The notes beneath the pieces were generated by a model. It made no database searches. It was not told the origin of the DNA and saw only the letters and a program-made list of their open reading frames with translations. A DNA stretch of 64,000 bases, taken from IMG/VR virus record IMGVR_UViG_3300050821_022567, positions 1 through 64,000 of that record; one strand, 5' to 3'. The stretch is from a virus. Each line of letters begins with the position of its first letter. Position 1 is the first letter of the stretch. This document shows positions 1 to 64,000 of this stretch, one piece after another. The translations under genes were made by a program, and so were the position numbers.

Positions 1-66
1 AGACGGCGCGGTCCCGGCGTCAGCAGGCGTGGAAGTCGCGGACGCGTTCGTGGTCTCGTCGGACAT
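1..66 (-). CDS. N-terminal fragment of an unknown phage protein (runs off the left edge)
   Basis: Only the first 22 codons are inside the window, starting MSDETTNASATSTPADAG. The start is an ATG at 64-66, with a GGAG ribosome site a few bases upstream, and it follows the stop of the next gene (78-80) closely. The visible part is rich in Thr, Ala and Ser, like the flexible N-terminus of many virion proteins. By position it continues the head-to-tail joining part of the structural operon. No function can be assigned from 22 residues. Confidence 0.55.
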   Translation of the reverse strand, partial: MSDETTNASATSTPADAGTAPS

Positions 67-77
67 GGTCGAGTCTC

Positions 78-530
78 CTATTCGTCGTAGACGACGGTGA
101 TGTCGAGCGCGCCATTCGCGCCGCCCGCGGTGTTGAAGAGCGTTTGGATGTACCCGATCGGGATCTCCTCGGGTTCCGGGAAGGGCCAGGACACGCCGAC
201 GCCCACCGAGCCACCGATGTCCTCGTTGCGGCTGTATTGAACCGGCGGCACGGGCGCGGCGGGCGCGGAGGTCCAGGTCGTATCGACGCGCATCGTTGAT
301 GCCGCGCCGAGTGGATTGCGCGGGTTCGGAACGAGCTGCCCCCCAGCGAGCGGCACGACGGTTCCGACCGCAGCGCCGGGAGCGAGTCCGCACTTCGTCG
401 CCGTCGCGCTGCCGTTGATGATCCGCATCTCCTTGATCCGGACCGGCCGCGAGGTCGCGTGGAAGGAGCAGATCGGCGCGCCGGCGGCGATGCCACCGGG
501 ACAGGAGAACGTCATTTCGTAGGTGGCCAT
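78..530 (-). CDS. Hypothetical structural-operon protein, 150 aa
   Basis: I do not recognise a family. The protein has alternating short hydrophobic and Gly/Pro stretches, no signal peptide, no membrane segment and no coiled coil, and it ends in DITVVYDE. This all-beta look fits a tail-tube or tail-terminator type protein. It lies downstream of the gp10-like tail-completion gene, where Mu-like phages begin their tail genes. The ATG start at 528-530 is preceded by GGAGATCG, a good ribosome site. A virion role is inferred from position only. Confidence 0.6.
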   Translation of the reverse strand: MATYEMTFSCPGGIAAGAPICSFHATSRPVRIKEMRIINGSATATKCGLAPGAAVGTVVPLAGGQLVPNPRNPLGAASTMRVDTTWTSAPAAPVPPVQYSRNEDIGGSVGVGVSWPFPEPEEIPIGYIQTLFNTAGGANGALDITVVYDE

Positions 531-546
531 CGATCTCCTGCTGGCG

Positions 547-1092
547 TCACGCGCCGCCGTTGAAGCTCTCGACCGCCGCGAGCACCGCCTTCTCGACCTC
601 CGCTTCGAGCCGCTGCTCGACTGCGATATAGGCGACGCCCATGAACGGGTGCGGTGCGGTCCCCGGGTGGTGGACCTCTTTCTTCGAGACCCACTGCCCG
701 TTCACCTTGAAGACCAGGAGGTGCGGCTTCGCACCGCGCTTCCGCGACTGGCCTTCTTGGAGCGGGCCGAAGGCGCCCGTCTTCGGCCGGATGATGTGCG
801 GTGCGGTCCCGTTCTCGAGGTAGATCGCGTACGGCTTTGGCGCGACGATCTCCCCTTCAATCGCGGGGATGCCCCCTGCGACCTCGCCGGTGACCCGGCC
901 GAAGATGTCGTCCTTGAGGTGCGAGCCCGAGGGCTTGTCGCTCCGGTTGACATGGGCCTTCGCGACCTGGACGCCGCGATCGACCGAGCGCTGCACGGCG
1001 ACGCGGACGCCCCGCCGCAGCTTCGGGAGGAAGGACCGGTTCCACTCGCGCTGCAGCTCGTCGAGCCCCTCGATCGCGACGTCGAACTTCAT
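547..1092 (-). CDS. HK97-gp10-like / Mu gpG-like tail-completion (neck) protein
   Basis: 181 aa. The N-terminus starts with a FDVAIEGLDEL-type strand followed by an amphipathic helix rich in Arg and Val. The centre has a PYAIYLENGTAPHIIRPK segment and a later HPGTAPHPFM segment. These two blocks are the usual marks of HK97 gp10 family proteins, which sit between connector and tail and finish the head-tail joint. Length is normal for the family. The ATG has GGAGGCG upstream. It follows the gp36-like connector gene with only the lipoprotein gene between them, matching the expected order. Confidence 0.75.
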   Translation of the reverse strand: MKFDVAIEGLDELQREWNRSFLPKLRRGVRVAVQRSVDRGVQVAKAHVNRSDKPSGSHLKDDIFGRVTGEVAGGIPAIEGEIVAPKPYAIYLENGTAPHIIRPKTGAFGPLQEGQSRKRGAKPHLLVFKVNGQWVSKKEVHHPGTAPHPFMGVAYIAVEQRLEAEVEKAVLAAVESFNGGA

Positions 1093-1119
1093 GACGTCGC
1101 GCCTCCGTTCACGAACTCA

Positions 1120-1590
1120 TCAGTACCCCAAATATACGGTGCAACCGCCGGTGAGCCCGACTTGGTAGACCTTCGAGATCAGCGTCGCGTGCCAAATGTT
1201 GGTCGCGAGCGGGAGCGGCTGGTTGACCTGCCCCGCCTTCCCCGCGCTGCCCGCGAAGTCCACGTAGACGGTGCCCTTCGTGTTGGAGCCGCAGTCGAGG
1301 AGGATCGCCTTCGCATACCGCGCGCCCGACGAATACCACCCGCCATCCGTCACGGCGCCGTCGGCGAGCGTCGCGTCGATGTAGCCGAGGGGCTGCGGCT
1401 CGACGTCGGTAACGAACTCCGCCTGGATGATCGCGCCGTTGTAGTCGGCGTTCCCTGAAGTGGCGCCCAGCTTCGGCCCGGATGGCGGCGCCGGCTCGCG
1501 CTCGTCATGCCCGCACGCCTCGACGGTGACCGTGAGCGCGAGCGCGACGACCGACAGAAGCGTGGCCCCTGCGCGCGTGTGGCTTCGCAT
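1120..1590 (-). CDS. Predicted lipoprotein of unknown function inside the head operon
   Basis: 156 aa. A Met-Arg-Ser-His-Thr-Arg start is followed by a hydrophobic stretch (residues 9-25) and then VEAC, a plausible lipobox with Cys at about 26. The mature part begins with a Pro/Ser-rich linker containing GPKLGAT and has a compact beta-rich domain. The GGGAGAC ribosome site supports the ATG start. A second protein of the same layout lies at 9246-9869, and both carry a short K-L-G motif after the linker. Lipoproteins are unusual inside capsid operons. Known phage lipoproteins block superinfection at the cell surface, but that role here is inference. Confidence 0.65.
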   Translation of the reverse strand: MRSHTRAGATLLSVVALALTVTVEACGHDEREPAPPSGPKLGATSGNADYNGAIIQAEFVTDVEPQPLGYIDATLADGAVTDGGWYSSGARYAKAILLDCGSNTKGTVYVDFAGSAGKAGQVNQPLPLATNIWHATLISKVYQVGLTGGCTVYLGY

Positions 1591-1592
1591 GG

Positions 1593-2102
1593 TCAGAAGT
1601 CTCCCGATCGATTCGATCCGTCTTGCGCGTCGCAGATCATCCGCGGGTCGCAGTTGGTGACGATGCCGCCCGCGTTGCCCGGCGGGTTACCGCCGACCAG
1701 ATCGGACAGCCACTCCTTCGAGTCGACCATGTCCTCGCAGAACTCCATCGCCTCTTTGCGCGGCCCGCTCCCGTAGACCTTCACATACTCCGCGTGGCGC
1801 TCGTAGACGAACGCGCGGAACCAGAGCAGCGACGCCGTCTGGATGTTCGCGGGGATCGGGTTCTGGGCGATCGGGAACGGCCCCGGGTAGACGCGCTTCA
1901 GGAATCCGTCGACCCGGGTGCACGCGAGATTCGCGAGCCGGTTGAAGACCAGCATCGCCGCGGGGCTGATGGTGATCGACACGCCGGGGATGATCGCCGG
2001 CCCGTTGTTGAGATCGTCGAGCGTCGCGACGAGCACCTGCGGCGTGAGGAACGCCGCGGCGTCGTCGTAGTTGAAGTACGGCGGCGGGGATGTCAGGGCC
2101 AA
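1593..2102 (-). CDS. Mu gp36-like (DUF1320-type) head-tail connector protein
   Basis: 169 aa. It starts with a YFNYDDAAAFLTPQVLVATLDD segment, a helical region ending in VDGFLKRVYPGPF, then an alpha-helical second half with WFRAFVYERHAEYVK. This pattern of a short N-terminal helix, a small core and a long helix fits the gp36 adaptor family of Mu-like phages. The start is TTG at 2100-2102 with a strong GGAGG six bases upstream, which decides the start. The C-terminal 30 residues are Gly/Asn/Asp-rich and probably disordered. Its place between the capsid genes and the gp10-like gene agrees. Confidence 0.65.
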   Translation of the reverse strand: MALTSPPPYFNYDDAAAFLTPQVLVATLDDLNNGPAIIPGVSITISPAAMLVFNRLANLACTRVDGFLKRVYPGPFPIAQNPIPANIQTASLLWFRAFVYERHAEYVKVYGSGPRKEAMEFCEDMVDSKEWLSDLVGGNPPGNAGGIVTNCDPRMICDAQDGSNRSGDF

Positions 2103-2149
2103 GGGGAACCTCCGCGGCCGTCCGCCGTACTTCGCCTACGCGCGTGGCT

Positions 2150-2824
2150 TCAGATCCGCTCGCAGCAGCCGCCATCGCGGAGCAGCTGCGCGCTCCTGCG
2201 GTGCAGCTTGTTCGTCATGTCGAAGCGCAGGATCTCGCCGGGGACGGCGGGCTCGTGCGAGTCGGTCTCGGGAACGGGCTCGACGATCGCCTCGCCCTTC
2301 TTGTCGCGACCGACGACGACGTGCTCCGTGCCCTTCGGCCAATACGTCTTGTCCATCGTGCTACCGACGAACGAGCCGTGGACGAGCTCGACCTCGAGCA
2401 CGCCCTTGTCGGGCAGCGGGCGCGAAGCGCGGCGCTCCGACGGGCGCTCATGCGCCATGAGCTGGCGACCGTCGAGCACGGTCTGGCCGAAGTCCGCGGG
2501 CTTCACCTGCGCCCGGGCGTGCGCCGTCGCTTCCGACGCCTGCTGCTTCGCCGAATCGACTTGGGCGTGGAAGGCTGCGCGCTCGTCGTTCAGCTGCTCG
2601 CGGAACTCCTCGCGGATCGCCGCGATCTCGACCGCCTTCTCCGCCTTCATCTCGGCGCGGAGCTCGGCCTTGATCGCCTCGAGGTCGAGGTCCGCATGCT
2701 TCGCGCCAGCCGCGCGAGGCCCCCTACTCGCACCGCGCGGCGCTCCCTCGTTCGTGCCGTCGGGCGGGGTCTGCGCCGTCTGCATGCTCGTCTGCTCGTT
2801 CTCGTTCGCGTTCGCGTTCGCCAT
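2150..2824 (-). CDS. Coiled-coil structural-operon protein, function unknown
   Basis: 224 aa. Residues 1-40 are Asn/Glu/Gly-rich. Residues 45-105 are a long charged helix (Glu-Ala-Lys-Arg heptads), very likely a coiled coil. The C-terminal half is a small beta-type domain containing GVLEVELVHGSFVG and a double Cys near the end (GGCCERI). I know no family for it. Its place just after the capsid protein and the HNH gene suggests a head-tail adaptor or a capsid-associated protein. A 124-base gap lies upstream, holding only GC-rich sequence. Confidence 0.6.
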   Translation of the reverse strand: MANANANENEQTSMQTAQTPPDGTNEGAPRGASRGPRAAGAKHADLDLEAIKAELRAEMKAEKAVEIAAIREEFREQLNDERAAFHAQVDSAKQQASEATAHARAQVKPADFGQTVLDGRQLMAHERPSERRASRPLPDKGVLEVELVHGSFVGSTMDKTYWPKGTEHVVVGRDKKGEAIVEPVPETDSHEPAVPGEILRFDMTNKLHRRSAQLLRDGGCCERI

Positions 2825-2948
2825 GAGGGGACCGTGTCTTTCGGGGTGACCGCGGCGAGGACGTGCGCGCCGCCGGAGTGCGGCGCGGGCGACACATCGC
2901 AGCCCGGCGGGAGGCCGGAGAGGGTCGGGGAGTCTCTGCGCGAGTCCG

Positions 2949-3752
2949 CTAGGCGGCTTCGCCGAGTCGTTGGAGGGCGAGCGCGAAGCGCTCAGCGACC
3001 GCCGTGGGATTGAGTCCGTGAACCTTGAGGAACACGTTCACCGGCTTGTCCTTCTTCTTCGCGTTGCAACGCTCGCAGGCCGGGGCGATGTTGCAGGGCC
3101 CGTGACGCCCGCCGCGCACGATCGGGACGACGTGGTCCATCTCCGTGTCTTGGTCAGTGACCGCGTTCCCGCAGTACGCGCAGCAGCAACCGAAGGCGTT
3201 GCAGATGGCGATCCATTGCGTTGGCGTGAGCCCGTCGTCCACCGAGAGCATCCGCGCGCGGCGCTTCTCGTTGTTCAGGCGGATGATCATTCGGCCGCGG
3301 TGAGTGGCGGCCCATGCGGCCCTGCGCGCCCGCCGCTTCGCGAGATTGGCCTTCCCCTTGGGACCGGCGAGCCACTTACGCCGTTCAGCGTTTCGCTTCG
3401 CGCGGTACGAGGGATCGGTCGCGATTCGCTCTCGCTCACGAGCTACGTCGGCCGCTCTCTTTTCCTCCCGAGCGCCCGCTGCCTGGACCTTCGCCCGATA
3501 GACAGGGTCGCTGGCGTAGCGCTCGCGACGCCTCGCGTTATTCCGTGCCTTGCTCTCCCGCTTCGCGTTCTTCGCGGTCGCGCGCTGAGCATCGCAAGCC
3601 TTGCACGGCATTTGAACGCCGTACGTGATGAACCTGCGTGAGCCCTCCGCCGCCGGGTAGAAGTCGTCCGCTTTGGACTTCTCCTCCCGGCAACGGGTGC
3701 AGACAAGACGGCTCGTATCTGCTGGCTGTTGGACCACACGGCGAAACACCAT
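2949..3752 (-). CDS. Free-standing HNH endonuclease
   Basis: The N-terminus has a CTRC...CKAC zinc pair, and the middle is extremely Arg/Lys/Ala-rich with repeated D-P-x-Y-R-A-K units, likely wrapping DNA. The C-terminus is a clear HNH domain: CCAYCGNAV, then DHVVPIVRGGRHGPCNIAP, then CERCNAKKKD. Free-standing HNH genes next to phage capsid genes usually behave as homing endonucleases. I use the ATG at 3750-3752, seven bases after a TAGATT -10 box, rather than the upstream TTG. Codon use is less GC-rich than the flanking capsid genes, consistent with insertion. Confidence 0.8.
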   Translation of the reverse strand: MVFRRVVQQPADTSRLVCTRCREEKSKADDFYPAAEGSRRFITYGVQMPCKACDAQRATAKNAKRESKARNNARRRERYASDPVYRAKVQAAGAREEKRAADVARERERIATDPSYRAKRNAERRKWLAGPKGKANLAKRRARRAAWAATHRGRMIIRLNNEKRRARMLSVDDGLTPTQWIAICNAFGCCCAYCGNAVTDQDTEMDHVVPIVRGGRHGPCNIAPACERCNAKKKDKPVNVFLKVHGLNPTAVAERFALALQRLGEAA

Positions 3753-3759
3753 GCAGCCC

Positions 3760-3787
3760 AATCTAACCAACAAATGGTAGCGCGCAA
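3760..3787 (-). promoter_or_regulatory. Predicted promoter for the HNH gene (TTGCGC-16 bp-TAGATT)
   Basis: On the minus strand TTGCGC (3782-3787) and TAGATT (3760-3765) are 16 bp apart. The HNH ATG begins seven bases after the -10 box, so a normal transcription start would give a leaderless or nearly leaderless message. The same -10 box and spacing occur at 14285-14312 and 15995-16022. Confidence 0.5.
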
Positions 3788-3833
3788 CGGACGCCGTCCA
3801 CGCACTTTGGACGTCGTGCGCTACGCAGCTAAC

Positions 3834-5138
3834 TCATTGATACGCGCCAGCAATCAGTCCGCCCACAAGGCCCGAGGTCATGACCTCGGCATCGTTGTGA
3901 ACCGCGACCAATTGGGAGCCACCCATGCTCCCGCGGAACTGGTTGAAGAACTCGCGGATCACGAAGCCGCCGGACGCCTGGCCGTCGGCGAGGCCGTTCG
4001 CGGCGTTCCACCGGAAGGTGTAGCTCGTCGCGATGTCGTCCTGCGAGGTCGGCGGCATCTGGTCCGGCTGGCGGATCAGGATGCAGCTCGTGCCCCACAT
4101 GAACGTGAGCCCGCCGCCGTTCGGCGAGTAGTACTTCATGCGGCCGACGTAGATGGGCGGCAGCTCGAGGAGCCCGGCCATCGCCTCGGGGCCCGGGATC
4201 GGCGCTGCGCCAATCTTGTACGTGATGTACTTTTGGACCGCGGGGTTCCGCTGGAAGGCGTGCCAGAGCGGCTCCGCCATGATGATGCCGGAGATCTCAC
4301 CGAGCGACTGCTCGATGCGGCCGTGCAGGTCCTTGATCGGGTCCGAGCTCCCGCCGCCGTCCCACTGGAAACCGGCGCCGAGGGTGACGACGTTGTTCGA
4401 GTTCCAGTTGCCGGCCGTCGTGAGGAGGTTCGCGACGCGGAGCTCCCGGCGCATCAGGAGCGCGATGAGGACGCGCTTCAGGGTCGCCTGCCGGATCTTG
4501 AGCGGCGCGTCCGCGTTCGCCTCGACCTGCGTCGGGACGAAGCCGCCGAGCGCGAACTCCACCGTGGAGAACGGCGTGTTGGACAGCCGCGGGTTGACCT
4601 CGGGCACCTGCGCGCCGCCGGCGCCCATGATGGGCTCGACGAGCTGGAAGGCGTCCTTGTCGGAGAAGATCCAGTACTTGTCCGACTGCTTGTTGACGAT
4701 CACCGGGGGCGAGCCCATGTCGGCGATCGGCTTGAAGTTCCGGTAGCCGCCCGCGAAGTTGGGCAGGCCCGACTGGATGTGGACGTCGCTCGGGCCGAGG
4801 TCCGCGAACTGCGCGGAGCGCGCGCGCTCCGCGAAGTTGATGCTCGAGGGGGGCTGGTAGCCCGCCATGCTGAAGGCCTGACCTCCGCCTTTGCCGACGG
4901 CGCCGAGGGTGTTCAGCGCGTCGAAGCCGCCGCGATAGGCGTTGCCCATCAGCTGGAGCGACTCGCCGTGCATCCAGTCGGCGCACATCTTGTGGATGGT
5001 TTCGTCGCGCGTGTCGTCCTTGACCGACCACTTTGCGAGCTGGTTGCCGGCGGCGTCGTAGACGTAGCCGTTGTTGAAGTCCATGTGCGTCGCGGTCGGG
5101 AACGCGGCGCTCGTAAACTGGATGACTTGAGCTCGCAT
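3834..5138 (-). CDS. Major capsid protein
   Basis: 434 aa from the ATG at 5136-5138, which has GGAGATC just upstream; an in-frame start 30 codons earlier lacks a ribosome site. The protein has an N-arm, a Gly-rich region near 90-110, long beta strands and a conserved-looking C-terminal block with GGGLTFMWGTSCILIRQPD, fitting an HK97-fold capsid subunit of about the usual length. It follows the protease/scaffold and cement genes, exactly where Mu-like phages place the coat protein (gpT position). It likely assembles on the scaffold encoded at 5892-6527 and is trimmed by the gpI-like protease. Confidence 0.8.
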   Translation of the reverse strand: MRAQVIQFTSAAFPTATHMDFNNGYVYDAAGNQLAKWSVKDDTRDETIHKMCADWMHGESLQLMGNAYRGGFDALNTLGAVGKGGGQAFSMAGYQPPSSINFAERARSAQFADLGPSDVHIQSGLPNFAGGYRNFKPIADMGSPPVIVNKQSDKYWIFSDKDAFQLVEPIMGAGGAQVPEVNPRLSNTPFSTVEFALGGFVPTQVEANADAPLKIRQATLKRVLIALLMRRELRVANLLTTAGNWNSNNVVTLGAGFQWDGGGSSDPIKDLHGRIEQSLGEISGIIMAEPLWHAFQRNPAVQKYITYKIGAAPIPGPEAMAGLLELPPIYVGRMKYYSPNGGGLTFMWGTSCILIRQPDQMPPTSQDDIATSYTFRWNAANGLADGQASGGFVIREFFNQFRGSMGGSQLVAVHNDAEVMTSGLVGGLIAGAYQ

Positions 5139-5254
5139 GTGATCTCCGTGGTGAGGGATGAGGGCGTGGCTGTCCGACCGCGGAGGGGTTCGCTCCGACT
5201 CGCGGAAAACGGCGCGCCCTGCCGACAACGGCGAGCGCAGTGAGGGGTGAGGTT

Positions 5255-5295
5255 CCTCGGCGCGCGGGCCTTTCGTCCCGCCGCGCGCACCGAGG
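5255..5295 (-). terminator. Strong GC hairpin between cement and capsid genes
   Basis: CCTCGGCGCGCGGG (5255-5268) pairs with the CCCGCCGCGCGCACCGAGG arm (5277-5295) across a short loop. It lies in the 169-base gap between the cement gene and the capsid start. There is no T-run after it on the minus strand, so it is as likely an RNA-processing or attenuation site as a terminator. Confidence 0.4.
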
Positions 5296-5307
5296 ACGAG
5301 AAGTGCT

Positions 5308-5760
5308 TTAGACCGCGACCTGGCCCGCGCTGAGCATCACGAGGATCTGGTCGCCCGCGGCGCCGGCCTGCGTGAGCGCAATACCGAGGACGACGGCGGC
5401 CGAGGCGTACGTCTTCACGTTGCCCGGCGTCGTGTTGTCGGCCATCACCTGCGCGTTGACGTTGATCGCCGCGGTGGCGATGCAGACCGCGAGCGGTCCA
5501 AAGAACCGAACGCGCCCCGCGGTGCCAGGCGTTCCCGCGGCGGCGCCGGCCTTGATGATCTCGAGCGTGACTCCGACGCAGCGGACGCCGCCGCCGGACG
5601 GGAGGATGACGCCGAGGCCGTCGATCGTTTGCGAGGCGGAGTTGTAGTAGGTCGTGTCGATCTGGACGAGGAAGTTGGCGGGGATGTCCGTGCCGCTGTA
5701 GTTCGCGACCGGCATGTCGAGGTCGTAACCGTTCTCCGCGATCTGCAGATTCAGAGCCAT
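5308..5760 (-). CDS. Capsid cement (head decoration) protein, DUF2190-like
   Basis: 150 aa, small and beta-rich, ending ALTQAGAAGDQILVMLSAGQVAV. The pattern of a Gly-rich centre (ILPSGGGVRCVGV), an NVKTYASAAVVLGIALTQ block and the AAGDQI-L-L end is typical of the DUF2190 / capsid-cement family that binds the outside of the capsid shell. Start ATG with GGAGATCC upstream. The gene sits between the scaffold/protease and the major capsid protein, the standard place for decoration proteins. Confidence 0.75.
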   Translation of the reverse strand: MALNLQIAENGYDLDMPVANYSGTDIPANFLVQIDTTYYNSASQTIDGLGVILPSGGGVRCVGVTLEIIKAGAAAGTPGTAGRVRFFGPLAVCIATAAINVNAQVMADNTTPGNVKTYASAAVVLGIALTQAGAAGDQILVMLSAGQVAV

Positions 5761-5865
5761 GGGGGGATCTCCGGTGTGAGGGACAGAGCGCGGCCTCCCC
5801 GTTCGAACGCGCCTATCGCGTTCTCAGGCTCGGTCCCCGCGCGGGGGTTCTTGCAGTGAAGGGAG

Positions 5866-5886
5866 CGGGGCGCGCGAGGCGCCCCG
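5866..5886 (-). terminator. Hairpin directly after the protease/scaffold stop codon
   Basis: CGGGGCGC (5866-5873) and GCGCCCCG (5879-5886) form a perfect 8-bp stem with a 5-base loop, six bases beyond the stop codon of the 5892-9125 gene on the minus strand. A second perfect palindrome, CCCCGCGCGGGG, lies at 5835-5846. Neither has a clear T-tract, so partial termination or transcript stabilisation is as likely as full termination. Confidence 0.4.
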
Positions 5887-5891
5887 TCGGT

Positions 5892-6527
5892 TCAGACGGC
5901 GACGTCGAGGGCGAGGTATTCCTTCGCCGCCTTGATGAGCTGCTGCTCGCTCATCCGGAGCACCATGGCCTGCGCCTCGCCGAGCGAGACCCGGCCCGTG
6001 CGCGCGATCGCATGGGAGAGCGCGACCTGATCGATCTTCACCTTCTCGGGGTCACCGACGCGGGCGACCGTGGGCTCGCGGGTGTTGCCGCCGGCGACGA
6101 TCGTGCGGCCGAGGTGTTGCTTGTCCTTCGGGACCTTCGGGTAGTACGCCGCGAACGCCGCCGGGCAGTTCGTGCGGTACTCCGTCAGCTGGGCGCGCAT
6201 CTCTTCCTTCGCGCCCTTCGTGTCGGAGTAGAAGGCGATCGCGTCGGTCACGTCCTGATCGATCGTGGCCTTCGCGTGCTCGTCGAGAAGGACCTGCTGG
6301 TCGGCCAGCTTCTTTCGAAGCGCCGTGAGCTCCGCATCCTGGAGCGAGAACTTCGTCGTCAGGTCGGTCGCCGCCTTCTCGGCCGCGGCGCGCGCGGTCT
6401 TCTCCGCCGCGAGGTTCTGCTCGCTGAGCGTGAGCTTCTGGGTGACCTCGGAGAGGTCGGTGCTCGCCTTGACGAGCTTGGTCTGAGTCTCGCTGAGGAG
6501 CGTCGTCACCTTGTTCTCATCGCTCAT
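5892..6527 (-). CDS. Nested scaffolding protein (Mu gpZ-like), internal start within the protease gene
   Basis: In Mu the scaffold Z is made from an internal start in the same frame as the protease I. Here an in-frame ATG (6525-6527) is preceded by GGGAG eight bases upstream, giving a 211-aa product that starts MSDENKV and is almost entirely charged helix (residues 10-110), ending in a small helical tail. This is what a scaffold needs: self-association, capsid contact, and removal by the protease. The arrangement is seen directly; use of the start is inferred. Confidence 0.5.
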   Translation of the reverse strand: MSDENKVTTLLSETQTKLVKASTDLSEVTQKLTLSEQNLAAEKTARAAAEKAATDLTTKFSLQDAELTALRKKLADQQVLLDEHAKATIDQDVTDAIAFYSDTKGAKEEMRAQLTEYRTNCPAAFAAYYPKVPKDKQHLGRTIVAGGNTREPTVARVGDPEKVKIDQVALSHAIARTGRVSLGEAQAMVLRMSEQQLIKAAKEYLALDVAV

Positions 6528-9125
6528 GGACATGTCTCCCGTGGATCCGTCGAGGTCGCCCTCGTCGGAGGTGTTGAGGCCGTCGGGAGACCCGCCGGCG
6601 TGGTACTCGAGTTCGTGTTCGCGGATCGCCGCGTCGATGAGCTCTTGGACGATGTCGAACACGCCCTCGTCCCACTTCGCCCCGGGGGGCGCGTTGACGA
6701 GGTCGCGGAGTCCAAAGCAGTACTTGGCGAGGCTCGTGCCCTGGTGCATCCCGTTCGGGTCACCGCCGCACGCCGCGAACTTGTCGCGCAAATTGTCGAG
6801 GTGCTCGGAGCACTCCGCCGCCGGCGCGAGCTCGTGCAGACCGAAGATCTGTTTGATCTTCGGCATGTACTCGTGGCTTGCGTGCGCGAAGCCCGCGCGC
6901 GTAGACATGAGCGACAGCTGCCGCGGCGCGGGCGTCGTCGCCGTCTCCTTCTGGTTCTCGCTCGCGACGAGGCGCGCGAGGTCCAGGAACGGCTGGTTCG
7001 TGAGTCCCGCGGACGAGAGGCGCGCACCGATCGGCTCGCCCGTCACCTTGTCCTTCGCCCCAAACCGGATCGCGGGCGAGATGCCCTGGTACTCGCCCGA
7101 CCGGATGTAGCCGCGCGCCTTCTCGCCCCACGCGACGTGGCCCCAGAGGTGGCCGCGGTCGTCGAGCCGGAGGTCGTGGATCCAGCCGCACGCGGGCGTC
7201 CCGTCGACCGGGATGTTCCCCGAGGCCGGGTCCTGCTCGGACGCGTGGTTGAAGTCGATCGGGATGTTGCGGTTCGGGTTCTTCGCTTTGTCGGCGTAGA
7301 AGTTCCGCACCATCTCGGCGAAGACGCCGGGGGTGAGATTGATGTCGCCGGCGGGGTGCCCCTTGTAGTGGCCGGGCGCGCCGAGCTCGATCCAAACCTT
7401 GCGGTCCGTCTCGGACATCTTCGCGGCGGCGATCGTCTCCTCGCTGAGAGAGATGATGTCGCCGATCGCGCGGGGTCCAAGCTGGCTCATGAGAGATCGC
7501 ACGTGGATATGCCCGCCCTTTCCGAGCTCGCCGTGGATACGGACGCGCCCGCCGCCGGTCTTCTTCGGCGCGTACTTGGATTGGACGCCGAGCTCCCGCG
7601 CGCGCCGCGCGATGTTGCGCTTCGCCTCGCGGTACTTCGCGCCGCTGATCGCCCCCTTGCTCTTCTCGCCCTCGAGCCGCGCCGCCGCGTTGTGCACGTG
7701 GGTCGCGTCTTCGATCGGGTACTTCTTCTCCTTCGGGAGGGCGAAGTGCTCCTTCGGGATGCGCTTGCGAGCTTTGGCGGTGAGGACGCTCATCTGCTTG
7801 GGCTCGGTGGCGGGTCCACGGCGGTAGCGCGCGCTGCCGGAGGTGACGTGGACGTCGCCCGGGCCGATGTCGGCGAAGCCGTGCGCGAGGTCGAACGCCC
7901 CCAAGTCGAGGAGGTGCTTGACCGTCGCGCCGTACAGCCGCGCCTGCGCGAGGAGGTCGCCCGGCCGCATCCATGCGGTGCGCGTGTTCGGCTCAAGCGC
8001 CTGCGCGTCGCCGGTCCAGCCGCAAACCCGGAAGACGGAGACCTTGCGGCCGTCGGTCGGCGACTTGATGTCGCAAACGTGGATGCACCCGGCGTTGACG
8101 CTGTTCGGGTCGGTCTTGAGCGCCAGCGCGGCAGCGATACCGGTCTCCTCGCGGAGTTCTCGGATCGCCGCCTTCAGCGCGTCCTCTCCCGGATCGACGA
8201 GCCCGCCTGGGATCGCCATCTCGTGGGGCGGCTCCGGGCGGGAGACCGTGAGCACCTCCCCCTGGACGTTGACGACGATCGCGAGCGCGGCGTCGCCCTC
8301 GCGCCAGCGCCGTTCCTCTGCGTCGGAGAATGGCGCTCCCGCCGCGGCGTAATGTCGGTCGTACGCGCGCTCGACGGCCGATTGCACCTGACCGATCCAA
8401 AGCGGACAGCTCGGATGATGCACGCCCGAGAAGACGCCGACGCCGCGCATCCCGAACGGCTTCTGACCATCGTGCCACGCGAAGTTCTTGCAGCGCCCGC
8501 AGGAGACCTGCTCGCGCGAATACTCGCCGAAGCCGCGCGTCGCCACGTTCGTGGGGTGCTCGTCGGTCGCTCCGCCCTCGTCGAACGGCTTCGACGGATC
8601 GGACCGGGACGTGTGGTGCTTCGACGAGCCCTTCTTCTGGGCGCTATGCAGATGCGTCCAGGGACCCTCGGGGACCGGGACCTTGCAGATGAACGCGAGT
8701 ACCGGCCTGCCGAGCAGCTCGCAGGCGAGCGTGCGGTGGTGACCGTCGATGATCTCCAGCTTCGGGTTGCCCGGCCGCTGGACGAGGACGACGGGCTTGT
8801 TCTTCTCGTCCGCGAGCTTCTTCGCGAAGTGAGCGACTTTGCCGTCGGTGCTGGCCGTCCACGAGTCGCGTGTGGAGAAGTCGATCTGGCTGAGATCGAC
8901 TTCGACCGGACCGCGCCAGTGCCCCGCGAGCACCCACGCCAGGTCGCGCGCCGGATAGTCGTCGAGTAGCTGCTCGTAGACTACGCGCGCCGGATGCGCG
9001 TCGGGGCGCGCGTCCGCCATGAGGACGGCGCGGTGCTCATTCGCGAGCGCCCGCTCTTCGGCGCAGGCGACGAAGGTGTCGTCCGGCCACACGAGGGACG
9101 CGGCGACGATTTGCGGTCGCGTCAT
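5892..9125 (-). CDS. Giant fusion: ParB-like domain + Nudix hydrolase + Mu gpI-type capsid protease + scaffold
   Basis: 1077 aa. Residues 70-150 hold a ParB/sulfiredoxin-like domain with IIDGHHR (125-131). A Cys/His patch (CGRCKNF...HHPSC) lies at 209-240. Residues 280-400 are a Nudix domain whose box fits the consensus exactly (G308, E314, R322-E323, E326-E327, G329). Residues 446-530 resemble the DUF6582 element seen before some phage proteases. Residues 550-725 match Mu gpI proteases (IDFNHASEQDP, GYIRSGEYQGISPAI). The rest is a charged coiled-coil scaffold. Mu gpI is about 360 aa, so this is unusually long. The ATG has only a weak ribosome site. Confidence 0.8.
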   Translation of the reverse strand: MTRPQIVAASLVWPDDTFVACAEERALANEHRAVLMADARPDAHPARVVYEQLLDDYPARDLAWVLAGHWRGPVEVDLSQIDFSTRDSWTASTDGKVAHFAKKLADEKNKPVVLVQRPGNPKLEIIDGHHRTLACELLGRPVLAFICKVPVPEGPWTHLHSAQKKGSSKHHTSRSDPSKPFDEGGATDEHPTNVATRGFGEYSREQVSCGRCKNFAWHDGQKPFGMRGVGVFSGVHHPSCPLWIGQVQSAVERAYDRHYAAAGAPFSDAEERRWREGDAALAIVVNVQGEVLTVSRPEPPHEMAIPGGLVDPGEDALKAAIRELREETGIAAALALKTDPNSVNAGCIHVCDIKSPTDGRKVSVFRVCGWTGDAQALEPNTRTAWMRPGDLLAQARLYGATVKHLLDLGAFDLAHGFADIGPGDVHVTSGSARYRRGPATEPKQMSVLTAKARKRIPKEHFALPKEKKYPIEDATHVHNAAARLEGEKSKGAISGAKYREAKRNIARRARELGVQSKYAPKKTGGGRVRIHGELGKGGHIHVRSLMSQLGPRAIGDIISLSEETIAAAKMSETDRKVWIELGAPGHYKGHPAGDINLTPGVFAEMVRNFYADKAKNPNRNIPIDFNHASEQDPASGNIPVDGTPACGWIHDLRLDDRGHLWGHVAWGEKARGYIRSGEYQGISPAIRFGAKDKVTGEPIGARLSSAGLTNQPFLDLARLVASENQKETATTPAPRQLSLMSTRAGFAHASHEYMPKIKQIFGLHELAPAAECSEHLDNLRDKFAACGGDPNGMHQGTSLAKYCFGLRDLVNAPPGAKWDEGVFDIVQELIDAAIREHELEYHAGGSPDGLNTSDEGDLDGSTGDMSMSDENKVTTLLSETQTKLVKASTDLSEVTQKLTLSEQNLAAEKTARAAAEKAATDLTTKFSLQDAELTALRKKLADQQVLLDEHAKATIDQDVTDAIAFYSDTKGAKEEMRAQLTEYRTNCPAAFAAYYPKVPKDKQHLGRTIVAGGNTREPTVARVGDPEKVKIDQVALSHAIARTGRVSLGEAQAMVLRMSEQQLIKAAKEYLALDVAV

Positions 9126-9130
9126 TAGGA

Positions 9131-9206
9131 TGGCCCTCGCCGCTGGAATCGAACCAGCGCTACGCTCCCCAGTCGTCCGCGCGCTTTCCTACCAATGAGC
9201 CCCGCG
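9131..9206 (-). tRNA. tRNA-like sequence, probably degenerate
   Basis: The minus strand has a perfect T-arm (GCTGG-TTCGATT-CCAGC, 9142-9158) followed by seven bases, one discriminator and an encoded CCA (9131-9133). A D-loop-like ATTGGTAGG lies upstream (9188-9196). I cannot fold a normal anticodon arm: the only loop with U33 gives GGG as anticodon with a mismatched stem. No full 7-bp acceptor partner is found at the right distance. A 6 of 7 match, CCTCGCG, lies at 9230-9236. It may be a tRNA remnant or a tRNA-like 3' end. Confidence 0.3.
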
Positions 9207-9245
9207 GGCGGCTGACGAGCCGCACCGAGCGCGAGGCTGGGGGGC

Positions 9246-9869
9246 TCACTGGATCGTCGAGTAGCAAGTGAGGATGCCCTGCGGCACGCCCACGCCCGTC
9301 GAGGTCTTCGTGATCGAGACGGTGATCTGGTCGCCCGGTGCGACGAACGCGCCCGTGACCGGCGGGATGACAACGTTCTGCCAGGCAAACCAGCTGCCCG
9401 TCGAAGGGGCGTCCGCCGCAGCGTCGAGCATGTTCGTCGTCGTGGACGCCGAGGCGATGAGCGTCGGGCCGACACCGCCGTCCGGGTTATTGCCCGGACG
9501 CTTGTAGACGTTCAGCGTCGCGTAGGTGGTCTGCGACGCCGTGAGCGCCGCGCTCGTCACGAACTGGCACTGCGAGACGGGGATCGAGAGCGGTCCCGGT
9601 CCAATCCCGTCGACGGGGATCTCCGTAAGCGAACCGCCCGAGTCGGTCCCGTCCGCCCAGTTCTTGTTCCACTCGAAGAGCCCCTGCTCGACGACTTGGC
9701 TGCCGACCGAGTTGACGTAGTTCACGTCGAGCCCGAGCTTGTGACCCGAGGCGCTGGGCGGAGGCGTCGTCTGCGCCGGCGGATTGGCCGTCTGGCACGC
9801 GACGGAGCCGACGAGCACGGAGAGGCACACCGCCATCACGGAGCTGACCAGGATTCGGAACGGGTTCAT
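9246..9869 (-). CDS. Second predicted lipoprotein in the head operon
   Basis: 207 aa. MNPFRILVSSVMAV opens a hydrophobic signal, followed by VGSVAC with Cys near residue 25 as a likely lipobox, then a Pro/Thr/Ser linker and SGHKLGLD. The mature domain is beta-rich with many Thr/Ser/Asn residues and a closing ILTCYST. The layout and the short K-L-G motif repeat what is seen at 1120-1590. GAGGACTCC before the ATG is an acceptable ribosome site. It lies between the portal and protease genes, so it is co-expressed with virion proteins. A surface-exclusion or envelope-modifying role is possible but unproven. Confidence 0.65.
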   Translation of the reverse strand: MNPFRILVSSVMAVCLSVLVGSVACQTANPPAQTTPPPSASGHKLGLDVNYVNSVGSQVVEQGLFEWNKNWADGTDSGGSLTEIPVDGIGPGPLSIPVSQCQFVTSAALTASQTTYATLNVYKRPGNNPDGGVGPTLIASASTTTNMLDAAADAPSTGSWFAWQNVVIPPVTGAFVAPGDQITVSITKTSTGVGVPQGILTCYSTIQ

Positions 9870-9895
9870 CGGAGTCCTCTTCGGTGGTGGGGCCG

Positions 9896-11650
9896 TTACT
9901 CGGCAGCCTGTTCGGTCTCACCCCGCACGGGGCGATCGGGTCGGTTGGGTCGGTCGCCAGACGTGGAGCCGGTCGGCTCGTCGTCCGGCTCGTCGTTTTC
10001 GTCGTCGGGGTTGTCCCCGCCCTCCGGCGGCTCGGTGCCGTCCGGAGAGGCAGGCGGCGTGGCAGGCGCGGCCGCCGTGAGCTTGATCGGCTCGTCGTCC
10101 TCGTCGTCCTTGTCGACCAGCTTCGCGCCTGCGCGCTCGGCCACGTCCTTTTTGGACCAGGGGACGCCGACGCCGGCGAGCTTGATCGCGAGGTCCGCGA
10201 GCTCTTTCGCGGAGAGGTCCTCGTTCACGTTCAGACCGAGGCGAGGACAGAGCCGCTCCTCGCATCCCGGCCAGTTGAGCCGCACGATCCACTTGACGAG
10301 GTCGCGCTCGAGCGAGTCGCAAACCGCCTTCGCGTCGTACGTCGAGAGCTTGAGCGTGCCGCGCTCGGCCACCTCGCTCGCGCTCCGCGCTCCCGTCTTC
10401 CCCGGCTGCGTCGTGTAGTCCTGCCCGAGCAGGCCCTTCGACATCTGCCCGTCGAGGAACGAGATAAACTTCTCCGCGTCCATCGTGGACGCGCCCTTCA
10501 GGATCTCGATCTTGCAGGCGTCCGGAAGGACGGCGGAGTTCAGCGACCCGAGACCGAGCGCCTTCGTGGCCTCGTTGAGCCGCTGGATGTCGACCGTCGA
10601 GGCGGGGACCGGCGTGTCCTTCTCCTCGTCGCGGGAGAAGTAGCCGACGATGAGCGGGCGGACCGTGCGCTCGAAGTCCTGCGCGACCGCGCGGACGACC
10701 ATGCGCTTGAGCATCATGTAGGACGCGATGAAGCGTCCCTCGCCGTCGCGCGTCGGGTACTCGCCCGAGAGCGTCGGCGCGTGAATGATGAACTTCCCGG
10801 GGAAGTCCGCCATCCGCAGGCCGTACACGCCCGTTGTCGGTCCCATGTACGACATGCCAGGGCCGACGAGCCCCTGGTCCCAAACGTGGAGGTCCCACGT
10901 CGTGGGGTTCGAATAGTTGAGCCGACGCGAGTGGATCGAGTGGAGCCCGCGCGGGCGCCACAAGTCCGTCTTCGTCCACTCGATCTCCGATGCGGAGAGG
11001 CCGGTGATAATCCCCCAGGCCAGCTGGAAGAGCGCCTGCGACCACCGCGGGATCGCGGAGATCATCGCCTCGACCTGCTTGGCGATCTCCTTCGCCTTCT
11101 CGAGGTCGGGGTCCCCGTCGGGGAGCGACGCCGGCAGGACCTGCAGCTTGCCGCAGGCGACGTTCAGGACGCGCTGTCGAGCGACCCCGTGCGCGTGCGG
11201 GTCGTGCTCGAAGAGCTCCGACAGAACGTCGACGAACTGGTACCGCAGCCCGTAGGTGCAGTTCCGAAACGTCGAGGCGAGGTAATTGAGGGAGAGGTTC
11301 CCTCCAATGACGATCGGCGTCCGATCGATGATCGGCGCCGGCGCGAGCAGGCGCTGCGCCGCCGACGACCCGTCCCCCCACTGCTCGTCGCGGGAGTAGC
11401 CTCCCGGGATGAGCGGCGCCGAGCCCTGGTTGGGCCAGCGGCGTCCGCTTCCGTCCGAGGCGCCACCGACGGCGACGGGGAGCTGCTCGCCGAGCGGGCC
11501 GTACGTGCCGCCGCGGAGATCGTTCGGGCTCTCCCGCGCCGTTTGGGCCGGGGCGGGGTTGGCGACGAGCGCGCCGGGCGCGGGCTCTGTCGCGAACAGC
11601 GTACCGAACCCGCCGAAGCCGGTCATGCCTTCGGTGTCGGAGTTCGGCAT
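9896..11650 (-). CDS. Portal protein, Mu gp29 / DUF935 family
   Basis: 584 aa. The portal ring is the DNA entry pore at one capsid vertex and binds the terminase. Family marks include EHDPHAHGVARQRVL, WGIITGLSASEIEW, LHSIHSRRLNYSNP and a C-terminal DUF935-like helical part ending in LVDKDDEDDEP. The first 90 residues are Gly/Pro-rich and probably disordered, and the last 70 are acidic and Pro-rich, so the conserved core is of normal size. It follows the terminase large subunit as in Mu. The ATG has a weak ribosome site. Confidence 0.85.
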   Translation of the reverse strand: MPNSDTEGMTGFGGFGTLFATEPAPGALVANPAPAQTARESPNDLRGGTYGPLGEQLPVAVGGASDGSGRRWPNQGSAPLIPGGYSRDEQWGDGSSAAQRLLAPAPIIDRTPIVIGGNLSLNYLASTFRNCTYGLRYQFVDVLSELFEHDPHAHGVARQRVLNVACGKLQVLPASLPDGDPDLEKAKEIAKQVEAMISAIPRWSQALFQLAWGIITGLSASEIEWTKTDLWRPRGLHSIHSRRLNYSNPTTWDLHVWDQGLVGPGMSYMGPTTGVYGLRMADFPGKFIIHAPTLSGEYPTRDGEGRFIASYMMLKRMVVRAVAQDFERTVRPLIVGYFSRDEEKDTPVPASTVDIQRLNEATKALGLGSLNSAVLPDACKIEILKGASTMDAEKFISFLDGQMSKGLLGQDYTTQPGKTGARSASEVAERGTLKLSTYDAKAVCDSLERDLVKWIVRLNWPGCEERLCPRLGLNVNEDLSAKELADLAIKLAGVGVPWSKKDVAERAGAKLVDKDDEDDEPIKLTAAAPATPPASPDGTEPPEGGDNPDDENDEPDDEPTGSTSGDRPNRPDRPVRGETEQAAE

Positions 11651-11712
11651 TGGGGAGCGGTCTTCGTCGTGCGGGCTTGCCTCGCGCGGGCTCTACACCC
11701 GGCCCAAAGCGC

Positions 11713-11742
11713 CTGCGTGTTTCTGCGTGTCTCTGCGTCTTT
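11713..11742. repeat. Three tandem 10-bp repeats between portal and terminase genes
   Basis: CTGCGTGTTT, CTGCGTGTCT and CTGCGTCTTT follow one another in the 147-base gap between the portal and large-terminase genes. A single related copy (CTCTGCGTCTTCG) occurs near 27780. The rest of the gap shows no promoter or terminator I can support. Confidence 0.5.
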
Positions 11743-11797
11743 TGCGGAATGCCGAATGCGTTCGACAGATCGCCGGCGCACGACGGATTCGCGTTTA

Positions 11798-13405
11798 CTA
11801 ACGCTCGGCTAGCGGCGATTCGTAGAGCTGAATCGGGTCCTCCAATTCAGTTTCGTCGTCATCGCCCGCGAAGCCGCGCTTGCGCCCCTGCCAGATCGAC
11901 AGCGCGAGCGAGTCGGCGAGGTCCGGGCTGCGCCCGATGCGGCTCTTCACGTCGTCTTTCGACTCGACTTGGTAGCGGCCACGCGCGTCGAACGTGTACG
12001 TCGGGTCGAGAAGTTCCTGCTCAAGGGCCGGCTGCGCGTCGAGGACCCCCTCCTCGTCCAGCCATTCCTGGACCCCGATCGCCAGCTGCGACCGTAGATT
12101 GTGGAAGCGCGAGTCGTCGTCCGCACGCTCGGAGACGTTGACCTCAATGACCGTGATGGTGAACCCCTTGGGGACGAGTCCCCGCCGGCGGCGATCGTTG
12201 GCCACCTTTCGGAACTCGCGCGCCGTCCGTCGAAGTTGGTCGGCGACCCCGCCACCGACGCCGATGACGTCGATCTTGACGTGGACCTCCTCGCCGTCGA
12301 ACGCGTGCTCGCGCGCGACCGCGACGACGCGCGACGCGACCGAGACCGTGTCGCGCCGGTCGAACCCGTCGGCGTCCTTCCTGCCCTCGGCGCTCGGGTC
12401 CTTGCCGATCATGACGTGCGGGTAGACGCGGGGGCCGCGGCGGGGGGTGATGACCGACTTGTCGTCGCCGAAGCGCGCGACGTCGACGCCGAGGTCGAGG
12501 TCGTATTCGCTGCGCCAACGCTCCTCGTCCTCCGGGGTCGCCGCGGCCGCTCGCGCCGTCGCCTTCTCGAGCGTGACGAGCGAGACGACGTTGTTCGCGC
12601 CGCTCGCGGGGAAGTTCCCCAGTACGCGGACCTGATAGCTGAGGCTGTCACGGCCCCACTGCTCGAGTCGGCGCCGCGTGAATTCCTTGTCCGCAAGGCC
12701 CTTGATCCCGGTCTCGGATGCCTCCTCCCCCGAGAGGGTGAAGAGCTTGAAGAACTGCCGCTCCGCGTGGAACGCCCGGTAGAACCGCCCGCTCGTCCGG
12801 GTCGGGTTGCTCGACATTACGAGGCGCGCCTTGCCGGCGCGGTTCCCCTCGATGGCCTCGAACATCGGGTCGCCAATGCCGCTGGCCTCGTCGGCAAGCC
12901 AGAGCATCTCGGGCGACGAGATGCCGGCCATCGCCTCCGGTTTCGCCTTGGCGAGCCCCTTCGCTTCGCGTCCATCCGCGAAGCGAAGCCCGGTGCGGTG
13001 GTCGATCGCGAGCTCGCCGCCGAGGAGCGCGCGGACGCGCGGCGTATAGAGCCGCGTCATCTCCTTCCAGAGCGTGTCGCGGATCGAGTCGTCCGTCGCC
13101 GACGTCATGATGACGCGGGCGCGTTTACGCGTGGCGACGAACCAGAGCGCCGCGCAGATGAGCAGCGTCGTCTTGCCGGTCTTCTGCCCGCTCTTGATCG
13201 CGACGTCGAGGTTGTCGCGGATCGCTTCGAGGATCTCGGCCTGGCGGTGCCAGAGCGTGACCCCGAGGATATCGCGCGCGAACCCGACCGGGTCGTCGTA
13301 GTACTTCGCGAAGAGCTCGGGCCCCTTCACTTGTCGCGCGGCGCGACGCTTCGCGGCCACCCGCGCGAAGGTCGGCTTTGGGCTGAACGTCGTCCTCGTT
13401 CGCAT
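11798..13405 (-). CDS. terL: Terminase large subunit (ATPase and nuclease)
   Basis: 535 aa. This motor cuts concatemeric DNA and pumps it into the prohead. The N-terminal ATPase has a Walker A-type KSGQKTGKTT at about 71-80, a Walker B MLWLADEA at 167-174 and a coupling motif region with MSSNPTRTSG near 200. The C-terminal RNase-H-like nuclease has LGVDVARFGDD near 312, KIDVIGVGGGVADQL and a final SPDLADSLALS acidic motif, so all three catalytic Asp positions are present. Length is typical. It partners the small subunit immediately upstream. Confidence 0.92.
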   Translation of the reverse strand: MRTRTTFSPKPTFARVAAKRRAARQVKGPELFAKYYDDPVGFARDILGVTLWHRQAEILEAIRDNLDVAIKSGQKTGKTTLLICAALWFVATRKRARVIMTSATDDSIRDTLWKEMTRLYTPRVRALLGGELAIDHRTGLRFADGREAKGLAKAKPEAMAGISSPEMLWLADEASGIGDPMFEAIEGNRAGKARLVMSSNPTRTSGRFYRAFHAERQFFKLFTLSGEEASETGIKGLADKEFTRRRLEQWGRDSLSYQVRVLGNFPASGANNVVSLVTLEKATARAAAATPEDEERWRSEYDLDLGVDVARFGDDKSVITPRRGPRVYPHVMIGKDPSAEGRKDADGFDRRDTVSVASRVVAVAREHAFDGEEVHVKIDVIGVGGGVADQLRRTAREFRKVANDRRRRGLVPKGFTITVIEVNVSERADDDSRFHNLRSQLAIGVQEWLDEEGVLDAQPALEQELLDPTYTFDARGRYQVESKDDVKSRIGRSPDLADSLALSIWQGRKRGFAGDDDETELEDPIQLYESPLAER

Positions 13406-13429
13406 GATGGCCGCGCCCGCGGCGCGAGG

Positions 13430-14182
13430 TCACTCGGCGGCGTTCGCGGAATCGCCCTCTTCCGTCGCGATGATCGCCGACTCCACGAGGTCGTAGAGCT
13501 CCGGCGGCAGCTTCTTCTCGAGCTTCTCGAGGAGCTGCTCCATCTCCTTCTCGAGCTTCACGTTCACCACTTGCTGCGGCGCAAACTCGTCGGGGTAGAG
13601 GCGCTCCAGCACCGTGAGCTCCGCCTTCCAATCACGGTCCCCACTGTTGAGGACCCCTTTGCGGATGCGCTCGATGGCCTGCTTCTTGTAACGCGCGCGC
13701 GCATACGTGAGGGCTTCTCCAAAATCGGAGTAGCGGGCGTCGCCCTCGCGCCCCTTCTGGAGCCACTCGGACAACGTCGCCTGCGAGATCCCGTTCGCCT
13801 CCGCGGCGATGGCAAACGTCGCCCCTTCTTCCACGTCCTTCAGCAGAGACTCGCGCAGCTCCGCGGTGAACATCGACGGCCGCCCGCGCCTGCTCTTTGC
13901 GGCTGGTTTGGCTTCGCCGCAGGTAGTCGGCGCCTTCTTCTTGGACACCTTTGCGGGCGCCACGGTGGTTGTCGCAGTCGTTTCGGTCGCCAGCGGCGGT
14001 TTCGACGACTTCGAGCGGTTGTCGCTCTTCGCCGCTCCTGAGGTCCTCAGGTACTTCGTGACGGCGGCTTTCGAGACCTGGACGCCGCGTTCCTTCGCGC
14101 ACCATTCCGCGATGATGCGGTGCGATTCGCCTGCGTCCGCTTTGGCCCGAATCTCCTTCCCGAGGCTCTCGGTGATCTTCAT
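13430..14182 (-). CDS. terS: Terminase small subunit (DNA-recognition)
   Basis: 250 aa. The N-terminal 50 residues form one helix-turn-helix (SHRIIAEWCAKERGVQVSKA). A Ser/Lys/Ala linker follows, then a second HTH (GATFAIAAEANGISQATLSEWL) at about 120-145, and a C-terminal helical oligomerisation part with KLEKEMEQLLEKLEKKL. Two HTH segments plus a coiled C-terminus and its position directly before the large subunit identify it. It would bind the packaging site. It is transcribed away from the plus-strand block, so 14183-14318 is a divergent control region. Confidence 0.8.
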   Translation of the reverse strand: MKITESLGKEIRAKADAGESHRIIAEWCAKERGVQVSKAAVTKYLRTSGAAKSDNRSKSSKPPLATETTATTTVAPAKVSKKKAPTTCGEAKPAAKSRRGRPSMFTAELRESLLKDVEEGATFAIAAEANGISQATLSEWLQKGREGDARYSDFGEALTYARARYKKQAIERIRKGVLNSGDRDWKAELTVLERLYPDEFAPQQVVNVKLEKEMEQLLEKLEKKLPPELYDLVESAIIATEEGDSANAAE

Positions 14183-14284
14183 GGCGTCCTCAGAGACTAC
14201 TTCGCCGACTACCGTTCGTCACGTGTCCGATGACTTTGGACACCGCGACCCGGAAGAAATCGACACGTCCAATCCGATCACCCC

Positions 14285-14312
14285 TTGCATGATTCAATCA
14301 TGGTGATAGATT
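14285..14312 (+). promoter_or_regulatory. Predicted promoter of the plus-strand block (TTGCAT-16 bp-TAGATT)
   Basis: TTGCAT (14285-14290) and TAGATT (14307-14312) are 16 bp apart. The surrounding ATTCAATCATGGTGATAGAT sequence is repeated with few changes around 16000-16022, so it is a conserved element. Transcription should begin near 14319, where a GTG codon lies. The ribosome-site-bearing ATG is at 14361. Confidence 0.6.
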
Positions 14313-14360
14313 GATTGGGTGAGCGACGAGGAAGTCGCCGCGGCGAAGGGAGAAGGGGTC

Positions 14361-14627
14361 ATGGCAATGGTTGGAATGGTTACTGCGGAGCTTGTTGTGA
14401 CGAAGGTGGGGGCGATCGAGTCGCGGGCGAAGGCTCTCCTCGAGAGCGCTGTCGGACGCCCCTGCGTCCGAGTGGAGATTGGGCTCACCTCCGTCACCAC
14501 CGAGTGGCTGACGGCGGAGGACGCGGCACGCGCGGCCGTCTTCTTCGGGTCGGAGATGCGCCGGGCGACCCGGCTCTCCTACGACGCGGTGAACGGGTGG
14601 ACATGCGAAGCGACGGAGGGGTTCTGA
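14361..14627 (+). CDS. Hypothetical protein, first gene of the plus-strand block
   Basis: 88 aa from the ATG with GGAGAAGG four bases upstream. An upstream in-frame GTG at 14319 would add 14 residues and would sit exactly at the predicted transcription start. The protein is mixed alpha/beta with a TAEDAARAAVFFGSEM helix and no membrane segment or cysteine motif. I do not recognise it. As the promoter-proximal gene it is probably made early and strongly. Confidence 0.6.
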   Translation: MAMVGMVTAELVVTKVGAIESRAKALLESAVGRPCVRVEIGLTSVTTEWLTAEDAARAAVFFGSEMRRATRLSYDAVNGWTCEATEGF

Positions 14628-14630
14628 GCC

Positions 14631-15323
14631 ATGAACGCGCGAACCGCTGCCCGTCTCGCTGCCGCTCCCGCCCGCATCATCGGCGGCGTCCGTCACGTCG
14701 AATGCTCCGACTGCGGAGAGTGGCAGTCCCGGAGCGACATCGTGGAGCGGGCGGACGAGGGGCGGCCCGCGTTCTTCTGCCGGCGGTGCTCCGACATTCG
14801 GGACACGCAGCCGGGTGCGGGAGCGCTTCTCCCGTCCCTTGGGGCTCCATCGCGCTCGGCCGACTTTGATGGCGCCCGGCGGGTCCTCGGCGGCGATGTC
14901 TACGACGCGCTCGTGACGGAGGCTCTCGCGACTCTGCAGCCGGGGGAGACCGTCGGACGGGTCCTCGCGGGGCGCCTCGTCGCCCGCGTCGCGGCGCTCG
15001 GCTCGGGAGAGCAATCGGCCCGCGCCGTCGTCGCTCTCTCCCTACTGGGGTACGAGAAGCTCGCGCGTGAGCTCGCCGCGCGAGTCGGCGCCATCCACGT
15101 GGGGGAGGAGGACGGCGAACTCGTGGTCAAGGCTCCCTTCTCGGAGGCCTTCAACTGGGAGGTCAAGACGGTCCGTGGCTCCTGGTGGGATGAGGCGCGG
15201 CGGGTGCGCCGGGTTCCGCGATCGGCCAAGGCGGCTCTCTGGAGCGCCCTCTGCTCGGCGTTCCCGGGGTCGTTGGTCGTCGGGGTCCGGGGGCTCGCTG
15301 TCGCGCGGGTGGAGGCGTCGTGA
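14631..15323 (+). CDS. Zinc-ribbon protein with a HARP-like C-terminal region
   Basis: 230 aa. Residues 24-55 hold a CSDC...CRRC zinc ribbon. The middle is helical and Ala/Leu-rich. The last 60 residues (PFSEAFNWEVKTV, SWWDEARRVRRVPRSA) resemble the short domain, related to the HARP region of annealing helicases, that in some phages precedes helicases or binds forked DNA. That likeness is by eye only. It overlaps the next gene by GTGA, so it is translationally coupled. A nucleic-acid-binding role is likely; the details are unknown. Confidence 0.6.
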   Translation: MNARTAARLAAAPARIIGGVRHVECSDCGEWQSRSDIVERADEGRPAFFCRRCSDIRDTQPGAGALLPSLGAPSRSADFDGARRVLGGDVYDALVTEALATLQPGETVGRVLAGRLVARVAALGSGEQSARAVVALSLLGYEKLARELAARVGAIHVGEEDGELVVKAPFSEAFNWEVKTVRGSWWDEARRVRRVPRSAKAALWSALCSAFPGSLVVGVRGLAVARVEAS

Positions 15324-15699
15324 GCCCCGCAATCATCGTCTGCCTCTGCGGACGCTCCTACGACGCGCCGGGCTGGGCCGGGCTCCCATGCATCGGACGA
15401 TGGAGGCGGAGGACGGAGGCCTGCTCGAGCTTCGGAACTGCGGCTGCGGGTCCACCCGGGCGGTCCAGCTGCCCAAGCTCGACACCATCCTCATCCGGGC
15501 GAGCGCGATCGCCGGCTCCCCGGTGCGTCCGGCTTCCGACCGTCCGGCGAACCCGGAGGGTGGTCTCTGCTTGGTGGGGACGCGGGGAGGCCTCGCGCGC
15601 CTCTGCGCGCACTTCGGCTTCCGCTACTGCCCTCCGCGGGGACGGGAGGGGGTCTTTCTCACGGCGGCGAAGGTCCACACCCTGGCGGTGGCGCCGTGA
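15320..15699 (+). pseudogene. Small cysteine-rich protein split by an apparent -1 frameshift
   Basis: The GTG start at 15320 opens a frame reading CLCGRSYDAPGWAGLPCIG. After about 15400 this frame turns into Arg/Ser-rich noise. In the neighbouring frame the expected continuation appears (MEAEDGGLLELRNCGCGST, then a normal C-terminus ending AKVHTLAVAP at 15699). Together they match a small family I recall with an N-terminal C-x-CGRSY motif followed by LELRNCxCGST. Either one base was lost or gained near 15390-15405, or the second half starts at ATG 15390. It could also be a sequencing error. Confidence 0.5.
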
Positions 15700-16016
15700 C
15701 GGCCGCAGCGTGGCCGGGGAGCAATCGGGCTGCGGGCTGGCTCCGACGCCGGGAGGCGGTCGCGCTCTTCCGGGACATGGCCGAGCTCTGCACGGACGTC
15801 GCCAACGCGCTCGACCGTCACTCGGATACAGGGGCGCTCGAGTGCTTCGCGCGGCTCACCGTCAAGATGGGGCTCGCGGCGAAGCTGCCGTGCTTCCCGC
15901 CCATGGGCGTCCGGCGGGAGATGGGGGCCTACCTCACGCGCCAGGGCTCGCGTGAGGGTCCAAAGAAATCGACCGGACGATGGTCGATTCTGGGTGGACA
16001 CATTCAACCGTGGTGA
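15696..16016 (+). CDS. Hypothetical helical protein, 106 aa
   Basis: GTG start overlapping the previous stop (GTGA). The protein is mostly helical (EAVALFRDMAELCTDVANAL) with a Lys/Gly-rich tail ending in GGHIQPW. Its 3' end runs through the second TAGATT promoter, so the stop codon lies inside the promoter spacer. I do not recognise a family. Confidence 0.5.
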   Translation: MTAAAWPGSNRAAGWLRRREAVALFRDMAELCTDVANALDRHSDTGALECFARLTVKMGLAAKLPCFPPMGVRREMGAYLTRQGSREGPKKSTGRWSILGGHIQPW

Positions 16017-16022
16017 TAGATT
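15995..16022 (+). promoter_or_regulatory. Second plus-strand promoter (TGGACA-16 bp-TAGATT)
   Basis: TGGACA (15995-16000) and TAGATT (16017-16022) are 16 bp apart. The region ATTCAACCGTGGTGATAGATTGACTGG is a near copy of the sequence at 14291-14318, supporting a shared regulator or sigma factor. The downstream gene starts at 16062. Confidence 0.55.
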
Positions 16023-16061
16023 GACTGGTGTCAGCGACGCGCTGGCGCGGAGGGTGTGAGG

Positions 16062-16280
16062 ATGGTCCAGTCGAAGACGGTTTCGTTCGCTCGTGGTGAC
16101 GTGGTCGTCCTTGTGGACGAGGCTGTCATGTTCTTCGACGCGGACCGCGCGAACCTCCTCCACGAGGTCGTCGACGTCTCGCGCTCCGGCTACACGATCG
16201 CCCCCATCTCTGGCGAGTCCGTGGACTGGACGCGCACGGTCCTCGCGATGCCGGAAGACCTCCGCGCCTACCGCGCCTGA
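16062..16280 (+). CDS. Hypothetical protein, 72 aa
   Basis: ATG at 16062 with GGAGGG upstream; an in-frame GTG lies two codons before. The small beta-rich protein begins MVQSKTVSFARGDVVVLVD, has no cysteines and ends MPEDLRAYRA. It is the first gene after the second TAGATT promoter. No family is recognised. The size and KOW-like VVVLVDE strand would fit a small nucleic-acid-binding or inhibitor protein, but that is speculation. Confidence 0.6.
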   Translation: MVQSKTVSFARGDVVVLVDEAVMFFDADRANLLHEVVDVSRSGYTIAPISGESVDWTRTVLAMPEDLRAYRA

Positions 16281-16310
16281 ACACCCACCCGAGGACGACG
16301 GAGACCCCCC

Positions 16311-16658
16311 ATGAGCCACATCGACGTCAAGGAAGCCTGCAAACGCATCGCCGCCTCCCTCAAGGCCCGCTCCGGCCGGCGCTGGAGCGTGACCCACGGT
16401 CGCGGCTCCGACTTCGGCTGGATCACCATCCAGAGTCCGCCGTCGCGTCGCCGTGGGGATGTCTCGCTCATTTCGGAGGACCGCATCGCGCTCGCGCGGC
16501 TTCTCGGCGTGACGTGGAATGATGTTCACTTCCAGGGCTATCAGGTGTCTCCCGAGTCCCGAGCCTGGGTCGTCGCGCGCGCGAAGGGTCCGACGGATGC
16601 CACGGGGCGGTTGAACGCGGCCTACTTCACCGCCGAGCCGGAAGGGGTACTGTCGTGA
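16311..16658 (+). CDS. Hypothetical protein, 115 aa
   Basis: ATG with GGAG upstream. The N-terminus is an amphipathic helix (IDVKEACKRIAASLKARS) followed by a mixed alpha/beta domain with WITIQSPPSRR and a LARLLGVTWNDVHFQGYQV segment. No cysteine motif, no membrane segment. It overlaps the next gene by GTGA. I do not recognise the family. Its place among zinc-ribbon proteins suggests a regulatory early-gene product. Confidence 0.55.
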   Translation: MSHIDVKEACKRIAASLKARSGRRWSVTHGRGSDFGWITIQSPPSRRRGDVSLISEDRIALARLLGVTWNDVHFQGYQVSPESRAWVVARAKGPTDATGRLNAAYFTAEPEGVLS

Positions 16659-16966
16659 GTGCCACCCGCTACATCGCGAAGTGCAAGGCGTGCGGCTGCG
16701 TCTCGAGCGGGCTCCTCGTCGGAAACGTCAAGGCGCCGCAGAGCCCCTACGACCTCACGCCGCCCGGCGTCGTCCACTACCACCCTCGGACGGGGAGCCT
16801 CTCCCTCGTCTGCCGGAAGTGCGGGGTCTCCCGGGTCGCCAAGGCTGTTCGCGGCGTCTACAGCGCGCAGCACGAGTGCTCGGCTAAGTGCATGTCCTCG
16901 ACCGGGACGGTCTGCGAGTGTTCCTGCGCGGGACGGAACCATGGGGGCGCCTATGCCGCAGCCTGA
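16655..16966 (+). CDS. Small zinc-binding protein with three cysteine clusters
   Basis: 103 aa, GTG start overlapping the previous stop. CKACGC near residue 10, CRKCG near 50 and a C-terminal CSAKCMSSTGTVCECSCAGR segment make at least two zinc sites. The C-terminal pattern C-x3-C-x7-C-x-C-x-C-x3-NHGG occurs in other phage and plasmid proteins I have seen, without a known role. Probably binds nucleic acid or a host protein. Confidence 0.6.
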   Translation: MSATRYIAKCKACGCVSSGLLVGNVKAPQSPYDLTPPGVVHYHPRTGSLSLVCRKCGVSRVAKAVRGVYSAQHECSAKCMSSTGTVCECSCAGRNHGGAYAAA

Positions 16967-17204
16967 CGTCTCCGCTCGGATCGGCCTCGCGCGGGGGTCA
17001 TGGGCGCCCGGCGGCCGCGCGATTCCGCCGGGTCGCGCGCGCTGCGTCTGCGGAGCTCCCGCAGGGTGGTGCGAGGTCTCGCGGTGGCGCGCGGGCTCGA
17101 TTCGGAGCGTCTCGTTCTACTACTTCTGCGACAACTGCTGGTTGAAGCCGGGGCCGTGCGGGTCGAGTCCGCAGGACCGCGCGTCGTCGCTGGTGGCGAT
17201 GTGA
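16941..17204 (+). CDS. Small zinc-ribbon protein, 87 aa
   Basis: The frame continues to 17204 with CVCGAPAGW and, 30 residues later, YYFCDNC, forming a four-cysteine ribbon. Starts at ATG 16941 or 16953 are possible; both overlap the end of the previous gene, and neither has a strong ribosome site. It ends ATGTGA, which overlaps the GTG of the next gene. Function unknown. Confidence 0.45.
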   Translation: MGAPMPQPDVSARIGLARGSWAPGGRAIPPGRARCVCGAPAGWCEVSRWRAGSIRSVSFYYFCDNCWLKPGPCGSSPQDRASSLVAM

Positions 17205-17428
17205 GCGCTCCGGTCCGCCCCGACGGCTTCGCGCTCCCCGTCCAGGTCCGCCGGGTACGCGCGTGGTGGCTGCGGGAGGCGCGCGACCACGTCCACAAGG
17301 CGCGGACGAAACGCTGTTCCTGCACCTCCTGCGCGCCGGGCTGGCATCTCGATCAAGCTAGGCAGGCGCGGCAGTACGCCCGCGGCGTCGTCACCGTGTA
17401 CCTTGCGACCGGAAAGGTCCCCCTATGA
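17201..17428 (+). CDS. Hypothetical basic protein, 75 aa
   Basis: GTG at 17201 (GTGA overlap with the previous gene) gives a basic protein with an Arg/Trp helix (VRRVRAWWLREARDHVHKAR), then CSCTSCAPGWHLD, then another helix. The longer open frame to the left reads as Arg/Leu-rich noise, so I reject it. The Cys-x-Cys-x2-Cys cluster may bind zinc. Function unknown. Confidence 0.5.
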   Translation: MSAPVRPDGFALPVQVRRVRAWWLREARDHVHKARTKRCSCTSCAPGWHLDQARQARQYARGVVTVYLATGKVPL

Positions 17429-17994
17429 GCAACCGCCAACGTTCCCGCATGAACCCGACCGTCTACCCGAGCGCCGACGTCGCGCTCACCTGCCCGCGCT
17501 GCGACAGCGCCTGCATCCGTGTCCGCGAGGTCCACGTCTTCTCGCGCGCGAAGGAGGGTGGCCCCGGCGCCCGCACGATCGTGGACTCCGGTGGGAGCGT
17601 CTCGACGGTCTCGTCCGTGGACCGGTTCGCGGGTCAAGGCATCGGGGACGTCCGGGTCGCGGTGGCCTGCGAAATGTGCGGCGAGACGAGCTGGCTGAAC
17701 TTCGCCCAGCACAAGGGGCGCGCCTTCCTCACCTGGCAGGGGAAGCAGGCCGTCATCGCCAGGCTCCGGAGCGAGGATGACGCGCGGGGACTCGCCGAGC
17801 GGCTCACGAAGCGCTTCGACGTCCGGGCCATGGTGACCGAGGAGACGGTCACGGAGGGGGGCGAGGCTTGGTACCCCTACGCGGTCATCGTCGGGATGCG
17901 GGGGGGCGTCCGGGGGGCCGCGCTCCAAGACTTCGTCGCCGGCTTCCTCGGGGGCATCGCCGACGAGGGAAAGCTCGTCGTGGAGGAAGCGTGA
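17425..17994 (+). CDS. Zinc-ribbon protein, 189 aa
   Basis: ATGA overlap with the previous gene. Residues 22-35 (LTCPRCDSACIRV) and 80-90 (ACEMCGETS) form a four-cysteine ribbon split by a loop, an arrangement typical of RNA-polymerase-like or TFIIS-like ribbons in small phage proteins. The C-terminal half is alpha/beta with DARGLAERLTKRF and a Gly-rich segment. One of several zinc proteins in a row here. Function not known. Confidence 0.6.
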   Translation: MSNRQRSRMNPTVYPSADVALTCPRCDSACIRVREVHVFSRAKEGGPGARTIVDSGGSVSTVSSVDRFAGQGIGDVRVAVACEMCGETSWLNFAQHKGRAFLTWQGKQAVIARLRSEDDARGLAERLTKRFDVRAMVTEETVTEGGEAWYPYAVIVGMRGGVRGAALQDFVAGFLGGIADEGKLVVEEA

Positions 17995-18233
17995 GCCGCC
18001 GGACGACGATGCCGCCACCCTGGTCGGAGGCGGCCGCGAAGGTGGGGGGGGTCGCCGAGCTCGCGGAGGCGCTCGGGATCGGGACGATGACGCTTTACCG
18101 GTGGGCGACCGGGACGCACAAGCCGGCGAAGGTCACGGCCGAGGCCGTCGCCACGTGGTTCAAGCGGAGGGGCCTCGGAGACCCTTGGGCGCCGGGCGAC
18201 CCGAAGCCTGGGACGCCTGGGGCGAAGGAGTAA
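17991..18233 (+). CDS. Small helix-turn-helix regulator (Cro/YdaS-like)
   Basis: 80 aa, GTG start (GTGA overlap). Residues 15-55 form a compact helix-turn-helix (GGVAELAEALGIGTMTLYRWATG) followed by a KPAKVTAEAVATWFKRRGL helix. The tail is Pro/Gly-rich. The size and the turn sequence fit a Cro-like or YdaS-like repressor, the type expected to act on operators in this genome. It is a candidate to bind the GGCTAA-N4-RTAGCC element, but nothing in the sequence proves that. Confidence 0.65.
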   Translation: MSRRTTMPPPWSEAAAKVGGVAELAEALGIGTMTLYRWATGTHKPAKVTAEAVATWFKRRGLGDPWAPGDPKPGTPGAKE

Positions 18234-18236
18234 ACC

Positions 18237-18458
18237 GTGGGGAAGGTCATCCGACTGGACGCCGAAAGGACGAAGCGAGCACCCATCGTCCTCAGCGCGG
18301 AGCCGGGAGAGGTCGTGATCGACCTGGCTGAAGGGTACGAAGGCTTGCCGGCGCCTTACGAGCTTCGCTTCACGGCCGACCAGGCGAAGGCGCTCGCCTC
18401 TCAGCTCCACGCCTACGCGCGGGAGGCGGAGAAGCTTCTTTTGGCTCGGCGCAAGTGA
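18237..18458 (+). CDS. Hypothetical protein, 73 aa
   Basis: GTG start just after the HTH gene and GTGA overlap with the following HNH gene. Basic N-terminus, then a beta-rich centre (SAEPGEVVIDLAEGYEG) and a C-terminal helix (ADQAKALASQLHAYAREAEKLL). No recognised family. Confidence 0.55.
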   Translation: MGKVIRLDAERTKRAPIVLSAEPGEVVIDLAEGYEGLPAPYELRFTADQAKALASQLHAYAREAEKLLLARRK

Positions 18459-19039
18459 ACGCGCGCCCGGAGACGAACGCGGCGGGAGAGCGCCTCTGCG
18501 TATGCGGGTGCGGTCGCGTCCTCACGGGGGCTCCGCAGCAGCGGCGCCATCCAGTCTGCCGGACCGCGATGCACCTCACCGCGAGCCGCCGGTGGTACGA
18601 AAACAACCGGAACCTGCCCGAGGTGAAGGCGAAGGCGGCGGCGCGACAGGCGGCTCGGTGGAAGAACGACCCGGAGCGCTGCCGGAAGCACCTGCGCGAT
18701 GGCGCCCGGGAGCGCCATCGGCGGAACCGCATGACCGCGCTCGCGGCGTACGGAGGGCGCTGCACCTGCTGCGGGGAGACGCGGTGGCAGTTTCTCACGC
18801 TGCAGCACTCGAACGGGGATGGCGCCGCGCATCGGCGGGAACTCGTCGGGAAACACCACCGGGTCGGGGGCGCGAAGTTTTACCGGAAGCTCGTCGCCGC
18901 CGGGTGCCCGCAGGACCGCGGCATCGTCGTCCTCTGCGCGAACTGCCACGTCGCCGAAGACCTACACGGGGGATGCCCGCACCGTCTCGAACGCGCGGCG
19001 GGCCTTGACAGCAACCTTTCGCTCGCCCAAAGTGGCTAA
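18455..19039 (+). CDS. HNH endonuclease-like protein
   Basis: 194 aa, GTG start. An N-terminal CVCGCG cluster precedes a long Arg/Lys/Ala helix. The C-terminal half has CTCCGE, LQHSNGDGAAHRREL, FYRKLVAAGCP and VVLCANCHVAED, a common phage HNH form with Q-H replacing D-H at the first catalytic position. It may be a homing enzyme or a DNA-repair or packaging nuclease. Its 3' end overlaps the helicase promoter and operator. Confidence 0.65.
   Translation: MNARPETNAAGERLCVCGCGRVLTGAPQQRRHPVCRTAMHLTASRRWYENNRNLPEVKAKAAARQAARWKNDPERCRKHLRDGARERHRRNRMTALAAYGGRCTCCGETRWQFLTLQHSNGDGAAHRRELVGKHHRVGGAKFYRKLVAAGCPQDRGIVVLCANCHVAEDLHGGCPHRLERAAGLDSNLSLAQSG
19005..19033 (+). promoter_or_regulatory. Predicted helicase promoter (TTGACA, weak -10)
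   Basis: A perfect -35 TTGACA (19005-19010) is followed 17 bp later by CAAAGT (19028-19033), a poor -10 box. The GGCTAA inverted repeat begins at the next base, where a repressor would block the start. A weak -10 next to such a site could also mean activator dependence. Confidence 0.4.
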
Positions 19040-19049
19040 CGAAATAGCC
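19034..19049 (+). promoter_or_regulatory. GGCTAA-N4-RTAGCC element, copy 1 (helicase operator candidate)
   Basis: GGCTAACGAAATAGCC: two 5-bp arms (GGCTA/TAGCC) with a 6-base spacer, 25 bases before the helicase ATG and directly after the predicted -10 box. Same orientation as transcription. Four more copies are listed below. Confidence 0.6.
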
Positions 19050-19074
19050 GGTGCCTGGAGCCTGGAGGAATGCC

Positions 19075-20547
19075 ATGAGGAACAAGGCCAGAGAACTTCG
19101 AGACTACCAAGACGCTGGCTTCCACCAGCTCCTCGCCGCCCTCGCGGAGGGGAAGCGACCCCTCTACGTCCTCTCCGGCGGCGGAGGGAAGACCCGCGTC
19201 GCGGCCGAAGTCATCGAGCAGTACCGGCGCGCAGGGAAGCGTGTCCTAATCCTGGTCCATCATCGGGAATTGCTCGAGCAGATGTGGAACGCTCTCGTCG
19301 ATGACATCGGCCTCGATGAGGCTTCGGTTGGCGTCATCTGGGGACAGGACAAGAAACCTCGAAAAAACCCCGACGCGCCGATCCAGATCGCCAGCATCGA
19401 TACGCTTCTGACCAGGAAGCGGATGAAGCGTCCGGGCTGGATGCCGGCTGCCGATCTGCTTGTGCTCGACGAAGCGCATCACGCCGCCGCCACGAAATGG
19501 CAGGAGGTGCTCTGCTGGTACCCTGAAGCCAAGCGCCTCGGCCTCACCGCAACGCCATTCCGGTTCGATCGACTACCGCTCTCGGTCGCTTTCGACACCA
19601 TCGTCCAGGGCCCGAGCATGGAGGAGCTCTTCAAGCATCCGGAGTACCCTCTCACGTCCCCCAACCTCTTCGTTCCCGCAAAAGATGGTGTGAACCTGAA
19701 GGGCCTCCGCCGCAGTCAGGTCAACGGGAGGGACTGGTATCCGGCGCAGCTCGGCGTCCGGATGGGAAAGAAGGCCATCGTCGCCAATGTCGTGGAGCAT
19801 CTACTTCGGCGCGCGACCACGAAGGGGCTTCGGGCCATCCTCTACGTTCCCACCCTGAAGAACGCCCGAAAGTACGTCGATGCGATCAAGGCGGCTGGTG
19901 AGCATCGCGTCGCATATCTCGACGCGAGCACGCCGCTGGCGTATCGCGAGCAGCTGTTGAAGCCGGATGGACTGCTCGACACCGGCGAAGTCATGATCGT
20001 CGTGAACTGCGAAGTCCTCACGGAGGGATGGGACCTCCCGAGCGTGAAGTGCGTCGCGATGGCTCGGCCTACGGATTCCCCAGGTCTCTACCTACAGATG
20101 GTCGCTAGAGCACTGCGGACATGGGTGAAGAAAGGCGACATTCTGCAAACGGTGCCAGTCATCCTCGACTTCGCGGGGAACGTTCGGCGGCACGACGTAC
20201 CATGGGCCGACCGCGCCATCTCGTTGGACGACGATGGGAAGGCGCGCGGGAACAGGATGCCTCCGACGTATTGGATCTGCGAATCCTGCGTCGACGGGCT
20301 CGAATGTGGGGCAGTCAATGCGCTCGGATGGACCACGTGCTCGGTATGTGGCGATAGGCGACCGGAGTCCGTACGGGAGGTCGAAGAGCAGCACGGACTC
20401 TCCCTTAGAGCAGCAGAACTGCCACTGACCACGGAACAGCGCGAAGAACTTGTCCAGAAGATACTCGCGCTTGCGAAGCAGCGGCTTCGCCGAGACATGC
20501 CGCGAGCCTTCGCCGAGCGAGCCGTGGATGCCGGATTGAGGTTGTGA
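19075..20547 (+). CDS. SF2 DEAH-box helicase
   Basis: 490 aa. ATP-driven DNA or RNA unwinding or translocation. Motif I is SGGGGKT (34-40), motif II DEAH (132-135), motif III TATPFR (158-163), and motif VI QMVARALR near 345. A C-terminal four-cysteine ribbon (CESC...CSVC, about 405-430) and a helical tail follow, an arrangement seen in phage and plasmid helicases of the restriction-helicase type. I use ATG 19075, which has GGAGGA upstream, over an ATG eight codons earlier. GC content is a little lower than in its neighbours. The next gene overlaps by GTGA. Confidence 0.88.
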   Translation: MRNKARELRDYQDAGFHQLLAALAEGKRPLYVLSGGGGKTRVAAEVIEQYRRAGKRVLILVHHRELLEQMWNALVDDIGLDEASVGVIWGQDKKPRKNPDAPIQIASIDTLLTRKRMKRPGWMPAADLLVLDEAHHAAATKWQEVLCWYPEAKRLGLTATPFRFDRLPLSVAFDTIVQGPSMEELFKHPEYPLTSPNLFVPAKDGVNLKGLRRSQVNGRDWYPAQLGVRMGKKAIVANVVEHLLRRATTKGLRAILYVPTLKNARKYVDAIKAAGEHRVAYLDASTPLAYREQLLKPDGLLDTGEVMIVVNCEVLTEGWDLPSVKCVAMARPTDSPGLYLQMVARALRTWVKKGDILQTVPVILDFAGNVRRHDVPWADRAISLDDDGKARGNRMPPTYWICESCVDGLECGAVNALGWTTCSVCGDRRPESVREVEEQHGLSLRAAELPLTTEQREELVQKILALAKQRLRRDMPRAFAERAVDAGLRL

Positions 20548-21179
20548 TAGTGCGCACACTCGGCACGGCCCAGTCGTTTCAAGATGCTGACGGAGCCTCA
20601 TACTGGCGTGCCCGCATCACGCTGCCATCCGGGAGACGATGCTGGGCCGGTCCTCGGTTCCCCAACCAGGAGGCCGCCCAGCAATTTGCCGACGACGAGT
20701 CGCGTAAGCGCGCACTGCCAGAAAACGCATCAAAGCAGCCCAATGGGGCTGGAACGGTCGAGCGGCGCGGCAAGTTTTGGTGGGCCCAAGTCTCGCTTCC
20801 ACGCGCTCCCGGTGAACGAGTCGCCCGACGAAAACGGGTCCGCATTCCTGCGAGCGAGAATCTCAGCGAGGAAGGCGCGCGGGCCAAAGCCGCCGCGATA
20901 TCCGACAAGATTCGATCCGGCGAATTGGACATCAACGATATCGCAGCGGAGTGCCAACCGCTCCCTACAGTTGTCGCACGAAAACCAGTGTGGGCTGTTC
21001 CCGCGATGGTCAGTCAAATGAACTCGCTCGCCATCTTGGGCATCCCGTCGCGTGACTTCCTCACGTGGCTTGTGCCTCGTTGCGAGACCGTTACAGAGGT
21101 CGGGCGCATCAGGATTGTCACCATCGAGAACGCGCTTGACGTACTGGCCGATGCCGCCAAGAAGCCGATGCGGTTATGA
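20544..21179 (+). CDS. Putative DNA-binding protein: integrase-arm-like domain plus excisionase-like C-terminus
   Basis: 211 aa, GTG start overlapping the helicase stop. Residues 65-125 (GTVERRGKFWWAQVSL, then KRVRIPAS, then a helix) look like the arm-type DNA-binding domain of tyrosine integrases. Residues 150-205 (LAILGIPSRDFLTWL, VGRIRIVTIEN) look like a MerR/excisionase winged helix. No catalytic Arg-His-Arg-Tyr domain is present. It could be a directionality factor or a remnant of an integrase. Both likenesses are by eye. Confidence 0.5.
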   Translation: MIVRTLGTAQSFQDADGASYWRARITLPSGRRCWAGPRFPNQEAAQQFADDESRKRALPENASKQPNGAGTVERRGKFWWAQVSLPRAPGERVARRKRVRIPASENLSEEGARAKAAAISDKIRSGELDINDIAAECQPLPTVVARKPVWAVPAMVSQMNSLAILGIPSRDFLTWLVPRCETVTEVGRIRIVTIENALDVLADAAKKPMRL

Positions 21180-21880
21180 CGTCGCCCGTTCAACATGCTG
21201 GGCCTGCCTACGAAACCGAGGCCGCCGACTGCACCTCTCGGCAGCATCGTGTAATGCTATTCGGCCGACTGGTTAGCACCGCCGAAGCCGCCGCAAAAAT
21301 CGGCCGCACCGCCTCGCTGGTTCGGCATGCCATTAGGTCCGGCAAATGGTCCGACGAATACGCTAAGCGCGCGATCGAAACCGGAACTATTCAATGGTCT
21401 TCTCGTGAAGACATCTTCCTAAGAAAGTTCTACAGCAAACGCCAGTCGGCGTGGATAGCTTCACGTCTCGGTCGAGATGTGGCCGCTGTAAGATCGCACG
21501 CCAACAAGATGGGCCTCCGGTCAGCTTACACTACAAACCGTAAATGGACGTCGCATGACGTCGAGTACGTCCGGCACAATTACGCTACCGTAGGCGCCAA
21601 GCAAATCGCCAAACATCTAGGCAAAAGTGCTGCTTCGGTAACAGAATGTGCCCAAAGGCTTGGTGTGAAGTATGAGTACTTCTCACCGAGGTTCGTAGAC
21701 CTATTCGGTAGCATGGTCACTCGACGGGATGTTGCCGTATTTGTCGGTTGCTCAGTGTCTGGCGTACGGGCCGCGATCCTTGCTGGCAGATACAACGACT
21801 CTTGGATTGTGGCTATGTGTCGGCGGGCGACTAAAAGAACTGCGAAGATGGGCCGGCCGAACGAAAGCCCAATGCGATGA
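21176..21880 (+). CDS. Multi-HTH DNA-binding protein, low-GC island
   Basis: 234 aa, ATGA overlap. Four helix-turn-helix-like units are visible: AEAAAKIGRTASLVRHAI (about 36-53), WSSREDIFLRKFYSKRQSA with WIASRLGRDVAAVRSHANK (75-110), WTSHDVEYVRHNYATVGAKQ with LGKSAASVTECAQRLG (122-160), and a VAVFVGCSVSGVRAAILAG unit near the end. The middle two are SANT/Myb-like. The DNA is clearly less GC-rich than the neighbours and uses more A/T-ending codons, suggesting recent transfer. Confidence 0.6.
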   Translation: MTSPVQHAGPAYETEAADCTSRQHRVMLFGRLVSTAEAAAKIGRTASLVRHAIRSGKWSDEYAKRAIETGTIQWSSREDIFLRKFYSKRQSAWIASRLGRDVAAVRSHANKMGLRSAYTTNRKWTSHDVEYVRHNYATVGAKQIAKHLGKSAASVTECAQRLGVKYEYFSPRFVDLFGSMVTRRDVAVFVGCSVSGVRAAILAGRYNDSWIVAMCRRATKRTAKMGRPNESPMR

Positions 21881-22527
21881 GCGAAGACTTCGCTACCTTG
21901 GAAGACCGCGCTGTCGCCGCCGAGGCTCGCCTGCGCATCTCGGACGAATGGGTTGCGTTCGCGGGTCCTCGGCTGCGTGCTCTGGAGGCATTCGCTGGCG
22001 TGGCGCAAGACGTCCGGGACTGTCTTGCCCTTCATGTAACCGTTCCAGACGACCGTCTCCCGGTCGTAAACGACGCGCTGGAACGGTTCGCGGCGTCCCT
22101 GGAACAGGTGAGGCGAACGAACGGCGGGGCGGGCGAACGGTGGTGGGACGACTCGCGTGGCTCGGCACCGTCGTCGCGAGCCTCGCCACGGACGGATGGC
22201 CTCTCCGATGCCGCGCTTCTGGCGCTCGGCGCCGTCCTCGAGATCGTGCGCGAGGTCGCGCGGGAGGAGCGCGCGCATCCGCTAAACGTGACCCAAAGGA
22301 ACGTGGAGGCGGTTGTCGGCCTCCCCCGGCGCGAGTTCCTCGAAGCGGCCCGAGCGGGTGCCTTCCCTTGTACCAAGGTCCGCCGCGTCGTCATCGCTCG
22401 GACGGAAGACGTCGCGCGGTGGCTGGACGGCCGCCGAGCTCCGCGCCGAGCCTCAGGCACCCGTTCGTCCGAGGACGCCGCGCTCGCGCGCGTCGGCGCA
22501 CGCCGTGTCTCGCCGAGTCCGCGATGA
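21877..22527 (+). CDS. Excisionase/MerR-like protein A of a tandem pair
   Basis: 216 aa, ATGA overlap. The N-terminal 100 residues are helical and of no known family. Residues 140-190 form a winged-helix domain (VTQRNVEAVVGLPRREFLEAA, then VRRVVIARTEDVARWL) like excisionase or MerR-type binding domains. It ends DAALARVGARRV plus a basic tail. The next protein repeats this whole C-terminal unit, so the two arose by duplication. Probable role: DNA binding at the phage control or recombination site. Confidence 0.6.
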   Translation: MSEDFATLEDRAVAAEARLRISDEWVAFAGPRLRALEAFAGVAQDVRDCLALHVTVPDDRLPVVNDALERFAASLEQVRRTNGGAGERWWDDSRGSAPSSRASPRTDGLSDAALLALGAVLEIVREVAREERAHPLNVTQRNVEAVVGLPRREFLEAARAGAFPCTKVRRVVIARTEDVARWLDGRRAPRRASGTRSSEDAALARVGARRVSPSPR

Positions 22528-22979
22528 AGCTTCCGTTACCCCTCTCGTTCCTGTCCGCCGAGGCGAACGCGGAACTCGACCGGTACATCCGCAGGGTGGC
22601 AACTCAAGTCACCGCGCATCCGACGCACGTCTCCCAGCGGACCTGCACCGCGGTCTGCGGGGTGCCCAAGGAGGACTTCCTCGAAGCTGCACGCCGCGGG
22701 GACTTCCCGTCGTGCAAGGTCCGCCGGCTCGTTCTCGCGAAGACGGCCGACGTCGTAGCCTGGATCGAATCGCACCCGACGAATGCCGGCAAGCGACAGA
22801 AGTACGCGCCGACGCGGGTCCCGATGTCCACCGTCACCAAGGAACTGGGCGACCCGAGCACGTGGGACGCAGAGGACGCTGCCTACGAGCGCGCCACCAA
22901 GAAGCCGTCCGAGATGAGCCCGCAGGACAAGGCGCTCGCGCGGGTCGGGGCACGGCGCGTGCCCGGGAGGACGCGATGA
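22524..22979 (+). CDS. Excisionase/MerR-like protein B of a tandem pair
   Basis: 151 aa, ATGA overlap with protein A. Residues 35-85 (VSQRTCTAVCGVPKEDFLEAA, then VRRLVLAKTADVVAWI) align closely with protein A, and both end in ALARVGARRV plus a basic tail, so they are paralogues. The longer open frame upstream is noise from the overlapping gene. It likely binds DNA. The large sequence drift outside the shared domain suggests different targets or partners. Confidence 0.6.
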   Translation: MKLPLPLSFLSAEANAELDRYIRRVATQVTAHPTHVSQRTCTAVCGVPKEDFLEAARRGDFPSCKVRRLVLAKTADVVAWIESHPTNAGKRQKYAPTRVPMSTVTKELGDPSTWDAEDAAYERATKKPSEMSPQDKALARVGARRVPGRTR

Positions 22980-23221
22980 GCGCCGTGGTCCTCATCGTCT
23001 TGTTCCTGTCGGTTATGGGCGCCGTGTTGGCGGCTATCGTGTTCGTCAAGGTCCGAGATGCCGCGAAGGAGCGGCGCGCACGACTGGGCGACCCCGAGCT
23101 CAGGGACGCTTGCGCCAAGCTGGAAGCTCTCCGTATGGCTGAGGACGAATGGGCGGCCGTCAGTCCGGATGCGCGACGCTTTGCGCTCCTGGCGACGAGG
23201 CCGCCTGAAAGGCGCCCATGA
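22976..23221 (+). CDS. Small single-pass membrane protein, 81 aa
   Basis: ATGA overlap. MSAVVLIVLFLSVMGAVLAA opens one strong N-terminal membrane helix (residues 3-25), followed by a basic stretch and a helical cytoplasmic tail (ACAKLEALRMAEDEWAAV). No lipobox. No family recognised. Its place between two excisionase-like genes is unexplained. Confidence 0.6.
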   Translation: MSAVVLIVLFLSVMGAVLAAIVFVKVRDAAKERRARLGDPELRDACAKLEALRMAEDEWAAVSPDARRFALLATRPPERRP

Positions 23222-23547
23222 ACAACGTCATTCGCATCGTCCTGCAGCCCGGACAACGACTCGAGGTCACCTACGCTGAACCCGTCGCCGTCGAGCCGGC
23301 AGCGATGACGCTCGACCAATTCGCGACGCGGTACGCGACAACGTTGCGGGTCGTGCGCCGACTCATCTCCAGCGGTCGCCTCCCGGCCGTGAAGGTCGGG
23401 CGTCGGTACACCGTCCGGATCGAGGACGCGGAGAAGCTCTTCAAGTCTACGTCCTTCCGACCGCAGAAACCGGAGCCCGTCGCCGAGCAAAGCGACGAGG
23501 ACATCAAGCGCATCCTACGCAAGCGCGGGATACGGGTGCCAGATTGA
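23218..23547 (+). CDS. Excisionase-family DNA-binding protein
   Basis: 109 aa, ATGA overlap. Residues 30-70 are a typical excisionase/MerR winged helix (MTLDQFATRYATTLRVVRRL, then GRLPAVKVGRRYTVRIED). The C-terminal part is charged and short (DEDIKRILRKRGIR). It is the clearest excisionase-type member of the cluster. No integrase is present in the window to partner with. Confidence 0.7.
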   Translation: MNNVIRIVLQPGQRLEVTYAEPVAVEPAAMTLDQFATRYATTLRVVRRLISSGRLPAVKVGRRYTVRIEDAEKLFKSTSFRPQKPEPVAEQSDEDIKRILRKRGIRVPD

Positions 23548-23702
23548 GCGCCCCTGCTGTAGCCGCCATCGTCTTCGTAGCGCTCGGGCTACTCGGCCTG
23601 CTTTGGGCGGTACTCCTCGTCGACTGCGGCTGTCCCCTCTGCCGCGACCGATGGTGGCGCAGGCTCCGGAGTGCACAACGAGCGAAAGGACCGACGACAT
23701 GA
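23544..23702 (+). CDS. Tiny membrane protein with a TTG start, 52 aa
   Basis: TTG at 23544 overlaps the previous stop (TTGA), and its own stop overlaps the next ATG (ATGA), so it is framed by coupled genes on both sides. One hydrophobic segment (VAAIVFVALGLLGLLWAVLL) is followed by DCGCPLCRDRWWRRL, a Cys-x-Cys-x2-Cys motif next to Trp/Arg residues at the membrane face. Function unknown. Confidence 0.5.
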   Translation: MSAPAVAAIVFVALGLLGLLWAVLLVDCGCPLCRDRWWRRLRSAQRAKGPTT

Positions 23703-24697
23703 CGAAGCCCGCGAGCATCACCCGCCTCGAGAACGACGACGGCATCTGGTACGTCATCGACGACCCCGACCACAACGAGCCCGGCGAAGGCGGCGGGGTC
23801 CACTACGCGATCCCGATCGAGCTCCTCGGCACGGTCATCGGAGACATCTGCGTCGACCTCGCCTTTCTGGATGACCAGGAGTTGGCCGAGCAGGACCCGA
23901 GCAGCACCACCGACATCGACGGAAAGGACGTCTCGGTCTGGATCAAGCCGGAAGGCTACTACGTGATGCTCTCGTTCAACCGCGGCGAGAGGACGTTCGT
24001 TCTCGGCTTCACGGATGCAGAGCGGCTCGGGTCGGCCCTTGTCTCAGCCAGTAAGAAGGCGGGCGCTCTGCTCTCGCCCGCGGGCATTCCTGACGAGCTA
24101 TTCGAGGCTGTCGAGAAGGGCGGGGACGCCGCCCCACCGCCCTCGCAAAGGGAGCGCTTCGCCAAGAAGTTCGAGGCGGAGCGCGTCGTGGTCGTGTCCG
24201 ACGAGCCTCCAGCCGTCGCCCCCACGGATTCTTCGGAAGCTCTCGCGTCGAAGAAGACGACGCTCGAGCAGATCGACGAATGGCTGGCTATCCAACAGCC
24301 GACGGACTCATGGGGAGTCAATGCCGTCGAGTCCGGTCGCTTCCTGCGGAAGCGCGTGGCGCAACTCGAGGAGGAGCAAATCCGCTTGGCGTCGGAGCTT
24401 CTGCTCGTGGGCGCTCGGGCCAGCGACGCCGAGCGCGAGGCCGAACAGATGCGGCCCCTGGTCGACGGTGCCACCCGGATAGTCTTCCGGAGGCCGGACG
24501 GGACGCGCGGCGCCGTTGCTCGACAGACGCCGGACGGGCTTTCTTGGGTCGTCGACGCCTTCGTCAAGGACGACTTCGAGAACGATGCGGGAGACGTGAT
24601 GCAGCTCGTGAAGCGGGGCCTCTCGAAGGACGAAGCGCTCGCTGTCGCCCAGGACCTCGCCGCTCGCGGCATCGCTCCGGTCGTGAACGATGTCTGA
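23699..24697 (+). CDS. Hypothetical protein, 332 aa
   Basis: ATG at 23699 (ATGA). The N-terminal 125 residues are alpha/beta and acidic (DDPDHNEPGEGGGVHYAIPI, VSVWIKPEGYYVMLSFNRGE). The middle is Pro/Ala-rich. A coiled coil (RKRVAQLEEEQIRLASELL) lies at 215-245, followed by a small C-terminal beta/helix domain. I do not recognise a family. The overlap with the DUF5131 gene suggests co-expression. Confidence 0.6.
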   Translation: MTKPASITRLENDDGIWYVIDDPDHNEPGEGGGVHYAIPIELLGTVIGDICVDLAFLDDQELAEQDPSSTTDIDGKDVSVWIKPEGYYVMLSFNRGERTFVLGFTDAERLGSALVSASKKAGALLSPAGIPDELFEAVEKGGDAAPPPSQRERFAKKFEAERVVVVSDEPPAVAPTDSSEALASKKTTLEQIDEWLAIQQPTDSWGVNAVESGRFLRKRVAQLEEEQIRLASELLLVGARASDAEREAEQMRPLVDGATRIVFRRPDGTRGAVARQTPDGLSWVVDAFVKDDFENDAGDVMQLVKRGLSKDEALAVAQDLAARGIAPVVNDV

Positions 24698-25658
24698 GAC
24701 CTCGATCGCCTGGACGCGCCGCCCGCGCGCTGACGGCTCTCTCATCCCCGGATTCACGTTCTCCCCCTGGTGGGGGTGCACGAAGATCAGCCCTGCCTGC
24801 ACGCATTGCTACGCCGACGCGTTCAGCACCCGCGTGGGGCACGGCAAGCGTCTTCCGCTCATCTGGGGCCCGCACGCGGAGCGGCGCTTCTTCTCCGACA
24901 AGCACTGGCTCGAGCCGCTCAAGTGGAACCGGTCCGCCGCGCGCGCGCGGGAGCGCCGCTGCGTCTTCTGCGCCTCGATGGCGGACGTCTTCGAGCGGGT
25001 CGCGGGGCCCGTCGGGGAGCGAATGGACGAGGCCCGCGAGCGCCTCTGGCCGCTCATCGAGGCGACGCCGTGGCTCGACTGGCAGCTTCTCACGAAGCGG
25101 CCCGAGAACATCCTCCCGATGATCCCGGCGCATTGGCGGCGCGCGATGCCAGTCAATCTCTGGCTCGGCACGACCGTGGAGAGCGCCGTCTACATCCCGC
25201 GCATTCAGCACTTGCTCCGGACGCGCGCGGCCATCACGTTCGTCTCCGCCGAGCCGCTGCTCGAGGACATCAGCGAAGCGGTGCTGCCCTACCTCGGGAT
25301 GCGCCCGCTCGAGACGAACGACGGGCTCTGGCTCGGGGGGGACGACCCGCGCGTGCCATCGCTGGGAGGAACGCGCTGGCCTGCGCTCGACCAGATCATC
25401 GTCGGCGGCGAGAGCGGCGGGAAGGCCCGCGGCTTTGACGTCGCTTGGGCGCGGCGACTGCGCTCCGTCTGCGGCATCCTTGGGACGTCGTATTTCTGCA
25501 AGCAGCTCGGCGCCCGTCCCTTCGATAGCGTGCCACCTCCCGGTCTCGCGCTCCCATCGAAGTTCGCGTCGCGTGCCGCGGAGGATCCGAGCGAGTGGCC
25601 GCACGACCTTCGAGTCCGCGAATTCCCGCGCTCGGCCGCGCCGCTCGAATCCGCCTAG
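24690..25658 (+). CDS. DUF5131 (phage Gp37/Gp68 family) protein
   Basis: 322 aa. A conserved family widespread in phages and plasmids with a radical-SAM-like fold and a cysteine cluster, seen here as WWGCTKISPACTHCYA near residue 28. Other family marks are HWLEPLKWNR, CVFCASMADVFE, LLTKRPENI, LWLGTTVES, VSAEPLLEDI and IIVGGESGGKARGF. Its reaction is not known. Last gene of the plus-strand block; it shares four bases with the convergent gene that follows. A related-looking protein (DUF7227-like) lies at 50292-51254. Confidence 0.85.
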   Translation: MSETSIAWTRRPRADGSLIPGFTFSPWWGCTKISPACTHCYADAFSTRVGHGKRLPLIWGPHAERRFFSDKHWLEPLKWNRSAARARERRCVFCASMADVFERVAGPVGERMDEARERLWPLIEATPWLDWQLLTKRPENILPMIPAHWRRAMPVNLWLGTTVESAVYIPRIQHLLRTRAAITFVSAEPLLEDISEAVLPYLGMRPLETNDGLWLGGDDPRVPSLGGTRWPALDQIIVGGESGGKARGFDVAWARRLRSVCGILGTSYFCKQLGARPFDSVPPPGLALPSKFASRAAEDPSEWPHDLRVREFPRSAAPLESA

Positions 25659-25975
25659 AGTTTCTGAAGAGTGCCGTCCTTCCACAGGACGACCACCTTC
25701 CCCGGCTCCTGCGCGGCCGCCAGGTCCTCGGCCACATCCTCCGCCTTCCTCTGCACGCCGCTCGCCGGCGGCGGCGCGGGGCCGCGATCGAACAGTCGCC
25801 GCTCGAGATTCGCCGCGCGCGACTCGGCCAGCTGCCGCGCGTGCCGCTCCCGAAAGAGCTCCTCCTCCACGAGGAAGAGGTGGCGCGCGAGCGACTGCAG
25901 CGCCCAGCGCGACGCCTCGCGCTCGTTCTCGTAGGCGACCTCGAAGCTTTCTTCGAGCGTGAGACGTCTCGGCAT
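25655..25975 (-). CDS. Hypothetical coiled-coil protein, 106 aa
   Basis: Last gene of the long minus-strand block, converging on the DUF5131 gene with a 4-base overlap. The protein is mostly one long helix (EESFEVAYENEREASRWALQ, then LVEEELFRERHARQLAESRA), then a short Pro-rich part and KVVVLWKDGTLQKL. GGGGAG before the ATG supports the start. Function unknown. Confidence 0.6.
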   Translation of the reverse strand: MPRRLTLEESFEVAYENEREASRWALQSLARHLFLVEEELFRERHARQLAESRAANLERRLFDRGPAPPPASGVQRKAEDVAEDLAAAQEPGKVVVLWKDGTLQKL

Positions 25976-26003
25976 GGGGACTCCCCCGCCGAACGCTCGG
26001 CGG

Positions 26004-26255
26004 TCAGCGCGTACGAAACATCGGAACCGGGAACCACTCGAGCGCGCGCTCGAAGGCTTCGAACCGCGCGCCCTCGGCGCCGCACACCGGACAGCGGGCG
26101 GTGCACCCCGGCGGCGCCGCCGACAACGTTTCGCAGCCGCAGTTCCGGCAGGTCACGGTCCCGACCGTAGCTTCCTCGCAAACGCAGGTCGCCGCCTCGG
26201 GCGTCTTTGGACGTCGCCGTGCACGCTCAGTCATCATGTCGATCACTTGCCCCAC
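26004..26255 (-). CDS. Small zinc-ribbon protein, 83 aa
   Basis: Cysteines at CVC, CRNCGC, C-T-A-R-C and CPVCG make a zinc ribbon in the second half; the N-terminus is basic. Starts are a GTG at 26253 or an ATG pair four to six codons later. The 87-base gap upstream is the only break between 25975 and 27576 and may hold its promoter. Confidence 0.5.
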   Translation of the reverse strand: MGQVIDMMTERARRRPKTPEAATCVCEEATVGTVTCRNCGCETLSAAPPGCTARCPVCGAEGARFEAFERALEWFPVPMFRTR

Positions 26256-26342
26256 GCGCCAAAGGTGACCGCTTTGGACCGCGTGTGCAAGGTGCGCGCC
26301 GTCGATTGTTGAAAAAAGTTGTGGCGCCTCGGTGACGAGCGA

Positions 26343-26597
26343 CTAGGGGAGCCGCGCGCTCGCGACCAAGCCCGGGGGCGGCATCGCTTCCCCGTTCGCG
26401 TGCGGGTACTGCCGAGCGAGCCGCGCGCGCTCGCGCAGTACCGCCGTCTCGATCTCGCGGGGCGTCGGCCACCGCGTTAGATTTGGCCGCGCGTCGTCCG
26501 GGTGCGGGAGCGGGTTTCGATTGGCCTCCGCCTGCGCGCGCGCGATCGCGGCGTCAAGTCGGGAGAGCTGGTCGCGGGTGAGCGGGAGTCGGCTCAT
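26343..26597 (-). CDS. Hypothetical protein, 84 aa
   Basis: ATGA overlap with the upstream gene. The N-terminal half is a helix (LTRDQLSRLDAAIARAQAEA), the rest Pro/Arg-rich. No motif recognised. It is coupled to its neighbours by the overlapping start. Confidence 0.5.
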   Translation of the reverse strand: MSRLPLTRDQLSRLDAAIARAQAEANRNPLPHPDDARPNLTRWPTPREIETAVLRERARLARQYPHANGEAMPPPGLVASARLP

Positions 26598-26776
26598 CGG
26601 CGCACCCGAGCCGCGTCCATGCGCGCGCTCATGATGTCGAAGTGCACCTTGGCTGCGGCGTAGGACATCCCAGCCTTGCCCGATGCCATCGACGCGGGGA
26701 GGAGAAGGACCTTCGCGATCTCCCGATCGCAGAACGCGAGGAAGTCCTCCGCGGTGGGGTGGGGTCGTTCGTTCAT
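26594..26776 (-). CDS. Hypothetical protein, 60 aa
   Basis: ATG at 26774-26776, overlapping the upstream gene's end. The peptide begins MNERPHPTAEDFLAFCDREI and continues as a helical chain (GMSYAAAKVHFDIMSARMDA). No cysteine motif. A longer in-frame extension upstream is noise from the neighbouring gene. Function unknown. Confidence 0.5.
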   Translation of the reverse strand: MNERPHPTAEDFLAFCDREIAKVLLLPASMASGKAGMSYAAAKVHFDIMSARMDAARVRR

Positions 26777-26883
26777 CGCGGTTCCTTCGCCGGCGGCCGG
26801 CACGCCGCGCAGCGCGCGTGCCCGGTACCGAAGCACTCGAGGCAAAAGAGGCTCTGCCAGAACGCTTTCCACTTCTTCAACAT
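26773..26883 (-). CDS. Tiny zinc-knuckle protein, 36 aa
   Basis: ATG at 26881-26883 with GGAGAGG upstream. It starts MLKKWKAFWQSLF and then has CLECFGTGHARCAAC, a perfect C-x2-C-x7-C-x2-C knuckle, with a basic tail. Too short for most gene finders, but the ribosome site and coupled overlaps support it. Confidence 0.5.
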   Translation of the reverse strand: MLKKWKAFWQSLFCLECFGTGHARCAACRPPAKEPR

Positions 26884-27230
26884 GGGATCCTCTCCAGCGA
26901 GCGTCGCCGCCGCCACCATCGTCGCCAAACCGGGTACGCGAGGAAGACCGCCACCCCCGCGAGGGCGCTCCACGCGCCGAGCGCTACGAAGTACACGCAC
27001 CAGAGAATCTCCTTCGCGACGAAGTAGTGGATGAGCTTCCGGTGGCAGGGCACCGACGGTCGCGCGCGCATGGCTTCCTGCTCGGCGAGCCTCTCGCTCA
27101 CGCTCGCATGTCCAAAGCCGCAGAGGACGGCCGCGGACCCGACCCACTCGATCGCGCGGCCGTGCGTGACGAGTATCGTCGCCGCGAGGATCAGCGCGAC
27201 GACTATCGTCTCTCCCATCCACGTCCTCAC
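26877..27230 (-). CDS. Membrane protein with three likely helices, 117 aa
   Basis: GTG at 27228-27230 overlaps the upstream stop (GTGA). Hydrophobic segments are near the N-terminus (ETIVVALILAATILVTHG) and at LIHYFVAKEILWCVYFVALG and AWSALAGVAVFLAYPVW, followed by a very basic tail (RRWWRRRRSLERIPC) that should face the cytoplasm. No lysis-gene motif. Function unknown. Confidence 0.6.
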   Translation of the reverse strand: MRTWMGETIVVALILAATILVTHGRAIEWVGSAAVLCGFGHASVSERLAEQEAMRARPSVPCHRKLIHYFVAKEILWCVYFVALGAWSALAGVAVFLAYPVWRRWWRRRRSLERIPC

Positions 27231-27406
27231 GGAATCCTCCGGAACCACCGCTCGTGTCTCACCCAGTGCATCTGCCGCTCGTGCGGGTGCTCCACGAGCT
27301 CGGCCATCGTCGCTTCGAACCATGCCATCGTCGCGCAGAGCCACGGCGGGAAGCCGATGCCGCGCACGCCCCGTCGCGCTCGTCGCCTTCGCCGCGCGCC
27401 TCCCAT
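27227..27406 (-). CDS. Hypothetical protein, 59 aa
   Basis: ATG at 27404-27406, coupled to the upstream gene through TGATG. Arg-rich N-terminus, then a hydrophobic/Trp-containing stretch (GIGFPPWLCATMAWFEATMA) and a His/Arg-rich end (MHWVRHERWFRRIP). No family recognised. Confidence 0.45.
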   Translation of the reverse strand: MGGARRRRRARRGVRGIGFPPWLCATMAWFEATMAELVEHPHERQMHWVRHERWFRRIP

Positions 27407-27576
27407 CAGGCGACGAGCCTCGGCGGCCGCGTCACCTGCTCGACCGTTGTCACCCACACCGCCTGCATCGCGGCGAAGCGGCGCCACGCGAGCGCGACGT
27501 AGTGCGCGCGACGGCTCTCGCGGGAGAGCCGCTTCCGTTCGGCGCGCGTCAGTCGGGCGGATTGAATGATGTTCAT
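27406..27576 (-). CDS. Hypothetical basic protein, 56 aa
   Basis: ATG at 27574-27576. It begins MNIIQSARLTRAERKRL and is a helical, Arg-rich protein with a C-terminal VWVTTVEQVTRPPRL. No good ribosome site is visible; the sequence just upstream is unusually AT-rich (TTTATTTAT), possibly a -10 region. It is the first gene of a six-gene run of very small coupled genes. Confidence 0.45.
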   Translation of the reverse strand: MNIIQSARLTRAERKRLSRESRRAHYVALAWRRFAAMQAVWVTTVEQVTRPPRLVA

Positions 27577-27661
27577 ATAAATAAAGCCACGGTCTGGGAC
27601 GCTCTTACGGGGCGACTAAGCGCCCCCGCCAGCTGCGCTGCGTGGTCGGCCTCGACGGGAG

Positions 27662-27709
27662 CGAGGTCGCGACCTCGGGTTGCCGTCTCGAGAAGGGCCA
27701 GCCTTCTCG
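27662..27709. repeat. Two adjacent perfect inverted repeats in a 285-base gap
   Basis: CGAGGTCGCGACCTCG (27662-27677) is a perfect 16-bp palindrome. Eleven bases later, CGAGAAGG-GCCAG-CCTTCTCG (27689-27709) is a perfect 8-bp stem with a 5-base loop. They lie in 27577-27861, one of the largest gene-free stretches. The left element looks like a protein-binding palindrome, the right one like an RNA hairpin. Nothing else in the gap looks like a gene. Confidence 0.55.
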
Positions 27710-27861
27710 GCTCTGGACGTGCTCACGTTGCCGCGCGCCCGCCCTGCTCCCATATCCCGCAGGTGCGTTCGCCCGCGTGCCTCTGCGTCTTCGCGCGCGC
27801 GACTGGTCGCCCAAAGTGGCGATGCCAACAGCGACTTAGGTGATTGATTCCGAAGCATTGG

Positions 27862-28071
27862 CTACTTTCGTCGTCGATAGATCACATCGCGCCTCGCCTC
27901 CGCCACGAATCGCGCGGGTGAGAGCCAGCGCTTCCACGCTTCGAGGAAGAGGAGCGACACGTGTGCCCCGTTCAGGACGGCCGTGTGCGATGCGCCGATC
28001 GCAATCGTGCACCATCGGCCCGGCCCGACGAGGCCGTCCGTCGCTTCGACGATGCCGGCATGGAAGTGCAT
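27862..28071 (-). CDS. Hypothetical protein, 69 aa
   Basis: ATG at 28069-28071, abutting the upstream gene's stop. It reads MHFHAGIVEATDGLVG, has a small hydrophobic core (VSLLFLEAWKRWLS) and a basic end (ARRDVIYRRRK). No known family. Last gene before the gap with the two palindromes. Confidence 0.5.
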   Translation of the reverse strand: MHFHAGIVEATDGLVGPGRWCTIAIGASHTAVLNGAHVSLLFLEAWKRWLSPARFVAEARRDVIYRRRK

Positions 28072-28599
28072 TCAACCGCTCCGCTTCGCCGCCGGCGCGC
28101 TGGCGCCCTCGACGAGGTGCGTGCCGCTTTCGGTCTCCTCCGCGAAGGAGGGTATCGGTCGCTCCAGGCGGGTCGGCGTCATCAGCGACTGCGTCGCCTT
28201 GACGAAGCTCTCCTCGACCTGCACCACGCGCTCCTCCGTCGCGCGCTGCCTCGCGCGCAGCCGGGTGATCTCCGTCCGCAGCTCCCGGTTCCGCTCGAGC
28301 GAATCGCGTAGCTGGGTGCGCGTCTGCTCGAGCATCTCGCTCAACTCTTCGACCGTCAGCCCGCGCTCTCCGACTCCGTGCCACGCCTGCCGCAGGCGGT
28401 TGATCGACGTCAGCGCCCAACGTCCACCGATCTTGATCACCACCGGGTCGTCGTGCTTCGTGTGGATCGAGAAGAGCTTCCTCCGCATGCGCTCGGTGCG
28501 CCATCGAAACGCGCGCGCCAGGTCCGCGATGAAGATCGGTTGGTCCTGCGGCAGGTCGCGAAGGGACGGCGGCGCCTCTCTCTTTCCGTCGTCGTTCAT
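28072..28599 (-). CDS. Helix-turn-helix and coiled-coil protein, 175 aa
   Basis: Residues 20-70 look like a winged helix (IFIADLARAFRWRTERMRRK, then DPVVIKIGGRWALTSINRL). Residues 82-135 are a long coiled coil (LSEMLEQTRTQLRDSLERNR onward). The tail is disordered. This build suits a dimeric DNA-binding protein. It overlaps the upstream gene by ATGA. Family unknown. Confidence 0.6.
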   Translation of the reverse strand: MNDDGKREAPPSLRDLPQDQPIFIADLARAFRWRTERMRRKLFSIHTKHDDPVVIKIGGRWALTSINRLRQAWHGVGERGLTVEELSEMLEQTRTQLRDSLERNRELRTEITRLRARQRATEERVVQVEESFVKATQSLMTPTRLERPIPSFAEETESGTHLVEGASAPAAKRSG

Positions 28600-29396
28600 C
28601 GGCGACCACCGCCGTTCATCATCCGCTCCGCGATCTCGTCCGCGCGGCGTCGCTGCTCCACGAAGTCGTCGATCGCGCGCATGCGCTCCTCGACCGTCTC
28701 GGGCCTCTTCGGCTGCAGCGACGCCGCGATCTCCACGTTCCGCTTCTCGAGCTGCTCCTTCTTCGCGACGCGGACCTTGTAGTCGAACGCGTCGCGCTCA
28801 TCCAAGATGGGGACGAATCGCTCGACCACCTCGTCGACCAGATCGTCCGCCCAGTCGCGGATGCGCAGGAGGCGCGGCGGAATTCCCTTCCCGTCCTCGT
28901 TCAGGCTCGCGCACTCCCACTGCAGGAACTCGAAGACGCTCTCTCCCGTGCGCTTCTTGCGGTCCCGGAGCTCGGCCGCATAGGGGCACTTCGCTGCGCC
29001 GACCGCAGCCAAACAGCGGTGACCGTCTCCCTTCTTGAAGGCGTAACGCATCTTGGGGGAGAGCCCGCGCGGCGTGAACGCCAGGTGCGCGACCTCGAAG
29101 TCCTCGCGCGTCATCTCCGCCGTCGCCCATTCGAGCCGGCGAATCTCCGCCGCCGCCCGCATCCGCGCCGGGCTCCGCATCTTCATGTGGAGCGCCGCGA
29201 TCCGCGCCGCGTCCCACACGAGCCCCCCTCCCCCGCCCGCGATGTTCTGCGCCGCGAAGCCGATCGCCGACGCGGACGAGCCGAAGACCCACGCGAGCGA
29301 CTCCTCTGCCGCTTTGAAGCGGAGCGGATTCATCCGCGGCGTCTCTTCGGTCTCTTCGGTCTCCCCATCGAGGAGACTCCGGTCTTCGACAACCAT
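28596..29396 (-). CDS. Hypothetical protein, 266 aa
   Basis: The N-terminal part is acidic (GETEETEETPRM), so the functional start may be the internal Met at residue 22. The middle has a Gly-rich AAQNIAGGGGGLVWDAARIA stretch, then LSPKMRYAFKKGDGHRCLAA and a CPYAAELRDRKKR segment. The C-terminal third is helical with a coiled coil near 210-230. I do not recognise it. It may work with the coupled HTH protein at 28072-28599. The 81 bases upstream contain GGAC...GTCC followed by GGGTTTT, a weak terminator-like structure. Confidence 0.55.
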   Translation of the reverse strand: MVVEDRSLLDGETEETEETPRMNPLRFKAAEESLAWVFGSSASAIGFAAQNIAGGGGGLVWDAARIAALHMKMRSPARMRAAAEIRRLEWATAEMTREDFEVAHLAFTPRGLSPKMRYAFKKGDGHRCLAAVGAAKCPYAAELRDRKKRTGESVFEFLQWECASLNEDGKGIPPRLLRIRDWADDLVDEVVERFVPILDERDAFDYKVRVAKKEQLEKRNVEIAASLQPKRPETVEERMRAIDDFVEQRRRADEIAERMMNGGGRR

Positions 29397-29477
29397 CGAG
29401 GCCCTTTCGCCCGAGACCTGCTCGGACCGTCGCAGTCATGAACCCTAGAAAACCCGGACCGATCCGTCCAGTCTCGT

Positions 29478-29936
29478 TTACCCCTTCAGCATCTCAACGA
29501 CGCTCGTTAGGCGCTCTTTCTCCGCGACAAGCGGTCCAATCTTCTCGTCGATCTCCGCGATGCGCTCCTTCGCATTCAAGACGATCGCCTTCGTCGTGCC
29601 CGAAAGACCCGCAAACGCCGCTCGCTCTTCTTTGCGCGAGAGCACCTTGTTGGCCCGGACGTCCGCCGGTGTTTGGACGCGACGCTTCCTTGCAACACGC
29701 ACCTTTGGCGCTCGGGCGGGCGGGGCAGGCGGCGCCTCTCCGCCAAGAGCGGGCCTTCGACCGCCAGTCAACTTCGCGCGCTTCACGAGTCCGCGCTTGC
29801 GCAACAGATAGATGGTCGTGTCGACCGCCGATGCGGTCGTACCGAGCTTCTCGGCAATCTCCTTCGCCGTCCCTCCCGCCTCGTACGCGTCCAAGATCGC
29901 CTGCTGTTTCTCCGTGAGCATTACCTCGTCTGCCAT
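29478..29936 (-). CDS. HTH protein, alternative separate gene at the end of the long frame
   Basis: The internal ATG at 29934-29936 has GGAGGAAG just upstream, a better ribosome site than the long frame's own start. Product: 152 aa with an HTH (LTEKQQAILDAYEAGGTAKE, LGTTASAVDTTIYLLRKRGL), a basic linker and a C-terminal coiled coil (KERIAEIDEKIGPLVAEKER). It may be the true gene here, either instead of or in addition to the fused frame. Confidence 0.5.
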   Translation of the reverse strand: MADEVMLTEKQQAILDAYEAGGTAKEIAEKLGTTASAVDTTIYLLRKRGLVKRAKLTGGRRPALGGEAPPAPPARAPKVRVARKRRVQTPADVRANKVLSRKEERAAFAGLSGTTKAIVLNAKERIAEIDEKIGPLVAEKERLTSVVEMLKG

Positions 29937-31775
29937 GGCTTCCTCCGTCGGTTGTGGATCGTTCGTTGGTTCTTCGGGTAGTTCGACGACCTCCGCCGCC
30001 CCCTCCTCCGGGCATAGGAAGACGCGCGCCGGTGCGGCTACTCCACGCTCATGAGCGCGCTGACTTCCGCGCTCTGACCTCCCAGCAATCTCCTCAGATC
30101 GGATTTCCTCACCAGGAGCTTGCTCTCGACCCGCGGCTGCACGACCTCGTGGTTCCCCTCTTCCGCGAAGACCAACGACTGCATGTGAAACGTCACGAAC
30201 TCGCCGTCCCGCGTTCGGCTCTGCGACGCGGTCAGCGCGACCGCCACTCGAATCGGCTCCATCGCTCTTCGCCTCCTTTGCCTTCGGTTCCACGATCTGC
30301 GCCCCCTGCGTCCGACTGAAGACGAGCACCTTCGCCTCGCGCAGACCTTGAAGGAGCACGCTCACGCCCGCGCGGCGCGACTTGTCGGTCGACCCTTCGA
30401 CGCCGCAAAGATCCGCGATCTCCAGCATCGAAGGACCGGAGCCGCGCTCCTCCCACGACTCCCGGATGAAGTGGACCGCCTGCGCCGCGCGCGGGCTCAG
30501 CGGAACGCCGTAGAGGATCTCGAGCGCGGACCCGTCGTGCGCGCGCCCCCGCTTCTCGAGTTCCAGCTTCTGCAGTTGCGCCCAGACCCACTCGGACTCT
30601 GCGTCCGCGTAGCCTTCCGTCTCCTCGCCTTCCCCGAAGCGTGGCAGGCGCCCGGCGCTGTAGAGCGGCCGGCCGGCGCGCACGTCGTCGAGCTCGTCGG
30701 CATCCTCCGCCGACCTCGGCGCGGGCGCCGGCGGCGCCTCGTCGGCCTCGCCGCCGGCCCCCCCGATCCCGAGCCCCTCATACGTGCCACGCTCGGCTTC
30801 GGCGAAGGCCTCGAGCCGTCGCTTCGCCCGCGGGCTCGCCTTGAGCCGCGCCAGCGTCTTGTACTCGATCTGGCGGATCCGCTCGCGCGTGACGTCGAGT
30901 TGCTTGCTCACTTGGTCGAGCGTCATCCCCCCCTGGTCGGCCAGGTCGAGCGAGCAGGTATGCGGCAAGTCCCACGGTTCCTTGTCTGGGAAGTTCAGCT
31001 GGATGCCGCCCGTCGGCAAGACGTCGAGGCCGAGGTGATGGCGGCAGCTCGCGAAGGGGCACGGGCGCGCCTCGTTATGGCCTCCGGGCAGGCAGTCCTC
31101 TCGACGCTCCGGGCGACGGACGCGAGGGACCGGCGCATCGCGATCCGCGTCGTGCTCGTAGACGGTCGCCTCGGCGCCGCCCGCCACCCTCGCCCGAGCG
31201 CCCGCGATCGCCGCGTCGAGCCTCGCTCCGCTGAGAGTCACGGGCGGTGCCGGCACCCGTCTCTGGTAGGAGCCGCGTTTCGACTTCTCGCGCTTCACGA
31301 GCCCGCGCGTGCGCAGCACCCAAAGACACGCGCTCACCGCCGCAGGCGTCGCCCCCACCGCTGCCGCCACGTCGACCGTCCGCATGCCCTCCTCGTAAAG
31401 CTTCAGGATCCGCGCCTGCTTCTCGGTCAGCTCCCTCGGGTTCTTCTTCTCCACCGGCGGCCCAGGCACCGGGTCCGGCATCTCCGCCACCTGCTTGGCG
31501 ATCGACGGTCGCTCGACGGGAGCGGTCCGCGCGAGCCGTTCCTCGAGCCGATCGATCTTCCTTCGGACGCGCTCGAGTGGGTCGAGCGTCGCCTCGCGGT
31601 TCCGCTCCTCCGCCAATGTCGACGCCGCACGCCTCGAGATCGCGGACCGGCGCTCCGCGGCCGCTCGCCTTGCGTTGTCCTGGGCGAACGCCTCGAGACG
31701 CTCCGCGCTCCACTCGGAGACGTCTGGTTCCTCCGCTGGCGGCGGCTCGGTGTAGATCGGGAGTCGGCGAATCAA
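29478..31775 (-). CDS. Sigma-region-4-like regulator in a long fused frame with two related HTH modules
   Basis: One open frame of about 765 codons (TTG 31773-31775, TTGA overlap). Near 31430-31270 is an HTH module (LTEKQARILKLYEEGMRTVD). Near 31115-30835 comes CLPGGHNEARPCPFASCRHH and then a sigma-70 region-4-like helix pair (MTLDQVSKQLDVTRERIRQI). Near 29920-29760 is a second HTH module very like the first (LTEKQQAILDAYEAGGTAKE). Between about 30262 and 30040 the frame reads as Arg/Gly-rich noise and a separate gene lies there, so it may really be two or three genes. Likely a transcription regulator. Confidence 0.55.
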   Translation of the reverse strand: MIRRLPIYTEPPPAEEPDVSEWSAERLEAFAQDNARRAAAERRSAISRRAASTLAEERNREATLDPLERVRRKIDRLEERLARTAPVERPSIAKQVAEMPDPVPGPPVEKKNPRELTEKQARILKLYEEGMRTVDVAAAVGATPAAVSACLWVLRTRGLVKREKSKRGSYQRRVPAPPVTLSGARLDAAIAGARARVAGGAEATVYEHDADRDAPVPRVRRPERREDCLPGGHNEARPCPFASCRHHLGLDVLPTGGIQLNFPDKEPWDLPHTCSLDLADQGGMTLDQVSKQLDVTRERIRQIEYKTLARLKASPRAKRRLEAFAEAERGTYEGLGIGGAGGEADEAPPAPAPRSAEDADELDDVRAGRPLYSAGRLPRFGEGEETEGYADAESEWVWAQLQKLELEKRGRAHDGSALEILYGVPLSPRAAQAVHFIRESWEERGSGPSMLEIADLCGVEGSTDKSRRAGVSVLLQGLREAKVLVFSRTQGAQIVEPKAKEAKSDGADSSGGRADRVAEPNAGRRVRDVSHAVVGLRGRGEPRGRAAAGREQAPGEEIRSEEIAGRSERGSQRAHERGVAAPARVFLCPEEGAAEVVELPEEPTNDPQPTEEAMADEVMLTEKQQAILDAYEAGGTAKEIAEKLGTTASAVDTTIYLLRKRGLVKRAKLTGGRRPALGGEAPPAPPARAPKVRVARKRRVQTPADVRANKVLSRKEERAAFAGLSGTTKAIVLNAKERIAEIDEKIGPLVAEKERLTSVVEMLKG
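30038..30262 (-). CDS. Small hypothetical protein overlapping the long frame, 74 aa
   Basis: ATG at 30260-30262 with AAAGGAGG upstream. It reads MEPIRVAVALTASQSRTRDG and ends SAEVSALMSVE, a normal-looking mixed protein, whereas the long frame through the same bases is Arg/Gly-rich. I therefore think this is the real gene here. Function unknown. Confidence 0.55.
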   Translation of the reverse strand: MEPIRVAVALTASQSRTRDGEFVTFHMQSLVFAEEGNHEVVQPRVESKLLVRKSDLRRLLGGQSAEVSALMSVE

Positions 31776-32029
31776 ACGGAGGTCCGCTCCTCGACAGGCA
31801 ACGCCCATCGCTTCGGCTTCGACCCATCCTGGAGCACGACCTCAACGAGCACATCCCGCCATCCCTGCGCGATCTCGCGATCAAGCCACGCGGTCACCTG
31901 CTCGTGCGACTTGCCGTCGGCGTAGCTCGTCGCGACCATCTGCGCGATGACGTCCCACGTTGTGGGGATCTCGCAGGAGATCCGGTTCGTCGCCGGGTCC
32001 CATTTGGCTTCGACTCTGGGGACCTTCAT
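31772..32029 (-). CDS. Hypothetical protein, 85 aa
   Basis: ATG at 32027-32029 (ATGA overlap). It starts MKVPRVEAKWDPATNR and is a small alpha/beta protein (EIPTTWDVIAQMVATSYADG, DVLVEVVLQDGSKPKRW). No cysteine or membrane segment. It ends with a TTGA overlap to the long regulator frame. Function unknown. Confidence 0.55.
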   Translation of the reverse strand: MKVPRVEAKWDPATNRISCEIPTTWDVIAQMVATSYADGKSHEQVTAWLDREIAQGWRDVLVEVVLQDGSKPKRWALPVEERTSV

Positions 32030-32439
32030 CCGTCCCCCCGAGGCGGTAGCGTCGGTTCCTCGCTCGACTGCGGGATCGCATCGGCGATCGCGAGCGCCGT
32101 CGCCGCTCCCGTGAGCTTGGCCATACGGTGAGCGATGCGCGCGATCGTGCTGGCCGAGCCTCGGTGACCCGAGGCGAGCAGCCCGGCCGCCAGCTGCGCG
32201 AGGACGAGCGCGTCGCTCCGGCGCATCCGGCGGCTGTCCTTCGCGCGCGCTTCCCCCTTCGCCGCGGCGGCTGCGCGCATGGCGGCGAGCGCCGCGGACG
32301 CGTCGTCCATGAGGGGGGTCAGGTCGGTGAGCTCCTGCCCGCTCTCGATCATGGTGAGGAGCTTCGTAAAGGCGTCGATGCCTCTCGCGCACGCCGTCTC
32401 CGCCGCGGCCGCGCGCGCACGCCACTGTCCGTCCTGCAT
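32026..32439 (-). CDS. Hypothetical Ala-rich helical protein, 137 aa
   Basis: ATG at 32437-32439, coupled by TGATG to the upstream gene. It begins MQDGQWRARAAAAETA and is helical almost throughout (ASAALAAMRAAAAAKGEARA, SDALVLAQLAAGLLASG), ending in a disordered Pro/Arg tail. No family recognised. The frame extended upstream is noise. Confidence 0.5.
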   Translation of the reverse strand: MQDGQWRARAAAAETACARGIDAFTKLLTMIESGQELTDLTPLMDDASAALAAMRAAAAAKGEARAKDSRRMRRSDALVLAQLAAGLLASGHRGSASTIARIAHRMAKLTGAATALAIADAIPQSSEEPTLPPRGDG

Positions 32440-32960
32440 CAGCCGTCCCCTTCGAGGCAGTAGCGAATTCCGTTCATCGCGTCGTGGAACGCCTCCGATT
32501 GGCGTACCGGCGCCGGCGGCAAGTAGGACCGAAGAAGCGTCTTCCACTCGCTCCGGATCGTCGACGTGCGCGCCGCCGCGAGCACGGCTCGTGCTCGCTC
32601 GTCCTTCGGAAACTCGACGACCGCTTTTTCGAGCAATTCGATGAGCGGCTGGCAGATGTGGACGTGGCGCCCCTCCCATTCGGCGAGCCACTTCGAGTCC
32701 GACATCGCGCATGCGGTGATCTGGCGGAACTCCTCAACCTGGATCGCGGGGACTCGCCCCTCGACCTCCACCCCGTTCCCGTGAGCGCAGAAGATCGACC
32801 CGAACGGCTCCGGCTTCCCGAGGTAGTAGGAGACGCCCGGCGCGCAATCGAGATGAGCCTCGAAGACAGCGACCCATCCCTTCGGCAGCATCCGCGCCGG
32901 TCGAATCGCGTAGGCCTCTTCGATCGCTTTGCCCCACACGCACTTCTCGATCGAGCCCAT
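32439..32960 (-). CDS. Hypothetical protein, 173 aa
   Basis: Alpha/beta N-terminal domain (GWVAVFEAHLDCAPGVSYYL, PFGSIFCAHGNGVEVEGRVP) followed by a helical half (QPLIELLEKAVVEFPKDERA). No metal-site pattern I can name. It starts three bases after the preceding stop, in the same co-directional run. Function unknown. Confidence 0.55.
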   Translation of the reverse strand: MGSIEKCVWGKAIEEAYAIRPARMLPKGWVAVFEAHLDCAPGVSYYLGKPEPFGSIFCAHGNGVEVEGRVPAIQVEEFRQITACAMSDSKWLAEWEGRHVHICQPLIELLEKAVVEFPKDERARAVLAAARTSTIRSEWKTLLRSYLPPAPVRQSEAFHDAMNGIRYCLEGDG

Positions 32961-32963
32961 GCT

Positions 32964-33530
32964 TCACCATTTCCCTTCGAGGAAGTCTGCGACCGGGATG
33001 TAGCGGCGCTCGGGCGGCGCGCTCACGAGCGAGAGCCGTTGCCCCGCGAGCCACGTGAGTCGCTCGACGCTGATGCCGTGAAGGGGGGCGAGCTTCCCGG
33101 TGATGATCGCCAGGAGTTCGCGGCACCGCTGGGGCGTGAGCACGTCGGCTCCCTGCTCCGGCGCGTCCACCTTCGCGAACTGGCGGAAGTGCTTCGTCCC
33201 GTGCTGAAAGAGCCCCTGCAGGATAATGATCGCCTGCTTCTCCGTTTCGGTCTGCGCCTCCGCCTCGACGCGCGCGCGCGGCTCCGTGGGCTTGGCGCAG
33301 TCCGCGTGCACCTGCGCGAAGCGATCGATGTGGTCCTCCGGTCTCCGCGACGAGCACGTCCGCTTGAACGGTGCGTCGCAGCCCATACAGCGCGCCTCGA
33401 CGCGGCGCTCCTCCGGCAGGTTGTCCTCGTCGAACGTCGCGACGCTCACGCGCCCACGCACGTGCGGCGCGTTGGCGGGGGCGTACGCCTCCCACCGGAC
33501 GAGCGGCTTCGCGCGGGCCTTCTTCTTCAC
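32964..33530 (-). CDS. Hypothetical protein with a zinc pair, 188 aa
   Basis: GTG at 33528-33530 (GTGA overlap). Basic start (VKKKARAKPLVRWEAY), then CMGCDAPFKRTC, then helices (EKQAIIILQGLFQHGTKHFR) and a C-terminal PPERRYIPVADFLEGKW. The Cys-x2-C...C pattern may hold zinc. It follows an HNH gene that may have inserted next to it. No family recognised. Confidence 0.5.
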   Translation of the reverse strand: MKKKARAKPLVRWEAYAPANAPHVRGRVSVATFDEDNLPEERRVEARCMGCDAPFKRTCSSRRPEDHIDRFAQVHADCAKPTEPRARVEAEAQTETEKQAIIILQGLFQHGTKHFRQFAKVDAPEQGADVLTPQRCRELLAIITGKLAPLHGISVERLTWLAGQRLSLVSAPPERRYIPVADFLEGKW

Positions 33531-34195
33531 GCGCTCTCCTCGTTGGCAACGTGAGCCCAACCAGTCCCCTTCACGATGCGAGACACTGTCGCGGCGCTCA
33601 CACCGAATCGCTTAGCCACGTCCTTCGCCATCTCGCCGGCGCGAACGGCTCGCCGGATCTCCAGCACCGCCAGCGTCGTGAGCTTCGCCGTGCCCTTTGC
33701 CTCACCACGCGTCACCTTCTCCGGGCTTCGCCTGGCGTAATGCGCGTCGCCCCTCGGGACGGACTCGGGATGAGTCCGACTGCTATGCCTCTCGCCGCGC
33801 GCGATTCGTTCCGGATGTGTTCGACTACTATGGCGGTCTCCGCGCGCCACGCGATCTGGACGACTAACCGATCCATTCCGTCCTTTGCTCGCGCGGTCCC
33901 GCGCGTTGTCGCCCTGGTCACCCTCGAATAGATGCTCGTCTCGAACGCAGAGCGTGTTGTCGCAATGATGAAGCGCGCACGGCTCGGGCCAGTACCCTCG
34001 TTTCAGAAAGAAGGCGACGCGTGGCGCCTTCTCCATTCGTATCTCGACCCAGATCGTTCCGTAAGCGCCGTCCTCCCCCCGAACGCCTGTCGTCGAGCCT
34101 GTCCAAACATGGCAGGGCCCCAGCTCTGGACGATGCGTTGGGACCGGGCCGTTGCGGTCCACCTTCGCTTCGAATCTTTCCGCGAGCGTCCTCAT
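33527..34195 (-). CDS. HNH homing-type endonuclease with four 15-aa repeats and an HTH
   Basis: 222 aa. An N-terminal HNH domain (PRVAFFLKRGYWPEPCALHH, CDNTLCVRDEHLFEG) is followed by GDQGDNARDRASKGR. Then come four 15-residue repeats built on P-x2-V/I-x-R-G-D/E-x-H (about 112-171), like NUMOD DNA-contact motifs, and finally an HTH (AKDVAKRFGVSAATVSRIVK). This is the layout of I-HmuI-type homing enzymes. GC content is lower than in its neighbours. It overlaps genes on both sides, so it is well fitted into the operon. Confidence 0.8.
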   Translation of the reverse strand: MRTLAERFEAKVDRNGPVPTHRPELGPCHVWTGSTTGVRGEDGAYGTIWVEIRMEKAPRVAFFLKRGYWPEPCALHHCDNTLCVRDEHLFEGDQGDNARDRASKGRNGSVSRPDRVARGDRHSSRTHPERIARGERHSSRTHPESVPRGDAHYARRSPEKVTRGEAKGTAKLTTLAVLEIRRAVRAGEMAKDVAKRFGVSAATVSRIVKGTGWAHVANEESA

Positions 34196-34602
34196 CGTTT
34201 GACCTTCGGCAAAGGCGGGACGGGTGGAGCCTTTGGCGTTGGCTTCGCGTTCGCAGCGCGGGCTGCTTGCGATAGGAGATCGGCTACAAGCGCAGCGTTT
34301 TCCTTGTCTAGATCGCGAACCGGATGTCCGTGTTTCTTTGCGTGCTCGTCGTGGTCGTGGGCCATCACGTGTGGATCAGACAGCTTCGCCCCCTTCATCG
34401 GGCTCCACTCCGTTCGCTCCCCACATTTCCGACAAACAGCCGCATACGTTGGAGGGAAGTGCTTCAGTGGGACGGGGTGAAGCGACAAGTCGCATTCCCC
34501 GAGATCGCACGGGACGAGGGGACACGCCGTGCAGTAGCGTTTGCCCCGCGGGGTCTTCGCGAAGCGGTGCGTGCCGGTGGCGCAGTGCTTGACCTTGGCC
34601 AC
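34192..34602 (-). CDS. Cysteine-rich hypothetical protein, 136 aa
   Basis: GTG at 34600-34602. Cysteines at VKHCATGTH, RYCTACPLVPCDLGECD and VCRKCGE give one or two zinc sites. A His-rich stretch (DPHVMAHDHDEHAKKHGH) and an Ala/Pro-rich tail follow. The DNA is less GC-rich than average. It starts right after the stop of the membrane protein gene. Function unknown. Confidence 0.5.
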   Translation of the reverse strand: MAKVKHCATGTHRFAKTPRGKRYCTACPLVPCDLGECDLSLHPVPLKHFPPTYAAVCRKCGERTEWSPMKGAKLSDPHVMAHDHDEHAKKHGHPVRDLDKENAALVADLLSQAARAANAKPTPKAPPVPPLPKVKR

Positions 34603-34604
34603 GT

Positions 34605-35120
34605 TTATCGGTTCTCCACGGTTGCGTCGGGATGTCCCAAGGCGCCGAGCGCCCAGAGGATTCTCGGCGGCGGAGTCTTTGGACAATCCCCGATCTCTTT
34701 CCGCTCCCACCACGTGAAGTGCCCGTGGACCTCGGGGTCCATGGCGACTTCGCAGCGCTGAAGGAGCCCGTACGTCATCGCGAACGAATCGACCGGCTCG
34801 CCGCTGAGCCAGCAGAGCGCCTCGGTCCGCTGGCTCGACTGACTGTACTGCGGACTGCACGCGAACCTCGGGTCGCGCGCCGACCAATGAAGCGGGTCCG
34901 GGTCCATCGGCGCCGGCGTGGGCATGAACGTCCCAAGCTTTCGACCCGCGTCCGGCACGGGCACGGCATCGGGCCTTGCCCACACGAACGCGCTCATCCC
35001 GTAGATCACCGCTCCGAAGGTGACGACCCCGACGACGACGCCCCAATGCTTCCGGCGCGCCATCGCATCCGACGCCTTTCGCGCATTGCACGCGGCGCAC
35101 TCCACGGTCTCGCGGTACAT
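34605..35120 (-). CDS. Membrane-anchored protein with a periplasmic domain, 171 aa
   Basis: ATG at 35118-35120 (TGATG). Residues 5-12 are ECAACNAR, then a basic stretch, then one membrane helix (GVVVGVVTFGAVIYGMSAFV, about 27-46). The outside part begins with a linker containing GRKLGT, resembling the K-L-G linker motif of the two lipoproteins in the head operon, and has four cysteines that could form disulphides. Envelope role likely, details unknown. Confidence 0.55.
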   Translation of the reverse strand: MYRETVECAACNARKASDAMARRKHWGVVVGVVTFGAVIYGMSAFVWARPDAVPVPDAGRKLGTFMPTPAPMDPDPLHWSARDPRFACSPQYSQSSQRTEALCWLSGEPVDSFAMTYGLLQRCEVAMDPEVHGHFTWWERKEIGDCPKTPPPRILWALGALGHPDATVENR

Positions 35121-35665
35121 CAGCTCTCCCCTCGCGCACGCCCGGTGAGGCGCTCGCGTGCCTCGGCGTCCACGCGCCGGTCCCGCTCGGCCAGCTTCGC
35201 CTGGAATTCCGGGGGTAGATCCGCGGGCCCGGCGCGCAGCTTGGCGATCGCCGTGACGAGGTCGATGCCCGCCGGGATGATCTCCCGGATGTACGCCTTG
35301 GCGCCGCCCTTCACCCGCAGGTGAGCGAGCGCTGCCTCGATGCGCTCGCCGAGTTCGTGCTCGTACTTCGAAGCGAGGTCGTTCGGCCCCGCGGCGGCAT
35401 CGAGGCTCGCTTTCAGCCACGGCCTCCAAGGCGCCCAGTCCGTGGGTCGGATATTGAGCTCTCGCTCGGCGTCCTCGTGGGTGGGGTAGTGGACGATCTC
35501 GTCTCGCACACGCCCCTGCGGATCGACGAAGGGCCCAACGAGATCTCCGTCTCGGCCGCAATCTGCCAGCCAGAGCGGTGACTTCGTGGGCTGCATTCGT
35601 TGGTCAAACCAGCGGCGCGCCCAGACGGCCCACGGCGTCGTGAACCCTCGAAGGACTACGCTCAT
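35120..35665 (-). CDS. Hypothetical protein, 181 aa
   Basis: The first half has Trp-rich segments (TTPWAVWARRWFDQRM, PLWLADCGRDGDLVG) and the second half is helical (ASKYEHELGERIEAALAHLR). It overlaps both neighbours. No family recognised. Nothing suggests membrane or metal binding. Confidence 0.55.
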   Translation of the reverse strand: MSVVLRGFTTPWAVWARRWFDQRMQPTKSPLWLADCGRDGDLVGPFVDPQGRVRDEIVHYPTHEDAERELNIRPTDWAPWRPWLKASLDAAAGPNDLASKYEHELGERIEAALAHLRVKGGAKAYIREIIPAGIDLVTAIAKLRAGPADLPPEFQAKLAERDRRVDAEARERLTGRARGES

Positions 35666-36345
35666 CGCCGTCGCCCCTTCTTCGCTCGCGGCTTCACGGG
35701 GAGGAAGACGACCCCCGAGCGGAGCTCTCCGATCGTGTTCTCCGCCTCAATGAGCTTCCGCTTCAGCGTCGCCACCTCCATCGAATCGCCCAGCTTCGCG
35801 CGGTGGGCGGAGGCGTCGTTGCGGAGCTGGTAGAGGACCGCCCGGATCTTCTCCGGCCCCTTGGTCAGGAGGTCGGTCTCCGAAAGCCCCTGGTCCGCGA
35901 GGAGATTGCGCAGCATCGTCGCGAGCTCCGCATCGACCGCGTTCGCGGATCCCACCACCGGCGGCGCCATCTTCTGGAACGATTCGAAGTACGAGACCGC
36001 CTCGTCGTTCAGCGCGTCGTCCTCGTACGGGTGCTCCCCGAACCACTCGCGCGCGACCGCGAACAGATTCACCTGATCCCGCGGCGTGCTCACCCCGTCG
36101 CCCGCCTTCGCGACGGCGGCGCGCGCCACGAAATCCGACACGGCCGTCTTGAGCTTCTCCTGGTCGGTCGGCGCCGTGAGTCCAATCGCGCCCGCAACGT
36201 GCGTGAGCGTGGCGTGCGCGGTCTCGAGCGCGCGCTGCATCGATTCGCGCGCGCGGCCTTCGCTCACGTCGCGCGCGACCATGAGCTCCATCGCGTCCAG
36301 GAGGATGCCGAGCGCGCTGCGGTTCGGATTCGCCATCATCGTCAT
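35662..36345 (-). CDS. Hypothetical helical protein, 227 aa
   Basis: Almost all helix with Ala/Glu/Arg-rich stretches. The last 30 residues (NTIGELRSGVVFLPVKPRAK) are a strand and a basic tail. ATGA overlap with the upstream gene. The build suits an oligomeric scaffold or DNA-associated protein. No family recognised. Confidence 0.55.
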   Translation of the reverse strand: MTMMANPNRSALGILLDAMELMVARDVSEGRARESMQRALETAHATLTHVAGAIGLTAPTDQEKLKTAVSDFVARAAVAKAGDGVSTPRDQVNLFAVAREWFGEHPYEDDALNDEAVSYFESFQKMAPPVVGSANAVDAELATMLRNLLADQGLSETDLLTKGPEKIRAVLYQLRNDASAHRAKLGDSMEVATLKRKLIEAENTIGELRSGVVFLPVKPRAKKGRRR

Positions 36346-36626
36346 TTCCTTCCGGGGGGCTTCAATGGGAGGTTGCGGAGAACCGCGGGCGTCTCCGGCG
36401 GCGCCGGCTTCTGCTCGGGATGGGCCGCCTGATACGCGAGCGCGCCGCGCACGAACTGCTCCATTTTCGGCGTGAACTTCTTGTCCTTCACCCCGGGGTC
36501 GGTCAGCCGGCGGAGCATGTCCTCGAAGATCTCGCGCTTCTCCCGATCGAGGTAGCCGTCGAGCGCGCGGCTAAGGAGCGCACACCCCTCCTGCAGCTTG
36601 TCCCGGTCCATCGACGCGCCGTTCAT
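36342..36626 (-). CDS. Hypothetical protein, 94 aa
   Basis: ATG at 36624-36626 (ATGA). Reads MNGASMDRDKLQEGCALLSR and continues as a helical protein (REKREIFEDMLRRLTDPG) with a Pro/Lys-rich end. A second Met five codons in is also possible. No motif recognised. Confidence 0.5.
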   Translation of the reverse strand: MNGASMDRDKLQEGCALLSRALDGYLDREKREIFEDMLRRLTDPGVKDKKFTPKMEQFVRGALAYQAAHPEQKPAPPETPAVLRNLPLKPPGRK

Positions 36627-37036
36627 GACTCGGCGCTCCCGGGATCCAGTTCCGGTTCCGGCTCCCAACCGACACTCTCGCCGCCTACCGGATTAGCCAC
36701 TACTCCCGTCGAAGATCCGTCGGGCATGGCGGGGTCGACGCCGACCTCCATGCCGTTGATGAAGAGGCGGCGCGACGTCGTCGTCTCGTCCGCGGGAACG
36801 CCCGAGTGCCCCTGCGGCAGCACGCGCCCGGCCTTCCTCGCGCGCTTGAGCGCGGCGGCCTCGAGCCGGGAGACGTCGTCCTTCGAGACGCCAAGCTGCT
36901 CCGCGCGGACGCGCTCGGCTACGCGGGCGGCATCGCGGGGCGGGACGCCCTTCGCCTTCATGACCTCGCGGACCTTGCGCTCCAAGGTCGTGCGCTCCGA
37001 GATCCACGCCTGGTCAGCCTTCTCTCGACCGATCAC
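36623..37036 (-). CDS. Hypothetical basic HTH-like protein, 137 aa
   Basis: GTG at 37034-37036, three bases after the AAA+ gene's stop, with GGGAGG upstream. The first 75 residues are basic and helical, with a possible HTH (VPPRDAARVAERVRAEQLGV, SKDDVSRLEAAALKRARKAG). The rest is Gly/Glu/Pro-rich. A near copy of the GGCTAA element lies inside its 3' part. Being next to the AAA+ ATPase makes it a possible adaptor or substrate, which is speculation. Confidence 0.5.
   Translation of the reverse strand: MIGREKADQAWISERTTLERKVREVMKAKGVPPRDAARVAERVRAEQLGVSKDDVSRLEAAALKRARKAGRVLPQGHSGVPADETTTSRRLFINGMEVGVDPAMPDGSSTGVVANPVGGESVGWEPEPELDPGSAES
36683..36698 (-). promoter_or_regulatory. GGCTAA-N4-RTAGCC element, copy 5 (one mismatch)
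   Basis: On the minus strand GGCTAATCCGGTAGGC: identical to the consensus except GC for CC at the end of the right arm. It lies 57 bases upstream of the 36342-36626 start, inside the preceding gene. The weakest of the five copies. Confidence 0.35.
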
Positions 37037-37039
37037 GAT

Positions 37040-38737
37040 CTACCTCCCTGCCAAAACAATCGGCGAGGCCTGCTTCGCCCCCGCCGCCCTCCACACCGCT
37101 TTCTCTCCCTCGGGAAGGCTCGCCACGATCTCGTCGACCGCCTCCTTCACCCCCTTGTGCTTCGTCTCCTCGATGGTCTGGTCGACAGCCCACTCGAAGT
37201 CGTTGAGCAGCACGACGCGCTTCTCTTTCTTCGAAGCGATGCAGCGCCGGAGCGCGTGCTGCGTCGCCTTCTGTACGATGCCTTCCAGCATCGCGCCGCT
37301 CGTCGCATCCGCGAGCGTGAAGCGCCGCCGCTCTCCCGGCATCTCGATCATCCCGAGCACGTGACGGTCGGCATAGACCATCTCCGCCACCCGCTCCGCG
37401 ACCTCCGCCCGCGGCAATTCGAGCGGGCGCTTCGCCCCCAGGTGATGCTCGACGATCTCGATCGCCCCTCGCTTGTCCGGCCGCGAGACCTTCACGACCA
37501 CGTCGATTCGCCCCTCGCGCAGCACCGCGGGGTCCATGTCCTTCGCCCGGTTCGTCGCGAGCAGGAAGAACGCGCCGCTGTCCTCGAGCCCGTCCATTTC
37601 TGCGAGGAACGTTTGAACGACCGCGACGTCGGCGTTCCCGCCGTGCGACTCGCGCCGCGTGCGCGCCATGAAGAGACTCTCGCACTCGTCGATGAAGACG
37701 AGCTGCGGGTACTGATGCACGCGGAAGTGCTCGCGGGCATTCGAGACGAGTCGTCGGACGTTCCCCTCCGAGGACCCGATCCACTTGTCGATGAGCGATG
37801 GCCCGCTCACGTACGCGAACCCGGTCGCGCTCGGCCCCTTCCCATAGAGATCGGCGATCGCCGTCGCCGCCGCCTTCCCGAGGAGGGTCTTCCCACACCC
37901 CGGAGGACCGATGAGTGCGGCCCCCTTCGTCCGCTTCTTGTCGAAGATCGCGTACAGATCCTTGTGGCGGATCGGCTCTTCGATCGCCTCGCGCAGCGCG
38001 CGCACGGCGTCGGCCTGCGCCTTCACGTCCTTCCACGTCACGCCGGTCTCGCCCGTGAAGACGAGCCCGTCCTCCTGCCGCGGCAAGAGCTCGACGGCGA
38101 CGGCCATCGCCTTATCGAGCACGACGCGATCTCCCGCCTTCACTTCGTCGGGCAAGTCCTTCCCGCGCCGAACGACGCAGCGCCCTTGTTGGACCTCGAC
38201 CTCGAGCGATCGTCCGGCCAGCTGCCGCACGGTGGCGATCGGCCCCGTCGCGTCGTCCTTCGCCCGCCCGATGTTCCGGAACCCGAACGACGTGTCCGGG
38301 TTGAGCACGATCCGATCGCCGCGCTCCGCGTTGATCCCGATGAGCCGGGTCACCCGCCGCTGGCCGCCGTGCTCGATCTCCACCAGCCCCTTGCTGATGA
38401 CCTGCTGCACCTCCGCCACGGGGCCGATCCAGTCGATGTCGATGTCGCCGACGATCGCCCCATTCTGCGCGATCACCCGCACGATCTGCCCCGGCTTCAA
38501 CGAAGTGCGCGGATGGTCGGCGAGGATCATCTGCCCGTTCGGGAGCTGGAGGGTGACCTCCTTCTCCTCGACCCGATAGACCATCGCCGCCTGCGTGGGG
38601 CCGCTGCTCTTCGACAGCTGCCGCACCCGGTCGTCGAGATACCTCACCGTCTGCTTGAGCGTCTCGAGCTCGGAGACGCCCGGCGCCAGGAACGGCCGGT
38701 TGTAGATGGGGGCGCCGATAAAAATGCCGTCGCTCAT
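37040..38737 (-). CDS. Proteasome-type AAA+ unfoldase (ARC/PAN/Mpa-like)
   Basis: 565 aa. Layout: an N-terminal coiled coil (about 22-45), two or more OB-like beta domains (50-220), then one AAA+ domain. The AAA+ part has VTWKDVKAQADAVRALREAI, Walker A GPPGCGKT (277-284), a KWIG pore loop 1 (318-321, like KFIG in PAN), Walker B LVFIDE (346-351), sensor N396 and arginine fingers R407/R410. PAN and ARC unfold proteins for the 20S proteasome. The C-terminus ends VLAGR, so the HbYX or GQYL docking motif is missing, and no 20S subunit is in the window. Start ATG has AGGAG upstream. Confidence 0.8.
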   Translation of the reverse strand: MSDGIFIGAPIYNRPFLAPGVSELETLKQTVRYLDDRVRQLSKSSGPTQAAMVYRVEEKEVTLQLPNGQMILADHPRTSLKPGQIVRVIAQNGAIVGDIDIDWIGPVAEVQQVISKGLVEIEHGGQRRVTRLIGINAERGDRIVLNPDTSFGFRNIGRAKDDATGPIATVRQLAGRSLEVEVQQGRCVVRRGKDLPDEVKAGDRVVLDKAMAVAVELLPRQEDGLVFTGETGVTWKDVKAQADAVRALREAIEEPIRHKDLYAIFDKKRTKGAALIGPPGCGKTLLGKAAATAIADLYGKGPSATGFAYVSGPSLIDKWIGSSEGNVRRLVSNAREHFRVHQYPQLVFIDECESLFMARTRRESHGGNADVAVVQTFLAEMDGLEDSGAFFLLATNRAKDMDPAVLREGRIDVVVKVSRPDKRGAIEIVEHHLGAKRPLELPRAEVAERVAEMVYADRHVLGMIEMPGERRRFTLADATSGAMLEGIVQKATQHALRRCIASKKEKRVVLLNDFEWAVDQTIEETKHKGVKEAVDEIVASLPEGEKAVWRAAGAKQASPIVLAGR

Positions 38738-39042
38738 CGAACCCGTTCTCCTGTCGCTTCCACTGCGTCTCGCTCGTCGTGATCCCGGACGAACCGCTCG
38801 AAGGACAGCGGCCCGAGCGGCTTTGGGCAGCCGTGCGACCCGTCGCTCGCGCCGTAGGCGACCGCGCGCGCGAGGCCGACCTTCCCGCTTAGCTCGAAGT
38901 CCTCCAAGGCGATGGCGTGCGTCACCCGTTCGATGACCTTGCGCCCGTTCACAACGCCGCCGCACCGCGCTTCCGTATACGCCTCCAAGTAGCAGAGGTA
39001 CCGGAGACGTGCCGCTTCCTCTTCGGCTCGCTCGTCGCTCAC
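38734..39042 (-). CDS. Hypothetical protein, 102 aa
   Basis: GTG at 39040-39042 (GTGA). Reads VSDERAEEEAARLRYLCYLE and continues with a helix-rich middle (GRKVIERVTHAIALEDFELS) and GASDGSHGCPKPLGP. It overlaps the start of the AAA+ gene, so both are co-translated. Adaptor function is possible but not shown. Confidence 0.5.
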   Translation of the reverse strand: MSDERAEEEAARLRYLCYLEAYTEARCGGVVNGRKVIERVTHAIALEDFELSGKVGLARAVAYGASDGSHGCPKPLGPLSFERFVRDHDERDAVEATGERVR

Positions 39043-39348
39043 GCTGCCCACCCTCTCGCGATGATCGTGCACCCCACCGGGATCTCCCCCCTCGTCCGCA
39101 CCACCCGACCCGACAGGCCGATCGGCAGCGTGAACCGCACGGTGTCCTTGATCGCCGGCAGCCCGCACGACGTCCTCGGGCTCGACGTCCGCGTCGCCGA
39201 CCAGATATGTCGCGGGACTCTCCCGCTCCCCGCGCTCGTCGGTCTCCTCCTCGAGCCTCCGCGTCGCGCGCCGGATCTCCACGATGTCGCGGAAGAAGAG
39301 CGCGCCGAAGAGGAGGACCGTGATGCCGAGCGGGATCCAGGGAGTCAT
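39039..39348 (-). pseudogene. Single-pass membrane protein with an apparent frameshift
   Basis: ATG at 39346-39348 opens MTPWIPLGITVLLFGALFFR, a clear membrane helix, and stays protein-like for about 65 codons (ATRRLEEETDERGERESP, YLVGDADVEPEDVV). After that the frame becomes Gly/His/Arg-rich noise, while a neighbouring frame ending at 39039 reads AIKDTVRFTLPIGLSGRVVR. The length 310 is not a multiple of three, so one base must be gained or lost if it is one gene. Confidence 0.35.
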
Positions 39349-39400
39349 GCGTTCTACTTCTGCGGGCGTCGCCGCGTTCGTTACTTGCGGAGCGGGAGCT

Positions 39401-40033
39401 TCACGGGACTTCTTCCCAGTCCGTCGCGAGCACAGAGGACGAGCTGGGGCTCCACGGCTTGAAGTCGCCGTCGATCGAGTCGAACGCCATCAGGTACGGC
39501 CCGAACTTGCACACCGTCCCCACGGGCAGGCCCGTGGCCTTCGCGGTGTTCGCGTTGATCGGGACGCCATCCGGATAACCGGGTTGCTGGGCCACGTAGG
39601 ACCCCGTGGGCCAGCTCGACCGACGGAGGCGACGTCCCGCCCGGAGTCCGTCGATCGCGACGGCGAACCCGAAGGTGAGCGGCTTCGCTTCCGGATTCGC
39701 AAGGCCGTCCGTACCCTCGAGCGCGAGGCTCTCGCGCAGCGTCTCGATCTGCTCGACCTGCTTGCCGATCGTATAGGCGTGGCCCCGCACGAACGACCCG
39801 AGAAGCGCTGCGAGCCGCCGCACCGCGAGGTCTGCCGTGACGTCGGTGCCCGCCGCCGGGATACCGTCGATGTGCGCCGTGAAGACGTCCTTCCCGTCCT
39901 CCTGGCCGACCGTGACGATCACGTCCGCGGGCTCGACCATCGGCCCGGCTTCCGCGGGGAGCGTGAGGCGCTCGACCTGCGGCGCCCCGTCCATCGCCGG
40001 CGCGACGCCGGCTTCGCTCGTCGTGGCGCTCAC
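39401..40033 (-). CDS. Tad2-like (DUF2829) anti-Thoeris domain with an N-terminal extension
   Basis: 210 aa, GTG start. Residues 1-115 are a helical/beta extension of unknown role. Residues 118-210 match DUF2829: LTFGFAVAIDGLRAGRRLRR, GYPDGVPINANTAKATGLPV, FGPYLMAFDSIDG and a final PWSPSSSSVLATDWEEV. Phage Tad2 proteins of this family bind and hide the signal molecule made by the Thoeris ThsB sensor. The conserved W, P-W and DW positions are present. Typical Tad2 is about 90 aa, so the fusion is unusual. That it inhibits Thoeris here is inference. Confidence 0.75.
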   Translation of the reverse strand: MSATTSEAGVAPAMDGAPQVERLTLPAEAGPMVEPADVIVTVGQEDGKDVFTAHIDGIPAAGTDVTADLAVRRLAALLGSFVRGHAYTIGKQVEQIETLRESLALEGTDGLANPEAKPLTFGFAVAIDGLRAGRRLRRSSWPTGSYVAQQPGYPDGVPINANTAKATGLPVGTVCKFGPYLMAFDSIDGDFKPWSPSSSSVLATDWEEVP

Positions 40034-40034
40034 G

Positions 40035-40394
40035 TCAGGACTCCCGCACCGCGAGGATGTCTTCCTCGCGCACGATGCCGAACTTCTCCCCGTCGACCGG
40101 CACGTCCTGCAGGGAGTGCTTGCTCAGGTAGACGACGTCCCCCTTCTTCACGCTCGGGGGAACGACCGCGCCGTTCGCGAGCACCTTCCCGGTACCGACG
40201 GCCATCACCGTCGCGACGCCGCCTTTCTCCTGGGCGGCTTCGGGAATGATGATCCCGCCCTTCGAGACCTTCTCGGGGACCTCCCGCTTGACGAGCACGC
40301 GGTCGTGGAGCGGACGGAAGTGGAGCGGCGGCTCCGCGTTCGTGACGGGCGGGTCGTGCGGCGGGATGTGGGCCTTGTCGTGTCCGTGGCTCAT
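40035..40394 (-). CDS. groES: GroES-like co-chaperonin (Cpn10)
   Basis: 119 aa. Caps the GroEL folding chamber. The core LHFRPLHDRVLVKREV, the mobile loop KVSKGGIIIPEAAQEKGG (43-60, binding GroEL through its hydrophobic end) and the GDVVYLSKHSLQDVPVDGEK block are all present. The first 25 residues, rich in His and Pro, extend beyond a normal GroES of about 95 aa. ATG has AGGAGACG upstream. Phages such as T4 (gp31) carry their own co-chaperonin to fold their capsid protein; the same use is likely here. Confidence 0.85.
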   Translation of the reverse strand: MSHGHDKAHIPPHDPPVTNAEPPLHFRPLHDRVLVKREVPEKVSKGGIIIPEAAQEKGGVATVMAVGTGKVLANGAVVPPSVKKGDVVYLSKHSLQDVPVDGEKFGIVREEDILAVRES

Positions 40395-40408
40395 GCTCGT
40401 CTCCTTCT

Positions 40409-40612
40409 TCATTCGGTGCCGCGCCGAATCACCACGACTCGGCGACGAGGTTTCGGGGGGGGCCGCAGCACGTCGCTCTCCGTGTGCTTGCGCGTGAGCG
40501 CGATGCGCGGCGCCGACGGCGGCAGCGGCGCGCCCTTGCGGATCGCCGCGTCCCGCATGTCGTGCGCGATCTCCGCCGGGAGCGAGCGCGGATTCCAGTC
40601 GAGCCGTTTCAA
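40409..40612 (-). CDS. Hypothetical small basic protein, 67 aa
   Basis: TTG at 40610-40612, overlapping the nuclease stop (TTGA). Reads LKRLDWNPRSLPAEIAHDMR and ends in an Arg-rich RRRVVVIRRGTE. No family recognised. Coupled to the VRR-NUC gene. Confidence 0.45.
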   Translation of the reverse strand: MKRLDWNPRSLPAEIAHDMRDAAIRKGAPLPPSAPRIALTRKHTESDVLRPPPKPRRRVVVIRRGTE

Positions 40613-41022
40613 AAGTCACCCTCCACCGCGTCCTCTTGAATGCGAGGACACGACTCCGGCACTCGAGCAACCACGCGCGTCATCGCCTGGATCTTCGCGC
40701 GCGCGGTCGCGATGGCGTCCACGACCTCCTGCATCGTTCGACAGATGAAGTACTGTCCGCCTTCCCGCTCGAAGCGCGCCTGCCACTTCGCCTGCGCGTC
40801 CCGCTGCTTCGTCGCCTTCTTCAGCTCGATCGCCACGAAGACGCCGATCGGCTGCAAGACCACCACGATGTCCGGCGAACCTGGCCCGAGACCCGCTTTC
40901 GCCACGCGTCCGCGGAGCGCGTTCCCCATCGCGAACACGCCGAGCCGCCCCAGCGCTTTGAGACACGACGCCTTGAGGTCGGACTCCGACGTCATCGCGA
41001 GCGGACGAGCGGCGCGCTTCAC
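40609..41022 (-). CDS. VRR-NUC domain nuclease
   Basis: 137 aa. The PD-(D/E)XK core is visible: GSPDIVVVL (about 48-56), VAIELKKATKQRDAQAKW (63-80) and YFICRTMQEVVDAI. Stand-alone VRR-NUC proteins in phages act as Holliday-junction or flap nucleases. Start GTG at 41020-41022 with AGGTGA upstream; an internal Met ten codons on (MTSESDL) is an alternative. It fits with replication and recombination genes further along the same block. Confidence 0.8.
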   Translation of the reverse strand: MKRAARPLAMTSESDLKASCLKALGRLGVFAMGNALRGRVAKAGLGPGSPDIVVVLQPIGVFVAIELKKATKQRDAQAKWQARFEREGGQYFICRTMQEVVDAIATARAKIQAMTRVVARVPESCPRIQEDAVEGDF

Positions 41023-41122
41023 GACTTCTCACCTAGCGCGCGATCGGTAGTTGCAGCCTAAGAAATGCGAACGCCCCCGCAGGCGCAAAGGCCGGCAGGG
41101 GCGCAGACGTGTCGGAGATCGT

Positions 41123-41575
41123 CTACTTCTTCAGCGCGTACGTCGTCGCTCGCTTCTGTCCCTTGCGGGCGATCTCACCATTGGACACCGCCTTGCGCAG
41201 GACGAGCGCGAGCCGCCGCCGCGCGCTGTCGGGAAGCCCCATCGCCATCCGCAATCGCTCCGTCCGGAGCCCCTTCGTGTTTCCCTGCGCCGCCGCGTCC
41301 TGAAGCGCCGCCTTCACTGCTTCGAGCGAGAGCTCGCCCCCCTTGGACTTGCCAGTCTTCCCGACCATCGCGCGCGTTTGGCTTCGCGCCGCTACGAGTC
41401 CGCGCTCGATCTCCGTTCGTACGGCCGCGGCCGCAGGCTTCGCCCTCGGCACGCTCCGACGTTCAAAGAGGCGCGCGAGCCCCTCCCGGATGCGGCGGTC
41501 CATCTCCTTCCGAACCATCGGCGCCAACGCGGTGGCGATCTCATTCGTGAGCGCGGTCAGTGCCTCTTCGTCCAT
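41123..41575 (-). CDS. Winged-helix-like DNA-binding protein, 150 aa
   Basis: ATG at 41573-41575, seven bases after a TAGATT box, so a leaderless message is possible. The first half is helical (TNEIATALAPMVRKEMDRRI). The C-terminal 65 residues (SLEAVKAALQDAAAQGNTKG, RTERLRMAMGLPDSARRRLA, KRATTYALKK) look like a winged helix with a basic wing. The longer upstream frame is noise. Probable transcription regulator. Confidence 0.6.
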   Translation of the reverse strand: MDEEALTALTNEIATALAPMVRKEMDRRIREGLARLFERRSVPRAKPAAAAVRTEIERGLVAARSQTRAMVGKTGKSKGGELSLEAVKAALQDAAAQGNTKGLRTERLRMAMGLPDSARRRLALVLRKAVSNGEIARKGQKRATTYALKK

Positions 41576-41582
41576 GAAGCGC

Positions 41583-41612
41583 AATCTACGACGCCGCCCC
41601 ACACGCGCGCAA
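41583..41612 (-). promoter_or_regulatory. Predicted promoter (TTGCGC-18 bp-TAGATT)
   Basis: TAGATT (41583-41588) and TTGCGC (41607-41612) on the minus strand are 18 bp apart, two more than at the other TAGATT promoters. The ATG begins seven bases after the -10 box. A half copy of the GGCTAA element (AATAGCC) lies just upstream at about 41627-41633. Confidence 0.4.
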
Positions 41613-41633
41613 GGTTTGGACGTTGTGGCTATT

Positions 41634-42020
41634 CTAATGCTCAATGCGACCGAACTCGCGGACGTCCCATCCCGAAGTCTCGTCGTCGAAGACGACCGTG
41701 TCGAAGCCATCCTCCTGCGTGAACGTCACGATCTCATGCATCGGGACCCACCGCCTGTAGCTGACCGTCGCCTCTTCGATTCGCGCGTTGCACGGGAGTC
41801 CCGTGATCCCGAGCATGACCTCTTGCCCGCCGTCGACGACGAGTCGCGGCCGCAAGTGGTACGCGAGCACCACCTCTGTTCGGCCACCACCGTCTCCGCT
41901 CAAGTGGAGACTAAGGAAGGTCCCCGTGGCTTTGCGCCATCGAGCACGCGGCATCTGTCGGGCCTGCATCACCGTCCACCAATCGCAGACGTCACCGAGG
42001 ATGAGACGGCGATCGCTCAC
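41634..42020 (-). CDS. Hypothetical beta-rich protein, 128 aa
   Basis: GTG at 42018-42020 (GTGA). Reads VSDRRLILGDVCDWWTVMQA and then alternating strands (TEVVLAYHLRPRLVVDGGQE, IVTFTQEDGFDTVVFDDETS). No metal or membrane motif. The end lies next to the promoter of the next gene. Function unknown. Confidence 0.5.
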   Translation of the reverse strand: MSDRRLILGDVCDWWTVMQARQMPRARWRKATGTFLSLHLSGDGGGRTEVVLAYHLRPRLVVDGGQEVMLGITGLPCNARIEEATVSYRRWVPMHEIVTFTQEDGFDTVVFDDETSGWDVREFGRIEH

Positions 42021-42280
42021 GACGCCCTCAGGAAGTGCAGGAGTACGCCCGCGAGCAGGACGAAGATCTGTCCGCCGACGAAGATCGCGCCGACTGCGCC
42101 GAGCCGCCGCGTCGGCTGTTTCATCTCCCTCCAGAATCCAAAGCAAGCCAGGAGAACGAAGAAGAAACTCCAGCGCGCCTCCGCGTAGTGCCCCGCCGCG
42201 CGCTGCGAAATCAGTATCGTTGCTTGGCAGCACCCGGAGGAGACCCAGCAGACCTTGATGGTGGTCGAAGCGCGGCTCAT
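42017..42280 (-). CDS. Small membrane protein, 87 aa
   Basis: ATG at 42278-42280 (ATGA). Two hydrophobic segments, AEARWSFFFVLLACFGFW and LGAVGAIFVGGQIFVLLAGV, joined by a short basic loop, indicate two membrane helices. The N-terminus has three cysteines (VCWVSSGCCQ). Too little to tell holin-like from other functions. Confidence 0.55.
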   Translation of the reverse strand: MSRASTTIKVCWVSSGCCQATILISQRAAGHYAEARWSFFFVLLACFGFWREMKQPTRRLGAVGAIFVGGQIFVLLAGVLLHFLRAS

Positions 42281-42948
42281 CGCTTCGGCTCCCATACGGC
42301 CCCATTCGGAAGCGGGTTGCCGATGAAGTACTCCACCGGCGGAACCGCGACGACGACCTGCTCGCGCGTCGGGTCGATGCGCAGCGGCACGTCACGAAAG
42401 CGGACCGTGCCCTCTTCCCCCGACCCATTCTCTTTCTCGAGCGCCCACGAGTGATAGTGCTTCAGCTCGAGGTACGTCTGCCAGCCGACGAGGAGGTGCG
42501 TCGGGTGGTCTCCGTAACAGAGGATCACCGCGTCGATGGCTCGAGTGAGGATGTCGAGCGTCACCCCCACCGGTTCGAATTGAACCGTCCGAATCGCCGG
42601 CGCGATCTCCTTCCCCACGTCGATCGACGCGGGCATCGGACTCCAGACATTGAACGCGATCATGCGCTGCGGCGCCGGCAGCCGTCGGCTCAGTGTCTCC
42701 GCCGCGGTTTGCGTAGCGCGGTCGAGAATGACCTCCCGCTCTGCGCGGGGCATCCGCCCGAGTACGTTGCGCTCAACACATACTTCTTCTTTCTCTCCCG
42801 ACGCGCGGCTGACCGCGTGGATTGAGAGAACGCCGTTGGCGCCGCGCTCGGTGTTCCAACTCTTCGTGAACCGCAGCAACGGCCAACGCTCGAAGGCGCG
42901 GTCGAGCGCCAGGTCCACGTCGTGGTCGATCACATAGTCCGGCGTCAT
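42277..42948 (-). CDS. Hypothetical protein, 223 aa
   Basis: ATG at 42946-42948. The protein begins with DYVIDHDVDLALDRAFERWP, has a mixed alpha/beta core with TRAIDAVILCYGDHPTHLLV and VGWQTYLELKHYHSWALEKE, and ends RDVPLRIDPTREQVVVAVPP followed by YFIGNPLPNG. The closing strand pattern recalls head-protein-like or encapsulin-like C-termini, but I would not assign it. Lies in the replication operon. Confidence 0.5.
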   Translation of the reverse strand: MTPDYVIDHDVDLALDRAFERWPLLRFTKSWNTERGANGVLSIHAVSRASGEKEEVCVERNVLGRMPRAEREVILDRATQTAAETLSRRLPAPQRMIAFNVWSPMPASIDVGKEIAPAIRTVQFEPVGVTLDILTRAIDAVILCYGDHPTHLLVGWQTYLELKHYHSWALEKENGSGEEGTVRFRDVPLRIDPTREQVVVAVPPVEYFIGNPLPNGAVWEPKR

Positions 42949-43280
42949 CGGCACCCCCGCACGAGCGGCCTCGTCGCGATGCGCCGAAGCTTCCCGGCCC
43001 ACGGGAGCAATCGCCTCGCCGCCCGGTCGATCGCATCGGTCCATACAGAAGCCCGCCCGCGATCATCCCACCGACCCGCGAAGTCCCTCGGGCCCACGAC
43101 CTCTTCGACCTCGGTATTTCGCCGTGGGTCGCTCACACGAATCTCCCAGAGCCCCATGACGCCGCGCAGCTGATTGAAGTACACGCTCACACGCAACCGA
43201 CCATGACGAACGAGCGCGTGCTCGAGGATCATCTTGTCGATCGGGTTCAGCGGCTGAATGTCACGCTCCAATAGCATCAC
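42945..43280 (-). CDS. Hypothetical protein, 111 aa
   Basis: Overlaps both neighbours (ATGA). It has the pattern MMLLERDIQPLNPIDKMILE, then RLRVSVYFNQLRGVMGLWEI, with an Arg-rich C-terminal helix. No motif known. It lies directly after dnaB, so a replication accessory role is possible. Confidence 0.5.
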   Translation of the reverse strand: MMLLERDIQPLNPIDKMILEHALVRHGRLRVSVYFNQLRGVMGLWEIRVSDPRRNTEVEEVVGPRDFAGRWDDRGRASVWTDAIDRAARRLLPWAGKLRRIATRPLVRGCR

Positions 43281-44722
43281 GTCTCTCCTCGGTCGTAGGC
43301 TTGTCCTTCACCATCCGGCAGGTCTTCGAAGCGCGTGTACCGCTCGAGCCACCGCATCAGCACCGTTTCGTTTGGACCGTTCCGCTGCTTCGCGGCGGCG
43401 ATCTCCGCGAGCCCTGGCACCTTGCACGCGCCCTTCGTGTAGTACTCGTCGCGGTAGATGAAGAGAACGTTGTCCGCGTCCTGCTCGATGGCGCCGGACT
43501 CGCGGAGGTCCGAGAGTTGCGGTCGCTTGTCGCTCCGAGACTCGAGCCCGCGGTTCAACTGCGACAGCGCGATGACGGGGATCTTGAGCTCCATCGCCAG
43601 GTTCTTGAGCCCACGCGAGATCATCGCGATCTCCTGCTCCCGGTTGTCCGCGTCGTCCGAACCCGCCATCAGCTGCAGGTAGTCCACGACCACGAGCCCG
43701 AGTAGCACCGGGCTCCCGTCGGGGTGCTTCAGCCGGGCGCACTCCGCTTGGATGCGCCGGATCCGCGCGCGCAGGTCGAGCATCGGGATGGACGACTTGT
43801 CGTCGAACCAGATCGGCAGCTTCGCGATCTTCTGCGCCGAGGCGGTGAGCTTCTGCCAATCGAGCGGCGCCCAGTTGTTCGTGCGGAGCTTCTCGGAATC
43901 GACCCGCGCGTCGCAGCACGTCGCGCGCATGACGATCTGTTCGCGCGGCATCTCGAGGCTGAAGAAGGCGACGCCCTGCGGCAGCGTCCCCTCCTCGACA
44001 TCCCCTTCGGCCACGTTGATGGCGATCTGTAGCGCGGCGCTCGTCTTCCCCATCCCGGGGCGCGCCGCGATGATCGTGAGTTCGTTCGGGTGAAGGCCGG
44101 CGAGGACGCGATCGAGCCGTCGAAACTTCGTCGGCGTACCACTGATGCTTCGCTTGCTGTTCGCGGACTCGTAGAGCTTCCGCATCGCGTCGCGGAGGAT
44201 GACCCCCGCGCGCTGCGCTCCGAGCTCGACGTTGTCGTGCGCGAGGACGTGGAGGCGCTCCGCCGCCTCCGCCGCGTAGCCGCTCGAGAGCCCGGGCGCC
44301 AGGTAGCCCTGCGCCGCAAGAGTGTGGCAGGTGAGGATGACTTGCCGCGCCCGCCAGCGCTGGACCACGATCGTCGCGTGCGCCCGAACGTTCGCGAGGT
44401 CGGGGGACGCGAGGAGCAGGTCGGCGAGATAGGACGGCCCCCCCACCTGCGAAAGCCGCTCGGCGTCCCGGAGGTGCGTCCCGACGGTCACGGAGTCGAT
44501 CGGCTGCCCCTTGCTCGCGAGGACGAAGCAGGCGTCGGTGATGAGCCGGTGCGCCTCGGAGTAGCAGTGCTCGGGCTTCAGGATGTCCGAGACTTCGTCG
44601 AGGTACTGAATCCCCCCCACGAGGAGCGCGCAGAGTACCGCCCGCTCCGCCCCGAGGTCGTGGGGTGGCATCCGCCCTTCGAACGTCGCGGGCTCCACAT
44701 GGGCGTCGCGGCGATCAGCCAC
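43277..44722 (-). CDS. dnaB: Replicative DNA helicase, DnaB family
   Basis: 481 aa. The hexameric helicase of the replication fork. The N-terminal primase-binding domain (residues 20-130) includes DLGAERAVLCALLVGG. The RecA-like domain has Walker A ARPGMGKT (220-227), VAFFSLEMP, Walker B LVVVDYLQLM (about 343-352), ISRGLKNLAMELKIPVIALS and SGAIEQDADNVLFIYRDE. All expected motifs are there and length is normal. Start GTG at 44720-44722. The upstream gene probably encodes its loader or initiator. Confidence 0.93.
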   Translation of the reverse strand: MADRRDAHVEPATFEGRMPPHDLGAERAVLCALLVGGIQYLDEVSDILKPEHCYSEAHRLITDACFVLASKGQPIDSVTVGTHLRDAERLSQVGGPSYLADLLLASPDLANVRAHATIVVQRWRARQVILTCHTLAAQGYLAPGLSSGYAAEAAERLHVLAHDNVELGAQRAGVILRDAMRKLYESANSKRSISGTPTKFRRLDRVLAGLHPNELTIIAARPGMGKTSAALQIAINVAEGDVEEGTLPQGVAFFSLEMPREQIVMRATCCDARVDSEKLRTNNWAPLDWQKLTASAQKIAKLPIWFDDKSSIPMLDLRARIRRIQAECARLKHPDGSPVLLGLVVVDYLQLMAGSDDADNREQEIAMISRGLKNLAMELKIPVIALSQLNRGLESRSDKRPQLSDLRESGAIEQDADNVLFIYRDEYYTKGACKVPGLAEIAAAKQRNGPNETVLMRWLERYTRFEDLPDGEGQAYDRGET

Positions 44723-45596
44723 TCTTGCCGCCCTTGATCGACCCGAAGACGGCTTCGTAGTCGGCCTGCGCCTTGGCGAGCTGCTCCGTCGGGATCGACG
44801 AGCGGATGAGCGGCTTCAGGACGATCGGCGGCGGGGACGCGGCGGGGATGCGCTTCGTCGCCCAGTCGGCGAACTTCCACGCGTTGAGCGCCTTGCCTTT
44901 TTCATCGGCGCCGTAGGCGCGCCCGAGCTCCGCGAGTCGGTCGCATCGCTGCTGCGTCGTGCCCGCGTTGCCCTGAGTCTCTTCGACGTCGAGCAGCTTC
45001 TGCAGTTCCTTCCCGCGCGGGATCGTGGGGCGCACGCCCGCCCCCTCGCGAACGCCTTCCGCCCACGCTGCGGCGAGGCTGCTCTCGCCGAACGGGTCGG
45101 GGATTCGTCGGGTGCCCGAGATTGCCTCGACGACCGGCTCTGGCTCCGGGGGGACCACGGGGGGATCTCCCGGATCGGGACCGGGAACGGGATCGGGGTT
45201 CGAATCAATTGCTGGCTCGTGTGAACCAAGTTGCTTCGAGTTTGGTTCATTCTTGCTTCGTCTTGCTTCGCCGGACTTGCGGCCTCCGGCGCGTCCGGCC
45301 TCCGCTCGCGCAGCGCGGAGATCGAGCGTCGGTTGGAAGTCCAGGTAGTCGTGGATCTGGTAGCCGCCGCCCTCCGCCCTCTCCCAGAGTCCGACCTTGA
45401 CGAGGCGCTCGGCGAGCTTCGCGGCGTTCTTCACCGGGTAGAGGACCGAGACCTTCGCCTCGGGAATAAGCCCCGTTCGCTTTGGCTGCCGGTTGCAGTA
45501 CGCGAGTCCGCACACCCAAAGCCAGCAAGCCTCCGCGCCCGCGGCGAGGAGCTTCGGGTGGTCGGGAGCTCCGTCGTCGATCTTGACCCAGCTCAT
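44715..45596 (-). CDS. Replication initiator / helicase-loader-type winged-helix protein
   Basis: 293 aa. N-terminal winged helix (MSWVKIDDGAPDHPKLLAAG, AKLAERLVKVGLWERAEGGG, YQIHDYLDFQPT), typical of phage replisome organiser or DnaD/DnaT-like proteins. A long disordered Pro/Glu/Asp linker (120-170) follows, then a C-terminal helical domain. It overlaps dnaB, which supports a helicase-loading or origin-binding function. No AAA+ motif is present, so it is not a DnaC-type loader. Confidence 0.7.
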   Translation of the reverse strand: MSWVKIDDGAPDHPKLLAAGAEACWLWVCGLAYCNRQPKRTGLIPEAKVSVLYPVKNAAKLAERLVKVGLWERAEGGGYQIHDYLDFQPTLDLRAARAEAGRAGGRKSGEARRSKNEPNSKQLGSHEPAIDSNPDPVPGPDPGDPPVVPPEPEPVVEAISGTRRIPDPFGESSLAAAWAEGVREGAGVRPTIPRGKELQKLLDVEETQGNAGTTQQRCDRLAELGRAYGADEKGKALNAWKFADWATKRIPAASPPPIVLKPLIRSSIPTEQLAKAQADYEAVFGSIKGGKSG

Positions 45597-46297
45597 AAGT
45601 TCGCCTCTCTCAACGCAACGGCCCGTTCGATACTCTTCCGTCGCAGGTTGCAGCGAGAATGCGTGACCCTCAGGTTCTCCACCGTGTCCTCGCCACCGAG
45701 CGACCTCGGGGTACGATGATCAAGATGAATGTCGTCTGACGGGACGTCCTCCCCACAGATCCCGCACACACCACGGTCCCTTGCTAAAACCGCGCGCACT
45801 ACGTCACTCGGTATTCGACGACGAGTGCTGCGAGGTCCCCATCCATGAACAAGCCGATACGCTTGCGTCGTCTCGCGTGAGCATGCTCGACAGTGACGGC
45901 GCCTACCGGTCTCGCTGAGGCACGTATTCTCTTCGTCGTAGGCGTGTCCGCGTGGACAATGCGTCTTCTTTACGTTTGCGGCCGGGATCGTTCCGCCGCG
46001 AAGCGTGTTGATTCGACCAGTCACTTCTTCGAGATGGGCGGGGTTGCAACAGCGCGTGACGCGACACAGGTGGTCCACCTGCAGACCTTCCGTCAGCGCA
46101 CCATGCGTAAGGAAGTACGCGACTCGATGAGCTTTGACCTTCCGCGGTCCTAGCCGAAAGCTCCCGTATCCCTCGCTCGTTCCCGCTGTCCAAATCCAAC
46201 AACGCCCAAGGTCTGGTCGGTAGGCTGAGACGGGGCCGTTGCGATCGACCTTCAACCAGAAACGACGCTGAGCATCGGCAGATAAATATTCCCTCAC
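45593..46297 (-). CDS. Double HNH endonuclease
   Basis: 234 aa, GTG start (GTGA). The N-terminal HNH_3-type unit has KAHRVAYFLTHGALTEGLQV, DHLCRVTRCCNPAHLEEVT and TLRGG. A CPRGHAYDEENTC...CRAC zinc part follows. The C-terminal half is a second, classical HNH: GVCGICGEDV, DDIHLDHRTPRSLGGEDTVE, SRCNLRRKS. Two different HNH types in one protein is uncommon. The gene is lower in GC than its neighbours and sits between replication genes, like an inserted homing gene. Confidence 0.75.
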   Translation of the reverse strand: MREYLSADAQRRFWLKVDRNGPVSAYRPDLGRCWIWTAGTSEGYGSFRLGPRKVKAHRVAYFLTHGALTEGLQVDHLCRVTRCCNPAHLEEVTGRINTLRGGTIPAANVKKTHCPRGHAYDEENTCLSETGRRRHCRACSRETTQAYRLVHGWGPRSTRRRIPSDVVRAVLARDRGVCGICGEDVPSDDIHLDHRTPRSLGGEDTVENLRVTHSRCNLRRKSIERAVALREANL

Positions 46298-46587
46298 TTT
46301 GCGCCTCTCCAATCGCGAATCTCGATCTGCCTTAGATCTTTGATCTCGGTGACACGCCGTCCAGTCACGGTCACGATTCCGCGGTACCAGGCCCCCCGCG
46401 CCCCCTCTCCCCACTCGTCGATCAACGCCTGCCTTCCCTGCCGTAGCCCGAGCCGCAACTGCCGCAGCGACCAAAGAGACGCCTTCGCCGTCGCCAGGAT
46501 GCGGACCACCGACTGCTCGGCGGCGACCCGGACCCCGTGCTTGGCACGCAGGCCAGGCACTGTGCTCGACGGCTCGGGCTGCTTCAC
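46294..46587 (-). CDS. Hypothetical basic protein, 97 aa
   Basis: GTG at 46585-46587 (GTGA). Basic, mostly helical (SVVRILATAKASLWSLRQLR) with a C-terminal beta part (WYRGIVTVTGRRVTEIKDLR). No motif recognised. The upstream part of the frame is noise. Confidence 0.45.
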   Translation of the reverse strand: MKQPEPSSTVPGLRAKHGVRVAAEQSVVRILATAKASLWSLRQLRLGLRQGRQALIDEWGEGARGAWYRGIVTVTGRRVTEIKDLRQIEIRDWRGAK

Positions 46588-46889
46588 GGAGCTGGCCTCT
46601 GGCAGAGCACGCGCGGGAGCGGCCCGTAGTGGAGCGGCCGCTGCCGGTTCTCCACCTCCCACCGGAGGAGGACCGAGTACTGCGCGTCGACGGCGTAGGC
46701 GGGCGCGAGCCGCTGGACGACCACGACCTCGTTGTCGACCACCGCCCGGACTTCCGCGGTCCAGGAGGTCTGCGGGTACCCGCTGTTGAAGTGGATGCGG
46801 CTCGCGAGGCGCGGAGGCCACCGCACGAGCTCGTAGCCGTCCGAGAGGCGCACCGCGGCCGCCGCGTCCCACTTACCGTCTGCTGCCAT
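46584..46889 (-). CDS. Hypothetical protein, 101 aa
   Basis: ATG at 46887-46889 overlaps the methyltransferase stop (TAATG). Beta-rich: RLSDGYELVRWPPRLASRIH, EVRAVVDNEVVVVQRLAPAY, YSVLLRWEVENRQRP. Possibly a small nucleic-acid-binding or OB-like fold. Coupled to the methyltransferase. Confidence 0.5.
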   Translation of the reverse strand: MAADGKWDAAAAVRLSDGYELVRWPPRLASRIHFNSGYPQTSWTAEVRAVVDNEVVVVQRLAPAYAVDAQYSVLLRWEVENRQRPLHYGPLPRVLCQRPAP

Positions 46890-47527
46890 TACCAGTCCTC
46901 CCGCGTCCAAACGCACTGGCCGATCGGCGAGTATTCACGCTGGAATGCCCTCGGCCCCTTGATGAAAGCGACCGACGACAGCCGCGGCGGCAGGTAGACG
47001 AACGCGCTCGCCCCAGGCGGCTGCGTCCCCGACTTCACGCTCGGTGCGGGCGCGAGCTCCGCGAAGAGCGACGGCTGGCCAGACTTCCCGTCGGGTTCCT
47101 CTGCGATGTTGTAGGGGATGCGCTTCGCCGGGAAGCAGATCGGGAAGTCGAGGGGGATGTTCAGCCCCGACGGCCGTTCCAGCTGCGTCGTCTGCAGCAG
47201 CCCCAGGTTGAAGCAGACGAAGATCGCCTGCTCGATCTCCCCCAGGGCCCACGCGCGCGCCACGCGCCACCACCACGCCTTTTGGACGCTCCCCCCTTCG
47301 TCCTTACCCCCCGGGGGATTGAGCCACACACGGCCGAACCACGGGCGGGTCAGGCCGTCCTCCTCCCGGGTGTAAAAGCGGGTCGCCCGGACCGTCTCGT
47401 TCGCGAGCGCGCACGACGCCGGGTCGAGATCGATCGTCCCGCCGAATAGGCGCCTGCCGGGCTCCACGATCTCCGCCGGCGAATAGTGCTCGCTCGTGAG
47501 GGACGAGTGCTGGACGAGCGGCGTCAT
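46889..47527 (-). CDS. Phage-type DNA N6-adenine methyltransferase
   Basis: 212 aa. Methylates adenine in DNA. The DLDPAS motif near residue 33, DGLTRPWFGRVWLNPPGG near 58-75 (the NPPG replaces the usual NPPY catalytic tetrapeptide of this phage family) and the following IEQAIFVCFNLGLLQTTQ block are the usual marks of small phage Dam-like enzymes. ATG at 47525-47527 overlaps the upstream stop. Probably protects phage DNA from host restriction. A second, different adenine methyltransferase lies one gene upstream. Confidence 0.75.
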   Translation of the reverse strand: MTPLVQHSSLTSEHYSPAEIVEPGRRLFGGTIDLDPASCALANETVRATRFYTREEDGLTRPWFGRVWLNPPGGKDEGGSVQKAWWWRVARAWALGEIEQAIFVCFNLGLLQTTQLERPSGLNIPLDFPICFPAKRIPYNIAEEPDGKSGQPSLFAELAPAPSVKSGTQPPGASAFVYLPPRLSSVAFIKGPRAFQREYSPIGQCVWTREDW

Positions 47528-47742
47528 CGGAAAAGCTCTCCCTGCTCCGGCCCCGACTCCTTGTCGGAGTCGCACGGCTCGGCGACGCAGCGGTCCGGGG
47601 GGAGCGCGAGCCCCTTCGTCCAGTCGGCGGCGATGCGCTCTGCCTTCGCCTGCGGGAAGGCCGTCGCGCACGACCGCTCCCCCCAGCCGCTCTCGCCCTG
47701 CAGGTAATGGGCGCCTTTTCGAACGAGAAAGACCGCGCTCAT
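47524..47742 (-). CDS. Hypothetical protein, 72 aa
   Basis: ATG at 47740-47742. Begins MSAVFLVRKGAHYLQGESGW and has CATAFPQAKAERIAADWTKG, with two further cysteines in VAEPCDSDKES. The MSAVF start is also seen in the DUF1643 gene, but the rest differs. It lies between two methyltransferase genes. Confidence 0.5.
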   Translation of the reverse strand: MSAVFLVRKGAHYLQGESGWGERSCATAFPQAKAERIAADWTKGLALPPDRCVAEPCDSDKESGPEQGELFR

Positions 47743-48851
47743 GCTTCCCCGAAGAGCGCGCCCTGCGCAGCGACGAGGGGCAAGCAGTGTGGCGAGAACC
47801 ATATGCGCTCGCGGTTCTTGTTGTCGTTCCCTTCGGCGGCGTAGCCGCGATGTGCCTTCCACGGCACACACGTCCACGTCGCGGGGAAGACGTGGGCCCC
47901 CTCGTAGCCGCAGAATGCGACACGCAGGTCCGGGTCGCTTCCGTGCTCGATCGCCCATTCTGCTACGCGGTGCGCGACCGCACCGTCGTCGACGCCATAG
48001 AGATCGCCGTCTCGCTCGGCCTCCGGATAGGGAGGGTCTAGGAAGACGCCGCACGGATTCATCCCGCTGTTGCGACTCTTCGTCGTGCCGATGACCGAAT
48101 CGCCGAGTACGCGCGTCCAATCCCCGCAGCAGACCCGAACTCGTCGGAGGCGCTCGCGGAGCGCGACGAACCATTCGAGGCACGGCGGCTTCTCAGCGCC
48201 ATGAACGCCGCGGGCGTTGCCGAGCGATGGGAGGCGCGTCGTCCCTGTTCCCTTGCCTCCGTGAGAACTCAGGTTGGGCAGCTTCTTGGTCGGTGGCCTC
48301 TCCCCTCTCTCGGGCGCTGCCGCACGGATACCGCGCCCGTGTCCCCGCGTATAAAGGTCGGGCATCTTGCGATGGACGCCCTGTCCGATCCCGTCAAGGT
48401 CGGGCCGAGACCCGTTCCCGCGCGACCAGATCTTCGAGCCCCCTACGTGGCAAAACCCGCCGCCAATCCACTGCGACAATCCCCAGACCCACCACCCCGC
48501 GATCTTCGCGTCGAAGAAGTCCGGGTCGGTCTTCATCCGTTCGCGGAAGTCGACTTGCGCTACGAGCCAGCGGTGGCGGGCATGGAGATCCGCTTCGTTC
48601 ACTGGATGGTCGCAGAAGCGCGCGACGGCCTCGGGGTCGGCGACCGTCGCCCTCCAGAAGTTGGCGAGATACGTGTCCGCGTCATTCACGGTTTCGATCT
48701 TCGGCACGTGAGGACGGCCGAGAAGAACCGCTCCGGACCCGTAGAACGGCTCCACGTAATTCGGGACGTTGCCGAACGCCTGCCACACGATGTGGGCGGC
48801 GCGCGACTTCCCGCCGAACCAAGGGAAGGGTGCTCGAAGCTCAGCGTTCAC
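47739..48851 (-). CDS. D12-class DNA adenine methyltransferase
   Basis: 370 aa, GTG at 48849-48851 (GTGA). FPWFGGKSRAAHIVWQAFGN (8-27), YVEPFYGSGAVLLGRPH (31-47), DADTYLANFWRA and FLDPPYPEAERDG (about 278-290) are motifs X, I and IV of N6-adenine methyltransferases of the D12/Dam class. A long basic/Gly insertion (about 165-225) is not in E. coli Dam and may be a target-recognition region. It likely blocks restriction or marks packaged DNA. Confidence 0.85.
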   Translation of the reverse strand: MNAELRAPFPWFGGKSRAAHIVWQAFGNVPNYVEPFYGSGAVLLGRPHVPKIETVNDADTYLANFWRATVADPEAVARFCDHPVNEADLHARHRWLVAQVDFRERMKTDPDFFDAKIAGWWVWGLSQWIGGGFCHVGGSKIWSRGNGSRPDLDGIGQGVHRKMPDLYTRGHGRGIRAAAPERGERPPTKKLPNLSSHGGKGTGTTRLPSLGNARGVHGAEKPPCLEWFVALRERLRRVRVCCGDWTRVLGDSVIGTTKSRNSGMNPCGVFLDPPYPEAERDGDLYGVDDGAVAHRVAEWAIEHGSDPDLRVAFCGYEGAHVFPATWTCVPWKAHRGYAAEGNDNKNRERIWFSPHCLPLVAAQGALFGEA

Positions 48852-48973
48852 GCGCGCCCCCGCGTGATCACGATCCGAACGCGCGTCGTCTTCGCAAGCC
48901 GGACGCGGATCGGATGTCCCCAGACGAAGTTGATCGTCCGGCAAAGGTCGTTGAACGTCGCGGCGGCTTTCAT
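48848..48973 (-). CDS. Tiny basic protein, 41 aa
   Basis: ATG at 48971-48973 with GGGAAG upstream. Reads MKAAATFNDLCRTINFVWGH and then RLAKTTRVRIVITRGRA. Overlaps the D12 methyltransferase by GTGA. May be a regulatory peptide or simply a coupling cistron. Low support beyond the start context. Confidence 0.4.
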   Translation of the reverse strand: MKAAATFNDLCRTINFVWGHPIRVRLAKTTRVRIVITRGRA

Positions 48974-49278
48974 ACGGCTTCCCCCGTGACCGTCGTGACA
49001 ACGACCCAGTTTATGGCTTGCCCCGGAGGAGCCAGAGGATGAGGCGGAGGAGCACCATCCCGAGCCAGAGCAGGAACGCGAGGAGGTCCAACTTCGATAC
49101 TTCCATGACCGCCCTTTGCTACGAGCACGCCCGGCACCGCCGGCTCCGCCCACCCCACCGACACCGCGCGCGCGAACGCCTGCGCATCGCGCACCATCTC
49201 GCCGAGCCCGCGCCACGTCGCGAGCTCGCGCTCGTCGAGGGACAGGTAGAAACGCTCGAGGGCGGAGACGGTGCTCAC
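48970..49278 (-). CDS. Hypothetical protein, 102 aa
   Basis: GTG start. The first 60 residues are helical and look like a real protein (MSTVSALERFYLSLDERELA, WRGLGEMVRDAQAFARAVSV). After about residue 60 it becomes Pro/Ala-rich, ending AINWVVVTTVTGEAV. A hydrophobic 31-aa frame is nested in the Pro-rich part. The C-terminal half is uncertain. Confidence 0.45.
   Translation of the reverse strand: MSTVSALERFYLSLDERELATWRGLGEMVRDAQAFARAVSVGWAEPAVPGVLVAKGGHGSIEVGPPRVPALARDGAPPPHPLAPPGQAINWVVVTTVTGEAV
49011..49106 (-). CDS. Possible 31-aa membrane peptide nested in the previous gene
   Basis: ATG at 49104-49106, stop TAA at 49011-49013: MEVSKLDLLAFLLWLGMVLL followed by RLILWLLRGKP. A compact membrane helix with a basic end. 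The ribosome site (AAAGGG) is weak. It may be real, for example a toxin-like or holin-like peptide, or a chance frame. Confidence 0.25.
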   Translation of the reverse strand: MEVSKLDLLAFLLWLGMVLLRLILWLLRGKP

Positions 49279-49279
49279 G

Positions 49280-49615
49280 CTACGACTCCTCGTCCAGCTG
49301 CTCGCGCAGCTTCGCCACCTTGGCCTCGGCGATGGCGAGCTTCGCCTCGAGCCGGGCGCGCGCTCGATCGCCGCTCTTCGCTAAACGAGGCGGCTTCGCG
49401 ACCTCGTTCAGCGGCGAGAGGTTCTTCTTCGCCGCGCACACCGGGCAGAAGACACGATCGATCTGCGTCCTCTGGCAGGAGCGGCACTCGAGATTGCCGA
49501 AATACATCCAGCCTTCCGCCCACGGCGCCAGCGTCCCGCAGTCGGTGCATCGCCACGTGCGCGGGCTCGTTCCCACGAGCACGTGATCGTCGATCGTCTT
49601 GTGCCGGCAGCCCAC
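49280..49615 (-). CDS. Zinc-ribbon protein with coiled-coil tail, 111 aa
   Basis: GTG start. Two ribbons: RCTDCGTLAPW with an earlier Cys/His, and CRSCQRTQIDRVFCPVCAA. The C-terminal 30 residues form a coiled coil (ARLEAKLAIAEAKVAKLREQ). This is a frequent build of small phage DNA- or protein-binding factors. No family recognised. Confidence 0.55.
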   Translation of the reverse strand: MGCRHKTIDDHVLVGTSPRTWRCTDCGTLAPWAEGWMYFGNLECRSCQRTQIDRVFCPVCAAKKNLSPLNEVAKPPRLAKSGDRARARLEAKLAIAEAKVAKLREQLDEES

Positions 49616-49618
49616 GGT

Positions 49619-50011
49619 TCACCCCCGCCTCCCCTTCGTCGCCCGCTCCGCGATCCACTGCGCGAAGGCCGCCGCGTCGTGCGCCTCGCACCACCGCTCG
49701 TCGCGCCCGCGCCGCGGGGGCGGCCGCGGCGCCCCCTCCGCCCTCCGACCCCGGCGTTCCTCCCGCCGCACCTCGCGCGCCCCCTGCTGGACGTCCTTGC
49801 ACGCGGCGCAGTGCGCCCGCTCGATGTCGAACGCCGTCACCGCGCGCGATCGCTGAAAGTCCCAGATGTGATCTGGGCAGCACGGCTGCTCGAGAGGCAG
49901 CGCGATGTAGTCCGCCCGATACGGGCAACGGTCCGACCGGCGCATGGGGTCGGGGGTGATCGGCCCGTAGCAACGCGCCTCGTCGGGCCGGTCGGTGAAG
50001 AGGACGCTCAC
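49619..50011 (-). CDS. Hypothetical cysteine-rich protein, 130 aa
   Basis: GTG start. Cysteines in CPYRADY, CCPDHIWDF and CAACKDV may hold zinc. The last 60 residues are Arg/Ala/Pro-rich. Overlaps the next gene by GTGA. Function unknown. Confidence 0.5.
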   Translation of the reverse strand: MSVLFTDRPDEARCYGPITPDPMRRSDRCPYRADYIALPLEQPCCPDHIWDFQRSRAVTAFDIERAHCAACKDVQQGAREVRREERRGRRAEGAPRPPPRRGRDERWCEAHDAAAFAQWIAERATKGRRG

Positions 50012-50295
50012 TCGGCCTCCGCTTCGAGCTTCTTGATGAGGTCCCCGATCCCGATCCCATTCATCGGGTCGGCGTGCTTGCGAATCGCGGCGAGCGCCCG
50101 CACGAAATCTTCGGGGCGCTCCTCGGTCACCGTCGCGAGGACCGTGAGGAAGCTTCCGAGATTCGTCGTCGCGGTGTCCGCGCCAGTCTGCGCGACCTCC
50201 CGAAAGATCTCCGCGAGCCGCCGCGCGCGCAGGCGCCGCGCCTCCTCAATCTCGCGCCTCACCCCGTCCAACGTCTTCTCGTCGACGTACGTCAT
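50008..50295 (-). CDS. Hypothetical helical protein, 95 aa
   Basis: ATG at 50293-50295 with GGAGG upstream. Begins MTYVDEKTLDGVRREIEEAR, then a helical repeat (FLTVLATVTEERPEDFVRAL, IRKHADPMNGIGIGDLIKKL). No recognised family. The strong ribosome site supports it. Confidence 0.55.
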   Translation of the reverse strand: MTYVDEKTLDGVRREIEEARRLRARRLAEIFREVAQTGADTATTNLGSFLTVLATVTEERPEDFVRALAAIRKHADPMNGIGIGDLIKKLEAEAE

Positions 50296-51254
50296 CCCGT
50301 CCTCCGGCTTCTCACGATCTCGCTGACGATCGCCTTGCTCTGTCCGTGACTTCGAAACGCGACGATGCTCTGCCGCGTCGGCACCGCGCAGAGCTGGCAG
50401 TCTTTGCACGTGAGCCCGTGCGTCTCGTTCGGGCAGAGGACGACCTGCCGGCCCGCCGGGGTCTTCGTCGCATGCGCCGGATGGTCCACCGGGACGACGA
50501 CTGCGACGGGCGCGATGCCGAGCGCCGCGAGCTCGTCGGCCTGCTCGAGATTGTCGGCCGAGAGGTTGATCGTGAAGCCGGCGCGGACCGCGCGCGCGAT
50601 CGCCCGCCGGTTGGACACGAGCCAGAGCGCGCGCTCCTGCGGCGATGGGATGTAGCGGGCGCGCTTCGGCAGCGGCTTCGACTCCAGCACGGGGCAGTGC
50701 GTGAACGTGAACCCCCGCCGCCCCTTGTTCGCGAGGACGAGCTGCGAGAGCGCGATGGGGTCGATGGCGTCCCCCTTCCCCGGAAGGTCCCCCATCTCGT
50801 TGTGCCTCCAGATTTGCCCCTTCCGGAAGCGCGCCACCGCGCGGCAGAACGCCGACCAGCTGAGACCGCGCTCGGGGACGCGCTCCCAATGCATCCTCAT
50901 CAAACCGAACTCTGCGTAGCACCCCGCGTTCTTGAACGAGCACGAGTCGGGACACGAGCCGCGCGCCGTGCGCGTCGCCGGCATGTCTCCGAGCTTCCGA
51001 TTCTTCGACGTGAGCGAGAGCGCGACGGAGTAGGCATCGTCGCTCTCGAAGGCTCGGACCTGCGCGAGTTTCGCGTCGGGCGAGAGCTTCTCCCACGTCC
51101 GATACTTCTCCTTGCAGACGTTGCACTGGACGTGCGGCGCTCCTGTCTTCGCGTTCGTCTTGAAGAAGGAACGCGGGCGCCGGTTCGCGCACTGAAGGCA
51201 GAGGACGCCGTTCGCGTTCTCCCTCGGGCGTTCCCGCAACAGAGCGGCGCTCAC
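50292..51254 (-). CDS. DUF7227-like protein with a CPDSC...C cluster (Gp37/Gp68 relative)
   Basis: 320 aa, GTG start. Two N-terminal zinc pairs (CLQCANRRP, CNVCKEKY) are followed by GSCPDSCSFKNAGCYAEFG, WRHNEMGDLPG, GRRGFTFTHCPVLES, AGFTINLSADNLEQADELAA and a final TCKDCQLCAVPTRQSIVAFR. The order and the C-x3-C-x6-C-Y cluster look like the second phage family related to DUF5131; the reaction is unknown. Presence of both families suggests a shared modification pathway. Confidence 0.7.
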   Translation of the reverse strand: MSAALLRERPRENANGVLCLQCANRRPRSFFKTNAKTGAPHVQCNVCKEKYRTWEKLSPDAKLAQVRAFESDDAYSVALSLTSKNRKLGDMPATRTARGSCPDSCSFKNAGCYAEFGLMRMHWERVPERGLSWSAFCRAVARFRKGQIWRHNEMGDLPGKGDAIDPIALSQLVLANKGRRGFTFTHCPVLESKPLPKRARYIPSPQERALWLVSNRRAIARAVRAGFTINLSADNLEQADELAALGIAPVAVVVPVDHPAHATKTPAGRQVVLCPNETHGLTCKDCQLCAVPTRQSIVAFRSHGQSKAIVSEIVRSRRTG

Positions 51255-51763
51255 GGCGACACCGTCCTTTGCGTGAACGGGATCGGCTTCAGGTCTCCCG
51301 GAAGGTAGAGCGGGTGTGAAGGCGCGCCATTCTTGGTGAGACGCAGGCAGTGAAGCCGTCTCATCACTCCGCCAGCATTCTTTCCGCGGAGCATGGCGAC
51401 GACATCCTCGGCTCTGTTGCCGAGAGCGTTGGTCCCCCACGCGCAGATGACGACGTCCGCATCCGAAGTGCCGTCGATCAGATGCGCGTCGTTCTCCGGC
51501 CCGATCGGGTCAGGCACCTTCGCAAGCGCCCGCGGATCGGTGCTGCGCCAGGCATAGAGATTGAGCATCCGGTAGGTGCCGAAGCCCCAGTCGCGCGCGA
51601 AGGCCTTGCACCGCCTGATCGTTGGGTCGTCGATCACCTCGTCGGCGGTGCTTGGGTTCAAGCCGATGAAGACGGCGATCCCCCTGGCGAACAGGGGGGC
51701 GTCGTCGAGGCGACGCTCGAGGACGTAGCGCCAGCTCCGGCAGGGCGAGAAGACGGCGCTCAT
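51251..51763 (-). CDS. DUF1643 protein
   Basis: 170 aa, ATG at 51761-51763. Family marks: YVLERRLDD, VFIGLNPSTADEVIDDPTIR, RCKAFARDWGFGTYRMLNLY, STDPRALAKVPDPIGPEND and LRLTKNGAPSHPLYLPGDLK. DUF1643 proteins are common in phages and plasmids, often near DNA-modification genes, but their chemistry is unknown to me. Length matches the family. Confidence 0.85.
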   Translation of the reverse strand: MSAVFSPCRSWRYVLERRLDDAPLFARGIAVFIGLNPSTADEVIDDPTIRRCKAFARDWGFGTYRMLNLYAWRSTDPRALAKVPDPIGPENDAHLIDGTSDADVVICAWGTNALGNRAEDVVAMLRGKNAGGVMRRLHCLRLTKNGAPSHPLYLPGDLKPIPFTQRTVSP

Positions 51764-52011
51764 GCTTTGCCCTTTCGGACCGGCGCGACGTGGAGGACCG
51801 CGACGACCCGGGCCCCCTCCACCTTCCGGAGTTCCCGGACCGTGACCCGCCAGCGGTCGTCGCCGAGCCAGACGACGTCGCCGACGGCGGGGAGGATGGG
51901 ACCGTTCGGCCACCACTCGTCGAGGACCTCGCCGCGCCGCGCATTCTCCGGCGTGTCGTTGTCGCCGCCGGCGTGAACGAACGTGATGAAGGGGGGCGTG
52001 GGGCTCGCCAT
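51760..52011 (-). CDS. Hypothetical small beta protein, 83 aa
   Basis: ATGA overlap with the DUF1643 gene. Reads MASPTPPFITFVHAGGDNDT, then WLGDDRWRVTVRELRKVEGA and VVAVLHVAPVRKGKA. Likely a small SH3/KOW-like beta barrel. No family recognised. Confidence 0.5.
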   Translation of the reverse strand: MASPTPPFITFVHAGGDNDTPENARRGEVLDEWWPNGPILPAVGDVVWLGDDRWRVTVRELRKVEGARVVAVLHVAPVRKGKA

Positions 52012-52304
52012 CAGCGCTCCTCCACGAGGAAGCTGAACCCATCGACCACCGCGCTGAGCGGCCGAGCGAGCCGCTCCGGCAGGTAGTGCCAGACGTACCT
52101 CAGCTCGACGCCGAGCAGCCGCTCGGCCGCGCGTAGCGCTTCGAGCGACCCCGCCGCGAGCTCGCGGCCGTTGGCGTTACTCAGTACGTAGTGCTCCGTC
52201 TGTCCGAGCGGTTCCTCCCACGCGGTGCAGACGCGCGCCTCCTCTTCGGGGATCGTGGCGCGATGCATCTGCATCTGATCTTTCGCCCATGCACGATGCG
52301 TCAC
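52011..52304 (-). CDS. Hypothetical protein, 97 aa
   Basis: GTG at 52302-52304 (GTGA). It reads VTHRAWAKDQMQMHRATIPE, then YVLSNANGRELAAGSLEALR and a Trp/Tyr-containing end. No motif recognised. In an unbroken run of coupled genes. Confidence 0.5.
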   Translation of the reverse strand: MTHRAWAKDQMQMHRATIPEEEARVCTAWEEPLGQTEHYVLSNANGRELAAGSLEALRAAERLLGVELRYVWHYLPERLARPLSAVVDGFSFLVEER

Positions 52305-52810
52305 GAGGCCACCTTCCACTGCGACGACGGCCGCCCGCTCGCCCTCATCTCCTCGCGCAGACAGCCGCACGATCGAACCTTCGCCGCCCGCAGAAGCCTC
52401 GCCTGGACCGTGCAGGTCCCGCCGCACGCGCAGGCGCACCGCCAAAGCGCCTGCCCGTCGCCCGTGCGACCCGCGCGCTCCACCGGCCGCAGGCGTTCGA
52501 CGGAGGGGGGCGTCGCGCCGCGCGGCCGCCGGGGGCGGCGCTCGACCGGCGGGAGGAGCACGAGATCGACCCGCTCGTCCCCGATCCACGCGATCCCCTC
52601 GGCGGTGAGCGCGAGGACGCCCGCCTCCGCCCGGGCGAGCCCCTCGAGTTCCAACCACGGGCCGAGACTCTCCGCGTGCGCGTACGAGACCCCGCGCGCG
52701 ACGGAGAAGCGGACACACTCCGATCGCGTCCGCGGCGCGGTGCGGAGGAAGGCCGCGAGGGGCCGCGCCCACTCCCCCCACCGGGGGTCGCTGGAGGGGG
52801 GAGCATTCAT
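52301..52810 (-). CDS. Winged-helix-like protein with a C-terminal zinc finger, 169 aa
   Basis: ATG at 52808-52810. Residues 10-70 look winged-helical (LAAFLRTAPRTRSECVRFSV, LELEGLARAEAGVLALTAEG). The C-terminal 60 residues have WRCACACGGTCTVQARLLRA and VRSCGCLREE, a zinc finger often seen beside HNH or AP2-type proteins in phages. Probably binds DNA. Regulatory or homing-related function is possible. Confidence 0.55.
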   Translation of the reverse strand: MNAPPSSDPRWGEWARPLAAFLRTAPRTRSECVRFSVARGVSYAHAESLGPWLELEGLARAEAGVLALTAEGIAWIGDERVDLVLLPPVERRPRRPRGATPPSVERLRPVERAGRTGDGQALWRCACACGGTCTVQARLLRAAKVRSCGCLREEMRASGRPSSQWKVAS

Positions 52811-53157
52811 CGGCGCCCCCGCTCTTGGATGGTCTTGAGCAAGTGCTCGCCGATCGTGGACGCCGTATCTCCGACGCCGTACGCGACCTCGAGGTTCGTT
52901 TCGAGATCGCGGATTGTCCCCGCCCGTTGCGCGTACCGCTCGCTCACTCGGAGCCCCTCGAGCGGCACGCAAGCAGGACAGAAGAACTGCGTCCCGCCGG
53001 GGGCGACACGCGATCGCCAGCCCGTCTCGCACGCCTTGAGCACGATCGACGTGTCGAGGTGAAACGGGATGCTCACCGACGCCGAGGAAGGGAGCCCGAC
53101 CAAGTGGCAGCGGCTGCACGCCACAGCGCGCGCGTGGAGCGTGACGAGGGCGTCCAT
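52807..53157 (-). CDS. Zinc-binding hypothetical protein, 116 aa
   Basis: ATG at 53155-53157, coupled by TGATG to the membrane peptide. CSRCHLVGLP near residue 14 and FFCPACVPLEG near 60 form a four-cysteine ribbon. The C-terminal half is helical (RAGTIRDLETNLEVAYGVGD). Function unknown. Confidence 0.55.
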   Translation of the reverse strand: MDALVTLHARAVACSRCHLVGLPSSASVSIPFHLDTSIVLKACETGWRSRVAPGGTQFFCPACVPLEGLRVSERYAQRAGTIRDLETNLEVAYGVGDTASTIGEHLLKTIQERGRR

Positions 53158-53315
53158 CACTGCGCCCGCTCCCCGTCGAGCACTTCCACCACCGCCAGCA
53201 CCGGCAGCATGACGAGCACCACGAACAGCCCGCCCGCCACACCGCACGCCGTTGCGGCTACGCGATTAGCCACACTGCGCGGAACCCGGCCCCTACTTGC
53301 ACGTTCGCCAACCAT
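53157..53315 (-). CDS. Small membrane protein, 52 aa
   Basis: ATG at 53313-53315 with GGAGG seven bases upstream, a very good start. The N-terminus is Arg-rich and includes V-A-N-R-V-A, encoded by copy 2 of the GGCTAA element. The C-terminal half is one membrane helix (GGLFVVLVMLPVLAVVEVLD). Too short for common gene finders. It is the first gene downstream of a 205-base gap holding copy 3 of the element. Confidence 0.6.
   Translation of the reverse strand: MVGERASRGRVPRSVANRVAATACGVAGGLFVVLVMLPVLAVVEVLDGERAQ
53256..53271 (-). promoter_or_regulatory. GGCTAA-N4-RTAGCC element, copy 2
   Basis: Minus strand GGCTAATCGCGTAGCC, a perfect match, inside the start of the 52-aa membrane gene and 99 bases upstream of the 52807-53157 start codon. 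Copy 3 lies 151 bases further upstream. Confidence 0.55.
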
Positions 53316-53406
53316 AGCGCCTCCTTCGATTGGACCCGCGGACCTCGCCCGCTGGGATACTGCACCCTCGCCGCGCGCGCCCTTTGGACGCAGTCGCCGC
53401 GACTAT

Positions 53407-53422
53407 GGCTATCGTTTTAGCC
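53407..53422 (-). promoter_or_regulatory. GGCTAA-N4-RTAGCC element, copy 3, in a gene-free gap
   Basis: Minus strand GGCTAAAACGATAGCC, perfect arms, 92 bases before the start of the membrane gene. It lies in 53316-53520, where no gene is visible, so this copy cannot be explained by protein coding. The gap also holds three copies of TTTGGAC. This is the best candidate for a pure regulatory copy. Confidence 0.6.
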
Positions 53423-53520
53423 GATCACCCCATGCGTTCGTCTCATCTCTCTCGCGTCTCCGTTTCGGCTGCGTGTCGCGTGATCTAGAGTCTGCTTTGG
53501 ACATCACCGGATTGTTTGGA

Positions 53521-54120
53521 CTAATGCATGTTGAAGCCGATGAGGAAGACGCGACCGCCGAGCGTGACTTCCTTTTGGAACGCGACGGACCAGTCGTCGG
53601 CGCGGTCGCGCTCCGCTTTGAACCGGCGGACCTGGCGAGGCTTCCGCTTCTCCGCCGCGCGGAGGTTCAGGAAGCAGCTCCGCGACGGCTGCTCCTCGAG
53701 CACCGCGCGCTGCTCCTCGATGAACGCTTCCAGCGCATCCTTCAGCGCGGCGCGCGTCGCCTCGTCGAAGTAGCGCTCCCACCCTTCGTCGCGCACGGCG
53801 TCGGCGTGCAGGTGCCGGATGCGGTCGTAGATGTGCCGCGCGACGTGGCTCGGGAGTCCGGCAGCGAAGATGACGCCGTGGAAGCCGCGCGGTGGCGTCT
53901 TGCCGGCCACGAAGCCCATCCCGCGGAAGCAGTCGTCGTAGACGAACGGCGCCCAGCGCTTCCCGCACGGGCACGGCTGCCAAAGTCTGCGCGGCTGGAC
54001 GGGGTCCTCGTCGGCCGATGGGAGAAGCGCGTACGGCTCCGCGTCGTCGCGCCGCTCGGGCCCGCGCCCGTGGCAGAAGCCGCACGGCGGCGGCGGGCGT
54101 TCTCGCCAAAGAGCGGGCAT
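53521..54120 (-). CDS. Hypothetical zinc-binding protein, 199 aa
   Basis: ATG at 54118-54120 (TGATG). N-terminal CGFCHGRGPE and CPCGKRWAPFVYDDCFRGMG give a zinc site of the kind found in some DnaC-like and helicase-loader proteins. The middle is PPRGFHGVIFAAGLPSHVAR, and the C-terminal half is a long helix (KDALEAFIEEQRAVLEEQPS) with a basic end. No Walker motif is seen, so it is not an ATPase. Role unknown. Confidence 0.55.
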   Translation of the reverse strand: MPALWRERPPPPCGFCHGRGPERRDDAEPYALLPSADEDPVQPRRLWQPCPCGKRWAPFVYDDCFRGMGFVAGKTPPRGFHGVIFAAGLPSHVARHIYDRIRHLHADAVRDEGWERYFDEATRAALKDALEAFIEEQRAVLEEQPSRSCFLNLRAAEKRKPRQVRRFKAERDRADDWSVAFQKEVTLGGRVFLIGFNMH

Positions 54121-54860
54121 CAGGCCGCACTCCCGGGCTTCTGCTTCGGCGAGAGAAACCCTTCGGTGAGGAAACCCGGCTCGGCCGCCCGCACGGCGTC
54201 GAGGACCTCCGCCGCCGCCCCGTCCTCGCCGGAGCGCTGGACCACGTACTGAAGCGCGGGGCGGAGGCATCGCCGCAGCTTCGAGATCTGGGCGTCCTGC
54301 GTCTCGATGTGGCGCGCCATCCGGTCGTCGTGACGGACCTGGGCGCTAACCACGGCTTTGCGGTGAAGCGTGGCCGACTTCCGGACGTCGTGCGCGCGAT
54401 CCCTCAGAAGCCGGGAGCGTTCGACGCGCATGCTTTCCTGCAGCGCCTCCTTTTCCCATTCGAAGCGGTCCCGTTGCAGTTTCAGGAAGGCGCGGAGCTC
54501 GGCGGCCGCCCAGTGCTTCTTCGCCGGCGGCACGATGACCGATTGCGGCTTTGGGCGCTCGGCCAGCTCCCGCATCATCTCCGCCTCGAGCTCGGTGAGG
54601 CGCCGGCCGCCCATGGGGCCGTGCCGCGGGAAGACGGTCACGCAGACGAGCGTCCCCTCGTCCTCCCCTTTGACGACCAGGATGCACGGCGGGTCGGCGA
54701 TCTCGTACTGCCGCTGGCCGAGGAGCGTCTTGTCGGGGAGCCGCGTGGCCTGCTCCGCGTGCTCTTCGAGGTAGTGCCTCGCCTTCACGTAGCCCCACTC
54801 GGGGGCGACCCGGTCGACGAAGCGCTCGACCGCGTGTTCGGTGATCGCCATCTTGGGCAT
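54120..54860 (-). CDS. DUF4258-like domain fused to a long coiled coil, 246 aa
   Basis: Residues 3-85 (MAITEHAVERFVDRVAPEWG, QYEIADPPCILVVKGEDEGT, LVCVTVF) resemble DUF4258/RelE-fold small proteins, with the early conserved His/Arg pair. Residues 110-215 are a charged coiled coil. The end is Gly/Pro/Lys-rich. RelE-fold proteins in phages can be RNA-cleaving or structural, and no toxin activity can be read from this. TGATG coupling to the next gene. Confidence 0.5.
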   Translation of the reverse strand: MPKMAITEHAVERFVDRVAPEWGYVKARHYLEEHAEQATRLPDKTLLGQRQYEIADPPCILVVKGEDEGTLVCVTVFPRHGPMGGRRLTELEAEMMRELAERPKPQSVIVPPAKKHWAAAELRAFLKLQRDRFEWEKEALQESMRVERSRLLRDRAHDVRKSATLHRKAVVSAQVRHDDRMARHIETQDAQISKLRRCLRPALQYVVQRSGEDGAAAEVLDAVRAAEPGFLTEGFLSPKQKPGSAA

Positions 54861-55159
54861 CAGCTGTCCTCCTCGTCATCGACACGGGCGACGCCCAGGT
54901 GAGCGCCGAGGTTCAGGCCGACGCTTGGCGTCGACCCGTTGGTTTGGACTACGCGGCGCTTTCGGGCGCGGCGCGGTTTGGAATCCGGTGGGGCCGCCCT
55001 CCGGACGAACACGAGCAGGTTCGGCAGCGCGGAGAAGCGCCCGCGCGGCCCGGTGAGCAAGACCATCACGCCGTCGAAGCCTTGCACCCTCCACTCGCCT
55101 TTCTCAAAGGCGTGGGTGACGACGTCGCCGACGAGGATGTCCTGCCCCGAGTACTTCAT
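54860..55159 (-). CDS. Hypothetical protein, 99 aa
   Basis: ATG at 55157-55159. KOW/SH3-like start (YSGQDILVGDVVTHAFEKGE, WRVQGFDGVMVLLTGP), then a basic stretch (SKPRRARKRRVVQTNG). Could bind nucleic acid. Coupled to the ASCH gene by ATGA. Confidence 0.5.
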   Translation of the reverse strand: MKYSGQDILVGDVVTHAFEKGEWRVQGFDGVMVLLTGPRGRFSALPNLLVFVRRAAPPDSKPRRARKRRVVQTNGSTPSVGLNLGAHLGVARVDDEEDS

Positions 55160-55626
55160 GCGGCGGCTCCGAGGTGCGCCTCGACCTGGGCGAGGACGTC
55201 GGGTGGCACGTCGAAGAAGGAGAGCGCCCCCTTGCACGGGACGAAGGGGATCGGGCGGACGTTCTCGAGGACGAACCCCCACTGCTCCGGGAAGTGCCAC
55301 CGCCACTCGAGACCCGCCGGATAGCAGCCGACGTGGAGTGCCTCCTGCGAATCGCGCGGGGCGATCACCTCGACGAGCTTCGCGATGCCGACGATCCCCC
55401 CGCGTTCGGTCTCCTTCCAGCCTGGCATCCGCTGGGCGAGCTTCGCGTCGACGTTCTGCGCGAACATGAGCGCGTCGAAGTGTTCGTCTTCGGTGCAGCC
55501 CTTCGCTGCGTGGATGAGGAAGTCGCCGCGGAAGGGCGTACGCCAGCGGCGATTCTCGATCGACTTCCCGTTGAGGACGAGCCACGCCCACGGCTGGCGC
55601 AACGACAGGGCCTTGATGTAGCTCAC
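55156..55626 (-). CDS. ASCH domain protein
   Basis: 156 aa. ALSLRQPWAWLVLNGKSIEN, RRWRTPFRGDFLIHAAKG, GGIVGIAKLVEVI and QWGFVLENVRPIPFVPCKGA are standard ASCH/PUA-like marks. ASCH proteins bind RNA or modified nucleotides and some act as amidohydrolases. Length is usual. ATGA overlap with the endonuclease VII gene. A second ASCH-like protein is at 57246-57893. Confidence 0.8.
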   Translation of the reverse strand: MSYIKALSLRQPWAWLVLNGKSIENRRWRTPFRGDFLIHAAKGCTEDEHFDALMFAQNVDAKLAQRMPGWKETERGGIVGIAKLVEVIAPRDSQEALHVGCYPAGLEWRWHFPEQWGFVLENVRPIPFVPCKGALSFFDVPPDVLAQVEAHLGAAA

Positions 55627-56294
55627 GCGATTTGGACCTTCTCGTCAACGATCCCCGGGGAGAAGCCGACGAACCCGGACGGCGGCGGCGCCGCTTCTGC
55701 CGGCGGCACGAAGCCAGCGGCGCGTAGAGCCGATTCGATCTCGTCAGCGTACTCCGCGTCAGCCTCAGACCCATGGCTCCCCGCACGTCGGCGCTGCGCA
55801 TATTCGTAGAGAATGTCTTGCGCACAAGGGTCGTCATACGGGACAAGGACGACTCCTCTGGTCGTGTCCCTTATATATTGCAAGGCCGCCAGCAACCAGG
55901 TGGTCTCGTCGCCTCGTCCTCCCAGCCTAGTGTTACACCGAAGGCACAAAAGCCCACGGAACCTGCCGGTTACATGGTCATGATCGACGCAAGGAAATGG
56001 GTTCTTGTGGACCTCGCCAGGCATGTGTTCTGGAGAGAATGGCAACGAGCAGATAGCGCACTTGTTATCTTGCGCTGCGAGCACCTTGTCGAATCCAGCC
56101 CTGTTGATCCCGAAGGCACGAATCATTTTCATGTAGAAAGCGTTCGGCGCACACGCCTCGCACCAGAGTTGGCTTCTGCTGGTTGGCTGATATTCTCCCG
56201 CGCAGAATTCGCACGCACGCGGCACCAGGCTCTTGCGGGTGTGAGCCCAGGTCCTCCCCATCGGGGCTTTTTCGTCGATGAGATGCTTGGTCAT
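55623..56294 (-). CDS. Recombination endonuclease VII
   Basis: 223 aa. N-terminal CEFCAGEYQ...CEACAP zinc pair, then the endonuclease VII core: KCAICSLPF, CVDHDHVTGRFRGLLCLRCN, TRLGG. The catalytic His pair in VDHDHVTG and both Cys pairs are intact. These HNH-type enzymes resolve branched phage DNA before packaging. The C-terminal 60 residues are disordered. AGGAG before the ATG. The DNA is less GC-rich than in the neighbouring genes. It is followed by SSB in the same direction. Confidence 0.88.
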   Translation of the reverse strand: MTKHLIDEKAPMGRTWAHTRKSLVPRACEFCAGEYQPTSRSQLWCEACAPNAFYMKMIRAFGINRAGFDKVLAAQDNKCAICSLPFSPEHMPGEVHKNPFPCVDHDHVTGRFRGLLCLRCNTRLGGRGDETTWLLAALQYIRDTTRGVVLVPYDDPCAQDILYEYAQRRRAGSHGSEADAEYADEIESALRAAGFVPPAEAAPPPSGFVGFSPGIVDEKVQIA

Positions 56295-56306
56295 GTTCGC
56301 TCCTGT

Positions 56307-56792
56307 TCAGAAAGGAATCTCGTCGTCGCCGCCACCACCCAAGCCCTCGTCGAAGTCGTCCTGCGGCAGGGGCGCGTTGCCACCCCCACCGCCTCCGCCC
56401 GCGGGCGCGCGCTGGCCGCTCCCTCGGCTTCCACCGCCCCCGCCCTGGCTGTCCCCGCCGCGGCCGCCGCCGCAGAGAACGACGTTCTCGACCTGCACGT
56501 CGGTCGCGTAGCGCTTCTCGCCGTTCTTCTCGTAGGAGCGCGTCTGCAGCCGCCCCTCGACATAGATGCGGTCTCCCTTCTTCAGGATCTTCGCGAGCCC
56601 CTCGGCGCGCTTCCCCCAGCAGACCGCGGTGTGCCAGTCGGTCTGTTCCTGCCGGGTGTTGTTCTTGTCGAGGTAGGACCGCATCGTCGCGATGCGGAGG
56701 TTCATGACCGCCTGTCCGCCGTTGAGCATCTTGAGCTCCGGGTCGGCGCCGAGGTTCCCCAATAGCTGGACCCTGTTTAGACCTTCCGCCAT
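56307..56792 (-). CDS. ssb: Single-stranded DNA-binding protein
   Basis: 161 aa. OB fold at 1-108 (LNRVQLLGNLGADPELKMLN, MNLRIATMRSYLDKNNTRQE, WHTAVCWGKRAEGLAKILKK, GDRIYVEGRLQTRSYEKNGE). A long Gly-rich linker follows, then an acidic tail ending DDEIPF, the tip that recruits repair and replication enzymes. AGGAAGG before the ATG. Typical bacterial-type SSB. Confidence 0.93.
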   Translation of the reverse strand: MAEGLNRVQLLGNLGADPELKMLNGGQAVMNLRIATMRSYLDKNNTRQEQTDWHTAVCWGKRAEGLAKILKKGDRIYVEGRLQTRSYEKNGEKRYATDVQVENVVLCGGGRGGDSQGGGGGSRGSGQRAPAGGGGGGGNAPLPQDDFDEGLGGGGDDEIPF

Positions 56793-56793
56793 G

Positions 56794-57249
56794 TCAGCCT
56801 TCCTTTGGCGGCGCGATGCCCGGCCGCATGTTCGTCTGCCCGAGAATCGCGGCGTGCCAGTTGGCGAGCGCAGCGGCGGAGGAGATCGTGTGGTGGAGCG
56901 CCTTCTCCACGTTCCCCGCGAGGTGAGCGGTGAGCGCCTTGCCCGCGAGGTACCCGATGAGCCAGAACCAGTCGGACGGCTCTTTGCCCCCGTCGTGGTC
57001 GGAGCCCCAGCGTTCCCGCTGATGCGCGACCTCGAGCTTCACGCCTTCCACGAAGGACGTCGTCTCGGGCGTGTTGAGCTTCGCTTCCAGATCGGCGATC
57101 CGAGTCCGGAGCCGGGCCTTCTCGCACTCGTGGCAGAGCGGCGGGTCGGTGGGCTCGCACCCGTCGTCGAGCGCGATGCCGTGATGGCAATCGACGCAGT
57201 CCGAAGTGTCGGGGTCGTAGTCGATGTCGTCCCGTTCCTCGTCGCTCAC
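56794..57249 (-). CDS. Hypothetical zinc-site protein, 151 aa
   Basis: GTG at 57247-57249 (GTGA). DCVDCHHGIALDDGCE and LCHECEKARLRTRI form a zinc site, followed by a coiled coil. The second half (VEGVKLEVAHQRERWGSDHD, DWFWLIGYLAGKALTAHLAG, HHTISSAAALANWHAAI) is a helical module common in phage proteins without known role. Confidence 0.6.
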   Translation of the reverse strand: MSDEERDDIDYDPDTSDCVDCHHGIALDDGCEPTDPPLCHECEKARLRTRIADLEAKLNTPETTSFVEGVKLEVAHQRERWGSDHDGGKEPSDWFWLIGYLAGKALTAHLAGNVEKALHHTISSAAALANWHAAILGQTNMRPGIAPPKEG

Positions 57250-57893
57250 GTTCCCTCCAAGCGTTTGAAGGAGACGACCCAGACCCACGGATTCGAGGAC
57301 CACGGAGCGCGGGACGCGTTGATCTGGTCCCAGAGCGTCGCGTACGCCTCGACCGCGGTGCTGCCAACGTCGTCGCCGCGAACGCCTTGCACACCGAAGA
57401 TCGACCCGTTCGGGAGTCGGAACTCGTGGATTCCCTCTGCGCGCGCGTCCTCTTCCGTGATCGCCTGAAGCCGCTCGACGCGGACGCTGGTGATCTCGAG
57501 CGTGATGCGCGATTGGTGTCGGCGCATAAAGATCGACGGGGTCCATCGCATTGGGTCAACCGGGACTCGCTTCCCGGTCTGCGGGTCGTTCGTGATCGGC
57601 TCGCCATCGGCACGGTAGACGAGGCGATGTCCGTTTCCGGTGAGTAAGGCCCACGTCTCGCGCACCCATAGATGATCGCCAGGGAGGCCGTATGGGCACC
57701 GGACGAACGACGATGAGCCCCCCGCCTCTGCCCCCGCAATCCACCAAAGATCGTTCGGCTGAGTGCCGATAACGTCCTTCGTGACCGCAACTGATCCTCC
57801 CGCACCACGCACGATTCGGCGGGTCTGCGTCTTGGTCCCATCGAGTATCGCGTGGACCATCGGAGCGCTGAAGAGAATCGGCCTGGTCTTCAC
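57246..57893 (-). CDS. ASCH-like phage protein, 215 aa
   Basis: PILFSAPMVHAILDGTKTQT, RRIVRG, YGLPGDHLWVRETWALL, MRRHQSRITLEITSVRVERL, ITEEDARAEGIHEF and NPWVWVVSFKRLE follow the common phage pattern of ASCH-fold proteins (substrate loop TKTQTRR, then LWVRETW). Function of this group is unknown, possibly tied to modified RNA or nucleotides. GTGA overlap with the gene that follows it. Confidence 0.75.
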   Translation of the reverse strand: MKTRPILFSAPMVHAILDGTKTQTRRIVRGAGGSVAVTKDVIGTQPNDLWWIAGAEAGGSSSFVRCPYGLPGDHLWVRETWALLTGNGHRLVYRADGEPITNDPQTGKRVPVDPMRWTPSIFMRRHQSRITLEITSVRVERLQAITEEDARAEGIHEFRLPNGSIFGVQGVRGDDVGSTAVEAYATLWDQINASRAPWSSNPWVWVVSFKRLEGT

Positions 57894-58075
57894 GACGCCG
57901 CCCCCGGTCCTTCGAACTTGATCCGCGCGATCTCCTCCTTCGTCGCCCCGGCCTCCGCTAGTTCGCGACGCAGGAGTCGTTCATCGCTCGTGTGGACGAT
58001 GACGGAGCCGCCCTCGCGCAAGGCTTCGAGCGTCGCGCGGCAGAAGGAGTCCTCCGCCTTGGGACGGGGGCTCAC
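57890..58075 (-). CDS. Hypothetical protein, 61 aa
   Basis: Overlaps both neighbours. It reads MSPRPKAEDSFCRATLEALR, then GGSVIVHTSDERLLRRELAE and AGATKEEIARIKFEGP. A small helical protein with no recognised motif. Confidence 0.5.
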   Translation of the reverse strand: MSPRPKAEDSFCRATLEALREGGSVIVHTSDERLLRRELAEAGATKEEIARIKFEGPGAAS

Positions 58076-58515
58076 GGTCCGCCCTCGTAGCGCATGGCCG
58101 CGAGTTCGGCGGGCAGTTCCCGGACCTCCACGCTGCCGAGCGGCCAGCTCTCGCGCGCGAGCCGCGCCTCCATCTCCTCCTTCGTCCCCTGCTCGTAGCG
58201 GGGCCCTGGGATGCCTGCGCCCTGACCCCAGTGAGGTTCCTCAACACGCACGCCCGCAAGGGACGATCGCCCAAAGAACCAAAAGCCCCATCGCTTCGGG
58301 GGCGGCTCCGCGATGCCGGTCTTCCCCGCCGACGTTATCGCGGCCATCTGCACCTTCAGCCGCTCGACGTCGGTCTCCAGATCCACCACGCGCCGGTGGA
58401 GCGCTGGGATGTCCACCGAGACGGAGTAGATGAGCCCGCAGCGGCAGTGCCACACCGCACCGCTCGGGCCCCCGAGGGCAACCTCCGAAAGCTTGGTTCC
58501 GCATGCGCACTTCAT
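58072..58515 (-). CDS. Hypothetical zinc-ribbon protein, 147 aa
   Basis: CACGTKLSE and WHCRCGLIYS near the N-terminus form a zinc ribbon. Residues 40-62 are a coiled coil (LHRRVVDLETDVERLKVQMA). The rest is disordered. Function unknown. Confidence 0.5.
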   Translation of the reverse strand: MKCACGTKLSEVALGGPSGAVWHCRCGLIYSVSVDIPALHRRVVDLETDVERLKVQMAAITSAGKTGIAEPPPKRWGFWFFGRSSLAGVRVEEPHWGQGAGIPGPRYEQGTKEEMEARLARESWPLGSVEVRELPAELAAMRYEGGP

Positions 58516-58528
58516 CGCTTCGCTCCCT

Positions 58529-59284
58529 TCACGACGCCGCCTTCACCGGCGAAGGCGCCCGCCAGTTGCTCTTCGCCCGCTCCGTTAGGATGCGGACGCG
58601 CATCTTGTAGATGGCGTCCTCGAAGGATTCGGCGTTCACGCCCATCCAGCTGACCGGGCCCTTGCTTCCTCCGAGGTCGATCGCCGGCTTGAAGTCGAAG
58701 GAGACGAACGACCGCGTGACGACGAGCGCCGGAAAGAGCCTCGATCGGAACCGCCCGCGCGAGAGCGTGAGCGTGCAGGCTTGAGGCCCTTCGTCGAGTT
58801 CGATCGTGTCTTCGCGCTGAGCGAGATCCTCCTCGTCTCCGATGCGCTGGCCGGGATGCCCAAACGGATGCCAGGCTCCACGGCGCCAGGGCGCCGCACG
58901 CCGGCTCCATTCATGAGCGGGGGCGAAGACGTCCCACCAAACGGCCCAGTCGAAGATCCGGAGCGAGGTCTCGTACTCTTGGAACGCCACGGTCTGCACG
59001 CCGAGCGCACGCAGCACGGCGCGGATCTCGCGCGCCACCTTCCACGACTGGAAGCCGAGGTGAAGCCCGACGGGCGGGACGCACGCCTGGACCTTGACGA
59101 GGTCCTCGCCGTCGAGACTCCCATCGCCTCCGATCGCAAAGCGACCGCTCGGGAAGAGGACCTGCGCCGAGAAGTGACCGACGCCCGCGACGTGGAGGTG
59201 GTACTCGCGATTGAATCGTTCGCTGCCCTCCTGCGCAGCGCGGTCGATCGTGTGGAGACGGAAGGGTGGCTCGTGCTCGGTCAT
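58529..59284 (-). CDS. Hypothetical protein, 251 aa
   Basis: ATG at 59282-59284 with AAAGGAA upstream. Begins MTEHEPPFRLHTIDRAAQEG and is a compact alpha/beta protein (ALGVQTVAFQEYETSLRIFD, WWDVFAPAHEWSRRAAPWRR). The shorter and longer alternative frames are noise. No family recognised. Confidence 0.55.
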   Translation of the reverse strand: MTEHEPPFRLHTIDRAAQEGSERFNREYHLHVAGVGHFSAQVLFPSGRFAIGGDGSLDGEDLVKVQACVPPVGLHLGFQSWKVAREIRAVLRALGVQTVAFQEYETSLRIFDWAVWWDVFAPAHEWSRRAAPWRRGAWHPFGHPGQRIGDEEDLAQREDTIELDEGPQACTLTLSRGRFRSRLFPALVVTRSFVSFDFKPAIDLGGSKGPVSWMGVNAESFEDAIYKMRVRILTERAKSNWRAPSPVKAAS

Positions 59285-59814
59285 GGGGTTCCTTTCTTCT
59301 TCGCTTCGTTCTCGAGCGCGCGCTTGCGGCGTCGCTCTCGTTTGGCCTCTGCGGCAGAGAGCCGCTCCGCCGCTCCCGCGCGCTCGACGAATTGCATCGC
59401 GTCGCGGTGATCGTCCGACGGGACGACGAGCGCGCCACGCTCGGGGGCTGGCCGCCGCCGCACCGCACGCACCGCACGCACCTCCTCGACTTCCGTCCCG
59501 ACCGTGAGGCCGGACTGCGCGATCGCCCGGTGAAGATCTGCGACCGGATCTGCGTTTCGGACGGTCCAGTCCGTGCTCTCCGCCCGAGTAAGCGTGACTC
59601 GCCCTTGCTCTTCGTCGCGCAGCTTTCGGCGGAAGATCCGCTCGCGCTCGTCCTCGATTGTGGACAAGCTCGCCGCGGCTCGCTCCCGCGCCTCGCGCTC
59701 TTCCTCCGGAGAAAGCGGAGGGAAGAACTCGCGCCGAGGAGGCCCGGACTGGACGAGCCCGGCGAGACCGAGCGACGCCAGCGCGAGCACGACTCTGGAC
59801 CGCAGCGGGATCAC
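59281..59814 (-). CDS. Membrane-anchored helical protein, 177 aa
   Basis: GTG at 59812-59814. An N-terminal hydrophobic stretch (SRVVLALASLGLAGLVQSGP) may be a signal or anchor. It is followed by a charged helical region (LSPEEEREARERAAASLSTI, ERERIFRRKLRDEEQGRVTL) and a basic end. Copy 4 of the GGCTAA element lies 20 bases before the start. No family recognised. Confidence 0.5.
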   Translation of the reverse strand: MIPLRSRVVLALASLGLAGLVQSGPPRREFFPPLSPEEEREARERAAASLSTIEDERERIFRRKLRDEEQGRVTLTRAESTDWTVRNADPVADLHRAIAQSGLTVGTEVEEVRAVRAVRRRPAPERGALVVPSDDHRDAMQFVERAGAAERLSAAEAKRERRRKRALENEAKKKGTP

Positions 59815-60422
59815 GACGTCTCACTATTGCGACTGGCTACCTGATTAGCCAGTGCTGGCGCGACAAGAGACGCCATCTTGATGGCCCGAATTCCCGACGA
59901 GTACACCGCAGCCCGAATGGGCTGACCGTTCGGCGAGAGACCGTTCGGGGCGAGCGCGGCCTCCATCCCTTCGACCGCCGCAGCGCACTCGTCGATCGCA
60001 TACTCACGCACGCCGAGCATCGCGCTAGCGAGTGACTCGACCGCGGCGGCGCGCGCTTGCTTCGTCTCGTCGAGCGAGAGGGGGGAGAGCGGGCCGAGGA
60101 GTCCGTCGAGAAACCGGGAGGCTTGCAGACGCGCGCTCGCGGAGTATTGCTGCGCCATCCGGAGCTTCGCCTCGGCGACGGACGTCGCGGGCGGATCTTC
60201 CGCGGACGGGGCCGGGAGGCCCGCGACGGTCGCGAGCAATTCCTTCGCGCGCGCGACTCCGTCGGGAGAATTTCGATAGCCGATCGGCCTATTCGGGTCT
60301 CGCTCCTCGGGGATGTAGACGTCGGAGGATGCTTCCGTCGCCGCCGCGCGCTCGTCCACCTTGGCCCGTTCCTCCTCGACTTCGATGTACGTCCCGTCGT
60401 GCGTCGTTCGTTCGCGCGTCAT
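59811..60422 (-). CDS. Hypothetical helical protein, 203 aa
   Basis: ATG at 60420-60422. Begins MTRERTTHDGTYIEVEEERA. The middle is rich in Ala/Leu/Ser helices (VAEAKLRMAQQYSASARLQA, ARAAAVESLASAMLGVREYA) and the end is PALANQVASRNSETS. The final codons are formed by copy 4 of the GGCTAA element. Function unknown. Confidence 0.55.
   Translation of the reverse strand: MTRERTTHDGTYIEVEEERAKVDERAAATEASSDVYIPEERDPNRPIGYRNSPDGVARAKELLATVAGLPAPSAEDPPATSVAEAKLRMAQQYSASARLQASRFLDGLLGPLSPLSLDETKQARAAAVESLASAMLGVREYAIDECAAAVEGMEAALAPNGLSPNGQPIRAAVYSSGIRAIKMASLVAPALANQVASRNSETS
59835..59850 (-). promoter_or_regulatory. GGCTAA-N4-RTAGCC element, copy 4
   Basis: Minus strand GGCTAATCAGGTAGCC. The inverted repeat extends to eight bases per arm (ACTGGCTA/TAGCCAGT), the longest of the five. 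It sits 20 bases before the GTG start of the 59281-59814 gene. Confidence 0.6.
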
Positions 60423-61033
60423 GCTTCCTCCGGTATGGTGTTCGGGTCGCAGAGAAGTTCGCCCTCGTCGTTGCGTTCGCGCGCGCAGTCCGGTTTCCCG
60501 CAGCCCCGGCAGGGAACGCCGGCCGCGCGCTCGTACTTGATGATCGCCGCGAAGAGCCGAGCCTTGTCGGCGATGTGGCAGTCCACGCTCGCCGCCTCGT
60601 AGGCGCACTCGAGGAGATGGTCGATCGCGGTGGCGACGGCAGCCTCGCGATGGATCCGGGAGAACGCCAAGCCGAGCGGCTCCGTGACGTCCTCGGCGCT
60701 CCCTTGCGCGAGACGGCACGCTTCGGTGATGGCCAGTTTCTTCGAGTAGCGGCGCAGCGCGCGTCCCATGTCGAACGGCGCGACGCTCCAGTGCTCGACA
60801 TTCCCGTCGACATCATACGAAGCGCAGGCGACGAACTTGCCGCCCGGCCCTTCGAAGGTGAAGGTCCTCGCCACGTCGTAGAGACAGCGCAGTCGCTGAA
60901 GCTCGGCACCCTCAGCGGCCTTACGCGCCTCGATCGCCGCCTGGCACCCCTGGCAGTACCCGGGGCCCAAGGGCCACGTCTCCTGGTGCTCTTCGCACCA
61001 TCCGGTCTCGTGACGGTCCGACTCCTGCGTCAT
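60419..61033 (-). CDS. Hypothetical zinc-site protein, 204 aa
   Basis: ATG at 61031-61033. It has WCEEHQETWPLGPGYCQGCQ near the N-terminus and CRGCGKPDCARER near the C-terminus, two zinc sites flanking a helical domain (YSKKLAITEACRLAQGSAED). GTGA-type overlap with its neighbour. No family recognised. Confidence 0.55.
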   Translation of the reverse strand: MTQESDRHETGWCEEHQETWPLGPGYCQGCQAAIEARKAAEGAELQRLRCLYDVARTFTFEGPGGKFVACASYDVDGNVEHWSVAPFDMGRALRRYSKKLAITEACRLAQGSAEDVTEPLGLAFSRIHREAAVATAIDHLLECAYEAASVDCHIADKARLFAAIIKYERAAGVPCRGCGKPDCARERNDEGELLCDPNTIPEEA

Positions 61034-61770
61034 GCACCCTCCTTCGGTTTCAACCGCCGCTCGATCTCGTCCACGAACGCGGACGGCGGCAGGTCCTCGC
61101 CTGCGCCTTCCTCGAAGATCAACGACGTCCAATCTTCGTGGTCCGGCCCCTGGACCACGAACGCCCCGATCGTGACGTTGTGCTTCTGAATCCCAGAACA
61201 TGGGATCCGCCGCGCGAGCTCGGCGCGGACTTCCGCGAACCACCGGACGGGCGCGACATGGCCGCTGACGAGCACCTCCGCGTCGCGGTGCATGATGCTG
61301 AAGGTCGAGGTCACCGGACCGTCCTCGCTCGGGCACGCGCCGCCTTTCCCTACGCGCTTGGCTCCGCAGAGCCGGCAGGTCCCGAGGATGATGCCGCGGC
61401 ATCGGCACTCCGCCTTCGGGTCTCCACCGTCGCGGTGCCGCGCGCACCCCTGGTCGGCGCGGAGAACATGGCCGCCGGCTCGTGCCGCGGCGAGCTGTTC
61501 GCGCAGCAGCTCGACCTCCGCCGCGGACTTCGCCAGTAGCTCGAGGGGGTCCTGAAAGAGCTTCGCCGCGTCGAGCTCCGCGGCCAGCTCGCACCCCGGC
61601 CGGTGCCGAACCGCGTGCCCCATGACAGGCGCCGTGCTCGCCACATCCTCCATGACCTCGGCCCGGCAGCACGGGCACTCCCGCCAGGAGCCCGGCCGGT
61701 GCTTGGTCATGAAGGCGGAGTCCGGATGGCCCCACTCGACGCGGCGGAGGATCTCGAGCGCGCGGCTCAT
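61030..61770 (-). CDS. Hypothetical zinc-site protein, 246 aa
   Basis: ATG at 61768-61770, reading MSRALEILRRVEWGHPDSAF. Cysteine clusters WRECPCCRAEVMED, CRCRGIILGTCRLCGAKRVG and CPSEDG suggest two zinc sites around a coiled coil. The rest is alpha/beta. No family known. It overlaps the gene upstream. Confidence 0.55.
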   Translation of the reverse strand: MSRALEILRRVEWGHPDSAFMTKHRPGSWRECPCCRAEVMEDVASTAPVMGHAVRHRPGCELAAELDAAKLFQDPLELLAKSAAEVELLREQLAAARAGGHVLRADQGCARHRDGGDPKAECRCRGIILGTCRLCGAKRVGKGGACPSEDGPVTSTFSIMHRDAEVLVSGHVAPVRWFAEVRAELARRIPCSGIQKHNVTIGAFVVQGPDHEDWTSLIFEEGAGEDLPPSAFVDEIERRLKPKEGA

Positions 61771-61955
61771 TTCCCACCTCGACATTTCGGACAGCAAAGC
61801 TTCCGGACGAAGATCCCTAGGAAGCCGTAGCCCCGCGCGAACTCCCAGCCTGCGGGTAGCGACCTCGGCGTGGGAATGTCGTTGGTGATTGTCACGTCGA
61901 CATCGGCTCGAGCTTCGCAACTGTCGCAGACGATCACGCCCTTCACGAAGATCAC
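61767..61955 (-). CDS. Small zinc-finger protein, 62 aa
   Basis: GTG at 61953-61955 (GTGA). It reads VIFVKGVIVCDSCEARADVD, then ARGYGFLGIFVRKLCCPKCR. The C-x2-C...C-C-x2-C pattern is a four-cysteine finger in a minimal protein, a form common in this window. Function unknown. Confidence 0.55.
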   Translation of the reverse strand: MIFVKGVIVCDSCEARADVDVTITNDIPTPRSLPAGWEFARGYGFLGIFVRKLCCPKCRGGK

Positions 61956-62212
61956 GGTACGACCTGATCTTTCAGCGCATCCGCGCACTCCGCCCCGGTG
62001 AGCGGGAGCCCCTGGTCGTGGAGCGATTGGAGCGCCGCCGCCGCGGAGAGGAGCGTCCCGTTGCGGAGCGCCTTTAGCGTCCCGCCGACGAGCGCGATCG
62101 CGCGCTCCGCCCGGTTCTCCCCGCGAAGCTCCCCGAGCGCGGTGATGAGCTGAATCGCGTGCTGCCGGGCATCGTCGTTCACGTTGGCAATGAAGTCTTC
62201 TTGTTCGGTCAT
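61952..62212 (-). CDS. Hypothetical helical protein, 86 aa
   Basis: ATG at 62210-62212. Begins MTEQEDFIANVNDDARQHAI and continues as three Ala/Leu-rich helices (RAERAIALVGGTLKALRNGT, LSAAAALQSLHDQGLPLTGA). No motif recognised. Coupled to the SET-domain gene. Confidence 0.5.
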   Translation of the reverse strand: MTEQEDFIANVNDDARQHAIQLITALGELRGENRAERAIALVGGTLKALRNGTLLSAAAALQSLHDQGLPLTGAECADALKDQVVP

Positions 62213-62580
62213 TTCCTCTGCTCCTTCACGTGCTCCACCGGAGTCCGGTCCTCCGGGTCGCCGTTGTAGTTCACCGTCACCTCCTCGCCGGGCAGGATGG
62301 AGTGCCGAGCGAAGAAATGGAGCTCGCGACTCCGGATGCGAGACCGGTAGACGGCGTTCGGGCGGTAGGCGTGGTTGACGAGGCTCCCATACCCGAGCGC
62401 CAGCGCTCCCGTCGCAGGGTCTCCCCACTCGAAGACGTAGAACTCGAGGACGGGACCAAGAAGCGCGCGCATCGGCGCGACGATGACCGGGCACGCCATC
62501 ACGAGCTCGTGGCAGGCGAAGCGGCGCGTCGCGTAGACGCCACGGCCCTTCGAGTTGCGTCGGACGACGAGCCCGGTCAC
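62209..62580 (-). CDS. SET-domain protein lysine methyltransferase-like protein
   Basis: 123 aa, GTG at 62578-62580 (GTGA). GRGVYATRRF (12-21, substrate/SAM loop), GYGSLVNHAYRPNA (63-76, with the NHxxxPN SAM-binding motif) and GEEVTVNYNG (98-107) are the classical SET motifs, in the right order for a compact bacterial or phage SET protein. SET enzymes methylate lysines, in bacteria often ribosomal, chromatin-like or host proteins. The catalytic Tyr of the NYxG motif is present. The target here is unknown. Confidence 0.82.
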   Translation of the reverse strand: MTGLVVRRNSKGRGVYATRRFACHELVMACPVIVAPMRALLGPVLEFYVFEWGDPATGALALGYGSLVNHAYRPNAVYRSRIRSRELHFFARHSILPGEEVTVNYNGDPEDRTPVEHVKEQRK

Positions 62581-62942
62581 GGCCGACTCTCCGGAGCGGC
62601 CGGCAGCGCGCGCGCGTCCTCTGCGCGCTCCCGTTCGATCTCCGCCGCCTCGTTGTCGATCCAGGATTCGAAGAGGTCGAGGACGGCGCCCGCCGTGTTG
62701 CCGACGAATTCGTGGTGCCGCGAGCCACCAATCACGTAGCAGTGAAGATGCAGTTTCCACTCCGGCTGGTCCCCCGCGCGGTGCTCCCAGACGTTCGGGT
62801 AGGACCGCACGATCTCGACGGCCCCCTCGTACGACTTGCAGTGGGGATCCTCGGCGAGATGCCTCTCGATCATCACGAAGAGGCGCTCGCGCAGCGCGTT
62901 GAGTCGCTCCTCATGCAGCGCGGTGAATTCGGCGGCGCTCAC
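62577..62942 (-). CDS. Hypothetical protein, 121 aa
   Basis: ATGA coupled to the upstream gene. N-terminal helix (LHEERLNALRERLFVMIERH), a beta-rich middle (SYPNVWEHRAGDQPEWKLHL, HCYVIGGSRHHEFVGNTAGA) and an acidic end. A Cys in HCK and another in LHCYV might form a bridge or metal site. It overlaps the SET gene start. Function unknown. Confidence 0.5.
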   Translation of the reverse strand: MSAAEFTALHEERLNALRERLFVMIERHLAEDPHCKSYEGAVEIVRSYPNVWEHRAGDQPEWKLHLHCYVIGGSRHHEFVGNTAGAVLDLFESWIDNEAAEIERERAEDARALPAAPESRP

Positions 62943-63829
62943 GACTGGCCTCCCTCGAAGAAGATGGGGCTCGCCTGGACGGGCCAGCCCTTCGTCGCGA
63001 GCTTCAGCGACCGGAGCTTGCTCACCGCGTTCTGGAATCCGCTGGACGTCCGGGAGTAGTTCGTCGCCGCGGAGAGCTGGTCTTGGTCGAGCGGGTCTGG
63101 GTGCGCGATGCAGAGCGCCCTCAGAATCGTGCCCTCCGCCTTCGGCAGGCTCCGAACCCAGTAGTCCACGAGATCACGCCCGGTCGGCATCGGGGCGACG
63201 GCAAGCCCCAAGTCCTCCGATTCGCGCCCCCCGTCGGCGGTGACCCGCACGTTGTCCGCGCCCCCCTCCGCGAACCCGAGGGAACGAAGCCGGCTGAGTG
63301 CGTTCTGGAAGCCGCTCGACTTGAACGAGTACCCCGAGAGGACCGCGAGCTGCGCGGCCGACGTCGCCTCCCCTTCCCTCTGCGCGAGCACCGCGAGGAG
63401 GGCGCGCTCGCAGCGGCCGAGTCCCCCGGACCGCGCCTCCTTCAGCGCTTCCTTGAGGGTGGCCTTCTTCGGCGCGCGGAGAATCTCCGGCATCGGGCGC
63501 CCGGACGCCGACGGACGCCCCTCGAGCGCTGCGACCCGCGCCTCGAGCTCCCGCACGCGTTCCGCGAGCCCGCCCTCCGCCGCCGGCGCGCGCTCGACCT
63601 TCACGAGGTGCGGCGCGTCGAGCTTCTCCCCCGCGGCCGCCCGGCGGCAGAGCAGGATGACCGTCTCCATCCCCGCGACGCGCTCGAGGACGAGCGCCTT
63701 CGCCTCCTCGTCCGCGGGGAGCGTGTGGGTGAGTGCGCGCATCTGAACGAGCGCGGCCGCGATGGGCGGCGCGAACGGGCTCCCCGCGGGCACCTCGGGC
63801 TCCTTGAAGCGGCGGCGCTTGGCGCTCAC
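62939..63829 (-). CDS. DNA-binding protein with two repeated winged-helix domains, 296 aa
   Basis: GTG at 63827-63829. The N-terminal 90 residues are helical, followed by a coiled coil (ERVRELEARVAALEGR). Then two copies of the same winged-helix domain follow: ERALLAVLAQREGEATSAAQ with SSGFQNALSRLRSLGFAEGG (about 150-200), and GTILRALCIAHPDPLDQDQL with SSGFQNAVSKLRSLKLATKG (about 225-285). Both contain the S/T-S-S-G-F-Q-N-A motif, so they arose by internal duplication. Likely transcription or replication regulator. Confidence 0.65.
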   Translation of the reverse strand: MSAKRRRFKEPEVPAGSPFAPPIAAALVQMRALTHTLPADEEAKALVLERVAGMETVILLCRRAAAGEKLDAPHLVKVERAPAAEGGLAERVRELEARVAALEGRPSASGRPMPEILRAPKKATLKEALKEARSGGLGRCERALLAVLAQREGEATSAAQLAVLSGYSFKSSGFQNALSRLRSLGFAEGGADNVRVTADGGRESEDLGLAVAPMPTGRDLVDYWVRSLPKAEGTILRALCIAHPDPLDQDQLSAATNYSRTSSGFQNAVSKLRSLKLATKGWPVQASPIFFEGGQS

Positions 63830-63990
63830 GGCCCGTCTCCCATCTCGCGCGAATGCTTCGTCGGCGCGCGCCGATTGAGCCCGCCGCTTCGCTCGATGAA
63901 CCACGTCGCGTTCGCCAGGCGCCAGATCTCGTGGCGAATCCTCCGGAGCTCCGAGACGAGGCAGAGGAGAGCGAACCCGAAGAAGAGCAT
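63826..63990 (-). CDS. Membrane-anchored small protein, 54 aa, maybe cut by the window edge
   Basis: ATG at 63988-63990 opens MLFFGFALLCLVSELRRIRH, one membrane helix, then a basic tail (RLANATWFIERSGGLNRARR). The stop overlaps the next start (GTGA). The frame stays open to the right edge (GAA upstream), so a longer protein is possible. Confidence 0.45.
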   Translation of the reverse strand: MLFFGFALLCLVSELRRIRHEIWRLANATWFIERSGGLNRRAPTKHSREMGDGP

Positions 63991-64000
63991 CGCCGCGCCA

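Follow-up and report, generated by a model that had tools for sequence, protein, structure and literature searches.

Proteasomal ATPases have been described from cellular organisms, in which they gate the 20S proteasome, and the locus described here raises the question of what a virus does with such an ATPase, i.e., whether its product feeds a protease or works alone. The window, by which we mean the whole stretch of 64,000 nucleotides analyzed, corresponds to bases 1 to 64000 of a linear virus record of 69,763 bases (IMGVR_UViG_3300050821_022567) that also encodes a Mu-type portal, a terminase-like gene, and a DnaB helicase. On its minus strand, positions 37040 to 38737 encode a 565-amino-acid ARC-like AAA+ ATPase (protein P0001), identified by its open reading frame (ORF), profile matches, structure model, and phylogeny. 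This ORF has the top coding score in its neighborhood, and the position given in the initial annotation proved exact, with a strong coding signal. Another contig (L006, IMGVR_UViG_3300021478_000088) carries a terminase-like protein 100% identical to that of the window and, by coordinates, reaches past the low end of the record. A host assignment based on portal matches in Myxococcota was dropped, their identity being only 25 to 36%.

The family of the ATPase was addressed with profiles, a predicted structure, and trees. The Pfam matches of P0001 comprise AAA (1.9e-27) and PF16450, the OB domain of proteasomal ATPases (2.5e-6). Among NCBIfam models, ARC/Mpa scored highest (245.9 bits), ahead of PAN (137 bits), Cdc48 (124 bits), FtsH (100 bits), and CdvC (94.6 bits), a score which stays under the TIGR03689 equivalog cut-off (504.75 bits; control protein L133, 871.8 bits). 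An AlphaFold2 model built from 34 sequences reached a mean pLDDT of 82.5, and its 30 best Foldseek matches in the PDB were all Mpa chains (best E value, 9.4e-31), followed by proteasomal Rpt subunits. In a maximum-likelihood tree of 76 AAA+ domains, with Vps4 and spastin themselves left out, ARC and the phage proteins split from PAN, Cdc48, and FtsH at 100/99, and 36 phage or phage-like sequences including that of the window formed one clade (98/93) beside cellular ARC (75/87). A second tree with closer relatives recovered the phage group at 96/93. The window sequence sits on a long branch (2.43) in the 76-domain tree, and its grouping with cellular ARC was not rejected by the AU test (P = 0.151). 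Altogether, profiles, model, and phylogeny support an ARC-type ATPase belonging to a phage-only clade beside cellular ARC/Mpa. Of the ARC/PAN-like character first proposed, the ARC half thus stands on profile, structure search, and tree, while the PAN half does not (137 versus 246 bits, separate clade). The exclusion of FtsH and Cdc48 held, both giving weaker profile scores and lying apart in the tree; moreover, P0001 has a single AAA+ domain by profile and model, versus two in Cdc48, and profile searches of P0001 gave no match to the C-terminal zinc protease domain of the FtsH type. A place in another AAA+ clade such as spastin/Vps4 found no support either: the Vps4-type profile CdvC matched far more weakly than ARC (94.6 versus 245.9 bits), and OB folds are predicted in P0001.

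A viral scan with the single P0001 sequence returned no relatives, and alignments were needed to find them. The resulting clade is virus-only, large, and apparently undescribed, the window ATPase being one of its members. Our literature search, which did not extend to bioRxiv or most subscription papers, found nothing on proteasomal ATPases encoded by phages, on phage proteins resembling Pup, or on DUF1360 in phages, and the novelty is thus provisional. A survey of 224 jumbo phages discussed AAA+ proteins of the BCS1, MoxR, and Clp types and did not mention the proteasome or Pup (PMC7824862), and a 2008 survey of pupylation did not mention phage (PMC2588565). Three sequences were not taken as phage. 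L030 was left out as probably cellular, adjoining L107 in the tree. L005 (MT835496.1), labeled 'Bacteriophage sp.' in GenBank, is over this stretch actinobacterial chromosome, with an ARC followed by a Dop/PafA-like gene. L087, a metagenome-assembled contig labeled Nanoarchaeota, was excluded because it lies next to cellular ARC; its ARC-like ATPase lies at 4971 to 6596, its genome bin also holds 20S-type proteins, and the contig may be mis-binned or that of an archaeal virus. A phage-type ARC homolog was also seen at 7713 to 9005 of the 128-kb Methylobacterium indicum plasmid pVL1_2 (L171), which carries phage-like replication, RNR, and MazG genes and is probably a phage-plasmid.

The coiled coil, OB-like domains, and single AAA+ domain reported initially were all recovered by sequence, profiles, and model, with the correction that the OB domains number three. 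The coiled coil spans residues 24 to 41 (38615..38668, minus strand, as for all features of this gene) within a predicted helix of residues 15 to 43; it is short, with heptad positions L24-L27-V31-L34-V38-L41, and is followed by a linker proline, P47, kept in 13/15 phage and 13/19 cellular-type aligned sequences. OB domain 1 covers residues 49 to 100 (38438..38593), with five strands modeled at moderate confidence (pLDDT of about 56 to 72), OB domain 2, the extra copy, covers residues 102 to 160 (38258..38434), and OB domain 3 covers residues 162 to 222 (38072..38254), with the PF16450 match at 167 to 219. The model folds three beta-barrels at residues 49 to 100, 118 to 158, and 167 to 218. 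The profile of OB domain 3 also matches residues 102 to 160 (2.8e-9), and the two domains align with a score of 56, whereas the best of 2,000 shuffles reached 46; read from this alignment, OB domains 2 and 3 are duplicates, and the predicted third OB domain arose by duplication. Among relatives, the spacing from the proline to Walker A falls into three groups (about 115, 160 to 196, and 230 to 248 residues), fitting one, two, or three putative OB domains, respectively. One relative, L195, was modeled with two, and the OB profile recognized none in the Brevundimonas-type subgroup. As Mpa has two consecutive OB domains (PMC8755798), the number of OB domains varies within the phage clade.

The large and small AAA+ domains (residues 230 to 500; 37238..38050) match PF00004 at 1.9e-27 and are modeled mostly at a pLDDT of >90. 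They contain Walker A (GPPGCGKT, residues 277 to 284; 37886..37909), pore loop 1 (KWIG, residues 318 to 321; 37775..37786), Walker B (FIDE, residues 348 to 351; 37685..37696), and the arginine fingers R407 and R410 (REGR; 37508..37519). Seven residues are invariant in 34 aligned sequences, namely, K283 and T284 of Walker A, D350 and E351 of Walker B, N396, and both arginine fingers. The pore-loop aromatic is W319 in K318-W319-I320-G321, the equivalent of K340-F341-V342-G343 in Mpa, whose KFVG loop it matches (PMC8755798). The KWIG loop had been read as a signature of proteasomal ATPases; it is in fact the general aromatic-hydrophobic-glycine pore loop of AAA proteins, so that this argument for the family is invalid. 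The region C-terminal to the lid is short and variable, and the model places two short strands where Mpa has its beta-grasp domain.

As described initially, the C-terminal tail (residues 545 to 565; 37043..37105) has neither GQYL nor HbYX and ends in ..PIVLAGR. No GQYL or HbYX tail was found in the phage-clade members (0/36), which have no common C-terminal motif. The lack of a 20S subunit, first observed for the window, extends to its whole 69.8-kb record, in which pup and pafA/dop were not found either; the host itself may hold a 20S. Moreover, PF00227 (20S/HslV type) or Pup ligase matches were found in 0/43 phage or phage-plasmid records, and Pup ligase in 0/23 phage records partly overlapping this set (Mycolicibacterium control, 9e-187), while PF00227 is present in 13/14 genomes with cellular-type ARC. 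Isolate hosts of phage-clade relatives are the alphaproteobacteria Brevundimonas and Methylobacterium. Alphaproteobacteria are not known to have the 20S or pupylation.

With neither a docking tail nor a protease or ligase encoded by the phage, the product would be released, which argues for an unfoldase or disassemblase rather than a proteasome gate. We therefore favor, with a probability of roughly 0.62, a protease-independent ARC-type unfoldase/disassemblase; one of the readings offered initially, a protease-free enzyme of this kind, is supported by the absence of tail and 20S, and we infer the protease-free action itself. We propose a model in which six copies of the gene product would assemble into a protein translocase of the ARC/Mpa type that is driven by ATP. 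The short N-terminal coiled coils at the mouth would catch the target or an adaptor, the three stacked OB rings would provide a rigid channel for entry, and the AAA+ ring would draw the chain through by its W319 pore loops. The product would then leave the ring unfolded, or detached from its complex. A small Pup-like Cys-containing neighbor would probably serve as the adaptor in many relatives, where its binding presumably involves no ligation; in the phage studied here, that role may fall to another protein, e.g., the 137-amino-acid downstream product.

Other phages carry ARCs that keep a docking tail. Four loci (L018, L020, L022, and L028) encode an ARC with a GQYL or GMYL tail that falls inside the cellular ARC clade, and the two tested passed the ARC cut-off (L020, 631 bits; L022, 617 bits). 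L018, L020, and L028 have a common gene, whose L028 copy matches the terminase large subunit; this terminase-like gene and a GQYL/GMYL-tailed ARC of the cellular clade were likewise seen together on the phage contig L029. The L022 contig (record G031) is T4-like, with an SbcC-like protein, a UvsW-type helicase, UvsY, and a tail tube; besides its GQYL-tailed ARC (7530 to 9125), it encodes a true Pup at 12491 to 12670 (5.5e-20), which ends in GGE (C-terminal sequence, ..EEFVKSFVQRGGE), and its 24-kb fragment shows no Pup ligase or 20S. A true Pup next to a GQYL-tailed ARC suggests that this phage may hijack the host proteasome, and by their sequences the GQYL/GMYL phages look like users of a host proteasome; nothing suggests such use by the clade of the window.

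These tailed ARCs bear on a different reading, which we consider unlikely, in which the ring would engage a peptidase of the host (20S, HslV, Anbu, or ClpP) through a contact other than GQYL/HbYX and redirect its proteolysis toward substrates of the phage's choice. Foldseek and profiles do put the window ATPase beside a true proteasome gate, and ARCs of Nitrospirae, Verrucomicrobia, and Armatimonadetes that have no GQYL occur in genomes carrying PF00227 proteins, so that absence of the motif is not strict proof of absence of docking. However, the phages that apparently use a proteasome keep GQYL or GMYL, whereas the 36 members of the phage clade have no common C-terminal motif, and the post-lid region is short and variable, with only two short strands modeled in place of the Mpa beta-grasp.

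Directly downstream of the ATPase gene, where relatives encode their Pup-like partner, lies an orphan gene of 137 amino acids (36623..37036, minus strand). Its product contains no Cys, shows no detectable helix of the Pup-like kind, and gave no relatives in a viral scan. Of the two small flanking genes initially proposed, this one stands and the other, an ORF at 38734 to 39348 (minus strand), is not a single gene, as codon-position GC indicates a frame switch near 39150 to 39200. This ORF is probably composite, and the ATPase-adjacent gene is probably a 102-amino-acid gene with a GTG start (38734..39043, minus strand), which overlaps the ATPase start and has no family match. The switch may mean either that small genes overlap here or that the gene for a membrane-anchored protein is frameshifted, in reality or through faulty assembly. 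A 210-amino-acid protein with a Tad2-like (Thoeris anti-defense 2-like) C-terminal domain (PF11195, 1.3e-11) is encoded at 39401 to 40033 (minus strand), immediately upstream of the ATPase gene group. The GroES (co-chaperonin 10) noted 1.3 kb upstream was found at 40035..40394 (minus strand; PF00166, 8.9e-28) in the same gene run, as context only. Farther away, 29478 to 31775 (minus strand) encodes a 765-amino-acid protein with an unusual string of differing helix-turn-helix matches along its length (Sigma70_r4, LexA, MarR, and TrmB).

The gene run, which includes GroES, the DnaB helicase, and a VRR-nuclease-like gene, could point to a chaperone for virion assembly or replication that works with GroES and the other genes of the run, with dedicated phage substrates and no Pup-like adaptor. 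Replication genes surround the Methylobacterium relative as well, and the window is without a Pup-like partner. Nevertheless, the neighbors of the window gene are not kept beside its relatives, and the genes conserved there encode small and membrane proteins, not replication or head proteins, which makes this alternative decidedly improbable. Despite the long branch and the AU result, it appears very improbable indeed that the gene derives from a cellular ARC by decay or recent capture, with its tail lost and no function maintained, as the ATPase residues are all intact, the coding signal is strong, an OB domain has been duplicated and kept, and the phage clade is recovered in both trees.

In the relatives, a small Cys-containing ORF starts no farther than about 130 bases from the stop of the ATPase gene at 32 of 43 OB-bearing phage-clade loci, a set that includes related phages and whose counts are not independent, against 11% for a comparable small ORF at random positions of such loci. 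In the comparison of small partners with other ORFs, the background includes non-coding ORFs. Many small partners have a common layout, with a basic or Gly-rich N terminus, a DD(L/V)L..(L/I)D helix, and a Cys-rich end, as in L209 (MSAQEQIKKRSHKGGGGGGSNDFDGLGLEMAVIPGVDEVLRNLDSDIKNVGGLINRTQERINQRQDRRPSHNCEC). A single profile-profile comparison with 29 cellular Pups aligned the helix over 18 columns (HH-suite probability, 66%; E = 5.7e-5), and the mean Pup-HMM score of the real small partners exceeded that of all 200 shuffled sets; the Pfam Pup model gave no match to the small partners even at an E value of 10. The shared helix, the HMM scores, and the gene position hint at a resemblance to Pup. 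Pup itself engages Mpa with its helix, which binds to the coiled coil, and with its disordered N terminus, which threads the pore (PMC8755798). Next in order, 21/43 loci encode a membrane protein with a CPxC..HW motif, of which the six-frame translations of these loci (1.4 million residues) contain only 22; one such protein matches DUF1360 at 2.1e-6 and another only weakly. The module of ATPase, small Cys protein, and CPxC..HW DUF1360-like membrane protein is found in L193-L212, L010-L016, L035-L050, and L038. Two tandem small proteins were seen at L200, L206, L208, and L212. Searches of the window and of the remaining 5.8 kb of its record yielded neither a Pup-like nor a CPxC..HW protein, and the small partner is also missing at the relatives L007 and L196.

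A broader and more tentative proposal, possible but in our estimation more doubtful than probable, is that these phages run a pupylation-like system free of ligase and protease to dismantle host or phage complexes. Its parts would be an ARC-type ring with a variable OB stack, a Pup-like adaptor, and the CPxC..HW membrane partner, and the Cys-rich C terminus of the adaptor, possibly metal binding, would hold targets in place of an isopeptide bond. The window ATPase would then be a derived form in which a third OB ring has been added and the adaptor exchanged.

A large virus-only sister clade with neither 20S, tail, nor ligase would show the ARC motor working alone. If the Pup-like partners are confirmed to be adaptors, recruitment in the style of Pup would occur without covalent tagging, which bears on the origin of pupylation, and phages would be able to dismantle complexes of their choice. 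Since other phages have kept GQYL, and one of them a Pup, the choice between gate and stand-alone unfoldase becomes directly testable by comparison.

Compared with known systems, the window protein is most like Mpa/ARC (TIGR03689; PDB 7px9 and 5kzf), the top family in profile and fold searches, with which it shares a coiled coil, tandem OB domains, a single AAA+ domain, an aromatic-hydrophobic-Gly pore loop, and an SGAM-type lid. It differs in its three OB domains against two, its shorter coil, the absence of GQYL and of an evident beta-grasp, a score under the family cut-off, and a record without 20S, Pup, or PafA. PAN and Rpt1-6 are alike in their single AAA+ domain, OB fold, and coiled coil with linker proline, but PAN has one OB domain, an HbYX-type tail, and a separate place in the tree (100/99). 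The 'proteasome-associated ATPase' of Brevundimonas phage Polewnik/Strzyga (USN16546.1) belongs to the same phage clade and has no docking tail, but it has no recognizable OB domains and other downstream genes. Phage ATPases such as those of L195, L209, and L193 are near relatives in the same clade (36 to 42% identity), with two OB domains or three by another route; unlike the window, their loci encode the small Cys-containing partner and, in most cases, a membrane protein with CPxC..HW. Finally, the ATPases of L018, L020, L022, and L028 are, like that of the window, phage encoded and of the ARC type, but they lie inside cellular ARC and have kept the tail.
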